DNA of 46,021 bases from assembly GCA_018262705.1 (NCBI GenBank), contig JADFDQ010000014.1, positions 1 to 46,021 of the forward strand, read 5' to 3'. The translations under genes were made by a program, and so were the position numbers. Origin of the DNA: Xanthomonas sp. (GTDB taxonomy: Bacteria > Pseudomonadota > Gammaproteobacteria > Xanthomonadales > Xanthomonadaceae). The notes beneath the pieces were generated by a model. It ran no database searches. It was not told where the DNA came from and saw only the letters and a program-made list of their open reading frames with translations. Below, piece after piece: positions 1-46,021 of this stretch (position 1 is its first letter; each line of letters opens with the position of its first letter).

Positions 1-1
1 A

Positions 2-97
2 AGGCGATACCTTCAGCCCGGACACGGGAGAAACTTCATCGTGCCTATTGACCCGGGCGGCGAAATGGTGACCCCGTACACGATCAATCGGATGTAG
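2..97 (+). CDS. 3' end of an unrecognised reading frame entering from the left edge
   Basis: An open frame runs from the window edge to TAG at 95-97 and would encode about 31 residues ending in TPYTINRM. I do not recognise the protein. The following 131 bases (98-228) show no convincing gene. This may be a decayed stretch next to the phage tail genes, and the other two frames of the same segment also lack recognisable content. Confidence 0.2.
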   Translation, partial: RRYLQPGHGRNFIVPIDPGGEMVTPYTINRM

Positions 98-228
98 GTC
101 CAGCAGCGAGCACGGGGACAGGGCTAGTTTCATAGTATCCAGCGCGGAGTACAGAAAATTCAAACACCCTTTTCAGGCAGCCTGCGCGGTAGTCGACGGC
201 GTTGCAAGGGTCGCGCAAGGAAGACGCC

Positions 229-342
229 ATGGCCGACCTGGCCGCCGTGTTCCACTGGCGGCCCGCCGACATGGACCCCATGGGCCTGCAGGAACTGATG
301 GAATGGCGCGAACGGGCACGACAACGCAGCGGCGCGGCGTGA
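229..342 (+). CDS. GpE-family phage tail protein (P2-like), 37 aa
   Basis: A 37-residue protein beginning MADLAAVFHWRPADMDPM and ending ERARQRSGAA. This matches the pattern of the small P2-like GpE/E' tail proteins: an 'xxFHWxPxxM' start, then an 'L..L..WR..A..R' helix. In P2-like phages such genes sit just before the tape-measure gene and take part in tail assembly. The start is an ATG preceded by GGAA at 220-223. The usual upstream tail-tube and chaperone genes are not recognisable, so this is a leftover of a prophage. The stop codon overlaps the promoter-like sequence of the next small gene. The family call rests on motif memory, not alignment. Confidence 0.7.
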   Translation: MADLAAVFHWRPADMDPMGLQELMEWRERARQRSGAA

Positions 343-345
343 TGG

Positions 346-357
346 TAGGATCGCGGC
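346..357 (+). promoter_or_regulatory. -10-like TAGGAT placed for a leaderless transcript
   Basis: TAGGAT at 346-351 is followed by six bases and then ATG at 358. The surrounding TGGTAGGATCGC (343-354) recurs exactly at 607-618 before the next gene. The spacing would start transcription at the start codon. There is no Shine-Dalgarno sequence between them. Confidence 0.45.
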
Positions 358-585
358 ATGGGAATCTTGCTCATCATGTTGGCCGTGGCTGTTCTTGGCT
401 GGATGGGGCTGATCGTGCTCGGCGGCGCGGCCTCGCTGGCGCAACTCGCCACGTTGTTTGGCGGCACGCCCAAGAACGCATCGCCAGACGCGCCCGCCAG
501 CAAGCGCACCCGCGACCGCGTGTTGCTGGTGCTGTTGGCCGCTGCCATCGTCGGGCATGTGTTTCGTTTCTTGGGACTGATCTAA
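358..585 (+). CDS. Small two-helix membrane protein in the phage remnant, 75 aa
   Basis: The 75-residue product has hydrophobic segments at about residues 3-31 (MGILLIMLAVAVLGWMGLIV...) and 54-74 (VLLVLLAAAIVGHVFRFLGL), separated by a polar, basic linker rich in Ala, Pro, Lys and Arg. I do not recognise a family. It sits between the gpE-like gene and the tape-measure start, a place where P2-like phages normally have nothing else. It also carries its own promoter-like box, which is how phage 'moron' accessory genes look. A role in superinfection exclusion or lysis would be a guess. Confidence 0.5.
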   Translation: MGILLIMLAVAVLGWMGLIVLGGAASLAQLATLFGGTPKNASPDAPASKRTRDRVLLVLLAAAIVGHVFRFLGLI

Positions 586-609
586 ACGGGCAACAACACA
601 GCGTAGTGG

Positions 610-621
610 TAGGATCGCCGC
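610..621 (+). promoter_or_regulatory. -10-like TAGGAT placed for a leaderless transcript
   Basis: TAGGAT at 610-615, six bases, then GTG at 622. It lies in the same 12-base word (TGGTAGGATCGC) found before the gene at 358, suggesting the two small genes share promoter origin or control. Confidence 0.45.
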
Positions 622-1008
622 GTGAGCGCGCTTGTCGTCATCGTTGGGCTGTTGATCCTGGCCGGACTGTTCTCGGCCTTGCACGGCGTTATTTCGCCGC
701 TGGCGAACTGGCTGAGCCCGATGCCGCCGCGTGCGGAGCCGGAGTATCAGGAGCCGGCGGACGACGCAATCCTGCTTCGCTTGGACGACGGCACCCCCGT
801 CACCTGGGGGATGCAGCGCCAATTCGAACGGGAGCTGGCGGCCATCGCCGAGCGCCAGCAGCAGGCGCGGCACGCGCCTCGGGCCAAGCCGAATGTCGCG
901 CAGCGCGCCGGTTCGCAACTACGCGCCAAGAACGCAGCCAAGCGTCGCCTGCGCGCGGCCATGGCCGAACACGAACGCCGCCCGAAGCCGCCGCGCAATT
1001 TGCCCTGA
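622..1008 (+). CDS. Single-helix membrane protein with basic tail, phage remnant, 128 aa
   Basis: The product starts at GTG 622 and has one N-terminal hydrophobic segment (about residues 3-21, ALVVIVGLLILAGLFSALH). An acidic stretch follows near residues 40-55, then a long Arg/Ala/Lys/Gln-rich C-terminal part. I recognise no family. It ends 30 bases before the tape-measure start. The position and the shared upstream box tie it to the preceding gene as a two-gene insert in a P2-like tail region. The GTG start is chosen because the promoter-like box is in register with it. Confidence 0.45.
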   Translation: MSALVVIVGLLILAGLFSALHGVISPLANWLSPMPPRAEPEYQEPADDAILLRLDDGTPVTWGMQRQFERELAAIAERQQQARHAPRAKPNVAQRAGSQLRAKNAAKRRLRAAMAEHERRPKPPRNLP

Positions 1009-1023
1009 CCAACCCCGCCGCAC

Positions 1024-1042
1024 CCATGGAGTGCCTCCATGG
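1024..1042 (+). promoter_or_regulatory. Hairpin enclosing ribosome site and start codon of the tape-measure remnant
   Basis: CCATGGAG (1024-1031), TGC, then CTCCATGG (1035-1042) forms a perfect 8-bp inverted repeat. It contains the GGAG ribosome site (1028-1031) and the ATG (1039-1041). In RNA it would hide the start. The stem also contains an upstream ATG in its left arm. Confidence 0.4.
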
Positions 1043-1212
1043 CTGACACCAACGTGCGGATGGTGCTGGCGCTGACGGATAAAGCATCGTCCGGCCTGCG
1101 CGGCATCTTGAGCAGCAGCAATGCCGGCAAAGCCTTGCGCGCGGCGCCGGCCGATAGTGCGCCTGCGGCAACGCGCCGTGCATTTCGAAGTGGTCGAAGT
1201 TGGCGCGGATGA
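1039..1212 (+). pseudogene. Phage tail tape-measure protein, truncated to its N-terminus
   Basis: ATG 1039 opens a frame reading MADTNVRMVLALTDKASSGL and then an LRGIL segment. This is typical of the first residues of P2/Mu-type tail tape-measure proteins (a short strand followed by 'D+A...LRGI'). Family members are many hundreds of residues long, whereas this frame stops after 57. Homology appears lost by about residue 35, where the sequence joins material that reads as a transposase on the other strand. This is a truncation by an insertion or deletion, so no functional tail is encoded here. Confidence 0.6.
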
Positions 1213-1213
1213 C

Positions 1214-1345
1214 CTACGGTTCTTCAACGCTGGCGACGATCTTCACCTTGCCGCCGCAGTGGATGCAGGTGTCCACGTCGATGCCGAGGTTGCGCTTGAG
1301 GCGTTGCGCCCAAGTCATCGCACGGCGCTTTTCTTCGGCGTTCGG
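1214..1345 (-). pseudogene. 3' fragment of a Y2/IS91-like transposase
   Basis: On the minus strand, codons from 1345 down to 1214 read EEKRRAMTWAQRLKR, then ID-V-D-TC--CGGKVKIVAS, then a stop. The MTWAQRLKR block followed by a C-x-x-C-G-G zinc-knuckle-like motif is characteristic of the C-terminal end of IS91-type (Y2_Tnp) transposases. The frame is closed upstream by TGA at 1346-1348. It is also closed by TAG at 1214-1216, after which the same frame continues with V-I-R, as expected for the intact protein. It is therefore a dead fragment. It adjoins the broken tape-measure gene and probably marks the rearrangement point. The family name is from memory of the motif. Confidence 0.55.
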
Positions 1346-1473
1346 TCACTCGCGCTGGCGGCGTCACTCGCCGCCTGGCTGCCTATGCCGCGCATCGGCG
1401 CTTTTCTGAATCGCGGCTCGGAAATCGCCGCGACGCAGGCGGGCAATTTCCGCATCGGACCGCCCAAAAGCAC

Positions 1474-1498
1474 GAAGCCCGGCGCAGGGCCGGGCTTC
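1474..1498 (-). terminator. Terminator after groEL
   Basis: GAAGCCCGGC (1474-1483) pairs with GCCGGGCTTC (1489-1498) across a 5-base loop. On the minus strand the stem is followed by GTGCTTTTGG. It lies 27 bases beyond the groEL stop and fits an intrinsic terminator with a short U run. The 1349-1473 stretch beyond it holds nothing recognisable. Confidence 0.7.
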
Positions 1499-1524
1499 GA
1501 GGTCTTGCTTGCGGAGGGCGCGGA

Positions 1525-3256
<1,732 letters not shown>

Positions 3257-3263
3257 GTTCGGC

Positions 3264-3554
3264 TCAGCCGAGGATCGCGAACAGGTCGTCTTCCTTCACC
3301 ACCAGGTACTCGACGCCGTCGAGCTTGACCTCGGTGCCGCTGTACTTGCCGAACAGAACCTTGTCGCCCACCTTGACCTGGGTCGGGCGGGTCTGGCCGT
3401 TGTCGAACACCTTGCCGGTGCCCACGGCGATCACTTCGCCCTTGATCGGCTTCTCGGTGGCGCTGTCGGGGATCACGATGCCGCCCGCGGACAGCTTCTC
3501 TTCTTCCATGCGCTTGATGACCACGCGGTCGTACAGCGGCTTGATGTTGGACAT
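3264..3554 (-). CDS. groES: Co-chaperonin GroES, 10 kDa subunit
   Basis: The product has 96 residues beginning [20 protein letters not shown]. It has the mobile-loop segment ([20 protein letters not shown]) and the closing [15 protein letters not shown], all typical of GroES, which caps the GroEL chamber as a heptamer. The internal ATG at 3554 is preferred over the longer frame because it gives the standard N-terminus and has GAGG upstream. The added upstream codons would run through the promoter and operator. Confidence 0.98.
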
Positions 3555-3600
3555 GTTGGCAACCTCTGCAAATGGTTGATTGATGGGGAAAAACCCGGTC

Positions 3601-3630
3601 ATTTTAGCAGTCATTGAGCGCGACTGCCAA
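3601..3630 (-). promoter_or_regulatory. groESL promoter, sigma-70 type
   Basis: On the minus strand TTGGCA (3625-3630), an 18-base spacer and TAAAAT (3601-3606) form a good sigma-70-type promoter 46 bases before the groES ATG. It overlaps an inverted repeat resembling CIRCE. A sigma-32 reading was not scored. Confidence 0.65.
3604..3630. promoter_or_regulatory. CIRCE-like operator (HrcA site) overlapping the groESL promoter
   Basis: TTAGCAGTC (3604-3612), nine bases, then GACTGCCAA (3622-3630). The CIRCE consensus is TTAGCACTC-N9-GAGTGCTAA. The arm length and spacing match exactly, and each arm differs by only one or two bases. The changes at the inner G/C pair are compensated, so symmetry is kept. 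The site covers both promoter hexamers, ideal for repression by HrcA. No hrcA gene is in the window. Confidence 0.7.
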
Positions 3631-3766
3631 GATGCGGAAAGCAAAACGCCCGCAACCGGGATGCTTTGAAGATGGGGCGAGCGCGGGCGGTTTCAAGGGC
3701 GGGCCGGCAAATCGGCAGCGCAACGCGCCCTGCCGCTTGCCGCTCGCCTTGCCGCCGCCCGGCGAT

Positions 3767-3778
3767 TACCCTGCCCGG
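3767..3778 (+). promoter_or_regulatory. -10-like TACCCT six bases before the cutA ATG
   Basis: TACCCT at 3767-3772, then six bases, then ATG 3779. It has the same geometry as at dsbD, pssA and queD in this window. No Shine-Dalgarno sequence is visible. Confidence 0.4.
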
Positions 3779-4096
3779 ATGGACCTGCTGCTGTGCCTGA
3801 CCACCTGCCCCGACGCCACCAGCGCCCGGCGCATCGCCGCCGCGCTGGTCGAAGAGCGGCTGGCCGCCTGCGTCAACGTGATCCCCGGCCTGCACTCGAC
3901 CTATCGCTGGCAGGGAGCGGTCGAGCGCGCCGACGAATTGCTGCTGCTGATCAAGACCACCCGCGCCGCCTTTCCGGCGCTGCAGGCGCGGCTGCCGGCC
4001 CTGCACCCTTACGAACTTCCCGAGCTGGTCGCGGTCGAACCGGCAAATGCGCTGCCCGCCTACCTGCAGTGGGTCGAAGGCGCGGTGCGGACGTAA
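3779..4096 (+). CDS. cutA: CutA divalent-cation tolerance protein
   Basis: The product has 105 residues, the normal CutA1 length. Family marks are the CTTCPD start (near residue 6), RIAAALVEERLAACVNVIPG, the YRWQGAVERADELLLLIKTT block, and HPYELPELVAV. CutA forms a ferredoxin-like trimer in the cytoplasm and has been linked to copper tolerance, although its molecular role is unsettled. The ATG at 3779 is preferred over longer frames because it gives the family N-terminus. It is nine bases upstream of dsbD. In several bacteria cutA and dsbD are neighbours, which fits a shared connection to copper and thiol chemistry. Confidence 0.93.
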   Translation: MDLLLCLTTCPDATSARRIAAALVEERLAACVNVIPGLHSTYRWQGAVERADELLLLIKTTRAAFPALQARLPALHPYELPELVAVEPANALPAYLQWVEGAVRT

Positions 4097-4105
4097 AATG
4101 ACAGG
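4094..4105 (+). promoter_or_regulatory. -10-like TAAAAT six bases before the dsbD ATG
   Basis: TAAAAT at 4094-4099 overlaps the end of cutA (its TAA stop). Six bases later comes ATG 4106. This predicts a leaderless dsbD transcript in addition to any read-through from cutA. Confidence 0.45.
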
Positions 4106-6466
4106 ATGACCGGTTTGCTTTCCCATCTGCGCCGCTGGCTGGCCGCAGCGCTTCTGTTCGCTGCGGTGTTGCCGACGGCCGCGCAGGATGTCGAATTGCC
4201 GCCGGTCGATCAGGTGTTCGTGCTGTCGGCGCAGGCCACCGCGCGCGACCGCATCGAGGTGCGCTGGAAGATCGCCGATGGGTTCTACCTCTACCGTCAC
4301 CGCACCTCGGTCAAGCCCGCGGCGAATTTCGTCGGGGCCCAGCTGGCGCTGCCGGAAGGCGAAAAGCACCACGACCAGTTCTTCGGCGACGTCCAGACCT
4401 ACCGCCAGCGGCTGATCGGGGTTCTGACCGGAACGCCCGCCGCGGGCGCGAGCGGTGTCACGCTGACCGTGAAATACCAAGGCTGTGCCGATGCCGGGGT
4501 GTGCTATCCGCCGCAGACCCGCACCCTGACCGTGCCGCTGCCGCCCGAACCGAGCGCGGCCGGGGTTGGCTTCGGCCGCGGCGTGGGCGGCAATCCGTTC
4601 GCGACACTGGGCGCTGCCGGCGCCGCGCAGGACGGTCCGCTGCCGCCCGAGCAGGCCTTCACCAGCGAGGCCATCGCGCTCGACGGCAGCACCCTGCTGC
4701 TGCGGTTGACCCCGGCACGCGGCTACTACCTCTATCGCGACAAACTCTCGGCGCGGCTCGACGCCGGAGCCGGCCTGTCGGCCCGCTTGCCGCCGGCCGC
4801 GCACCTGCCCAAGGCCACGCCCTACCACGACGAGCACTTCGGCAAAGTCGCGGTGTACTTCGATCAGGTCGAAATCCGCCTGCCGGTCGCCCGCGCCACC
4901 CCGCGCGCGGCCAGCGGCACACTGACGGTCGGGCTGCAGGGCTGCCAGGACAACGGCATCTGCTACCCGCCGATGACCCGCACGCTGGCGGTGGCGCTGC
5001 CGGCCGGAGCAGTCGGCGGTGGCGGTGGCGGCGGAAGTGCGACTGTGCAGAACGCCGCGCTTCCCGCAGCGACGCCGGCGCCGGCAAGAACGTCGGAGGT
5101 TGCCCGCCCGCCCGCGCCGGCGGGGGCGGCCCCTGCGACGGCGTTGCTGGCCGCGGCGCCTGCGGATGAACCGGCGCCCGAGGTATTCGCCACTTCCGAA
5201 GCCTCCCCGCAGGCCCTGCCCGAGCGCACCGCACCACCGCAGCGCGCGGTGCCGAGCCTGGCGCTGGCGCTGCTGCTGGCGCTGGCCGGCGGGCTGATCC
5301 TGAACCTGATGCCCTGCGTGCTGCCGGTGCTTTCACTCAAAGCGCTGGCCGTGGCACAAAGTGGCGAGAACGCGGCGCAGGCGCGCCGCCACGCGCTGGC
5401 CTATACGGCAGGCGTGCTGCTTTCGATGCTGGCGTTGGGCGCGCTGGCATTGGCGCTGCGCAAAGCCGGGCTGGCGCTGGGCTGGGGCTTCCAGTTGCAG
5501 CAGCCGCTGGTATTGGCGCTGCTGGCGCTGGTGATGTTCGCGCTCGGGCTGAACCTGTCCGGGCTGTGGCAGGCCAATGTGACGCTGGGCGGCCGCAGCG
5601 CGGCGCTGACCGCGCGCAGCGGCGCCGGCGGCGATTTTTTCACCGGCGTGCTGGCGGTGGTGCTGGCCACGCCCTGCACCGCGCCCTACATGGGCGCGGC
5701 GTTGGCCTATGCCTTCCTTGGCCCGACCGCCGGCGCGCTGCTGGTGTTCCTTGCGCTGGGATTGGGGTTGGCACTGCCGTTCCTGCTGATCGGTTTCGTT
5801 CCGGCACTGGCGCGGCGGCTGCCCAAACCCGGCGCGTGGATGGAAACGCTGAAACAATTGCTGGCGTTCCCGCTGTACGCCACCGCCGCATGGCTGGTGT
5901 GGGTGCTGGCGAAACTGCGCGGCGCCGACGCGGTCGGACTGTGGCTGATCGCCGCGATCGGGCTGGCGCTGGCGGCGTGGGCCTGGACCCGCGCTCGTAG
6001 CGGCGGTGCGCGGGCGTGGCAGCCGCTGGCGGCACTGGTGCTGCTGGCGCTGATCTGGCCGCTGGCGCGGCTACAAGCGCTGCCGCGTCCGCAGGCTACA
6101 CAGCCGGCGCAGGCCGATCAAACTTGGCTGGCGTGGTCGCCGCAGGCGCTGGCCGACCTGCGCGCGCAGGGCCGCCCGGTGTTCGTCAACATGACCGCCG
6201 ACTGGTGCGTGACCTGCAAGGCCAACGAGCAGGCGGTGTTCGCCCGCGATGGGTTCCGCAACGCGCTGCGCGACGCCAACGCGGTGTATATGGTTGGCGA
6301 TTACACCGACGTCGATCCGGAGATCACCGCCTTCCTGCAGGCGCACCGCGCCGTGGGCGTGCCGCTGTATGTGGTCTATCCGCGCGGCGGCGGCGAGGGC
6401 GAAATCCTGCCGACCCTGCTCACGCCTGCCACCGCACTGGCCGCGCTGGCGCGGGCTGCACGCTGA
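4106..6466 (+). CDS. dsbD: Thiol:disulfide interchange protein DsbD with two N-terminal alpha domains
   Basis: The product has 786 residues. DsbD carries electrons from cytoplasmic thioredoxin across the inner membrane to periplasmic disulfide isomerases and cytochrome c maturation. A signal peptide spans about 1-26 (ALLFAAVLPTAAQ). Two consecutive DsbD-alpha domains follow: residues 28-146 with C127/C133 (QGCADAGVCYPP) and 180-298 with C280/C286 (QGCQDNGICYPP). Next come a Gly/Ala/Pro linker and an eight-helix core with C404 (LMPCVLP) and C524 (ATPCTAPYMG). The C-terminal thioredoxin domain has C701-x-x-C704 (DWCVTCK). E. coli DsbD has one alpha domain and about 565 residues, so the duplication explains the extra length. 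The stop overlaps the start of the next thioredoxin-like gene. Confidence 0.95.
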   Translation: MTGLLSHLRRWLAAALLFAAVLPTAAQDVELPPVDQVFVLSAQATARDRIEVRWKIADGFYLYRHRTSVKPAANFVGAQLALPEGEKHHDQFFGDVQTYRQRLIGVLTGTPAAGASGVTLTVKYQGCADAGVCYPPQTRTLTVPLPPEPSAAGVGFGRGVGGNPFATLGAAGAAQDGPLPPEQAFTSEAIALDGSTLLLRLTPARGYYLYRDKLSARLDAGAGLSARLPPAAHLPKATPYHDEHFGKVAVYFDQVEIRLPVARATPRAASGTLTVGLQGCQDNGICYPPMTRTLAVALPAGAVGGGGGGGSATVQNAALPAATPAPARTSEVARPPAPAGAAPATALLAAAPADEPAPEVFATSEASPQALPERTAPPQRAVPSLALALLLALAGGLILNLMPCVLPVLSLKALAVAQSGENAAQARRHALAYTAGVLLSMLALGALALALRKAGLALGWGFQLQQPLVLALLALVMFALGLNLSGLWQANVTLGGRSAALTARSGAGGDFFTGVLAVVLATPCTAPYMGAALAYAFLGPTAGALLVFLALGLGLALPFLLIGFVPALARRLPKPGAWMETLKQLLAFPLYATAAWLVWVLAKLRGADAVGLWLIAAIGLALAAWAWTRARSGGARAWQPLAALVLLALIWPLARLQALPRPQATQPAQADQTWLAWSPQALADLRAQGRPVFVNMTADWCVTCKANEQAVFARDGFRNALRDANAVYMVGDYTDVDPEITAFLQAHRAVGVPLYVVYPRGGGEGEILPTLLTPATALAALARAAR

Positions 6467-7071
6467 TGCCGTCGAACCGTCGCGTGCTGCTGGTGGCCGG
6501 GCTTGCCGCCATCGCCGGCGCGGTTTCCAGCCTGTTTTTCGAACCCACCCTCGCCTACAGGTGGGCCGGCACCGAAGTCGGGCAGGAGGCGCTGCAGGCC
6601 ACGCTGGAAGCGCGGGCACCGGCGCCACCGCCGGGCGTGATCGTGGCGCGTCGCGGCGAAGCGCTGCCCGCGCTGGAATTGCCGGATCTGGATGGCGCGA
6701 ACGTCCGGCTTCCCGGCTCCTGGGCCGGCCGCCCGACGCTGGTCAACCTGTGGGCCACCTGGTGCGCACCGTGCCTGAAGGAAATGCCGGATCTGCAGGC
6801 ATTTTCGGCGAAACAGGGCGCAAACGGGGTGCGCGTGGTCGGCATCGCGCTGGACGAACCGGACGCGGTGCGCGGCTTTCTCGCCGCCCACGGCATCACC
6901 TATCCAATCCTGATCGACGCCCCGGGACCGGCCGACGCCGGCGTCCGGCTGGGCAACCGCGCCGGCGTGCTGCCCTATTCGGTGCTGGTCGGCGCCGACG
7001 GACGCCTGCTCAAGACCCGGATCGGCCCGTTCGACAACATGGATGCGATCGCACGCTGGGCCTCGCCCTGA
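6466..7071 (+). CDS. TlpA-like periplasmic thioredoxin, membrane-anchored
   Basis: The product has 201 residues. An N-terminal hydrophobic segment (about 7-25) acts as signal or anchor. It is followed by a TlpA/ResA-type redoxin domain with the WATWCAPC active site (C100, C103) and a cis-Pro segment (GVLPYSVLVGADG). It is a likely periplasmic thiol reductase. Its ATG overlaps the dsbD TGA (TGATG), so translation is coupled and DsbD is the natural electron donor. This start also removes the shadow extension into dsbD. The exact client (cytochrome c apoproteins, isomerases or a copper site) cannot be told. Confidence 0.9.
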   Translation: MPSNRRVLLVAGLAAIAGAVSSLFFEPTLAYRWAGTEVGQEALQATLEARAPAPPPGVIVARRGEALPALELPDLDGANVRLPGSWAGRPTLVNLWATWCAPCLKEMPDLQAFSAKQGANGVRVVGIALDEPDAVRGFLAAHGITYPILIDAPGPADAGVRLGNRAGVLPYSVLVGADGRLLKTRIGPFDNMDAIARWASP

Positions 7072-7223
7072 GCCGCACCACGGCGGTTTAGAGCATTCGC
7101 TCGAACACGTCATTAAAAATCCGTTATCAGGCAAAACTTCGGCGATCTGGATCGGAAAACTGGACATCGACGCTGGTTCGCGGGACACTGCGCGCCGATT
7201 TCCTCAGGATTTGACGCCCGCCG

Positions 7224-7661
7224 ATGGCCAAGCTGCTGCTCCTGCACGGCCCCAACCTGAACCTGCTCGGCACCCGCGAGCCGGAGGTCTATGGTTGCAT
7301 CACGCTGGCGGACATCGACGCCGATCTTGCCGCCCGTGCGCAGGCCGCCGGGCACGCGCTGGAAGCCTTCCAGACCAACGCCGAACACGAACTGGTGAAC
7401 CGCGTGCAGACCGCCGCCACGGACGGCACCGCCTTCATCCTGATCAACCCGGCCGCCTTCACCCACACTTCGGTCGCTCTGCGCGACGCGCTCACCGGCG
7501 TCGCCATCCCCTTCATCGAAATCCACCTGTCCAACCCGCACGCCCGCGAACCGTTCCGCCAGCACAGCTATTTCAGCGACAAGGCGGTCGGCGTGATCTG
7601 CGGCTTCGGCGCCGACTCCTACCGCTACGCCCTCGACGCTGCGCTGCAGCGGCTTGAGTAG
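7224..7661 (+). CDS. aroQ: Type II 3-dehydroquinate dehydratase
   Basis: The product has 145 residues, the standard length of the dodecameric type II enzyme. It converts 3-dehydroquinate to 3-dehydroshikimate, third step of the shikimate pathway, in the cytoplasm. Clear motifs are [20 protein letters not shown] at the N-terminus (flexible loop with catalytic Arg and Tyr), [17 protein letters not shown], and [18 protein letters not shown]. The 152 bases before it hold no gene. It precedes accB as is common in gammaproteobacteria. Confidence 0.97.
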
Positions 7662-7671
7662 TTCACACCCC

Positions 7672-7800
7672 ACACAGCCCATCCGCCCCTCATCCGCCCT
7701 TCGGGCACCTTCTCCCCGAGCGGCGGGGAGAAGGGAAACAAGACAATTCACTCATCCGCCGATCTCCGTGCACCTGCTTTCTCGCGGCAGGGAGAAGGAG
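7672..7800. repeat. Palindromic intergenic repeat between aroQ and accB
   Basis: A perfect 10-bp stem CCTTCTCCCC (7708-7717) / GGGGAGAAGG (7725-7734) with a 7-base loop lies within a CTCATCCGCCC...-rich stretch. A second imperfect copy of the same words (TCATCCGCC, CAGGGAGAAGGAG) follows at 7753-7800. This wording is that of short mobile palindromes scattered in many proteobacterial genomes. It may act as an mRNA hairpin upstream of accB. Confidence 0.6.
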
Positions 7801-7816
7801 AACAAAGGAACTCACG

Positions 7817-8293
7817 ATGGATCTGCGCAAGATCAAGAAGCTGATCGACCTGCTGGAAGAATCCAACCTCGCCGAAATCGAAATCAAGGAAGGCGAGGAA
7901 TCGGTGCGGCTGGCGCGCCAGCCCAAGGGCAGCTACGTTGCCGCCGCGCCGATGGCCATGCACGTCCCCGCGCCGGTCGCGCAGGCGATGCCGATGCAGT
8001 CGCCGGTGCAGGCCGCCACCGGCGGCAGCCCGAAGCCAGACGCTCCCGATCTACCCGAAGGCCACATCGTGCGCGCGCCGATGGTCGGCACCTTCTACGC
8101 CAGCGCGGCGCCGGACAAGCCCGCCTTCGTCAGCGTCGGCCAATCGGTCAAGGTCGGCGACACGCTGGGCATCATCGAGGCGATGAAGATGTTCAACCCG
8201 ATCGAAGCCGACGCCTCCGGCGTGGTGCTGGCGATCCGCTGCGACAGCGGCGAACCGGTCGAATTCGATCAGCCGCTGTTCGTGATTGGCTAA
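7817..8293 (+). CDS. accB: Biotin carboxyl carrier protein of acetyl-CoA carboxylase
   Basis: The product has 158 residues. The N-terminal helix [20 protein letters not shown] and [11 protein letters not shown] are typical of AccB. A Pro/Ala-rich linker (about 41-78) follows, then the biotinyl domain with EAMKM, where K124 is the biotin attachment site. It carries the carboxybiotin between AccC and the carboxyltransferase in the first step of fatty acid synthesis. AAAGGA upstream gives a good ribosome site. It is followed by accC after 149 bases that hold a repeat element, an unusually wide gap for this pair. Confidence 0.98.
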
Positions 8294-8298
8294 AGGAA

Positions 8299-8425
8299 GG
8301 GGATTGGGAACCAGGTACCGGGGACCGGGAAAAGCAGGATCGGTGAGCCGCTTGGATCCGCTCACTCCGGTCCCCGGTCCCCGGTCCCCATTCCTAGGTT
8401 CCCGGTCCTTATCCCACCCCCTAAA
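8299..8425. repeat. Large imperfect palindrome with GGTCCCC repeats between accB and accC
   Basis: The left half GGGAACCAGGTACCGGGGAC (8306-8325) mirrors the right half, which holds three tandem CCGGTCCC-type units (8368-8390) and CTAGGTTCCCGGTCC. An inner arm GTGAGC...GCTCAC (8343-8365) closes the fold. The 'GGGACCGGGGACC' wording is typical of dispersed elements in Xanthomonadaceae intergenic DNA. It would form a long hairpin in the accBC message. Confidence 0.65.
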
Positions 8426-8442
8426 TTCTTCCGGAACTCCCC

Positions 8443-9810
8443 ATGCTCGACAAAGTCGTCATAGCAAACCGAGGCGAGATCGCGCTGCGCATCCTGCGCG
8501 CCTGTCACGCCATGGGCATCCGCACGGTCGCGGTGCATTCCACCGTGGACCGTAACCTCAAGCATGTGGCGATGGCCGACGAATCGGTGTGCATCGGCCC
8601 GCCGGCCTCGGCCGACAGCTATCTCAATATGCCGGCCATCATCGCCGCCGCCGAGGTCACCGACGCACAGGCGATCCACCCCGGCTACGGCTTTTTGTCC
8701 GAAAACGCCGATTTTGCCGAGCGCGTGGAGCAGTCCGGCTTCATCTTCGTTGGCCCGCGCGCCGACACCATCCGCCTGATGGGCGACAAGGTCGAGGCGA
8801 TCCGCGCCATGCAGGCGGCCGGCGTGCCCTGCGTGCCGGGCAGCGGCGGGCCGCTGGGCGACGATGCCGAAGAAAACGCGAAGATCGCCGCCGAAATCGG
8901 TTATCCGGTGCTGATCAAGGCGGCCGGCGGCGGCGGCGGGCGCGGCATGCGCGATGTGCGCACCGAAGCGGCGCTGGCAACCGCGATTGCAACCACCAAG
9001 CAGGAAGCCAAGGCTGCATTCGGCAACGACATGGTGTACATGGAAAAGTATCTGGAAAATCCGCGCCACGTGGAGATCCAGGTGCTCGCCGACGGCCAGG
9101 GCCACGCGGTCTATCTGGGCGAGCGCGACTGCTCGATGCAGCGCCGCCACCAAAAGGTGGTCGAGGAAGCCCCGGCACCGGGCATCACCCCGGAACTGCG
9201 TTCGCAGATCGGCACGGTCTGCGTCGAAGCTTGCCTCCGGATCGGCTACCGCGGCGCCGGCACCTTTGAATTCCTGTACGAGAACGGACGCTTTTACTTT
9301 ATCGAAATGAACACCCGCATCCAGGTCGAACATCCGGTGACCGAAATGATCACCGGCGTGGATCTGGTGCGCGAACAGCTGCTGATCGCCGCCGGCCGCC
9401 CGCTGTCGCTCCGGCAGGAAGACATCCACCTGACCGGTCATGCGATCGAGTGTCGAATCAACGCCGAAGACCCGGAGACCTTCTTCCCCAGCCCCGGCCT
9501 GATCCAGCACTACCACGCCGCCGGCGGGCCCGGCGTGCGGATGGACACCCACATCTACGAAGGCTACCGGGTGCCGCCGAACTACGATTCGATGATCGGC
9601 AAGCTGATCGTCCACGGCGCCGACCGCGCGCAGGCGATCGCGCGGATGCGGGTGGCGCTGTCGGAACTGGTGGTGGATGGCATCAAGACCAATATCCCGC
9701 TGCAGCAGCGAATTCTGGCCGACGGCGGCTTCACGCAGGGCGGCCAGAACATCCACTACCTCGAAAAGAAGCTGGCCGAGCGCAAAGAAAAGGCGCTGTC
9801 GGTGCTGTAG
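8443..9810 (+). CDS. accC: Biotin carboxylase subunit of acetyl-CoA carboxylase
   Basis: The product has 455 residues. It is an ATP-grasp enzyme that carboxylates biotin on AccB using bicarbonate and ATP. Seen are [20 protein letters not shown], the GDK (D115-K116), K159 in [14 protein letters not shown], the glycine-rich loop 162-170, and the [14 protein letters not shown] catalytic stretch. Length and order are standard. The gene is complete and is followed by a secreted-protein gene. Confidence 0.98.
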
Positions 9811-9941
9811 GCATCGCACAAATGGCCGCCAGGTCGGGCACACGACCACACCCCACTACAAGGCAACGCAACGTGGCCGGTTTGAGATCCATTTTCCGCT
9901 ACTAGGTGAAATGCCGATCCATCCGCCTTGAGGATTTCGCC

Positions 9942-11246
9942 ATGCAACGCCGCAACTTCCTGTTCATCGCGCTTCTTGCAAGCCTGTCCGCGCTTCCGGC
10001 CGCCAGCCAGCAGGGCAAAACCGCGCCCACCAACCTCTACATCGACGCATTGACCCACAACATGGCCGGGATGCCGGACATGGGCGGAATGATGGGCGGT
10101 CTGGGTCGCATGATGACGCGCCGACAGGGCGGTGCCGACACCTCGCGCCCGGTGTATCCGACCACCCGCACCGGCGGCATGACCGGGCAATACCTCGACA
10201 TCGCCCTGCACAACGCGCTCAAGCCCGGCGTGCAGGCCGACGACCAGATTCCGGCCGGGCTGAACCTGGGCCGTTCGCTGACGCTGGTTCCGATCAGCCA
10301 TCCACCGAGCCAGTCGCAACCGGGCGCCGATGCGCGTCCGACCAACGTCCCGGACATGGAGCTGCGGATCGCCGAGTACTGGGGCTGCGGCGCCGACGTG
10401 CGGCCCGGCCAGCCCAAGGTCACCACGATCAAGGTGCGCGGCGGCAGCTTCGACCCGGGCAAGGGGCCGATGGGCATGCAGGGTTTCAGCGTCCAGCAGA
10501 GCGGCGCCATGTCGCGCGGGCTGTACGTTCCAGACCGCGACATCGACATCCGGCCCGGCTATGTCTATTGGCCGAATCCGCAGTACGGCCGTCAGGTGCC
10601 AAGCGGCGCCAGTCTGGCCGGCGACCACCAGATCAGCGGCGACGGGATTCCGGCGTCGATGCGCTTCCAGGTCACCCAGGCATCGGACTTCATGCCGCAG
10701 CTCGATTTGCGCCCGCGCGGCGAGGCCACCGATGCGGTTTACCTCGGCTGGGGCCAGCTGCAGCAGGCGCAGGCCTATTTCATCAACGGCTTCAGCATGC
10801 AGCAGCTCGGCCAGAACAGCTACCAGATGACGGTCTGGAGCAGCGCCGATGTCCCCGGCGCCGGCAACGAGCTGCACGTTTCGCTGGCCGGTCGCGAGAT
10901 CGTCAAATGGCTGAAGCAGAAAGTGCTGCTGCAGCCCACGACCAACAGTTGCGTGATCCCGCGCGGGATCTTCGCTGGCGGCGGCAGCGGCGGCGGCCAG
11001 TCCGGCGCCATGCCGGCGATGCTGATGATGAGCGCCTACGGCCCGGAAACCTGGATCACCTACCCGCCCAAGCCCGCGGATGCCAAAAAGCCGTGGAATC
11101 CGGAATGGAGCGTGCGTCTGCGCACGCGTTCGACCGCCAGCGCCATCCTCGGCCTCGATCTGGGCAACATGCAAGATCCGCAGCGCGACAACCAGCCGCA
11201 ACAGCGTCGTCGCGGCGGTCTGCTCAACAGCATCCTCGGCGGCTGA
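9942..11246 (+). CDS. Secreted Met/Gly-rich protein of unknown function, 434 aa
   Basis: The ATG at 9942 has TTGAGGA just upstream and gives a clean signal peptide ([20 protein letters not shown], cleavage after about 22). A GTG 36 bases earlier is less likely. The mature protein has a Met/Gly-rich stretch at residues 41-58 ([18 protein letters not shown]), a single close cysteine ([12 protein letters not shown]), a GGGSGGG linker near the end, and an Arg/Gln-rich tail ending in LLNSILGG. I recognise no domain. Methionine-rich motifs can bind copper, but that is only a suggestion. It sits between accC and prmA, as an unnamed gene does in related xanthomonads. Confidence 0.85.
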
Positions 11247-11274
11247 CCGCAGTTCCTGCGGAACCTGCGACAAT

Positions 11275-11294
11275 GGGCGCATTGTTTCGCGCCC
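11275..11294 (+). promoter_or_regulatory. Hairpin in the prmA leader, after a GACAAT -10-like box
   Basis: GGGCGC (11275-11280) pairs with GCGCCC (11289-11294) across ATTGTTTC, eight bases before the prmA ATG. GACAAT at 11269-11274 may be the -10. There is no Shine-Dalgarno sequence. A start-site role is inference. Confidence 0.35.
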
Positions 11295-11301
11295 ATCTGC
11301 C

Positions 11302-12231
11302 ATGCCGTATCTGCAGCTTGCCGTCCCCTGCCGCAAGGATCTCCAGCCGCGCTTCGAGCGCGCGCTGGAGGACGTCGGCGCGCTGGCGGTAACGCTGCAG
11401 GACGCGCATCTGGACGCGGTCGACGAGCAGGCCATTTTCGAACCCGGCGTGGGCGAGCTGCCGCTGTGGGACGAACTGCGCTTGAGCGCTCTGTTCGATG
11501 CCGACGCCGACGCGCTGGTCTTGCTGGCTGCGCTGGACGCCTTCGACCCGGCGCTGGATTGGTCGCAGGCGCGCTTCGAGACCATCGAGGATCAAGTCTG
11601 GGAGCGCGCGTGGCTGGACGGCTTCCAGCCGATGCGGTTTGGCGAACGCACCTGGATCGTGCCGTGGAATCACGACCTGCCGGAGGACGCGAACGCGCCC
11701 GATACCGCCATCGTGCGGCTCGACCCCGGGCTGGCGTTCGGCTCCGGCACCCATCCGACCACGGCACTGTGTTTGCGTTGGCTGGATGCACTGGCAACGC
11801 GTGGCGAACTGCAGGGCCGCGACCTGCTCGACTTCGGCTGCGGCAGCGGCATCCTCGCGCTGGCCGCGCTCAAGCTCGGCGCGGCGCGCGCGGACGGCAT
11901 CGACAACGATCCGCAGGCGCTGACCGCCAGCGCCGACAATGCGGCGCGCAACGGCGTGCAGATCGACGTCTTTCTTCCACAGAATGCACCTACGCGAAAC
12001 TATCCGGTGGTGCTGGCCAATATCCTCGCCACCGCGCTGGACGCGCTGGCCGAAACGCTGGCGGCGCGCACCGCGACCGACGGCCGGCTGGCCATGTCCG
12101 GCATCCTGATCGGGCAGGAAGGCGACTTGCTTGAACGCTTCACGCCGTGGTTCGACGCGTTGCAGACCGAAGTCGACGGCGACTGGGTGCGGATCGATGG
12201 CCTGCGCAACGCGACGGCGGTGAGCGCATGA
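11302..12231 (+). CDS. prmA: Ribosomal protein L11 methyltransferase
   Basis: The product has 309 residues. It trimethylates ribosomal protein L11 using S-adenosylmethionine. The N-terminal L11-binding domain ([20 protein letters not shown]) is joined to a Rossmann methyltransferase domain with [19 protein letters not shown] (motif I) and [15 protein letters not shown] (the NxL/I catalytic motif). The internal ATG at 11302 is chosen over a longer frame that reads into the previous gene. The stop overlaps the next start (ATGA), so the DUF3426 gene is translationally coupled. Confidence 0.95.
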
Positions 12232-12740
12232 CCCACGCTCCCAGCTTTGCCCACGGCACCGGAACCCGGCCGCGAACGCGCCGCCGCAGCGAATGGCTGG
12301 CGCTGGGTGCGCTCGTCATTGCGCTGCTGGCCCAGGTCGGCTGGCTGACGCGCGATCGAATGGCCGCCAACCCGCAGCTGCGTCCGCTGCTCGCCGCGCT
12401 GTGCAACACCCTGCACTGCACGCTGCCGCCGTGGCGCGAACCCGGCGCGATTGCCATGCTGGCGCGCGATGTCATCGCCCAGCCGGATCGTCCCGGCGTA
12501 CTGCGCGTGCAGGCCAGTTTTCGCAACGACGCACCTTGGCCGCAGCCGTGGCCGACGCTGGCGCTGAGTTTGTCCGACGTCAACGGCCGCAGCCTGGGAG
12601 CACGCCGCTTCCAGCCCACCGAATATTTCGACGGCACGGCGCACGCGCCGGAACTGGCGCCGGGACAGGCGATTTCGATCGGATTCGACATCGTCGAACC
12701 GGCGCCGAACGTGGTCGCCTTCGATTTCCGCTTCGAATGA
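12228..12740 (+). CDS. DUF3426 family membrane protein
   Basis: The product has 170 residues. Arg-rich N-terminus, one transmembrane helix (about 20-40, [19 protein letters not shown]), then a periplasmic domain with [20 protein letters not shown] and [14 protein letters not shown], typical of DUF3426. Many family members begin with a zinc ribbon (MJ0042 type). Here the protein is short and that ribbon is absent. It overlaps prmA by four bases and lies just before fis, a conserved xanthomonad order. The function of the family is unknown. Confidence 0.85.
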
Positions 12741-12841
12741 GCGCGCGCCCACAGGCACGCTTCGCATCGCGGCGTACAACGCGCTAGACTGAACCGACCG
12801 CCCGCCGCACTGCCGCGACGCGGTCGCCCCGAGGACTGCTC

Positions 12842-13105
12842 TTGACTCTGCCAGAACCCCGCCAGAACGCCGGCCGCACGCCGCTGCGCGAGCATGTTGC
12901 CGCTTCCGTGCGGCGCTACCTGCGCGATCTCGACGGCTGCGCTTCGGGCGATCTCTACGGCATGGCGCTGCGGGAACTGGAAATTCCGCTGTTCGCGGAA
13001 GTTTTGAGCCACTGCGAGGGCAACCAGAGCCGCGCCGCGGAGCTGCTCGGCATCCATCGCGGCACCTTGCGCAAGAAGCTGCGGGAATACGGCTTCGGCG
13101 AGTGA
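12842..13105 (+). CDS. fis: Fis-type nucleoid-associated DNA-binding protein
   Basis: The product has 87 residues (E. coli Fis has 98). The C-terminal helix-turn-helix is clear: [20 protein letters not shown], then [15 protein letters not shown]. Fis bends DNA and regulates rRNA and growth-phase genes. The start is TTG 12842 with GAGGA at 12831-12835. No ATG gives a reasonable N-terminus. A TAGACT box lies at 12785-12790. It is followed by 115 bases before purH. Confidence 0.93.
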
Positions 13106-13186
13106 GCTCGTCGACCGGAAACGGCAAGACAACGGGCTTCAGACTCGCCGCGCGCGCGCAAGGCTGATCGCAGAACGCCGCCGCCC

Positions 13187-13192
13187 TACAAT
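13187..13192 (+). promoter_or_regulatory. -10 hexamer TACAAT before purH
   Basis: TACAAT ends 28 bases before the purH ATG, with a weak CTGATC -35 (13164-13169) 17 bases upstream. The short leader has no Shine-Dalgarno sequence. No PurR box was recognised. Confidence 0.45.
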
Positions 13193-13220
13193 AGGCGCTT
13201 CCCCACCCCATCCTGCTTCC

Positions 13221-14825
13221 ATGACCACGGATCTTCTGCCCGTGCGCCGCGCCCTGCTTTCCGTATCCGACAAGACCGGTCTGATCGAACTCGCCAAGGC
13301 GCTGGCGCAGCGCGGCGTCGAACTGCTCTCCACCGGCGGCACCGCCAAGGCCATCCGCGATGCCGGCCTTGCCGTGCAAGACGTCAGCGACGTGACGGGT
13401 TTTCCGGAAATGATGGACGGCCGCGTCAAGACCTTGCATCCGCTGGTGCACGGCGGCCTGTTGGGCCGCGCAGGCCTGGACGATGCGGTGATGGCCGCGC
13501 ACGGCATCGCCAAAATTGATTTGCTGGTGCTCAATCTGTATCCGTTTGAAGCCGTGACGGCGCGCGCCGATTGCACGCTGGCCGACGCGGTGGAAAACAT
13601 CGACATCGGCGGCCCGGCGATGCTGCGCAGCGCCGCCAAGAATTTTGCCCGCGTGGCGGTCGTCACCGATCTTTCGCAATACGCGGCGTTGCTGGCTGAA
13701 TTGAGCGAACACGACGGCGCATTGTCCGCGCAGACGCGCTTTGCATTGTCGGTGGCCGCGTTCAATCGCGTGGCGCAATACGATGCGGCGATCAGCAGCT
13801 ATCTCTCGGCCATCACCGATGCCTCGCAAGCGGTGCCGCAGCGCAGCGCCTTCCCGGCGCAGGCCAATGGCAATTTCGTCAAAGTGATGGATCTGCGCTA
13901 TGGCGAAAACCCGCACCAACACGCCGCGTTCTACCGCGACCTGTACCCGGCGCCCGGTTCGCTGGCGACCTTCACCCAACTGCAGGGCAAGGAACTGAGC
14001 TACAACAACATTGCCGATAGCGATGCGGCGTGGGAATGCGTGCGCCAGTTCGATGCGCCGGCCTGTGTGATCGTCAAACACGCCAACCCCTGCGGCGTGG
14101 CGGTGGGCACGGGCTGCGCAGACAGCTACGAGGCGGCCTACGCCACCGACCCCACCAGCGCCTTCGGCGGCATTCTGGCGTTCAACCGCACGCTGGATGG
14201 TGCCACCTGCAAGACCATTTTGGATCGCCAATTCGTCGAAGTCTTGCTGGCGCCGGACTACGACGACGACGCGCTGGCCTATGCGAAAAAGAAAGCCAAT
14301 GTGCGCGTCTTGCAAATTGCTCTTGAACAGCACGACCCGATGGCGCCGCCGTCCCCCGGTTTCATCGACAGCAAGCGGGTGAACTCCGGCATGTTGCTGC
14401 AAACCGCCGATGACCGCGTGGTGACACGTGACGAATTGAAAGTGGTCAGCCGGCTTGCACCTACCGACGCGCAATTTGCCGACCTGCTGTTTGCATGGAA
14501 GGTGGCCAAGTTCGTCAAATCCAACGCGATCGTGTATGCCAAAGACAGCCGCACCATTGGCGTGGGCGCCGGCCAAATGAGCCGCGTGTATTCGGCGCGC
14601 ATCGCCGGCATCAAAGCCACCGATGCCGGCCTGAGCGTGCCTGGCTCGGTGATGGCCTCGGACGCCTTCTTCCCGTTCCGCGACGGCATCGACGCCGCCG
14701 CCGAAGCCGGCATCAAGGCAGTGATCCAACCCGGCGGCTCGATGCGCGATGCCGAAGTGATTGCCGCCGCCGACGAGCACGGCATTGCGATGGTGTTTAC
14801 CGGCGTGCGGCATTTCCGGCACTGA
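13221..14825 (+). CDS. purH: Bifunctional AICAR formyltransferase / IMP cyclohydrolase
   Basis: The product has 534 residues. It performs the last two steps of IMP synthesis in the cytoplasm. The N-terminal MGS-like cyclohydrolase domain shows [35 protein letters not shown] and [20 protein letters not shown]. The formyltransferase domain shows [25 protein letters not shown] (catalytic Lys-His) and [11 protein letters not shown]. Length is standard. It is followed by a lipoprotein gene and purD, giving a purine cluster. Confidence 0.98.
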
Positions 14826-14835
14826 GGTCACGATC

Positions 14836-15279
14836 ATGGGCAGACCGGCAATTCGCACCACGCTCATCCTCGGCGGCGCGCTGGCACTGGCCGCGTGCAG
14901 CGGCGGCACTACGACGAAGCAATCGCTTGCACAGGTCCAGGCCAAGCTGGCGGCGACGCTGCCCAAGCCCTACGTCGAGGATCTGGTGATCGTATCGGTG
15001 GCGGTCGAAGGCAACGCGTTGGTGGAAGTGATCCGCAGTCCGCTCGGCACCGCCGCCAAGACCCGCGAGAATCCGCGTTTCAACGAATTGCGTCAGGCCG
15101 AGGAGGGCGAGCTGCGCAGCTGGTGCAGCGATCCGGCCATCCAACCCTTGCTCAAGACCGATGCCGCCTTGAAACGGCGCTTCGTCGATCGCAACGGCGG
15201 GGTCTTTTTCGAAGTCGAGATGGCCGCCCGCGCCTGTCCGGCGGCCACGTCGGGCGCAAGCGCACCGACTACGCCATGA
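14836..15279 (+). CDS. Small lipoprotein between purH and purD
   Basis: The product has 147 residues. A signal peptide with lipobox ALALAAC puts the lipid-modified cysteine at residue 21. The rest is a soluble domain with PYVEDLVIVSVAVEGNALVE and ELRSWCSDPAIQPLLK. I do not recognise a family. It is predicted to be anchored in the outer or inner membrane. It lies 10 bases after purH and 10 before purD, so it is co-transcribed with the purine genes, which says nothing clear about its role. The ATG at 14836 gives the signal peptide, while the longer frame runs into purH. Confidence 0.85.
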   Translation: MGRPAIRTTLILGGALALAACSGGTTTKQSLAQVQAKLAATLPKPYVEDLVIVSVAVEGNALVEVIRSPLGTAAKTRENPRFNELRQAEEGELRSWCSDPAIQPLLKTDAALKRRFVDRNGGVFFEVEMAARACPAATSGASAPTTP

Positions 15280-15289
15280 GGACGCAGCC

Positions 15290-16582
15290 TTGAAGATTCT
15301 GGTCATCGGTTCCGGCGGCCGCGAACACGCGCTGGCGTGGAAGCTGGCGCAGTCGTCGCGTGTGCATGAAGTGCTGATCGCGCCCGGCAACGCCGGCACC
15401 GCGACCGAAGCCAAATGCCGCAACGTTGCAGTGAGGGTGACCAACATCGACGGCCTGCTCAAGCTTGCACAAGAGGAAGGCGTGGCGCTGACCGTGGTCG
15501 GCCCGGAACTGCCGCTGGTGGCGGGCGTGGTGGACCGCTTCCGTGCAGCGGGACTGCGCATTTTCGGTCCCACCGCTGCCGCCGCGCAGCTGGAAGGCAG
15601 CAAGGCTTTCGCCAAGGACTTCCTCGCTCGTCACGGCATTCCGACTGCGTTCTATGCCGTGCATACCGATGTGGATGCGGCGCTGGCTTACGTCCGTGAA
15701 AAAGGCGCGCCCATCGTCATCAAGGCCGACGGCCTGGCCGCCGGCAAAGGCGTGATCGTGGCATCAAGCCTGGCCGAAGCCGAAGCCGCCGTGCGCGACA
15801 TGCTGGAAGGCAGCGCGTTTGGCGATGCCGGCGCGCGGGTGGTGATCGAAGAATTCCTCGACGGCGAAGAGGCCAGCTTCATTTCGATGGTGGACGGCCA
15901 CAGTGCGCTGCCGTTGGCCACCTCACAGGACCACAAGCGCGTGGCTGACGGCGACAGCGGCCCCAACACCGGCGGCATGGGCGCCTATTCGCCGGCGCCG
16001 GTGGTGACGCCCGAGGTGCATGCGCGGATCATGCGCGAGGTGGTCAACCCCACCGTGCAAGGCATGTTGCACGATGGCATTCCGTTCACCGGATTTCTCT
16101 ACGCCGGACTGATGATCGACGCCGGCGGCGCGCCGAAGGTGATCGAATTCAACGTGCGTTTTGGCGATCCGGAAACCCAGCCGGTGCTGCTGCGGCTGCA
16201 ATTGGATTTCGTTGATTTGATCGAAGCCGGTATTGACGGAACCCTGGATTCAATCGAAGCACAGTGGGATCCGCGGCCATCGCTGGGCGTGGTGATGGCC
16301 TCAAGGCCGTATCCGGACACACCGATCACCGGCGATGTGATTTCCGGTTTGGACAACGTGCCCGCGCATGCCACCGTCTTCCACGCCGGCACCGCGCAAG
16401 ATGCCGCCGGCAACACCGTCAGCGCCGGTGGCCGCGTGCTGTGCGTGTGCGCATTGGGCGAGACGGTGCACGCCGCGCAGCGCGCCGCTTACGAAGGCGT
16501 CGCCGCGATTCACTGGGCCAACGAATTCCATCGCTCCGACATCGGCTGGCGCGCAATCGCGCGGGAACAGCAAGGCAATTGA
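15290..16582 (+). CDS. purD: Phosphoribosylamine-glycine ligase
   Basis: The product has 430 residues. It is an ATP-grasp enzyme joining glycine to phosphoribosylamine, second step of purine synthesis. Motifs are MKILVIGSGGREHALAWKLA, IKADGLAAGKGVIVA, DHKRVADGDSGPNTGGMGAY and EFNVRFGDPETQ. The start is TTG at 15290 with AGGA upstream. It is the only start that gives the family N-terminus. It ends 44 bases before the convergent borosin-type gene, and no terminator is obvious between them. Confidence 0.97.
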   Translation: MKILVIGSGGREHALAWKLAQSSRVHEVLIAPGNAGTATEAKCRNVAVRVTNIDGLLKLAQEEGVALTVVGPELPLVAGVVDRFRAAGLRIFGPTAAAAQLEGSKAFAKDFLARHGIPTAFYAVHTDVDAALAYVREKGAPIVIKADGLAAGKGVIVASSLAEAEAAVRDMLEGSAFGDAGARVVIEEFLDGEEASFISMVDGHSALPLATSQDHKRVADGDSGPNTGGMGAYSPAPVVTPEVHARIMREVVNPTVQGMLHDGIPFTGFLYAGLMIDAGGAPKVIEFNVRFGDPETQPVLLRLQLDFVDLIEAGIDGTLDSIEAQWDPRPSLGVVMASRPYPDTPITGDVISGLDNVPAHATVFHAGTAQDAAGNTVSAGGRVLCVCALGETVHAAQRAAYEGVAAIHWANEFHRSDIGWRAIAREQQGN

Positions 16583-16626
16583 GCCGCACACTTGGGCAGT
16601 TCCCGGGCAGCGGCTGATCCGGCAAG

Positions 16627-19143
16627 CTATGCGGCAGCCTGCTGCCGCTGCGCGGCAGCGTCGCCAGCCAGCGGCAGGATCACCAGCGTCGTGTATTCCT
16701 GATAGCTTGCCTCCGGCAGCTCGGACAGGCGCAGGCGCTCCATGCGCGGCGCTTCGATCGGCAGCCGCGCCGCTTCGTAAAGAATCACTTCGTGGTCGGG
16801 CGGATACCAGCGCAGCAGCTTGTCCACCAGCGCCTGCAGTCCTTCGCGCGTCGCCTCGCGCCGGGTGCAGGTCAGATCGCCCGACAGCGCCACCTGCCAG
16901 AGCAACACCAATCCGGCCGAATCCAACTGCCGCTCCTGGCAGAGGAACGCCGTCGCCTCCAGCGACTGCACGCCTTGACGTCCGGGATCGATCCCGAGAT
17001 CGGCATACAGGCAGGCTTCGGCGGAAATGCCCGGCTCCATGCGCGCAGCAAATCCTTCCGCGCGCGCCTTGCGGATGACCCGGTGCGGCACGTCGGCAAA
17101 CACCCCGGGGTGTCCGTAAAACACGGCGCACACGCGCTTGTTCGAGCGCACTTGGGCCATGATTGCGGCGTCGATTTCGGCGTAGGTGAGGCGCCGATCC
17201 TTGCCGTCCGCGTAATGCTCGCCGAGGTTGATCGCATCCGGCCGCAGCTCGCGGATCATCGCCAGCGCGAACGGATCCACGAGGCACATCACCACCTCGG
17301 CCAGACGAATCTCCGACTCGCAGCGCTGGCTGATATGCCGCCCAAGCTGGATGCCGCAGCCGACGACGACCAACTCCCCGACACCGGATTCGGCCGCTTT
17401 CGATTCGCCCGCCAGCTCGACCCGATCGCGCCCTTTGCGCTTGGCTTCCAGCAGCGCCAGATCGGCGGCATTGACAAGGTCATCGAGGCTGCCTTGCATC
17501 TGGTTCGAATCGCAGATGCCGGCGCTGATGCTGAAGTCCACGACGGCGCCATTGACCGTCACCGGTTCAATCAGCTCACGCAGGGTCTGCGTCACCGCCG
17601 CTGCGCGGGCGGCATCGCCGCGCACCAACAGGGTGAACTCGTCGCCGCCGCTGCGGCCGGCGACGCCTTCGTCACCGATGGCGCGTTCGATCCGGACGCC
17701 CAATTCCCTCAACACCGCATCGCCGGCGGCATGTCCGAACCGGTCGTTGATCTGCTTGAACAGGTCAATATCCAGGATCACGGCACTGAGCACCCGGTTC
17801 TGTTCGCGCGCCGCCGCCAATTCCTCCCTGCCCACGCTGCGAATCTGCTTGCGGTTGAGCAGTCTGGTCAGGCCGTCATGTTCCGACTGCCAGCGATAGC
17901 GCTGGCGCTCGCGCGCGGTGCGTTTCTGCAGAATGAACAGCATGCCGGCCAGCAGCACCAGAATCAGCACGCCGAATGCAAGCAGCCACTGCTTCCGCCG
18001 CGCTGCGGTGATTTCCAGACGGGACACATCCTGTTTCGCCTGCAGCAGCTCGATTTGCTGCTGCTTGAAGTGGGTGTCGAACTGCACCTGTTGATAGGCG
18101 ATCAGCCGGTTGCGTTCGGCTTCCTGATTTTTCGCTGCCGCCGCCATCGCATGATTCAGGTGCGCCAGCGCCCGCTGCGGATCGCCCTGACGATCGGCCA
18201 GCGCCGCCAGCTGACGCTCCGATTCTTCCAGCGGCTGCGATGACCCTACCGACCGGAAATAGTCCGCGCTCGATTCCAGCAGCGTGCGCGCCTGTTCCAG
18301 ATCGGAGCCGGTGGCAATCAGGCTCGCCGCGATCCCGTTCTCGGTGTCATGAACGCCCGGCAGATAGCCGATCCCGCGAAACCGCGCCAACGCCTTGCGA
18401 TACCAGCGCAGCGCTTCTGCGGGTTTGCCCAGCTCCGCGTCCACTTTGCCCAGCCCGACTTCTCCGGCACCGATGAACAGCACGTCTCCGGCGCGGCCGC
18501 AAACCTCGATCTGACGCCTTCGCCAGGTCCCCGCCTCGGCAAACTGCCGCGCCAACTCTTCGACCGATGCCATCCCGGCTACAGCGCGGCATTGCGCCAT
18601 GAGGTCCGTGCCCTGCTCCGCCTGCTGCACCGCACGCATTCCGAACTCGCGCGCTTTCTCATCCTCCCCAATCAACGAATACAGATAGCTGGCAATACTC
18701 AGCAGACGCGGCGCTTCCTCGGGCGCCGCCGGCAGGTACCGCAAGCTCTGGCCCAGCCAGGTGAAAGCCAGCGTCCAGTCCTCGACGTTGCTGGCAATGC
18801 TGATCGCGGTCGAATACACCTTGACCCGTAGCGGTGCCGGCATGCGCTGCCGCAGCAAGGCGCGCAGCCCGGCGAGCGCGTCTTTCTGGTTTCCAGCGAT
18901 CGCGAGATTGCGCAGACGCACGTACTCGATCCGTTGCCGCTGCTCTGGCGTCAATGCATCCGGTCGCGCGGTCAGGGCCGCGATCTTCGCATTCGTCTCC
19001 GCGACCGGCGCGGTGTTTGCGAGCCGTTCGATTTCCTGGACTTGCGACTCCGGATCATCGTTCGCCAGCGCCGGCGCGCAGGCCAGCAGCAGCGCAAGCG
19101 TCGCGGCTTGGAATAACGCTGAACCCAGGCGCCAAGGAAGCAT
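16627..19143 (-). CDS. TPR sensor - GGDEF diguanylate cyclase - borosin-type peptide N-methyltransferase fusion
   Basis: The product is 838 residues in one uninterrupted frame. A signal peptide spans 1-27. A helical TPR-like region spans about 30-340 and is presumably periplasmic. A coiled coil spans about 340-383 and one transmembrane helix 386-405. The GGDEF domain (about 415-577) has metal-binding D458, SGGDEF at 498-503, SISAGI at 538-543 and no RxxD inhibitory site, so it looks catalytically competent. Residues 588-828 form a tetrapyrrole-methylase-fold SAM enzyme of the borosin class. VVVGCGIQLG opens it, then INLGEHY (Y644), R650/R651 and Y654, FYGHPGVF (676-682), MEPGISAEACLYADLGIDPG (702-721) and DHEVILYEA. 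This is very like the split-borosin enzyme SonM of Shewanella, in which the tyrosines and arginine of this region are catalytic. It probably methylates backbone amides of the peptide encoded 12 bases upstream. The fusion to a cyclase is the oddity. Confidence 0.88.
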   Translation of the reverse strand: MLPWRLGSALFQAATLALLLACAPALANDDPESQVQEIERLANTAPVAETNAKIAALTARPDALTPEQRQRIEYVRLRNLAIAGNQKDALAGLRALLRQRMPAPLRVKVYSTAISIASNVEDWTLAFTWLGQSLRYLPAAPEEAPRLLSIASYLYSLIGEDEKAREFGMRAVQQAEQGTDLMAQCRAVAGMASVEELARQFAEAGTWRRRQIEVCGRAGDVLFIGAGEVGLGKVDAELGKPAEALRWYRKALARFRGIGYLPGVHDTENGIAASLIATGSDLEQARTLLESSADYFRSVGSSQPLEESERQLAALADRQGDPQRALAHLNHAMAAAAKNQEAERNRLIAYQQVQFDTHFKQQQIELLQAKQDVSRLEITAARRKQWLLAFGVLILVLLAGMLFILQKRTARERQRYRWQSEHDGLTRLLNRKQIRSVGREELAAAREQNRVLSAVILDIDLFKQINDRFGHAAGDAVLRELGVRIERAIGDEGVAGRSGGDEFTLLVRGDAARAAAVTQTLRELIEPVTVNGAVVDFSISAGICDSNQMQGSLDDLVNAADLALLEAKRKGRDRVELAGESKAAESGVGELVVVGCGIQLGRHISQRCESEIRLAEVVMCLVDPFALAMIRELRPDAINLGEHYADGKDRRLTYAEIDAAIMAQVRSNKRVCAVFYGHPGVFADVPHRVIRKARAEGFAARMEPGISAEACLYADLGIDPGRQGVQSLEATAFLCQERQLDSAGLVLLWQVALSGDLTCTRREATREGLQALVDKLLRWYPPDHEVILYEAARLPIEAPRMERLRLSELPEASYQEYTTLVILPLAGDAAAQRQQAAA

Positions 19144-19155
19144 GACCCCGACCGT

Positions 19156-19377
19156 TTAGTCGTCGTAAGCGGTGATGGTCACCTGGATGGCTGCAAATTG
19201 CCCGTCGGCCAAGCCGGTGAGCCGCTTTATGGCCTCGAAGTCCATCTCGAGCATGGCCTTGCGTTCTTCATCAGACAGCCCGGCATGGCGCATGACGCCT
19301 TCGGGATCGCGCTCGTATTCGGCCGCCAAGGCCGCATTGCGCCCCAACTCGCGCATCAGTTTCAACAGTTTCGACAT
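19156..19377 (-). CDS. Borosin precursor peptide (split type, SonA-like), 73 aa
   Basis: The product has 73 residues. Residues 1-55 form a compact helical domain (MSKLLKLMRELGRNAALAAE, then Y--DPEGVMRHAGLSDEE). This resembles the LigA-like borosin-binding domain of split borosin precursors. The C-terminal tail 56-73 (LADGQFAAIQVTITAYDD) is hydrophobic, beta-branched and unlike the helical part, as expected of a core peptide. I64, V66 and I68 alternate and are candidate alpha-N-methylation sites. A GGGGGG-rich ribosome site lies just before the ATG. The stop is 12 bases before the methyltransferase fusion, so the two are co-expressed. No dioxygenase partner is present, which argues against an ordinary LigA subunit. 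Final processing and the product are unknown. Confidence 0.82.
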   Translation of the reverse strand: MSKLLKLMRELGRNAALAAEYERDPEGVMRHAGLSDEERKAMLEMDFEAIKRLTGLADGQFAAIQVTITAYDD

Positions 19378-19525
19378 GTCACCCCCCGGTGTGGTTCAAG
19401 ACGCGACTGACGGATTTCACGCGCGCGCGGACGCCGTCGAAGTTAGCACGTCGAAACGCGCATTGCAGCTTGTTTCTGGAACGCCACGCGGGTCGCCATG
19501 TCCGCCGTAGACGCGCTTCGCGCCC

Positions 19526-20422
19526 TCACGCAGCCGGGGCGACGGTGCGGTACAGGGCGTGGATGGCTTCGACGATGCGCGCGCGCTGCGCTGCGCCCAG
19601 CGGCGTGCGGTCCTGGGCTTCGGAAAACGCAGCGGCCGCATCCGCGGGCGCGATGACGCGCAGGTCGCCGGGGTCGGCTTGCGCATCGGTTTGCACCGTC
19701 CAGCCCGGCAGGCACAGCACCGGCACCACCGGCACCGCCTGCCCCAGCGTCGTCTCCAGATACTCGGCCAACCAGCGTCCCTGCACGCGGGCCTGTTCCA
19801 GCGGCCGGGTCTCCGACCAGGTCGGGAAGTGCAGCGCCTTGCCGTCGAAGCGCACCTGGGGCCCGCCGTTGGCCTTGCCGTAGCGGCGCGCCTTGGTTTC
19901 CAGCACGAACACGGCGGACCGGCCGACCACCACGTGATCGATGTCGAAATCGGCCACCGGCACCTCGTGCAGCACCTGCCAGCCCAGCGCCTGCAGCCCG
20001 TCCAGCCGGCGCGCGACCGCGACTTCAGCGCGCACGCCGTCGCCGCCGCCGCGGCGCTCTTCCCACAGCACCGACAGCTGGCGCAAGGTCACCACCGTCC
20101 ACGCCATCGCAATCACGAGGGTCGCCCCGTCGATCCAGCTCAGCCGCAGTTCGTCCCAGGCGATCTGCGAGGCCACCACCGCAAACCACGCCACCATCCC
20201 GACCAGCAGCATCTGCACGGTCAGCCACTCGATCCGGTCGCTGCGCGCCTCGATGCGCTTGCGCTGGCGCTCGGCCGGCAGCTGCGCCGCGCTGCCGTCG
20301 GATTCGTCCTGCTTGAGCAGCAGCCGGCTCTGCTTGGACTGCCAATAGACCACGCCCACCGCCATCGCCAGCGGCAGGCTGGTAGCGATGACCGTGACGA
20401 TGGCTTGCGCAGAAGCGTCCAT
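19526..20422 (-). CDS. Membrane-anchored NERD-domain protein
   Basis: The product has 298 residues. Three hydrophobic segments (about 5-25, 66-86, 97-117) precede a NERD (nuclease-related) domain at about 130-245. The domain has a PD-(D/E)xK-like signature: FDIDHVVVG (D160/D162), then VLETKA (E175, K177), followed by a GPQVRFDGKALHFPTWSE strand. NERD proteins are suspected of DNA processing, but few are characterised. It is nine bases after the preceding small membrane-protein gene, so they form an operon. It ends 148 bases before the borosin precursor. That gap holds no gene and only weak promoter candidates. Confidence 0.85.
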   Translation of the reverse strand: MDASAQAIVTVIATSLPLAMAVGVVYWQSKQSRLLLKQDESDGSAAQLPAERQRKRIEARSDRIEWLTVQMLLVGMVAWFAVVASQIAWDELRLSWIDGATLVIAMAWTVVTLRQLSVLWEERRGGGDGVRAEVAVARRLDGLQALGWQVLHEVPVADFDIDHVVVGRSAVFVLETKARRYGKANGGPQVRFDGKALHFPTWSETRPLEQARVQGRWLAEYLETTLGQAVPVVPVLCLPGWTVQTDAQADPGDLRVIAPADAAAAFSEAQDRTPLGAAQRARIVEAIHALYRTVAPAA

Positions 20423-20431
20423 GCCGCCCCC

Positions 20432-20905
20432 TTATTTGCGATCGCGCAACGCTTGCCGCAGGACAATTCCTCCGGCAATGCCGAGAATAGCGCCCAACAG
20501 CGTCAGCAGCAGCCGGTTTTCGCTTTCAATTCCGGTCAGGCGCGGGTCGAACAGCGGTTGCCCGGCAACCAGGCGCGCGTTCCAGCGGTCGTTTTCGCGG
20601 CTGCGTTTGTAGATTCGCTTGGTCACCGCCAACTCCGCCGTTTGCGGCGCATCGGCCTGTGGTGAAACAGACGGTGGTGAAGCCTGCGCCAATTCCAGCA
20701 GATAGGCGGTGCGACGGGTTCTGCCCTTGCCGACCTTCATCTCCTTCCGGCTGCCGACGACATAGTCGACCACCGGCGCGGCGGCCGCTTCGTCATACGC
20801 GCGCAGCGCGCCGTGATAGCCGACGAACGCATACAGCAGCGCGCCGGCAGCAAGGATCAGCAGCATCGCGGCAAGCGGCACGCTGGCGCGGCGGGCAAGG
20901 GTCAT
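20432..20905 (-). CDS. Two-helix membrane protein, possibly DUF3592-like
   Basis: The product has 157 residues. Transmembrane helices at about 10-30 and 130-151 flank an extracytoplasmic domain with VVDYVVGSRKEMKVGKGRTR, recalling DUF3592 proteins, though this is uncertain. TTTGGAG lies just before the ATG, and TATGAT on the minus strand about 25 bases further up is a plausible -10. It is divergent from the MFS-acyltransferase gene and leads into the NERD gene. Confidence 0.75.
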   Translation of the reverse strand: MTLARRASVPLAAMLLILAAGALLYAFVGYHGALRAYDEAAAAPVVDYVVGSRKEMKVGKGRTRRTAYLLELAQASPPSVSPQADAPQTAELAVTKRIYKRSRENDRWNARLVAGQPLFDPRLTGIESENRLLLTLLGAILGIAGGIVLRQALRDRK

Positions 20906-20995
20906 GGCGGCTCCAAAGAGAACCTGGGAATCATAACGCCGGGCGCTCCGTTATCCTGCTTCGATCCGATGGTCGATCCCGAATGGAATCCGCGC

Positions 20996-22900
20996 ATGTC
21001 CGGCCACAGCCAGTTCAACCTGCTTGCACAGCGACGCTTCCTGCCCTATTTCGTGGTGCAGGCGCTGGGCGCGTTCAACGACAACGTCTACCGGCAGGCG
21101 ATCATCGGCCTGCTCGCCTACATGGCGGTGGACAGCAGCCGGATGGGCCTGTACGCGAACCTGGCGCCGGCGATCTTCATCCTGCCGTTCTTCCTGTTCT
21201 CGGCCAGCGCCGGACAAATCGCGGAACGACTGGAGAAACAGAAGCTGATCGTGATCACCACCTCGATGGAGATCGCGATCATGTCGCTGGCGGCGGCGGG
21301 TTTTCTCCTGCAAAGCATGCCGGTGCTGCTGGTGGCGCTGTTTTGCACCGGGATGCAGTCCACCCTGTTCGGGCCGGTGAAGTACTCGATCCTGCCCTCG
21401 GTGCTCAAGCCGGAGGAACTCACCGGCGGCAACGGACTGGTGGAGTCGGGCACTTCGCTGTCGATCCTGCTCGGGATGATCTGCGGCGGGCTGATCTTCC
21501 AGCTCGCCGGCGCGCACGGGCCACAGGTGGCGGCCGCATTCGTGATCCTGCTGGCGATCGCCGGCAACACGGTGGCGCGCCGCATTCCGAAGGTGGACGC
21601 CGGCAACCCGGATCTGAAAGTCGACCGGAACCTGCTGCGGGTGAGCTGGCAGATCTGGCAGCTCACGCGGCAGCGGCTGGCGGTGCGCAACGCGGTGCTG
21701 GGAGTGAGCTGGTTCTGGTTCGTCGGCACCATCCTGACCGCGCAGCTGCCGGTCTACGCGCAGGACAATCTCGGCGGCACCCAGAATCTGTACATCCTCG
21801 CGCTGGCGCTGTTTTCGGTCGGCGCCGGGATCGGCTCGATGTCGTGCGAACAATTGTCCGGGCGCACGGTCGAGATCGGCCTGGTGCCGATGGGCGCGCT
21901 GGGCATCAGCGCCTTCCTGCTGGATTTGTATTTCGCCCGCCCCGGTCAGGCGCTGGCGCAAGGATTGACGATCGCGCAGTTCGCCGCCGCGCCGGGCAGC
22001 ACTCGAATCATCGCTGACCTGACCGGCGTCGGCCTGTTCACCGGCTTTTTCGTGGTGCCGCTGTTCGCCCTGATCCAGAGCCGCACGCCGAAGTCGGAGC
22101 TGGCGCGGGTGATCGCCGGGATGAACATCCAGAACGCCATGTTCATCGTGCTGGCGGCGCTGATCGGCCTCTTCGTGCAACGCGTGCTGGGCTGGACGAT
22201 CCCGCAGCTGTTCCTGGCATTGGCGATCGCCAACACCCTGGTGGCGATCTGGATTTTCACCCTCGTCCCCGAATTTCTGATGCGCTTCCTGAGTTGGCTG
22301 CTGGTGCGCGCGCTGTACCGGCTGCGCCTGCACGGGATCGAACAGCACGTCCCGGACGAGGGCGCGGCGCTGCTGGTGTGCAACCACGTCAGCTTCATGG
22401 ACGCGCTGGTGCTCTCCGCCTGCATCCCGCGCCCGGCGCGGTTCGTGATGTATTACAAGATCTTCAACATTCCGGTGCTGCGCTGGATCTTCAAGACCGC
22501 CAAGGTGATCCCGATCGCCGGCGCGCGCGAAGATCCCGAGGTGATGCAACGCGCCTTCGACGCGGTGGACGCGACCCTGGCCGAGGGCGAGCTGGTGTGC
22601 ATCTTCCCCGAGGGCGCACTCACCGCCGACGGCGAGATCGCCCGCTTCAAGACCGGCATGGAAAAAATCCTCGAACGCGCCGCCGCGCGCGGCCAGACCG
22701 TGCCGGTGGTGCCGCTGGCGCTGAAGAACATGTGGGGCAGCATGTGGAGCAAACAGGATTCGAAATTGCGTCGGATGCGCTTGCCGCGGCGGCTGCGCGC
22801 GCGGATCGAAGTCATGGCCGGCGCGCCGGTGGACGGTGCGACGGCGACAGCTGTCCTGCTGGAAGCAAAGGTGCGGGCGCTGCGGGGGACGGAAGCTTGA
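20996..22900 (+). CDS. LplT-like MFS transporter fused to a PlsC-type acyltransferase
   Basis: The product has 634 residues from the ATG at 20996. An ATG at 20969 is an alternative. An MFS domain of the lysophospholipid flippase type (FLPYFVVQALGAFNDNVYRQ, then LPSVLKPEELTGGNGLVESG) occupies about 1-425. The PlsC acyltransferase domain has NHVSFMD (H464, D469), and FPEGALTADGEI follows at F537-G540. In other gammaproteobacteria these two domains occur with a third, an acyl-ACP synthetase (Aas), which is missing here. Likely role: flipping lysophospholipids inward and re-acylating them at the inner membrane. The acyl donor must come from elsewhere. Confidence 0.9.
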   Translation: MSGHSQFNLLAQRRFLPYFVVQALGAFNDNVYRQAIIGLLAYMAVDSSRMGLYANLAPAIFILPFFLFSASAGQIAERLEKQKLIVITTSMEIAIMSLAAAGFLLQSMPVLLVALFCTGMQSTLFGPVKYSILPSVLKPEELTGGNGLVESGTSLSILLGMICGGLIFQLAGAHGPQVAAAFVILLAIAGNTVARRIPKVDAGNPDLKVDRNLLRVSWQIWQLTRQRLAVRNAVLGVSWFWFVGTILTAQLPVYAQDNLGGTQNLYILALALFSVGAGIGSMSCEQLSGRTVEIGLVPMGALGISAFLLDLYFARPGQALAQGLTIAQFAAAPGSTRIIADLTGVGLFTGFFVVPLFALIQSRTPKSELARVIAGMNIQNAMFIVLAALIGLFVQRVLGWTIPQLFLALAIANTLVAIWIFTLVPEFLMRFLSWLLVRALYRLRLHGIEQHVPDEGAALLVCNHVSFMDALVLSACIPRPARFVMYYKIFNIPVLRWIFKTAKVIPIAGAREDPEVMQRAFDAVDATLAEGELVCIFPEGALTADGEIARFKTGMEKILERAAARGQTVPVVPLALKNMWGSMWSKQDSKLRRMRLPRRLRARIEVMAGAPVDGATATAVLLEAKVRALRGTEA

Positions 22901-22920
22901 GACATGTGACGTGATGTTAA

Positions 22921-22957
22921 TCGCGCCCCTGCGGTGCGCTCCTACGCAGCGGACGCC
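22921..22957 (-). repeat. REP-like element
   Basis: On the minus strand the stretch reads CGTAGGAGCGCACCGCAGGG then GCGCGAT. This matches the style of the 'GTAGGAGCG...GCGAT' dispersed repeats of Xanthomonadaceae and pseudomonads. It lies between the convergent acyltransferase and DUF2269 genes, a usual place. No transposase of the RAYT type is nearby. Confidence 0.5.
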
Positions 22958-22966
22958 TGAACCGGA

Positions 22967-23437
22967 TCACACAGGCTTGTGCACCATCAGCCAGAAGATC
23001 GCGATCACGCTGATGAAGGCGGGCCAACCGAGCCAGAACCAGCAGCGCATCACCCGCGCGTAGGACGGCGGCAGCGGCGCGTTCGCGTTCGCGGCGGCGC
23101 GGGCGAGATCGCGCGCGCGCGCCTGCAGCCAGACCACCGGAAGCCAGCAGGCGCCAATCACGACGAACAAAATCAGCGTCGTCCTGACCCAAAACGTGGT
23201 CAGCGGCAGCTGCAGCAGATGCGCCAGCCACAGCCCGGTCGCCAGTTGGACGACCACCGCCGGCGCGGTGAACAGGGCATCGGCAATGACGACGACCCGC
23301 GCGGTCGCGGCGATCTGACGCGGATCGCGTGACAGGTGCGCCATCCACATGAAAAACGCAATGCCCAGCCCGGTTCCAAGCAGCAGCGTGGACGCAACGA
23401 TGTGGATCCATTTCAACGTGAGATAGTCCAACGTCAT
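22967..23437 (-). CDS. DUF2269 family integral membrane protein
   Basis: The product has 156 residues, almost wholly four transmembrane helices. LTLKWIHIVASTLLLGTGLG, then FFMWMAH at the start and WFWLGWPAFISVIAIFWLM at the end are the family marks. The conserved His near residue 12 lies in the first helix. Its ATG overlaps the stop of the upstream SDR-DoxX gene (ATGA), so the two are coupled. The function is unknown, and the pairing with this fusion recurs in proteobacteria. Confidence 0.85.
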   Translation of the reverse strand: MTLDYLTLKWIHIVASTLLLGTGLGIAFFMWMAHLSRDPRQIAATARVVVIADALFTAPAVVVQLATGLWLAHLLQLPLTTFWVRTTLILFVVIGACWLPVVWLQARARDLARAAANANAPLPPSYARVMRCWFWLGWPAFISVIAIFWLMVHKPV

Positions 23438-24720
23438 CTCCGATCCACCAGCACCCACAGCACCGCCAGCGCGGGAATCAGGGCGATGTTCTTGATCAAT
23501 CCGCCGAGCGGATCGAGCAGCTGCGCGGGCACGGCGGCGGCGAAAACGAGCAGGTAGGCGAGGGTGCAGGTCAGCATCGCCAGCACCACGCCGCGCGGAC
23601 GCGGCAGGTACGCCAATCCCAAACCCAATCCGATATCCAGCAGGCCTGTCGCGCGAGCCAGCGCCACTGGTGCCAAAACAGACAAACCCGTCCCCTGCGC
23701 CAGCGCTTCGATATCCGCTGCGGGCGCCAGCAACCCGACCGCGCCCGAGGCCAGCCACAGCAGCACCACGCTCCATTTCAGCCACGGCGCCAGAAAATAC
23801 AGCTGCGCGGCCCAGCGGTCCTGCATCTGGCTGGGCACAACTTGCAGCGATTCGTCCAGCGAGCGCACGCGCACGCCGAACGTCTCCAGCACGCGCCGGT
23901 GCGCGCCGTCCGCAGTCAGGTTGCCGCGCAGCAACATCTTCCAGATCGTGGCGTTGACCGGCCCGCGCCCAAGCCACTGCCCCAGCCGGACCTGCGCCCG
24001 CACCAGCGGCAGCGGCACCGGCCACGCCCGGTTTCCGGGAATCTGCAGCCAGCGCCGCCACAGCGACTGGTACTCGCGCAGGGCAATGGGCGCTGCGCAA
24101 CCGATCTCGTACAAGCCGCGTTCGCCGTGCTCGCAGGCCGCCGCGACCACCTCGCCCAGATCCTCGGCAGAAAGCGGCTGGAACGTCCAATGTCCATCAC
24201 CCGGCAGCAACTGGCGCCACGGAAACGCCGCCAGCGCGCGCAGCAGCGAGGTGCCGCCGTAGGAGCCGCGCGGCGAATACACCACCGACGGACGCAGGAC
24301 GATGGCCGCGACGGGCAGCTCCAGCAACGCGGCATCGAAACGGTGCTTGGAGGCGATGAAGCCGCCATCGTCGGGATGCCCCAGCGCCGAGACCTGCACG
24401 CAGCGGATGGCGCGCGCGGCACAGGCGCGGGCCAGCGCCAGCGGAGCGCGTTCGTGCACGTCGGCGAAGGTCTCCCGACCCGTTTCGCGCAGGATGCCGG
24501 CGGCGTTGACGACCACCGCAACGCCGTCCAGCGCCTGCGCCCAATCGTCCTCGGCCAGCATCCGCGTCAGGTCGCCCGCCACCTCGTCTTCGCCCAGCGT
24601 GCGGCCCTGCGCTCTTGCCAGCACGCGCACGCGCCAGCCGCGTCGGCGCAGCGCGGCAACGATGAAGCTGCCGAGGAAGCCGCGTCCACCCACCACCAGT
24701 ACGCATCCGGTTTCAACCAC
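23434..24720 (-). CDS. NAD(P)-binding SDR-type epimerase fused to a DoxX-like membrane domain
   Basis: The product has about 428 residues from the GTG at 24720. A GTG at 24780 would add 20 residues. The N-terminal Rossmann domain has VLVVGGRGFLGSFIVAAL (NAD(P)-binding GGxGxxG), then VVVNAAGIL and VQVSALG, typical of the atypical SDR/NDUFA9-like family. The C-terminal part (about 310-428) has four hydrophobic helices of DoxX type. It is probably an inner-membrane oxidoreductase with an unknown substrate. The downstream DUF2269 gene overlaps by four bases. The GTG with GGGGGCGG upstream is preferred. Confidence 0.8.
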   Translation of the reverse strand: MVETGCVLVVGGRGFLGSFIVAALRRRGWRVRVLARAQGRTLGEDEVAGDLTRMLAEDDWAQALDGVAVVVNAAGILRETGRETFADVHERAPLALARACAARAIRCVQVSALGHPDDGGFIASKHRFDAALLELPVAAIVLRPSVVYSPRGSYGGTSLLRALAAFPWRQLLPGDGHWTFQPLSAEDLGEVVAAACEHGERGLYEIGCAAPIALREYQSLWRRWLQIPGNRAWPVPLPLVRAQVRLGQWLGRGPVNATIWKMLLRGNLTADGAHRRVLETFGVRVRSLDESLQVVPSQMQDRWAAQLYFLAPWLKWSVVLLWLASGAVGLLAPAADIEALAQGTGLSVLAPVALARATGLLDIGLGLGLAYLPRPRGVVLAMLTCTLAYLLVFAAAVPAQLLDPLGGLIKNIALIPALAVLWVLVDRR

Positions 24721-24910
24721 CGCCCGCCCCCATTTCCCGAATCGCCATCGTCCACGAGCGTCAGACCGCAACGGGGACACATCCTTTCTGCCGACTGCGC
24801 ATCTTCGCCGTTTTCCGTGCGACTATTCGTGCGGCACCGACCGATGTCCGCGCAACCGCGCGAACCCGCGTCGGAACACTGCCGCACCAATCATTCTGCC
24901 GGAGCCACGC

Positions 24911-25192
24911 ATGAACAGTCCCGCCGTCTCCAACAATCTGGTCTGGGCCATCCTGACCACCTTGTTCTGCTGCCTGCCGCTGGGCATCGTTTCGATCGTC
25001 TATGCCGCCAAGGTCGACGGCCTGGCGGCTGCAGGCAATATCGCGGCCGCACAGGAGGCGGCGAACAACGCCAAGACATGGGCGATCTGGGCGGCCAGCG
25101 CCTGGTTGATCCTGATCATCCTCTACATCGTCCTCTTTATGGTGATCGGCATTTCGGCAGGCGGGCTCAGCGGGCTCAACGGGCTGAACTGA
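24911..25192 (+). CDS. CD225/dispanin-family membrane protein
   Basis: The product has 93 residues. NNLVWAILTTLFCCLPLGIV, then SIVYAAKVDGLAAAGNI is the classic CD225/dispanin re-entrant helix with paired cysteines. A second transmembrane helix (about 57-80) follows. GGAG lies just upstream of the ATG. Bacterial members are of unknown function. It is followed after one base by a DUF2752 gene, a frequent pairing. The 130 to 190 bases between it and the divergent SDR gene contain only promoter space. Confidence 0.88.
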   Translation: MNSPAVSNNLVWAILTTLFCCLPLGIVSIVYAAKVDGLAAAGNIAAAQEAANNAKTWAIWAASAWLILIILYIVLFMVIGISAGGLSGLNGLN

Positions 25193-25193
25193 T

Positions 25194-25673
25194 GTGAGCG
25201 CGACGTCGGCCTCGCCCGCAGTCGCCCGTCCGGAGGTTGGCGTGCGCCACGCTGGCGCGGCCTGGCTTCGCACGCGCAGTCGTTACGCCACGCTGGCGAC
25301 CGTCTCCGCGCTGGGCGTCGGCGCGATCGCGGCGCTGCGCCGAATCGACCCCACCGTCGCCGGCAACCCGCTGCCGCCCTGCCCGTTCCTGACGCTGACC
25401 GGACTGTATTGTCCCGGCTGCGGCAGCACCCGCTGCCTGCACGCGCTGGCGCATCTGGATCTGGCCGGCGCACTGGCGATGAATCCGCTGCTGGTGCTCT
25501 CGCTGCTGCCGCTGACCGTGCTGCTGCTGCACGGCGCCGGATTGCTGCCGCAGCGACTGCTTGGGCTGCGCAACCTGCTGGCCGAGCCCAAGCTGTGGCT
25601 GGTGCTGCTGCTGGGCTTTGCGGTTCTGCGCAACCTGCCGTGGCTGCCGTTCAGCCTGCTGGCGCCGGGCTGA
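25194..25673 (+). CDS. DUF2752 family membrane protein
   Basis: The product has 159 residues. Start GTG at 25194. The signature PPCPFLTLTGLYCPGCGSTR (Cys-rich loop) and two or three transmembrane helices (about 93-115, 133-152) identify DUF2752. It begins one base after the dispanin stop, so the two are likely co-translated. The function is unknown. It is convergent with nudC. Confidence 0.85.
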   Translation: MSATSASPAVARPEVGVRHAGAAWLRTRSRYATLATVSALGVGAIAALRRIDPTVAGNPLPPCPFLTLTGLYCPGCGSTRCLHALAHLDLAGALAMNPLLVLSLLPLTVLLLHGAGLLPQRLLGLRNLLAEPKLWLVLLLGFAVLRNLPWLPFSLLAPG

Positions 25674-25691
25674 GGCAGGTCAACGGGGCGT

Positions 25692-26597
25692 TCACTTCGC
25701 GTCGCGGTGTTCCAGCCAGGCGCAGATCACCTCCCGCGCGATGGAAATCGGCGACGACAGCACGATGCCCTCACCCTCGCGCTCGGCTTCGCTCCAGTCG
25801 CGGGCCAGGCCGGCACGCACCGCCTCCACATCGAACCAGCGCGCGTCTTCCAACTCATCGCCCACCCGCGGCGCATCCGGCTGCGCAAGCGCGACGAAGC
25901 CGAGCATCAGCGCGCTCGGAAACGGCCACGGCTGCGAGGCGAGATAGCGGGCGCTGCCGGGAAGAACCCGCACGCCGGTTTCCTCCAGCACTTCGCGGGC
26001 AACGGTCTGCTCCAGCGTTTCGCCCGGTTCGACGAAGCCGGCGATCACCGACCAACGCCGCTTCGGCCAGCTGGCCTGCCGGCCCAGCAGCAGGCGTCCG
26101 TTGCTCTCGACGGCAACGATGATCGCCTGGTCGGTGCGCGGATAGTGCTCGCTGCCGCAGGCGTCGCAATGCCCCAGCCAGCCGGCGCGCCGGTAGCGCA
26201 GCGGGCCACCGCAGGCGCCGCAGAAGCGGTGCTGGCGGTGCCAGTGCTGCAGCGCCCGCGCCTGCGCAAACAGCGTGGCCTGCCACGCCGGCCAGTGCGC
26301 GGCGGCGCTGCGCAGGTCGATCCGCTGCGGCGCGTCGAGCGCGGGCGCATCGGCGAGAAACCAGCCGCGCTCAGCGCGCAGTCCGAGAAAGGTTCGCCCG
26401 TCCGGCCCGTCGCCCAGCGCGGCGCCGTCCAGTTCGAGCAGGTTGCCCGCGGCATCCGCCAGCGCACTGCCGTGCGCGTCCAGCGCAATCACGGCCGCCT
26501 GCGACCACAGCGTCGCCAGTGCGACCGGATCGTCGCGCAGGGCATCGCCGCGATCCAGCGCACCGTCGACAAAAGCGAACGGCGAGACCGCTGGCAT
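25692..26597 (-). CDS. nudC: NAD+ diphosphatase / mRNA de-NADding Nudix hydrolase
   Basis: The product has 301 residues. It hydrolyses NADH and removes NAD caps from RNA. The zinc ribbon is CGACGG...CDACGSEHYPR in the middle. The Nudix box is GFVEPGETLEQTVAREVLEE followed by TG. The SQPWPFPSALMLGF motif specific to NADH pyrophosphatases follows. The ATG at 26597 is taken as start, while a TTG directly before it would add one residue. It is 10 bases after erpA. Confidence 0.95.
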   Translation of the reverse strand: MPAVSPFAFVDGALDRGDALRDDPVALATLWSQAAVIALDAHGSALADAAGNLLELDGAALGDGPDGRTFLGLRAERGWFLADAPALDAPQRIDLRSAAAHWPAWQATLFAQARALQHWHRQHRFCGACGGPLRYRRAGWLGHCDACGSEHYPRTDQAIIVAVESNGRLLLGRQASWPKRRWSVIAGFVEPGETLEQTVAREVLEETGVRVLPGSARYLASQPWPFPSALMLGFVALAQPDAPRVGDELEDARWFDVEAVRAGLARDWSEAEREGEGIVLSSPISIAREVICAWLEHRDAK

Positions 26598-26607
26598 CAA
26601 TGCGGCC

Positions 26608-26973
26608 TCATTCGATCGTGCCGCAGCCGCAGGTCGTCTTCGCGTTCGGATTGCGGATCACGAACTGCGCGCCGGTCAGCGATTCGACGTAATCGACCGC
26701 CGCGCCGGCCAGATACTGCAGGCTGAGCGGATCGACCAGCAGGGTGGCGCCATCGGTGACGATGGCGACATCGTCTTCGTTCTGGCCATCGTCGAACTCG
26801 AAGCCGTACTGGAAGCCGGTGCAACCGCCGCCCTGGATATAGGCGCGCAGCTTGAGCGCGGCGTCGCCTTCGTCGGCCAGCAGTTCGCGCACCTTGGCCG
26901 CGGCGGCGGATGTGAAATCCATCGGTGCCGCCGGCATCGCCGCGCGGAAAAAATCGAGTGCTGTGCTGTCCAC
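26608..26973 (-). CDS. erpA: Iron-sulfur cluster insertion protein ErpA
   Basis: The product has 121 residues. It is an A-type carrier that delivers Fe-S clusters to apoproteins. The three cluster cysteines are C51 ([11 protein letters not shown]), C115 and C117 (TTCGCG). The start at GTG 26973 keeps the short N-terminal extension. An ATG at 26937 would give 109 residues, closer to some homologues. A GATCCT lies six bases before the GTG. Confidence 0.93.
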
Positions 26974-27004
26974 GCAGACAGGATCGCGCGTTGCCCGGGT
27001 GGTT

Positions 27005-27754
27005 TCAACCTCGATGCGGCGCGCCCCGGGCGGGCAAAGGCGAGATCGCTGCGGGCGCAGCGGACACTTCGCCGGCCGCGTCGGCCCAACTAAAGGACTG
27101 CTCGACCGCCGCGCCGGAACCGGGCTGCAGGCGCACGCTCACCCGCACCGGCACCGCATTTTCCGGCAGCACGATGTCGCCCTCGACCTGCTGGAAATAC
27201 TTGAAAGCGTAGTCCACCCTCGGAGCGTTTGGCTGCTGGCGCAGCGCGTCCCAGTCGATCTGGCGCATGCGGCCACCTTCGCTGACCTCCACGGTCAGCG
27301 TCAGGCGCCCGCTGTTGATGGCATCGCGATTGATGTTCTGGGTCAGCGTGGCGACGAAATGCCAGACCGCGGAGTCGCCCTGCCGCTTCAGCTTCAATTC
27401 GTGCACGTTCAGCCCGTGGCGCTGCCCGGCCGCCCCCACGAAGCGCTCGTAGAACGCAATATCGGCGCGCAGGCCGGCGATTTCTTCATCGCGGTCGGCC
27501 AACGTGCCCTGCAGATCCTGATTGGCCTTGCGGCTGATTTGGTCGGAACGCGCTAGCGTGGTGCGCTGCTGCTCCAGCACTTCAAGCCGCTGCGCCTGCG
27601 TCTGCAGGCGTTCACGCGCATTGGGTGGAATCGGTCCGAAACTGCGCCAGGCGCCCCACAGGCCAAGCAGCAGCGCCGCCGCAATCAGCACGACGACCGC
27701 CGCGCGCGGGTGGCCGTGCTTTCGATTCGACGCGACTGGCGATGCGAGGGGCAT
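27005..27754 (-). CDS. DUF6776-type membrane protein with coiled coil
   Basis: The product has 249 residues. N-terminal transmembrane helix (about 18-36), a coiled coil (about 45-100, [20 protein letters not shown]), then a beta-rich extracytoplasmic domain with VNIHEL-like '[19 protein letters not shown]' and [20 protein letters not shown]. This architecture fits the DUF6776 family found before erpA in xanthomonads. The bactofilin gene often found between them is absent here. The function is unknown. Confidence 0.75.
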
Positions 27755-27955
27755 TTTCGGGGTATCGCACCCACGACGCCCTCACGTCAAGCCTCGCCGG
27801 CTTGATCTCATGACGCACCCCGCAAAAATGGGGCCCAATCCTCGCCGTTTTGAGTCAGAATCAGGAAAGGGTGGGTTTGGCCGATCCGCCAAGTGCCGTT
27901 TGCCGCAACTTGCCCTCAGGTTGCAGCACGCCGCCGGAACCGGGAGACAGGGAAG

Positions 27956-29677
27956 ATGAACGAAGTACCCAGCGCACAAGCCAGCGGCAATCCCGCACAG
28001 GCCCCTGCGGACGGAGCCGAACGCTATCGGGTGCTGATCGTCGAGGACGACCGCAGTCAGGCGCTGTTCGCCGAAGCCATTCTTCGCGGCGCCGGCATGG
28101 AGGCCGAAGTGGTCGCCGTTCCCGAGCAGATGATGGCGACGCTGGAGCGCTTCGAACCGGATCTGGTGCTGATGGATCTGCACATGCCCGGCGTCAGCGG
28201 CACCTCGCTGACCGCGCAGATCCGCGAACACCCGCGTTTCAAATTCGTTCCCGTGGTGTTCCTGACCGGCGACCAGAATCCCGACAGCCAGCTGGATGCG
28301 CTGGAACACGGCGGCGACGAGTACATCGTCAAGCCGGTGCGCCCGCGCCATCTCGTGGTGTCGGTGCAAAGCCGCATCCGCCGCGTCCGCGCAATGAACC
28401 GCAGCATGCAGGCAGCCGTCGAGCCGGTGCGGCATCCGGTCACCGGACTGTACACGCGCCCCGCGCTGATGAAACTCCTGCTCGAACAGGCGACGTCAGG
28501 CATTTCCGGCGGCGCGCTGCTGATCGAAATGGGCAACGCCACCGCGATGCACGACCGCTACGGCTTTGCGGAATTCGAGGAACTGATCAACGCCGCCGGG
28601 CGCACGCTGCAGGAACTGACCAAGAGCGAAGCGGCCGCCAGGTTGAGCGACAACATGTTCCTCGCCGTGGCCGGCGGTCACGACGTCGGCTGGCTGGAAG
28701 AATACGCGCGCCGCCTGCGCGACGGCATCGGCTTTACCGATTTCAAGATCGAAAGCGAAACCTTGCGCCTGCGCTGCACCGTCGGCTACACCACGTTCGA
28801 ACACGGCTTCACGGACACCGGCGAGATCCTGGCAGCGGTGGAGGACGCCGCGCGCGAAGCCCACGGCTCGCCGATCGGCATCGCGCGCTATGTGCCGCCC
28901 GATCGCATCGCCGACACTGAAATCGCCGACGAGCTCCGCGCCGCCCTGTCCGAATCCGGCGATGCGCTCTACCTCGCGTTCCAGCCGGTGGTTGCGGTGG
29001 CCGGCGGCGACGAAGCGCGCTATCAGGTGCTGGTGCGGTTGCGCGGCGCCGATGGCAGCGTGCGCCGGGCAGCGGAATTCCTCGACACCGCGCAGGCCAC
29101 CGGACAGCTGGCGGCGCTCGATCGCTGGGTCATGCGGCACGCGCTGGATCTACTGCGCGACCGCCGCCGCGCCTCGCGACCGATCCGGCTGATCGTCTCG
29201 CAATCGCCGCGCACGCTGACACAGGACGACTACGTCAGCTGGCTGCAGCAGGCCGTCGAGAGCGCGGAGGTCGATGGCGAGTCGCTGATCATCGACCTGC
29301 GGCTGGAAGACGCGCTGGTGCATTCGGTCCTGCTGCGCGAATTCTGTCGGCAGATGGTGCCGGTTGGCGTGCAGTTTTCCTTGAGCCAGTATCGGCACAC
29401 GGCCGATGCCGCCCAGCTGATCGATCTGCTGCCGCTCGGCTATCTGCGGCTGGCTTCCGACTTCGCGCAACTGCCGCTGGCGCAGGGCCTGCACGACGAG
29501 ATGCGCGAAGCCATCCAGTACGCCCACCGCAACGGGCTGCAGGTGATCGCGCAGGGCGTGGAAGACCCGCAGGCCGCCGCCGCGCTGTGGATCGGCGGAA
29601 TCGATTTCATCCAGGGCAATCTGGTGCATCGGCCCGAACAATCCCTCGATTACGACTTCCGGAGCGCAACGCTGTGA
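27956..29677 (+). CDS. Response regulator with degenerate GGDEF and EAL domains
   Basis: The product has 573 residues. The REC domain (about 25-140) has D31/D32, phospho-acceptor D74 (VLMDLHMPG) and K126. The GGDEF-like domain (about 155-312) has SDNMF at the active-site motif, so it cannot make c-di-GMP. The EAL-like domain (320-573) reads YQVLVRL where YEALxR is expected, so it is unlikely to cleave it. The overall pattern suggests a c-di-GMP receptor or output protein controlled by phosphorylation, in the manner of FimX-like proteins. It overlaps the following kinase gene (GTGA), its probable partner. The ATG at 27956 is chosen to start just before the REC domain. The 201 bases upstream (27755-27955) are divergent promoter space. 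Confidence 0.88.
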
Positions 29678-31959
29678 ATGGCGACACCCCGGCTCCCTAC
29701 CGCCGCAACCTCCAGCTAGCGCGCTGGCTCGCGCTGGGCGCCGCGTTCGGCGTGACGCTGGCGCTGGTCATCGACCGCACCGGCGTCGACGGCCCCTGGC
29801 AGCTGATCGCGCTGGTGCTGGCTCTGCTTGCCTTGTTTGCCACCACCACGCTTGCCGTCACCAGCAGCCAGCGCGAGACGAAGCTGCAGGAACACACCGA
29901 AGCGAACCTGCGCAAGGCCGATGAAATCAGCGCCCTGCAGCAGGAGATCGACCGCCACACCCAGCTCGAGCAGGAACTGACCCGCGCCAAGCAGGACGCC
30001 GAATCGGCGGTGATGGCCAAAGGCGAATTTCTCGCCACCATGAGCCATGAAATCCGCACGCCCCTGAACGGCATCATCCCGATGCTGGATCTTCTGTCGA
30101 ACACCCGACTGGCGCTGGAGCAACAGGAATTCCTGCGCACCGCCAACGCTTCGGCACAGCAATTGCTGCGGATCGTCGACGACATCCTCGACTACTCCAA
30201 GCTCGAAGCCAACCGGCTTGAACTGGAAACCACCGGCTTCAACCTGCGCGAATTGATGCAAAGCGTGCTCACCCTGATGCAGCGGCCCGCCGACGCCAAG
30301 GGGCTGCATCTGGCGATGCAGATCGAGCCGTCGGTGCGGCTGCCGGTACGCGGCGATCCGGTGCGCCTGCGCCAGATCCTGAGCAATCTGCTCAGCAACG
30401 CGATCAAGTTCACCGAGCACGGCAGCGTCACCATGGCCGTGCGCCGCATGGGCGAAACCGCGACCCAACACCAGCTGCGCTTCGAAGTGCAAGACACCGG
30501 CATCGGCATCGATGCCGCCACCCGCGCCAAGCTGTTCCAGCCGTTCAGCCAGGCCGACGCTTCGACCACCCGACTGTACGGCGGCACCGGACTGGGGCTG
30601 GTGATTTCGCAGCGCATCGTCGCGCTGATGGGCGGCAAGATCGGGGTGGAGTCCGAACCGGGACGCGGCTCGGCGTTCTGGTTCGAGGTTCCGCTGCTCA
30701 AGGTGCAAGGCGACATCACCGCGCGCCGCGAAGAACTGCACGGCGGGCGGGTGCTGCTGATCACCACCGACACCAAGCTGCGGCTGCGGCTGAGCATGCT
30801 ACTGCCCAACTGGGGGCTGCGCGTCACCGCCGTCGAGAACACCCACGATGCGCTCGAACGACTGCGCCAGGCCCAAACCCAGGGCCAGCCGTGGAACTAT
30901 TCCGTGGTGCTTGCCGACCTGTCCTGCATCCGCAGCACCGCGGTGTCGCTGGCACGCAACATGGATCGCCACGACCAGTTCGGCAACGCGCGCCTGATCT
31001 ACCTGCGCGGCGATGAAGTCACATCGCAAGATCTGCCGGTCAAGGCCAAAATCATCGCCCGCAACGGCGAAGACACCGACCTGCGCGCGGCGCTGTCGGC
31101 TTCCGGGGTGGCGTGGGCGCAGCAGGATCCGCATCCGGCGCCGGCCACGCCTGCGCCCAAGGTCGAACTCGGCCGCAAGGCGAAGATCCTGCTGGTGGAA
31201 GACAACCCGGTGAACCTGATGGTCGCCCAGCGCCTGCTGCAGGTGCTCGGCGCCGACTGCGACACTGCCGGCAACGGCCAGGCGGCGCTGGCCAAGCTCG
31301 ACGAAGGCGAATACGACCTCGTGCTGATGGACTGCCAGATGCCGGTGCTGGACGGTTATTCGGCCACCCGCCGCTGGCGCGAACTCGAACAGCAGCGCAA
31401 GGCGCCGCGGCGCATGCCGATCGTGGCGATGACCGCCAACGCCATGGCCGGCGATCGCCGCAAATGCCTCGATGCCGGCATGGACGACTATCTTTCCAAG
31501 CCGGTCAGTCGCGCCGAACTGGAACAGTGCATCGCGCGCTGGAAGGGAACCCAGATGCCGGTGCCGCCGCCAGCGCCGACGCCCGATTCCAACGATTCCG
31601 CGGACAGCCGGCGTCCTTCGACGCTCGATCAAAACGTGCTCGGCGAACTGCGCGAAGTTCTCGGCGCGGAGGTCGACAAGATCATTGCCGTGTACCTGGA
31701 AGACGCACCGCGGCTGATCGCCCAGCTCGAGCATGCGGTTGCCGCCAGCGACCCGATCGCGCTGCGGATCGCCGCGCATACGCTGAAGTCTTCCAGCGCG
31801 AACGTCGGCGCGATGACCCTGTCCAATGCCGCGCGCGATCTCGAATACGGCGCGCGCGACGGCACCTTGACCCAGCCGGCGATCGCCGTTGCCGGGGTCG
31901 TCAACGAGTTCACGCAGGTGCGCGAAGCGCTCAAGGCCGCGATGGCAGCCGGCGGCTGA
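29674..31959 (+). CDS. Hybrid histidine kinase (HisKA-HATPase-REC-REC-Hpt)
   Basis: The product has 761 residues. Two transmembrane helices (about 17-33, 42-63) with no sizeable sensor loop, then a coiled coil and HisKA with H125 ([13 protein letters not shown]). The HATPase domain has DTGIGID and [11 protein letters not shown] first REC domain is degenerate (no acceptor in [11 protein letters not shown]). The second REC has D553 ([13 protein letters not shown]), and the Hpt domain has H702 ([14 protein letters not shown]). This resembles RpfC/BarA-type phosphorelay kinases. Start GTG 29674 overlaps the TGA of the regulator, with GGAG upstream. No dedicated periplasmic sensor is visible. Confidence 0.93.
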
Positions 31960-32161
31960 AGCCTGTTCAAGGTCGGCGCCAGGGCGTCTTCCACAGGCGA
32001 TTCGCCTTCATCGCCGGAGCCCATCGAGGCGGGTTCCGTCCCGAAACGTCTTGTCGGCAATTCCGTTGCAAATGCACGCGTACATCGCCGCCACCGGTGC
32101 TGCCAATGGCACGATCCAATCGCAAACGCGCATGTTTGTCAGTATCCGAGGCGACTGCATT

Positions 32162-32515
32162 TCATCCGCGATAACTGCAGCCCGAGCTGCAGGTTTCGCG
32201 GACGACGACCTCGGACAGCAGCGGCACGGTCGGGCGGATCCGCTCCCAGATCCACTGCGCGAGCCGTTCGCTGGTGGGGTTTTCCAGCCCGTCGATCTCG
32301 TTGAGATAGCGGTGGTCGAGCAGTTCGTGCAGCGGCTTGAACGCTTGCGCGAGTTCGGCAAAGTCCATGATCCAGCCGGTATGCGGATCGGGCTGGCCTT
32401 CGACGTGCAATTCGATTCGGAACGAATGCCCGTGCAAGCGCGCGCACTTGTGCCCTTCCGGCACGTTCGGGAGGCGATGCGCGGCTTCGAAGGTGAATGA
32501 CTTGAAGATGTCCAT
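32162..32515 (-). CDS. queD: 6-carboxy-5,6,7,8-tetrahydropterin synthase
   Basis: The product has 117 residues. Second enzyme of queuosine/7-deazaguanine synthesis, converting dihydroneopterin triphosphate. Zinc ligands are H13 (FEAAHRL), H28 and H30 (LHGHSF), catalytic C24 ([10 protein letters not shown]), H68 in LLDHRYLN and E107 in [11 protein letters not shown]. Length is typical. The ATG sits six bases after a TAAAAT box. The gap to the kinase gene (202 bases) shows no gene. Confidence 0.95.
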
Positions 32516-32527
32516 GACGGGATTTTA
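32516..32527 (-). promoter_or_regulatory. -10-like TAAAAT six bases before the queD ATG
   Basis: On the minus strand TAAAAT (32522-32527), six bases and then ATG at 32515. No ribosome site is visible between. Same geometry as at dsbD. Confidence 0.5.
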
Positions 32528-32562
32528 CGATGCCTGCGCTGCGCGCGCGGGGCCGGCAGCAC

Positions 32563-33048
32563 TCAATCCAGCAACTCCAGCGCCATCACGATCGCGTCCT
32601 CGCGCCCATGCGCGGCCGGGTAGTAGCGTGGCCGCCTGCCGATTTCGTTGAAGCCGCGGCGTTCGTACAAATCGATCGCACGCGAATTGGACGGCCGCAC
32701 CTCAAGGAACACCCGCTGCGCGCGCTGGCCGCGTGCGATCTTCAGCAGCGAAGCGAGCATGCGCCGGCCCAGACCCCGACCCTCGAAGCCCGGCGCCGTG
32801 CATAGATTCAGCACATGCGCCTCGCCGGCGGCCACGCTGAGAACGCCATAGGCGACCAGCGATCCGGAACACTCGCCCACCCACATCGCATAGCCGGCAC
32901 GCAGGCAGTCGCGGAAGATTCCGCGCGTCCACGGAAACGGATAGGCGCGCACTTCGATCGCGATCACCGCATCCAGATCGGACTCGCGCATCGGCCGCAG
33001 CGAGCAGGCACCCGACGTCCCGAGCACCGCGCTGGCTTGCGCGTTCAT
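32563..33048 (-). CDS. rimI: Ribosomal protein S18 alanine N-acetyltransferase
   Basis: The product has 161 residues. GNAT fold: YPFPWTRGIFRDCLRAGY, LNLCTAPGFEGRGLGRRMLA (acetyl-CoA loop) and FLEVRPSNSRAIDLYERRGF are RimI marks. The ATG at 33048 overlaps the preceding stop (ATGA), so it is coupled to the holD-like gene. This is the same neighbourhood as holD-rimI in enteric bacteria. Confidence 0.93.
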   Translation of the reverse strand: MNAQASAVLGTSGACSLRPMRESDLDAVIAIEVRAYPFPWTRGIFRDCLRAGYAMWVGECSGSLVAYGVLSVAAGEAHVLNLCTAPGFEGRGLGRRMLASLLKIARGQRAQRVFLEVRPSNSRAIDLYERRGFNEIGRRPRYYPAAHGREDAIVMALELLD

Positions 33049-33296
33049 CGGCCCGCCTTGCGCAGCGTCCGCAGACACCGCCACAGCGTACGCCGAGCGC
33101 CCGGATCACTGCCCATGCGCGCCGCCTGCGCCATGATTCCCGGACTGGCCAGCAGCCGCGCCTCGGAAACGCCCGCCGCACGTGCGATCCGTGCCAGCAA
33201 TTCGGAATCCGCTCCGCCCTGATCAGGCGCGTTCAGCTGATAGGCCAACAGGCCCAACTCGGCCAACACCGCGCGCCGCAGCGGGTCGAAGCTCAC
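33045..33296 (-). CDS. Possible DNA polymerase III psi subunit (HolD-like), 83 aa
   Basis: The product has 83 residues from GTG 33296, which overlaps the pssA stop (GTGA). The N-terminal RRAVLAELGLLAYQLN resembles the 'RR..L..LGI..W.LR' start of HolD. The C-terminal DPGARRTLWRCLRTLR resembles 'NP.AR..LW..I'. It is shorter than E. coli psi (137). Position just before rimI supports the assignment, since holD-rimI are linked elsewhere. The call is tentative because psi is poorly conserved. Confidence 0.55.
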   Translation of the reverse strand: MSFDPLRRAVLAELGLLAYQLNAPDQGGADSELLARIARAAGVSEARLLASPGIMAQAARMGSDPGARRTLWRCLRTLRKAGR

Positions 33297-34075
33297 CCGG
33301 CGACATCCGTCGTGGTCGCGCGGCGTCGGCGCAGCAGCGCCTGCACCGGCCCGGACAGGGCATACAGCACGGAAGCGGCCAGCAGCGTTTCCGCCGGCAC
33401 GATCCACAGCGCGATCAGCACGCCCACCACCACCAACAGGGCGACGAACGGCACCCGGTCGGACTTGGGGCCGCTGCCGCCACCCTTGAAGCTGGTGTAG
33501 CGGATCCGGCTGACCATCAGCAAACCGGCAATCACGGTCACGCCCAGCGCAGCAAAGCGCAGGTCGGTGCCGGACCAGTCGGCACGTTCACAGGTCCACA
33601 CGAAGCTCGCCATCAACCCCGCCGCCGCCGGACTGGCCAGCCCGATGAACCAGCGCTTGTCGACGATGCCGACCTGGCTGTTGAACCGCGCCAGCCGCAG
33701 CGCCGCGCAGGCCGCGTACAGAAAGGCCGCCAGCCAGCCGATCTTGCCCAGGGTGGCGCCATCGGCGCGCAGCGCCAGCAGCGCCCAGTAATACATGACC
33801 ATGGCCGGCGCCATGCCGAAGCTGATCAGATCGGCCAGCGAGTCGTACTGCACTCCGAATTCGCTCTGGGTGTTGGTCAGCCGCGCCACGCGCCCGTCGA
33901 GCCCATCCAGCACCGCGGCGATGAAGATCGCCACGCAGGCCGCCTCGAAGCGTCCCTGCGAGGCCGCGATGATGGCAAAGAAGCCGCCAAACAGCCCGCC
34001 CGTGGTGAACAGGTTGGGCAACAGATAGATTCCGCGCCTTCGCCGCGGCGCAACATCGGCGTCATTTTCTTCCAT
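33293..34075 (-). CDS. pssA: CDP-diacylglycerol-serine O-phosphatidyltransferase
   Basis: The product has 260 residues. It makes phosphatidylserine in the inner membrane. The CDP-alcohol phosphotransferase motif is complete: DGLDGRVARL...EFGVQYDSLAD. IYLLPNLFTTGGLFGGFFAI and several transmembrane helices follow the family. It is the integral-membrane (type II) form, not the E. coli one. The ATG at 34075 follows a TACACT box by six bases. It leads the pssA-holD-rimI overlap operon. Confidence 0.93.
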   Translation of the reverse strand: MEENDADVAPRRRRGIYLLPNLFTTGGLFGGFFAIIAASQGRFEAACVAIFIAAVLDGLDGRVARLTNTQSEFGVQYDSLADLISFGMAPAMVMYYWALLALRADGATLGKIGWLAAFLYAACAALRLARFNSQVGIVDKRWFIGLASPAAAGLMASFVWTCERADWSGTDLRFAALGVTVIAGLLMVSRIRYTSFKGGGSGPKSDRVPFVALLVVVGVLIALWIVPAETLLAASVLYALSGPVQALLRRRRATTTDVAG

Positions 34076-34087
34076 TCGCCCAGTGTA
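34076..34087 (-). promoter_or_regulatory. -10-like TACACT six bases before the pssA ATG
   Basis: TACACT on the minus strand at 34082-34087, six bases, then ATG 34075. This is one of six identical layouts in the window. Confidence 0.45.
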
Positions 34088-34148
34088 CGGGGTTGCAGCG
34101 GCGGCGGCGCAGTGCTGCAATCAGCAGACATTCCTGCGGAGCGCACCC

Positions 34149-34538
34149 ATGATCGGCCTTCGACCCCTCGCCTTCGCCCTCGTTCTCTCCCTGTTGGCGT
34201 TCCCCGGCCTGGCCCAGCAGCGCGTCTACCAATGGAAGGACGCCAGCGGCGTGACCCACTATTCCGACACGCGTCCGAACGAAGCCCATACCAGTCGCAG
34301 CATCAACACCCGCGACGGCGCGGCAGCGCCAACGACAGCAGCCGCGCCGGAGGAAAGCGCGCAGTGCAAGAGCGTGCGCTCCAATCTTGCCCGGCTGAAA
34401 ACCTCCGAAGCGATCGGCATCGACGGCGACGGCGACGGCAAACCCGACCGCAACCTCAGCGCCGACGAGCGCAAGTCGCAGGTCGAGCTCAACGAAGCGG
34501 GCGTCAAGGCCTACTGCCCGCCCGCCGCGCAACAATGA
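34149..34538 (+). CDS. Secreted DUF4124 protein
   Basis: The product has 129 residues. Signal peptide about 1-22 ([16 protein letters not shown] near the start), then the DUF4124 motif [20 protein letters not shown] linker and a C-terminal region with two cysteines follow (one in QCKSVRSNL, one in AYCPP). [10 protein letters not shown] near residue 100 looks like a calcium-loop-type sequence. The ATG at 34149 gives the signal peptide. The next gene overlaps by four bases. The function is unknown. Confidence 0.85.
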
Positions 34539-34804
34539 AACAGTTGGGCATGTTGCTGCTGGCGGTTGCGCTGGCAGCCGCGGCCTGGTGGTGGTTTACG
34601 GTGGGAATGCCGCAGCGCACGCAGCAGCGCGAAGCGGCCACCGAAGCCGCGGCGATTCAGGCGCGCCGCGCCGATACCCTGTACCGCTGGCGCGACGACA
34701 CCGGCAATCTGCAGATCACCCAGGATCCCCCCAAAGACCGCCACTACGAGCGCATCAGCAAGACCCCGCGCGAGGGCATCGAGGTGCGCGGCAGCGGCGA
34801 GTGA
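34535..34804 (+). CDS. Membrane-anchored short DUF4124-like protein
   Basis: The product has 89 residues. Transmembrane or signal helix about 2-24 ([20 protein letters not shown]), then a helix and a shortened DUF4124 repeat ([20 protein letters not shown]). It overlaps the preceding DUF4124 gene (ATGA), so the two are a coupled pair, probably by duplication. The function is unknown. Confidence 0.78.
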
Positions 34805-34890
34805 GGCCATTGGCCCTGCGCATTTTCGGCGGAATGGGGTTGTGTGCGGGTCGGCATGGCAAAATGTCGGATTCCCCACGTCGAATCGCC

Positions 34891-36600
34891 ATGCGTCTGT
34901 CGCAGTTTCATCTCCACACCGAAAAAGAAACCCCCGCCGACGCCGAAATCGTCAGCCACCAGCTGATGCTGCGCGCCGGCATGATCCGCAAGCTGGCCGT
35001 CGGTTTGTACACCTGGTCGCCGCTGGGCCTGCGGGTGCTGCGCAAGGTCGAAGCGGCGGTGCGCGAAGAAATGAATCGCGCCGGCGCGATCGAAATGGCG
35101 ATGCCGTCGATCCAGCCGCGCGAGCTGTGGGAAGAAACCGGGCGCTGGCAGAAATTCGGCCCGCAGTTGCTCAAGATCCGCGACCGCAAGGAGCAGGAAT
35201 ACTGCTTCACGCCCACCGCCGAGGAAGCGGTCACCGATTTTTTCCGGCAGGAATTTTCCAGCTACAAGCAGCTGCCGATCAATCTTTATCAGATCACCAG
35301 CAAATTTCGCGACGAAATCCGTCCGCGCTTCGGGGTGATGCGCGCCCGCGAATTCATCATGAAGGACGCCTACTCCTTCCACGCCACCGATGAGTCGCTG
35401 CGCGCCGAATACCGCAACATGTACGACACCTATGCGCGCATCTTCACCCGATTGGGATTGAAGTTCCGCGCGGTGGCAGCAGACACCGGCGCAATCGGCG
35501 GCAGCGCTTCGCACGAATTCCACGTGCTGGCCGATTCCGGCGAAGATTCCATCGCCTATTCCGACGCATCCGATTATGCGGCCAACGTGGAACTGGCAGA
35601 GGCCATTTCTCCCGGCGCCAGGCCCGCGCCTGCCGAAACGCTGCGCGAGGTTGAAACCCCGACCCAGAAAACCTGCGAGGACGTCGCCGCGATGCTCGGC
35701 ATTCCCCTGCAACGCACCGCAAAATCGGTCGCGCTGATGGGCGTCGATGGCGATGGCGCGGCGCAATTCGTGCTGGCGCTGGTGCGCGGCGATCACATGG
35801 TCAATGAAATCAAGCTGGGCAAATTGCCCGGCATGGCCGAGTCGCGGCTGGCCACCGAGGCTGAAATCCTCGAATGTCTCGGCAGCGAACCCGGATTCCT
35901 CGGCCCGTTGAATCCGCGAAAGCCCATTCGGGTCATCGCCGACCGCAGCGTGGCGGCAATGACCGACTTCGTGATTGGCGCCAACAAGCCCGGTTACCAC
36001 ATCGCCGGCGTGAACTGGGGCCGCGATCTGCCCGAACCCGAAGAAGCCGATATTCGCAATGTGGTCGCCGGCGATCCTTCGCCTGACGGAAACGGCGCAC
36101 TGGGACTGTGCCGCGGCATCGAAGTCGGGCACGTGTTTGCGCTGGGCCGCAAATATTCGGAAGCCATGCAATGCACCGTACTGGGCGCCGACGGCAAGCT
36201 GACTTATCCGGCCATGGGCTGCTACGGCATCGGCATTTCCCGGATCGTGGCGGCAGCGATCGAACAGAACCATGACGCGGCGGGAATCATGTGGCCTGCG
36301 GCAATGGCGCCGTGGCAAGTGGCGATCTGCATGATCAATCCGAAAAACGATCCGGCCATCACCCAGGCCGCGCTGGCGCTGCAATCGGAACTGGATTCGG
36401 CGAATATCGAATCGGTGATCGACGACCGCGGATTGCGCCCCGGCGCGATGTTCGCCGATATCGAACTGATCGGCATTCCGCATCGGGTGGTGGTTTCCGC
36501 ACGCGGGCTGGACGCAGGCACCTTCGAATACCGGGCGCGCACCGAAAGCGCTGCGGAATCTCTGTCGAAGGAAGCGCTGCTGGAGCGTTTGCGCGCCTGA
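34891..36600 (+). CDS. proS: Prolyl-tRNA synthetase
   Basis: The product has 569 residues, the usual bacterial (ProS type 1) length with the editing insertion (about 230-390, including [10 protein letters not shown] and [14 protein letters not shown]). It charges tRNA-Pro. Class II motifs are visible: [17 protein letters not shown] (motif 1 region), [20 protein letters not shown] (motif 2) and [14 protein letters not shown] (motif 3). The ATG at 34891 is preferred. An ATG at 34864 would add nine residues. CAAAAT at about 34859 may be the -10. Confidence 0.97.
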
Positions 36601-36617
36601 ATCCGGCTGCGTTCAGC

Positions 36618-36645
36618 TTCCATTTATACAAATCCAATGTATTAT
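36618..36645 (+). promoter_or_regulatory. Promoter of the H-NS-like gene
   Basis: TTCCAT (36618-36623), 16 bases, TATTAT (36640-36645), in an AT-rich stretch that stands out against the high-GC surroundings. A leader of about 50 bases ends in CGAGGA before the ATG. Confidence 0.55.
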
Positions 36646-36702
36646 CGCGCGATCCGCGCTGCGGATACCGCCACCATCGAAAACCATTATCGAGGAATGC
36701 CA

Positions 36703-37071
36703 ATGTCCGTGAATATCGATACTCTGAGCCCGCAAGAACTGGCCGCGTTGATCAAGCGCGCCAACAGCCGCCGCAAGGTGCTCGCCAAGCGCAAGCCGGC
36801 CAACCAGACCAAGGCCGCCGTCGCGCGCCTGCTCAAGAGCGCCGGCTGGACGTTTGAAGAATTGTTCGGCAAGGGCGGTGTGGCCGCACCGGCAGCGGCC
36901 AAGAAAACGCGCAAGGCCCGCAAGTCCGGCGGCGGCGTCAGCAAGGTCGCTCCGAAATACCGCAACCCGGCCAATGAAAAAGACACTTGGTCCGGACGCG
37001 GCCGTCAGCCGCGCTGGCTGGCAGCACTGACCGGCGCCGGCCACAAGGCCGAGGACTACCTGATCAAGTGA
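36703..37071 (+). CDS. H-NS family nucleoid protein (xanthomonad type)
   Basis: The product has 122 residues. The N-terminal helix DTLSPQELAALIKRANSRRK is a likely oligomerisation region. A basic Ala/Lys linker (about 65-85) follows, then the H-NS DNA-binding motif KYRNPANEKDTWSGRGRQPR followed by W at about 86-106. It probably silences AT-rich or foreign DNA and regulates virulence-type traits. It has its own promoter and terminator, so it is a single-gene unit. GAGGA precedes the start. Confidence 0.9.
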   Translation: MSVNIDTLSPQELAALIKRANSRRKVLAKRKPANQTKAAVARLLKSAGWTFEELFGKGGVAAPAAAKKTRKARKSGGGVSKVAPKYRNPANEKDTWSGRGRQPRWLAALTGAGHKAEDYLIK

Positions 37072-37127
37072 TTTGATTTAGCGCTGATTTGAACAGCGTT
37101 ATCCAGACTTGATTCACTTGCTCAATT

Positions 37128-37155
37128 GAAAATGCCGGCGCAAGCCGGCATTTTC
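37128..37155. terminator. Bidirectional terminator between the H-NS-like gene and thrE
   Basis: GAAAATGCCGGC (37128-37139) and GCCGGCATTTTC (37144-37155) are perfectly complementary with a 4-base loop. The A and T runs at the outer ends of the stem suit termination in both directions between two convergent genes. Confidence 0.88.
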
Positions 37156-37175
37156 ATCTCCGCAGCGAAACTGCA

Positions 37176-38408
37176 TTACAAATTCCGGCGCGCGCTGACC
37201 AGAAGATTTCCGAAAATCAGTCCGGCCACCAGCGCCATCAGGGTATTGAATACTGCCACCGCCGCGGTTTGCCCCACGCTGAAATCCTGCGTCTGCACCA
37301 GCGACACCACGCCGCGCAGCGCCGCGCTGCCGGGCACCAGCATGATGATTCCCGGCAACCTGACCAACGCGCCGGGACGATTGGACAGCCGCGCGTACAG
37401 ATTCCCTGCCGCTGTCGTCACCAGCGCAGCCAGAAACACGCCGGCGGCGGCCCCCAGCCAGTCACCGCCATAACGCGACACCAGATAACCGCAAATCGCC
37501 GAGACCATCACCAGCGGATAATCGCGCCGCTGCGCCTGAAACAACACCGCAAACGCATAGGCGCCAATTCCAAGCGCACACCAGACCACCCATTCCGGCT
37601 GCGGTCGCAACGCGCGAACCTGCGGTTCGAATCCGATGAAGCCGGCCACCGCGAGTGCAATCGCGGTTCCGATCGTCAGATTGACCACGGTCATGGTTGC
37701 GCCGGCAAAACGCGCGCTGCCCGAGACCAAATGCCGACCGGCCAATTCGCTGGCCGCCAAGGCGAGGGTCATTCCCGGCACCAGTACGATCAACGATGCG
37801 ATGATCACCGTGTTCAGATTGAGCGGCCCCAGCCAGCGGCTGGCAAGAATCGCCACGGTTCCGGCCAGCAGTCCCGACAACGCCTCGAATCCTTCGCGCA
37901 GCCGCGGCCGCGACTGCGCTGCAAGCAACAAAAGCCCGATCAACAGCCCGTTGAATGCGGCCACCCCGACGTCCAGCCACGGCAGGCGCAGCAGTCCGGC
38001 CACCGCCGCCGAGGCAAGGGCAAACCCCAGCGCCAGCACGACCTGCGCGCGCATCGAGGGTGGATGCGCCAGCGCACGCAGCGCGGCGCGGCCTTCCGGA
38101 ATCCCCAGCGTTCCCGCGATCACATCCTCGGCAATCCGGTCGGCCGCACACAGCCTGCGCAGATTGGTATCGCCCAGGCCGGGGCGCACGATCCGGGTGA
38201 CGTCGGTATGCCGGGTCGGTCGGGTCGGGTCACGAAACGAGAGAATGATTCCGGCCGGATTCGACCACGGTTCGCAGGCCACCTGCAGCCGCCGCGCAAC
38301 CAGCTCGATCGCACCTTCCATGCGCTCGGCGGTGGTGCCGTAGGCGTGCAGATGCCACGCCAGTTCCTCGATGAAGGCGATGCGTTCGCTGTAGCCGGAT
38401 TCGCTCAT
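37176..38408 (-). CDS. ThrE-family threonine/serine exporter
   Basis: The product has 410 residues. A soluble N-terminal domain (about 1-130, FIEELAWHLHAYGTTAERME) is followed by about ten transmembrane helices in two halves. This is the ThrE arrangement in which DUF1212 and a second domain are fused. LVPGMTLALAASELAGRHLV and IIMLVPGSAALRGV are family motifs. It likely exports threonine, serine or similar compounds. The ATG at 38408 removes a Pro/Gly-rich extension that runs into the divergent mlaE region. Confidence 0.88.
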   Translation of the reverse strand: MSESGYSERIAFIEELAWHLHAYGTTAERMEGAIELVARRLQVACEPWSNPAGIILSFRDPTRPTRHTDVTRIVRPGLGDTNLRRLCAADRIAEDVIAGTLGIPEGRAALRALAHPPSMRAQVVLALGFALASAAVAGLLRLPWLDVGVAAFNGLLIGLLLLAAQSRPRLREGFEALSGLLAGTVAILASRWLGPLNLNTVIIASLIVLVPGMTLALAASELAGRHLVSGSARFAGATMTVVNLTIGTAIALAVAGFIGFEPQVRALRPQPEWVVWCALGIGAYAFAVLFQAQRRDYPLVMVSAICGYLVSRYGGDWLGAAAGVFLAALVTTAAGNLYARLSNRPGALVRLPGIIMLVPGSAALRGVVSLVQTQDFSVGQTAAVAVFNTLMALVAGLIFGNLLVSARRNL

Positions 38409-38496
38409 GACCGGCGCATTGTGGCGCAAGCCGGGACGCTCCGCGTCGGCTCGATTTCCCACGACAGGGCCGGCTTTGCGTAAGCTTGGCGGATTC

Positions 38497-39621
38497 ATGT
38501 CCAACGATCCCGGCCAATTCCGACCTGCGACCGACTTCATTGCAACCGAGTCGGAGGGCGTCTTGCGCCTGCGTGGGCGCTGGACGCTGCGCTACTCCAG
38601 AGACGTGATGAACGTGCTGCGCGACGCGCCGACGCGGGTCAAGTCGATCGACGCCCGCGAATGCGAACGCCTCGACACCCTGGGTGTGTTGCAGCTGTTG
38701 CGCTACGCCGACAGCAAGAAGATTCCGTTCGAAGCCCTGCAGTTCCGCTCCGACCAGCAGGCGTTGGCCGATGCCATCGAAGACGTCCACGACGACCGCC
38801 CGCAGGGCAAGCGCGAGTACGGCATCAAGGCGATGCTGGGCCGGATCGGCTTGGGCCTAGTCGACAACGCCAGCGAAGTGATGGCGCTGATCAGCTTCTT
38901 CGGCGAGTTCATGGTCAAGGTCTTGCGCCTGTTCAAGGAGCCCAGTCGGTTCCGGCTGACCTCCACCGTCCACCACATGGAACAGATCGGCCTCGACGCG
39001 GTGCCGCTGGTGGCCCTGCTTTCGTTCATGGTCGGCGCGGTGATCGCCTTCCTCGGCGCGATGGTGCTCAGGGACTTTGGCGCCACCATCTTCGTGGTCG
39101 AACTGGTCAACGCTGCCTTCCTGCGCGAATTCGGCGTCCTGCTCACCGCCATCCTGCTGGCCGGACGCACCGCCAGCGCGTTCACCGCGCAGATCGGCAT
39201 GATGGTCAATAACGAAGAGGTCGATGCGCTCCGCGTGCTTGGACTCGACCCGGTCGACCTGCTGGTGATCCCGCGGGTGCTGGCGCTGCTGGCCATGCTG
39301 CCGCTGTTGACCTTCATCGCGATGATCGCGGGCCTGCTCGGCGGCATGGCGGTGGGCGCGTTCAACCTCGACATTCCGGCGCCGGCCTACATGGCACGCA
39401 TGTACGAGATGATGCAGATACGCCATTTCGTGGTGGGCATGGTGAAGGCGCCGATCTTCGCCGTCGTGATCGGACTGATCGGCTGTCTGGAAGGGCTGCA
39501 GACGCAGGGCACCGCGCAATCGCTGGGCGAGCGCACCACCTCCAGCGTGGTGCAGGCGATCTCGATGGTGATCGTGATCGACGCCTTCGCCGCGCTGTGG
39601 TTCATGCAGATGGACTACTGA
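38497..39621 (+). CDS. mlaE: MlaE-type permease with fused N-terminal STAS domain
   Basis: The product has 374 residues. Residues 1-100 form a STAS-like domain (LRLRGRWTLRYSRDVMNVLR, then VKSIDARECERLDTLGVLQL). The rest is the MlaE permease: PLVALLSFMVGAVIAFLGAM, then FGVLLTAILLAGRTASAFTA and QIGMMVNNEEVDALRVLGLD. E. coli has separate MlaE (about 260) and MlaB (STAS) proteins, while here they are one. It is the inner-membrane core of an ABC system moving phospholipids between membranes. It starts the operon, and mlaF follows after two bases. Confidence 0.93.
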   Translation: MSNDPGQFRPATDFIATESEGVLRLRGRWTLRYSRDVMNVLRDAPTRVKSIDARECERLDTLGVLQLLRYADSKKIPFEALQFRSDQQALADAIEDVHDDRPQGKREYGIKAMLGRIGLGLVDNASEVMALISFFGEFMVKVLRLFKEPSRFRLTSTVHHMEQIGLDAVPLVALLSFMVGAVIAFLGAMVLRDFGATIFVVELVNAAFLREFGVLLTAILLAGRTASAFTAQIGMMVNNEEVDALRVLGLDPVDLLVIPRVLALLAMLPLLTFIAMIAGLLGGMAVGAFNLDIPAPAYMARMYEMMQIRHFVVGMVKAPIFAVVIGLIGCLEGLQTQGTAQSLGERTTSSVVQAISMVIVIDAFAALWFMQMDY

Positions 39622-39623
39622 GC

Positions 39624-40430
39624 ATGGCCAACGGACATGTCTTTCGCACCATCGACGGCGTGGTCGTCGACGACAACGCGCTGATCCGCGTGCGCGGACT
39701 GGTCAACCGCTTCGGCACGCAGACCGTCCACGAAGGACTAGACCTGGAGGTGCATCGCGGCGAGATCCTCGGCGTGGTCGGCGGATCGGGAACCGGCAAA
39801 TCGGTGCTGATGCGCTCGATCCTCGGCCTGCAGATTCCGGCGGCGGGCCAGATCCAGGTGCTCGGCGTCGATGCCCGCGACCCGACCCCCAGGGTGCGTC
39901 GCCATATCGAACGCAACAGCGGCGTGCTGTTCCAGAACGGCGCGCTGTTTTCCTCGCTCACGGTCGGCGAAAACGTGCAGGTGCCGCTCAAGGAACACTA
40001 TCCGTACATCGACAAATCGCTGTGCTATGAACTGGCCCTGCTCAAGATCAAGCTGGCCGGACTGCCGGCGGGCGCCATCGACAAGCTGCCATCGCAACTG
40101 TCCGGCGGCATGCGCAAGCGCGCCGGTCTGGCGCGCGCGCTGGCGCTGGATCCGCCGCTGCTGTTTCTCGACGAACCCACCGCCGGTCTCGATCCGATCG
40201 GCGCATCGGCCTTCGATCAGCTGATCATGGCGCTGCAGAAAGCGCTGGGCCTGACCGTGCTGCTGATCACCCACGACCTCGACACGATCTACACCATCTG
40301 CGACCGGGTGGCGGTGCTGGCCGACCGCAAGGTGATCGCCACCGCGCCGGTGGCCGAGCTGGAAAAGCTCGATCACCCCTGGGTTCAGGAATATTTCAAC
40401 GGACCACGCGGGAGGGCGGCACATGACTGA
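39624..40430 (+). CDS. mlaF: MlaF-type ABC ATPase
   Basis: The product has 268 residues. Walker A GGSGTGKS, Q-loop LFQNGALFSSLTVGENV, signature LSGGMRKRAGLARAL, Walker B LLFLDEPTAGLDP and H-loop LITHDL are all intact. It drives the MlaE permease. The end is followed by a gap of 112 bases before mlaD, containing a short frame that exactly fills it. Confidence 0.95.
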   Translation: MANGHVFRTIDGVVVDDNALIRVRGLVNRFGTQTVHEGLDLEVHRGEILGVVGGSGTGKSVLMRSILGLQIPAAGQIQVLGVDARDPTPRVRRHIERNSGVLFQNGALFSSLTVGENVQVPLKEHYPYIDKSLCYELALLKIKLAGLPAGAIDKLPSQLSGGMRKRAGLARALALDPPLLFLDEPTAGLDPIGASAFDQLIMALQKALGLTVLLITHDLDTIYTICDRVAVLADRKVIATAPVAELEKLDHPWVQEYFNGPRGRAAHD

Positions 40431-40542
40431 CGCGGCGCGCTCCGGTGAAGATCCTGTGGCGGCTCGCGTTGCGTCACGGCAAAAACCAATGCGGCAAGGC
40501 CGCGCGATTTGTTGCACCATGCAAGCAGTGAGGGTGGACTGA
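40423..40542 (+). CDS. Possible 39-residue ORF bridging mlaF and mlaD
   Basis: ATG 40423 overlaps the mlaF end, with a strong GGAGGG ribosome site (40411-40416) six bases upstream. The frame runs to TGA 40540-40542, which directly abuts the mlaD ATG. The sequence (MTDAARSGEDPVAARVASRQ then K-P-M-R-Q-G) is not recognisable. It may serve only to couple translation across the gap. It is too short for the usual gene calls. Confidence 0.3.
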   Translation: MTDAARSGEDPVAARVASRQKPMRQGRAICCTMQAVRVD

Positions 40543-41469
40543 ATGGAAACCAAGGCCAACTACGTCCTGATCGGCGGATTCACCGTGCTCACGGTGGTGT
40601 TCCTCCTGCTGTTTACCCTGTGGGCCACCAAGTTCTCGACCTCGCGCGACTGGCGCACCTACGAGATCATCTTCAACGAGGCCGTCACCGGCCTGACCGA
40701 AGGCGGCAGCGTGCAGTACAACGGGCTTGCGGTCGGCACCGTCGAGAGCCTGAGTCTGGACGACAAAGACGCGCGCAAAGTCATCGCGATCCTCAAGCTG
40801 CGCAAGAACACGCCGGTCAAGGTCGACACCCGCGCGCGCATCACCCAGCAGGGCATCACCGGCGTGCCGTTCATCCTGCTCAGCGGCGGCAGTCCCGGTG
40901 CGCCGTTGCTGGAAGCAGGACCGGGCGAGGACTTTCCGATCATCCGCACCACGCCGTCGGCACTGCAGAACATCCAGGACATCGCCACCCGCCTGGTCGA
41001 ACGCCTCGATCAGCTGGTCAGCAACGACAACGTGCGCCGGATCTCGGAAACGCTGGAAAACCTGCAACAGACCACCGACACCCTCGCGCAGAACCGCGAA
41101 AACATCGCCCAACTGCTGGTCAACGCGCGCGAGTCCACCGCCAGCCTCAAGGTCACGCTGGACTCCGCCAACGGTGCGATCAACGGCATCGACCAGAACC
41201 TGGTGCGCCGTCTGCCGGCGCTGCTCGACAAGCTCGACGCCACCATCGGCAAACTCGATTCGGCAGCCGGCAACGCCAACGCGATGATCGCCGAGAACCG
41301 TCCCGCCGTGCGCAGCTTCACCCACGACGGGCTCGAGCAGGTCGGCCCGACCTTGACCGAACTGCGCGAAGTGCTGCGCGACCTGCGCAGCATGACCGAT
41401 CGCATGGAAAACAATCCGGCCCGCTACATCCTCGGCCGCGATGCGCCCAGGGAGTTCGACCCGAAATGA
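40543..41469 (+). CDS. mlaD: MlaD-type MCE-domain substrate-binding protein
   Basis: The product has 308 residues. N-terminal anchor helix (about 7-28, YVLIGGFTVLTVVFLLLFTL). MCE domain (about 38-115, IIFNEAVTGLTEGGSVQYNG, then LAVGTVESLSLD). A long helical tail follows (about 150-290) with heptad-like pattern, longer than E. coli MlaD (183). It would form a hexameric ring in the periplasm that carries lipids. The mlaD TGA overlaps the next gene's ATG. Confidence 0.92.
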   Translation: METKANYVLIGGFTVLTVVFLLLFTLWATKFSTSRDWRTYEIIFNEAVTGLTEGGSVQYNGLAVGTVESLSLDDKDARKVIAILKLRKNTPVKVDTRARITQQGITGVPFILLSGGSPGAPLLEAGPGEDFPIIRTTPSALQNIQDIATRLVERLDQLVSNDNVRRISETLENLQQTTDTLAQNRENIAQLLVNARESTASLKVTLDSANGAINGIDQNLVRRLPALLDKLDATIGKLDSAAGNANAMIAENRPAVRSFTHDGLEQVGPTLTELREVLRDLRSMTDRMENNPARYILGRDAPREFDPK

Positions 41470-42098
41470 CGCACAACCGACGCCTTTCATTCGTACTGCT
41501 CGCCGCCACCCTGCTGAGCGGCTGCAGCAGCCTCGTCGGCCCGATGTCGCCGAGCACGATCTTTGCACCGGAAATCACGGTGCAGACCGACGCCGCATGG
41601 CCGGCGGTCGACTGGTCGCTGGACCTCGCGCGCACCACCGGTCCGCAAGCGCTCGACGGCATGCAGATCATGGTCAGCCCGACGCCGGGCGAACTGCAGG
41701 CCTACCGCGGGGCGATCTGGGCGCAGTCGCCGGGCGCGATGATCGAAACCAGCCTGATGCGCACCCTGGAAGACAGCGGCAAGATCGGCTCGGTGACGCG
41801 CCAGGGCAGCGGCGCCTCCACCGATTACCGCCTGCTGATCGACCTGCGCGATTTCCGCTCCGACTATGCCGGCGGCGGCACGCCCTCTGCGGTCATCGAA
41901 ATCAACGCGAAACTGCTGCACTTGGCCGACCAGAAAATCATCGGCAGCCGCAGTTTCCGCTATGCGCAGCCGGCCGCCGGCGTCGAAGCCGGGCAAGTCG
42001 CCGACGCGTTTGCTCAGGCGCTTGGAACGCTGGGCCACGATCTGGCCGGCTGGACGCTGGAAACCGGACAGGCGCACGCACGCCAGCACCAGCCATGA
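41466..42098 (+). CDS. ABC-type transport auxiliary lipoprotein (PqiC/LptE-like family)
   Basis: The product has 210 residues. Lipobox LLSGC puts the lipidated Cys at about 20. The body has IEINAKLLHLADQKIIGSRS and a C-terminal AFAQALGTLGHDLAGW helix, which fits the ABC_trans_aux (PqiC-type) family. In E. coli Mla the soluble carrier is MlaC, and no MlaC is found here. This lipoprotein instead resembles the PqiC type that meets MCE proteins at the outer membrane. It overlaps mlaD by four bases. Confidence 0.85.
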   Translation: MTHNRRLSFVLLAATLLSGCSSLVGPMSPSTIFAPEITVQTDAAWPAVDWSLDLARTTGPQALDGMQIMVSPTPGELQAYRGAIWAQSPGAMIETSLMRTLEDSGKIGSVTRQGSGASTDYRLLIDLRDFRSDYAGGGTPSAVIEINAKLLHLADQKIIGSRSFRYAQPAAGVEAGQVADAFAQALGTLGHDLAGWTLETGQAHARQHQP

Positions 42099-42171
42099 TT
42101 CATCAACGCGGCGCCAAGGGCCGCGGTGTTCGCCGCCGCTCGGCGGGCGCGCACGCTTCAAGGAGACAACC

Positions 42172-43800
42172 GTGACCGACACTTCCCCCGATGCCATCGA
42201 ACGCGACGTGATGGAATACGACGTCGTCACCGTCGGCGGCGGACCGGCCGGGCTGGCCTTCGCCATCCGCCTGAAACAGCTCAACCCCGAACTCACGGTG
42301 TGCGTGATTGAAAAAGCCTCTGCCATCGGCGCACAGATCCTGTCCGGCGCGGTGATCGAAACCCAGCCAATGGATGCCCTGCTTCCGGACTGGCGCAAGA
42401 ACCCGCCGCCGATCTGCATCGATGCGAAAGACGACGAGTTCTGGCTGCTCAACAAAACCGGCGGCCACAAGTTGCCGATCGTGCCGCCGGGGATGCACAA
42501 CCGCGGCAACGTGATCGTCTCGCTCGGCGCCATGTGCGCATGGATGGCGCCGCAGGCCGAAGCGCTGGGCGTGGAGATCTATCCGGGCTTTGCCGCCGCC
42601 GAAACCCTGCACGCGCCGGACGGCAAGGTGATTGGCGTGCGCATCGGCGACATGGGCGTGGCCAAGGACGGTTCGCACAAACCCGGCTACACGCCGGGCA
42701 TTGATATTCACGCCAAGGTGACCGTGCTGGCCGAGGGCGCGCGCGGACACCTGACCAAGCGACTGGTCAGCAAATTCGCGCTGGACAAGGACTGCGACCC
42801 GCAGGGCTATTCGATCGGCATCAAGGAACTGTGGCAGGTGCCGGAACAGCGCGTTTCGCCCGGCAAGATCGTCCACAGCTTCGGCTGGCCAGCCGACAAC
42901 CACACCTACGGCGGCGGCTTCCTCTATCACCTCGACAAAGGCCGGCTGGCGCTGGGCTACGTCAGCGGACTGGACTACACCGACCCGAACTACAAGCCGT
43001 GGGAGGCCTTTCAGCAATGGAAGAACCACCCGCTGTTCAAGCCGCTGCTGGAAGGCGGCAGCATCCTGTCGGCCGGCGCCCGCGCAATTGTGACAGGCGG
43101 CTACCAGAGCCTGCCCAGGTGCGAGATGCCCGGCGCGCTGCTGATCGGCGACACCGCCGGCCTGCTCAACGTGCCCAAGATCAAGGGCACTCACCAAGCC
43201 TTCCGCAGCGGCATGCTGGCGGCGGAACACCTGGTCGGCAGCGGGCTTCAGGCCGAAGGCTTCGACGCCAAACTGCGCGCCTCCGAGGCGATGGCCGAAC
43301 TGAGAAAGGTTCGCAACATCAAGCCCGGTTTCAAGAAAGGACTCTGGTTTGGAATGCTCAACGCCGGCTGGGAAACCGCCACCCTCGGGCTGTCGCCGTG
43401 GACGCTGAAAAACAGGAAGCCGGACTGGGCCACCCTGCACAAACTCGGTGAATGCGAAGAACCCAAGCGCGAATACGTCGAACGCACCCTGCCGCCGCGC
43501 GACCGCCTGCAGGGCGTGTATTTCGCCGCCACCCAGCACGAAGAAGACCAGCCGGTGCATCTGCACGTGCTGGACACCAACATCTGCGTTGATCGCTGCG
43601 TGAAGGAATTCAACAATCCTTGCACCCGCTTCTGTCCGGTCGGCGTGTACGAAATGGTCGAAGACGAAAACGGCCTGCGCCTTCAGGTCAATTCCGCCAA
43701 CTGCGTGCACTGCAAGTCCTGCGACATCAAGGATCCGTACGAAAACATCGTCTGGGTCACGCCGGAAGGCGGCAGCGGGCCGAATTACCAGAACATGTGA
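42172..43800 (+). CDS. Electron transfer flavoprotein-ubiquinone oxidoreductase
   Basis: The product has 542 residues. Passes electrons from ETF to ubiquinone at the inner membrane during fatty and amino acid oxidation. The FAD motif VGGGPAGLAFAIRLKQ is at about 21, and the ubiquinone-site region GGGFLYHLDKGRLALGYVSG and a second dinucleotide region (GALLIGDTAGLLNVPKIKGT) follow. The C-terminal 4Fe-4S cysteines are NICVDRC, CTRFCPVGVYE and CVHCKSCDIKDPYENI. Start GTG 42172 has AAGGAG directly upstream. Length is standard. It is followed by the convergent integrase. Confidence 0.96.
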   Translation: MTDTSPDAIERDVMEYDVVTVGGGPAGLAFAIRLKQLNPELTVCVIEKASAIGAQILSGAVIETQPMDALLPDWRKNPPPICIDAKDDEFWLLNKTGGHKLPIVPPGMHNRGNVIVSLGAMCAWMAPQAEALGVEIYPGFAAAETLHAPDGKVIGVRIGDMGVAKDGSHKPGYTPGIDIHAKVTVLAEGARGHLTKRLVSKFALDKDCDPQGYSIGIKELWQVPEQRVSPGKIVHSFGWPADNHTYGGGFLYHLDKGRLALGYVSGLDYTDPNYKPWEAFQQWKNHPLFKPLLEGGSILSAGARAIVTGGYQSLPRCEMPGALLIGDTAGLLNVPKIKGTHQAFRSGMLAAEHLVGSGLQAEGFDAKLRASEAMAELRKVRNIKPGFKKGLWFGMLNAGWETATLGLSPWTLKNRKPDWATLHKLGECEEPKREYVERTLPPRDRLQGVYFAATQHEEDQPVHLHVLDTNICVDRCVKEFNNPCTRFCPVGVYEMVEDENGLRLQVNSANCVHCKSCDIKDPYENIVWVTPEGGSGPNYQNM

Positions 43801-43839
43801 CCGAGAGGGCGCGGCGTTGCCCGCGCTCACGGCAGGCGG

Positions 43840-44847
43840 TCAGGCATCCAGCGGACTGCGCACGCCGTTGCCGCCGCGATTGAGCACATGGGTGTAGATC
43901 TGCGTGGTCGCCACATCCTTGTGGCCGAGCAGTTCCTGAATGGTACGGATGTCATAACCGGCCTCCAACAAGTGCGTCGCAAACGAATGCCGCAGCGTGT
44001 GCGCGCTCAGCAACTTGACGATGCCGGCCTGTTCGCGCGCCCGCTTGAGCGCACGCGAGAGCACCGAGTCATCGACATGATGCCGATGCTCCTTGCCCGT
44101 CCGCGGATCGATGGATCGGTTTTCCGACGGGAATACGAACTGCCAGCCGAAATCCTTGCCCGCGTTCGGATACTTGCGCTCCAGCGCATGCGGAAGCGGC
44201 GTTTCGCCAAACCCCTCAGCAAGATCCTTCTCATGCAACACGCGGGCGCGCTCGACCTCGCGACGCAATGGCTCCTCCAACGCCCGTGGCAGCATCGTCC
44301 GGCGATCTTTCCCGCCCTTGCCGTTGCGGATCGTGATCTCGCTGCGCGCAAAATCCACGTCCTTCACCCGCAGCCGCATGCTCTCCATCAGCCGCATCCC
44401 GGTGCCATACAGCAAACTGGCCATGACCCACGGACGCCCGGCCAGCATCGACAGCAACCGCCTGACCTCCGCGACCGAAAGCACCGTCGGCAACCGCTGC
44501 GGCCGCTTGGCGCGCAGCACCGACTCCATCCACGGCAAATCGACCTGCAGCACCTCGCGATACAGGAACAGCAGCGCCGACAGCGCCTGATTTTGCGTAC
44601 TCGCCGCCACCCGATCCTCAATGGCCAAACGACTCAAAAAGGCCTCAACCTCGACGCCACCCAAGCCCCGAGGATGTTTCTTGCCATTGGCCAAGATGAA
44701 CCGACGAATCCACGCCAAATAGGCCTGCTCTGTGCGGATACTGTAGCGTTTAGCACGCAACTTGCGGCGAACGACATGCAACAGGCTGGCTTTCTGCCCA
44801 GCCCCCGCTGTCGTCGATACGCCCTCTTGATCGCCGGCATATCTCAT
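43840..44847 (-). CDS. intI: Integron integrase (tyrosine recombinase IntI)
   Basis: The product is 335 residues from ATG 44847, or 337 from GTG 44853. Tyrosine recombinase with, in 337-residue numbering, R154 ([12 protein letters not shown]), K179, H285-x-x-R288 ([12 protein letters not shown]), H311 ([10 protein letters not shown]) and Y320. The integron-specific extra segment is present at about 222-243 ([18 protein letters not shown]). That insert separates IntI from ordinary XerC/D enzymes and binds the bulged bases of attC. It is transcribed away from the cassette array, the standard integron layout. The gene appears intact. Confidence 0.95.
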
Positions 44848-44941
44848 ACCCACCCCAACTCGAACCGATATCTGGCGACTTTAGGGAAGCTGCATTCGAC
44901 ATCCAATCAGCTAACAGCTTGATTCGAGGTAGGAAAACGCC

Positions 44942-44970
44942 TTGACCACACCCACAAAAGGCGCAATCAT
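44942..44970 (+). promoter_or_regulatory. Candidate cassette promoter Pc
   Basis: TTGACC (44942-44947), 17 bases, AATCAT (44965-44970). It lies upstream of attI and points into the cassettes, in the right place for Pc. The -35 is near consensus and the -10 is weak. The rest of 44854-45000 has no other gene. A LexA box for the integrase was not recognised. Confidence 0.4.
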
Positions 44971-44980
44971 CGGTTCCACA

Positions 44981-45011
44981 CCCCGATCCAGGGTGCTACT
45001 AGACGTTAGGC
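44981..45011 (+). other. attI recombination site
   Basis: The core GTTAGGC at 45005-45011 is the expected G^TTRRRY crossover point between the integrase and the first cassette. The left boundary is not defined by any visible repeat. The crossover G is 45005, so the first cassette begins at 45006. Confidence 0.65.
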
Positions 45012-45024
45012 CGCAGGAAAAGTA

Positions 45025-45573
45025 ATGTCATCATTGAGTCAACAGCAAAGAGAAGCCGCGCAACTGTTCGTCGGCGTCACAATCGATGCCCTCAAAACCG
45101 ATCGGGGTGTTCACGCTGAGACCGCCGTTGCAGCTATTGCGCGCATGGCTGGAACTTTCCTCTTTCGCTCTTTCGCATTTCCGCTATCTGAGGTAGAGCC
45201 CGGGCAAGCCGTCTTTTCTGACGCGGCCAACGAGCAGGGACCGCGGCTCATCCAGATCCTCGGTTCCGTTCTTTCGCACGTCGGGGTCCACTTGGACAGG
45301 TCCAGGCTTGGAGCTAGTATCAGTACAACGAGTCAGCCGCAACTTGCCTTTCTGGATACGCAACGACAAATGGAGCCACTGCTTTCCAGTATCAAGGGAC
45401 GCTTCAATCTCTCTTATCAAGAGGCAGCAGATGCTTCCGCAGTAGCAACTGCCCTCTTGATTCAACAATGTACATCGGTTCTAGATCCACACACTGCATT
45501 TGACGTAGCGGCCTACTCGTTCGTTGAGGGGGCCAAAACGGCACCTGATCCAGTGACATGCTCTGCGGCCTAA
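45025..45573 (+). CDS. Integron cassette 1 protein of unknown function, 182 aa
   Basis: The product has 182 residues from ATG 45025, with AGGAAAAG as ribosome site. The TAA stop lies inside the attC R'' box (GCCTAAC), as is typical of cassette genes. The product is mostly helical and soluble: LFVGVTIDALKTDRGVHAET, then FNLSYQEAADASAVATALLI. I recognise no domain. GC content looks lower and codon use different from the chromosomal genes, as expected for a captured gene. Confidence 0.75.
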   Translation: MSSLSQQQREAAQLFVGVTIDALKTDRGVHAETAVAAIARMAGTFLFRSFAFPLSEVEPGQAVFSDAANEQGPRLIQILGSVLSHVGVHLDRSRLGASISTTSQPQLAFLDTQRQMEPLLSSIKGRFNLSYQEAADASAVATALLIQQCTSVLDPHTAFDVAAYSFVEGAKTAPDPVTCSAA

Positions 45574-45679
45574 CAATTCGTTCAAGCCGACCCCGCTTCG
45601 TGGCGGCGCCTGCGTGCTTGCGGTACGCTAGCACTCCGCCGCCGCCACTACGCAGGTCGGCTTAACTCAGGCGTTAGGC
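45568..45679 (+). other. attC site of cassette 1
   Basis: 112 bases. R'' GCCTAAC (45568-45574) and R' GTTAGGC (45673-45679) are complementary. L'' TTCAAGCCGA (45581-45590) and L' TCGGCTTAA (45657-45665) pair except for an extra C in L'', the usual bulged base. The interior has GTGGCGGCG (45600-45608) pairing with CGCCGCCAC (45640-45648). It folds as the single-strand hairpin used by IntI. Confidence 0.9.
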
Positions 45680-45701
45680 CTGCCCGGTACTTGTAAAACG
45701 G

Positions 45702-46016
45702 GTGTGGCTGGGTGGGTATATCGCACACGAACAGTTTTGTATGGCAATTTTCTGTGTCGCCAGCGCCCACTGTTGCCGCGCTGCTTGTACTGCGCAGGCG
45801 CTGCCCACAACATCGCTCAGGCGAGCACGCTATCCACGCAGGTTCCGCACGTTCCACCGTGGGATCGCACACCACGCCCTGTGGCCGCCAAGCTTGCAAA
45901 TTCGCTCCTCGTGCTACTTCGCACGGCAGGGATCTGATCCATGTCATCCAAGCGTTCAAGCGGCGGGTTCGCCATGCTGGCGGCAGTGTCGGCAAACACG
46001 TCCGGCGCAGGCCTAA
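45702..46016 (+). CDS. Integron cassette 2, possible protein of 104 aa
   Basis: The cassette runs from 45674. The best plus-strand frame starts at GTG 45702 and ends in TAA inside the next R'' box (46014-46016), like a normal cassette gene. The product (MWLGGYIAHEQFCMAIFCVA...) is Cys/Arg-rich and unlike any family I know. A second frame (45704-45937) and a minus-strand frame compete. The cassette may be non-coding. Confidence 0.3.
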   Translation: MWLGGYIAHEQFCMAIFCVASAHCCRAACTAQALPTTSLRRARYPRRFRTFHRGIAHHALWPPSLQIRSSCYFARQGSDPCHPSVQAAGSPCWRQCRQTRPAQA

Positions 46017-46021
46017 CAATT
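46011..46021 (+). other. Start of the attC site of cassette 2 (cut by window edge)
   Basis: GCCTAAC at 46011-46017 followed by AATT repeats the first 11 bases of the attC at 45568. The array therefore continues beyond the window. Confidence 0.75.

Follow-up and report, generated by a model that had tools for sequence, protein, structure and literature searches.

The feature described here lies at positions 16627..19377 on the minus strand of a 46,021-nucleotide stretch of Xanthomonas sp. DNA (assembly GCA_018262705.1, contig JADFDQ010000014.1), referred to below as the window, and judging by its sequence it is a split-borosin locus. It consists of a gene for a 73 amino acid SonA-like borosin precursor peptide (19156..19377, minus strand), matched by seven SonA-type chains with E values of 2.4e-8 to 7.9e-8, and, 12 bases downstream on the same strand, of one open frame with an ATG start (16627..19143, minus strand) in which Pfam and hydropathy identify an 838 amino acid TPR-TM-GGDEF-methyltransferase fusion. 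Re-reading of the open frames returned the coordinates and the 12-base gap given in the initial annotation, and the borosin motifs quoted there, YGHPGVF among them, are present letter for letter in the 838-residue frame. The TPR-like region, intact GGDEF domain and C-terminal methyltransferase that it described are borne out by Pfam (TPR_12, GGDEF and TP_methylase), and its signal peptide and transmembrane helix agree with maxima of the hydropathy profile at residues 6-28 and 384-410.

The fusion protein begins with a predicted signal peptide (residues 1-28, 19060..19143, minus strand), recognised by hydropathy and by an ALA-N site picked out by eye, which is followed by a predicted TPR superhelix (residues 31-345, 18109..19053, minus strand; Pfam TPR_12 8.6e-14 and AlphaFold2) and a predicted transmembrane helix (residues 386-408, 17920..17988, minus strand) where hydropathy rises to 3.06 with basic residues behind. 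Both hydrophobic segments come from a Kyte-Doolittle scan rather than a trained predictor. With one hydrophobic stretch at the N-terminus and a second inside the chain, the predicted topology puts the TPR part in the periplasm and the other two domains, GGDEF and methyltransferase, in the cytoplasm. Residues 1-410, comprising the TPR sensor and TM region, are modelled by AlphaFold2 with a mean pLDDT of 92.9; the full-length model has a pTM of 0.48 and its domain arrangement was therefore left unused. The sensor contains a cysteine pair defined by conservation, Cys185 (18589..18591, minus strand) and Cys215 (18499..18501, minus strand), kept in 38 of 38 and 50 of 54 rows, the latter set being made up of 53 cyclases less than 60% alike and the window protein. 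The GGDEF domain (residues 421-574, 17422..17883, minus strand; Pfam 8.4e-34) has an intact SGGDEF motif, with GGDEF at 17635-17649, and its residues D458, N466 and D467 are invariant across the 54 rows. A GG[DE]EF motif is present in all 129 cyclase domains taken, a count biased towards intact motifs by the use of the window's own GGDEF domain to locate the partner cyclases. The RxxD motif of the GGDEF inhibitory site is absent at the usual spacing from the window domain and found in 49 of the 129. By motif and conserved Asp and Asn residues the domain is a putative diguanylate cyclase with a predicted c-di-GMP output. Periplasmic sensors are common on membrane cyclases, and the window protein shares with these the signal peptide, sensor, single TM helix and GGDEF domain, but it has in addition a peptide-modifying enzyme domain behind the GGDEF domain.

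This C-terminal part is a predicted borosin alpha-N-methyltransferase domain (about residues 590-826, 16666..17376, minus strand) in which Pfam places TP_methylase at residues 591-792 (3.9e-16). Its top match among PDB sequences is SonM (E 5.2e-67), with enzymes of the OphMA type second at 2e-41 to 2e-30. Seven functional SonM residues (Y58, R67, Y71, Y93, F99, W166 and Q178) were taken from the available part of PMC8429565; the first five correspond to Y644, R650, Y654, Y676 and F682 in a single stretch of the domain (17098..17214, minus strand) and W166 to W749. The window protein keeps all of Y58, R67, Y71, Y93 and W166, each of which is conserved in 144 or more of 145 rows; at the position of Q178 it has R761, arginine being the most frequent residue at that site (88 of the 145). 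The Pfam label and a sub-threshold LigA match of the peptide would also fit a reading in which the C-terminal domain belongs with the cobalamin, siroheme or YabN-type methylases and the small frame is a LigA-like protein present by chance. Among curated family models, YabN is the sole entry for the window protein, at 1.3e-6 and 27.7 bits against a cut-off of 525; with the SonM match and the borosin active-site residues, this reading is already refuted by the sequence and is vanishingly unlikely. The grouping with cobalamin or diphthine methylases that the initial annotation had named as telling against its proposal is thus not what the comparison with SonM and YabN returns.

The closest solved relatives of the 73-residue peptide are SonA chains (best E 2.4e-8), aligned without gaps across residues 2-62, which upholds the earlier description of a SonA-like peptide at this place. 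The gapless match covers a predicted borosin-binding-domain (BBD) leader (about residues 1-55, 19213..19377, minus strand), its limits following the available part of PMC8429565, and ends before most of the core. The linker and putative core (about residues 57-73, ADGQFAAIQVTITAYDD; 19159..19209, minus strand) were delimited by alignment with 40 related peptides. As far as the available part of PMC8429565 describes the type IV system SonM/SonA of Shewanella oneidensis, it likewise combines a SonM-type enzyme with a SonA-type BBD peptide encoded by adjoining genes. SonM is free-standing, whereas the window methyltransferase is the C-terminal part of an 838 amino acid predicted membrane TPR-GGDEF protein, so that in the strict sense of type IV, a free-standing methyltransferase, the window protein lies outside the type; R761 in place of Q178 and the unmatched core are further differences.

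When the methyltransferase part was compared with database proteins 0.55-1.75 times as long as the fusion (cut-off 1e-10, 7997 candidates scored), 324 of them matched, and among the matches listed GGDEF and TP_methylase are both present in 120 of 120, the window's own included. With 324 matches and at least 120 proteins carrying both domains, a chance frame is ruled out. Luteimonas, Pseudoxanthomonas and Rubrivivax are among the few named carriers in the matches listed, and in genome collections the fused form is seen in Thermomonas, Luteimonas and other relatives. The initial annotation knew of no characterised system like this, a statement that has to be revised, as at least 119 other proteins share the fusion and the Figure 1 legend of Xu et al. 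2024 (PMC11395268) lists a GGDEF domain among borosin architectures; the fusion is therefore no new kind. The resemblance of that type to the window is the GGDEF domain named in the legend, the available part of PMC11395268 lists the domain without a stated function, and for types V-X the paper cites Imani 2022 and Cho 2022. In the tree of methyltransferases all 17 fused rows (the window and 16 loci) group as one clade (support 0.82), which together with L056, a locus that stops at a contig edge, has a support of 0.989 and is nested in a 40-row group (support 0.998). A separate same-strand cyclase gene lies upstream of the methyltransferase in 21 of the 23 other rows of this group, and in L032, L034, L035 and L045 separate genes follow the order peptide, TPR-TM-GGDEF protein (about 585 amino acids), methyltransferase. 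Since the fused clade is nested among peptide-cyclase-methyltransferase loci, the fusion is best read, from the sequences, as a one-time merging of adjacent cyclase and methyltransferase genes through a single loss of the boundary between them. The 16 fused loci are over-represented in the locus collection through the close-relative scan.

This collection comprises 144 loci drawn from samples at the level of the order (95 of 200 genomes positive) and of the class (9 of 369), from earlier relatives and from a scan of genome contigs; all but L158-L164 make up the order set of 137 (the order label is our own). Not included are L001-L020, short stretches most of which were re-read at greater length, and two G571 matches that are fragmentary; L196 came later. 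Of the 137 order-set loci, 128 have a GGDEF gene on the same strand that is fused to the methyltransferase or at most 2.2 kb away from it: 16 are fused, 103 have the gene within 1.5 kb (102 by script and L084, counted as adjacent by hand, an overlapping frame being nearer) and 9 within 2.2 kb. The remaining 9 have no same-strand GGDEF gene within 2.2 kb, 6 of them at contig ends, and outside the order set one is nearby in 1 of 7 loci. GGDEF abundance was rejected as the cause of this linkage, because RsmI, another tetrapyrrole-methylase-type enzyme used as a control, is accompanied at this distance (1.5 kb, either strand) by a GGDEF gene in 1 of 30 of the same genomes, and at a density of 774 GGDEF genes in 99.5 Mb (25 genomes) the expected value for one lying within 1.5 kb on the same strand is about 0.012.

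At each locus peptide genes were sought on the same strand, within 4.5 kb, by means of an iterated profile seeded with the window peptide. BBD-like frames occur in 135 of the 144 loci (154 frames, 153 at 1e-8 or better), and the profile search found none in the other nine (L056, L066, L130, L157 and L160-L164). At 1e-2 the profile has no match among 8619 opposite-strand frames or among 1476 frames at RsmI loci, and a single one (E 0.006) among 7528 reversed frames. With M for methyltransferase, P for peptide and D for cyclase gene, the order is M-P-D in 74 of the 144 loci, P-D-M in 24, P followed by the fusion in 16, and other or incomplete in 30. The peptides of fused and most P-D-M loci have similar C-termini, roughly T/S-N-x-T/I/V-I/V-x-A-Y/H-D/E (AIQVTITAYDD in the window), from which those of L045, L084, L115 and L135 deviate, and a hydrophobic stretch and then an acidic tail close many of the M-P-D peptides. 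Methyltransferase and cyclase distances correlate over 126 rows (Mantel r 0.83, 0 of 2000 permutations); as the rows share descent, neither this value nor Fisher values are independent tests. Shared descent alone could produce the correlation if borosin product and cyclase were companions in an operon, co-transcribed for regulation in one order and having no direct molecular link. Such companionship is made improbable by the existence of two main orders and a fusion, and by the repeated gene pairs and the sensor specificity described next.

With the TPR region alone as query (E up to 1e-8), 60 genomes yielded 20 matches representing 19 genes in 16 genomes, one gene being split by a frame break. 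A BBD-like peptide accompanies all 19 genes in their loci, and the sensor was found in 16 of the 22 genomes with a borosin methyltransferase and in none of the 38 without. The window TPR part matched 59 of 103 close partner cyclases, and the sensor search therefore undercounts relatives and may miss distant ones that have no peptide. One TPR-cyclase gene of the 19, that of L195, has a BBD-like peptide gene directly upstream, yet no methyltransferase is found in its 12-kb stretch. Peptide-cyclase pairs are duplicated in eight loci, as M-P-D-P-D in L109, L119, L120, L132 and L136, and also in L103, L135 and L143. A further 23 multi-copy loci have no one-to-one pairs, 9 with extra peptides only and 14 with extra cyclases only, which makes the pairing a strong tendency and not a strict rule.

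The sensor found only beside peptides, the L195 pair and the repeated pairs all suggest that the peptide acts on the cyclase, and the gene pairings point in this direction rather than to a receptor or c-di-GMP gating methylation. The opposite direction was that of the initial annotation, in which the receptor and c-di-GMP control an N-methylated natural product and the TPR part senses an outside cue. The fusion itself and the operon-like spacing would fit it equally, many cyclases have periplasmic sensors, and loci with several peptides and one cyclase do occur; by itself, though, it explains neither the repeated pairs in eight loci nor the confinement of the sensor to the surroundings of peptide genes, and it is considered unlikely. 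As nearly all sampled relatives in the order keep the peptide near a cyclase, the peptide is likely to be a chemical signal and not a natural product only. It is proposed, tentatively and at somewhat below an even chance, that the peptide, likely N-methylated, serves as cognate signal to a TPR receptor in the periplasm which sets c-di-GMP synthesis, the two genes forming one unit. The basis of this proposal is the domains, the catalytic residues, the SonA match and the pairing of peptide and cyclase genes in relatives. The SonM-like domain would methylate backbone nitrogens of the SonA-like peptide, the C-terminal core may then be cleaved and reach the periplasm by way of exporters and peptidases encoded elsewhere, where it would bind the TPR superhelix and alter the cyclase, thereby setting c-di-GMP synthesis. 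Shewasin A is reportedly a protease for a borosin peptide. GGDEF domains function as dimers. As SonM acts as a homodimer, according to the available part of PMC11285071, the fusion would hold the maker of the signal inside the receptor complex.

The path of the core out of the cell bears on a further alternative. Neighbour genes were clustered over the 144 loci and the 22 largest clusters inspected; no exporter was found among them and peptidases were seen in at most 7 of the 144 loci, which is the weakest point of the proposal that the peptide is a periplasmic signal. An M14 carboxypeptidase (160 residues of one example tested) occurs in 7 loci, and a cluster in 4 loci that looks peptidase-like by eye gave no Pfam match (160 residues, one example). 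The lack of an exporter in these clusters would suit an intracellular switch, in which the peptide stays in the cell, its binding and methylation at the methyltransferase dimer shift how the GGDEF domains meet, control of the cyclase lies in the cytoplasm and the TPR part would respond to a different cue. The methyltransferase and GGDEF domains are indeed joined on the predicted cytoplasmic side, and the fused rows form a clade of their own. Such a switch is nevertheless rather unlikely, given that the majority of sampled loci are unfused, that the L195 pair has no adjacent methyltransferase and that the sensor part occurs solely beside peptide genes in the 60-genome search.

The predicted sensor fold resembles peptide-binding TPR proteins including Rap and NprR, at about 11% identity and for a generic fold. 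Rap and NprR, of the RRNPP group, are soluble cytoplasmic receptors that bind unmodified peptides; unlike these, the window receptor is predicted by its signal peptide and TM hydropathy to be periplasmic, with a GGDEF output. A more ambitious form of the signal proposal, doubtful though still conceivable at about a third of full confidence, is a Gram-negative peptide-pheromone system in which a backbone-methylated ribosomal peptide binds as ligand to a periplasmic TPR receptor of its own and c-di-GMP is the output. It draws on several loci where peptide-receptor pairs have multiplied as units next to a single methyltransferase, and on receptor and modifying enzyme being one protein in the window's family. 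What is new is the order-wide pairing of borosin peptide, sensor-cyclase and methyltransferase genes; no paper on the function of a borosin link to GGDEF, diguanylate cyclase, c-di-GMP or quorum sensing was found among the matches listed from the open-licence literature. To our knowledge the roles of bacterial borosin peptides are largely open. If the peptide is indeed a signal, ribosomal peptide chemistry would be tied to second-messenger signalling, the borosins of this order would gain a signalling role, and a large borosin group would acquire a function. A peptide gene kept beside a sensor-cyclase gene, sometimes as repeated pairs, shows where to look for borosin function. Among the other neighbours of the cassette, a GNAT acetyltransferase is the largest extra cluster (32 loci, one example tested) and an NfeD-like protein (160 residues of one example tested) occurs in 5 loci.

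The link between a borosin methyltransferase and a GGDEF diguanylate cyclase looks like a trait of one bacterial order, that of the window, because six loci with borosin-type methyltransferases that lie outside this order (L159-L164) lack a GGDEF gene in the fetched stretch. One locus that is labelled Sphingomonadales, L027, is Luteimonas-like although its label says otherwise, and perhaps belongs to a mislabelled metagenome bin.

The arrangement of methyltransferase, borosin-binding-domain (BBD)-like peptide and cyclase genes varies between loci. Eight of them (L052, L147, L150 and L152-L156) form a distinct clade of the methyltransferase tree with a support of 0.999, in which the peptide immediately precedes the methyltransferase and the cyclase is located 1.5-1.8 kb upstream; by eye, the cyclase of L156 has a 7TM-DISM-like appearance. 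L149 and L151 encode a 540-residue frame that holds two tandem methyltransferase matches and is preceded by a peptide frame, and a GGDEF gene was not found in either stretch, of which that of L151 is shortened by the contig end. In a Thermomonas bin (L022, about 3674-6774) the fused gene is interrupted by an apparent frame break within its TPR part.

Peptide and cyclase genes also differ in copy number. Pairs of the two are present more than once near the methyltransferases of L103, L109, L119, L120, L132, L135, L136 and L143, which makes these loci suitable for a test of cognate pairing. Five further loci (L095, L100, L105, L107 and L113) carry two consecutive peptide frames between the methyltransferase and one cyclase, an order that is unexplained by strict one-to-one pairing of peptide and cyclase. 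In genome G055 a BBD-like peptide frame (L195, 6840-7145) is paired with a TPR-GGDEF cyclase gene (5030-6925) and the methyltransferase is absent from the 12-kb stretch around them; the borosin methyltransferase of this genome is located on the same contig at a distance of about 87 kb.

Two enzymes recur as neighbours of the cassette, each assigned to its family from one example. A GNAT acetyltransferase, which may modify the peptide or its product, is found in 32 of the 144 loci and in 22 of these is the gene preceding the methyltransferase. An M14 zinc carboxypeptidase, a possible trimming enzyme, lies a few genes from the cassette in seven of the 144 loci, including L113.

Elsewhere in the window, a phage-integrase family tyrosine recombinase (43840-44853) is located close to the end, and a response regulator (27893-29677), which carries an EAL domain and matches GGDEF below threshold, is followed by what appears by eye to be a gene for a hybrid histidine kinase.
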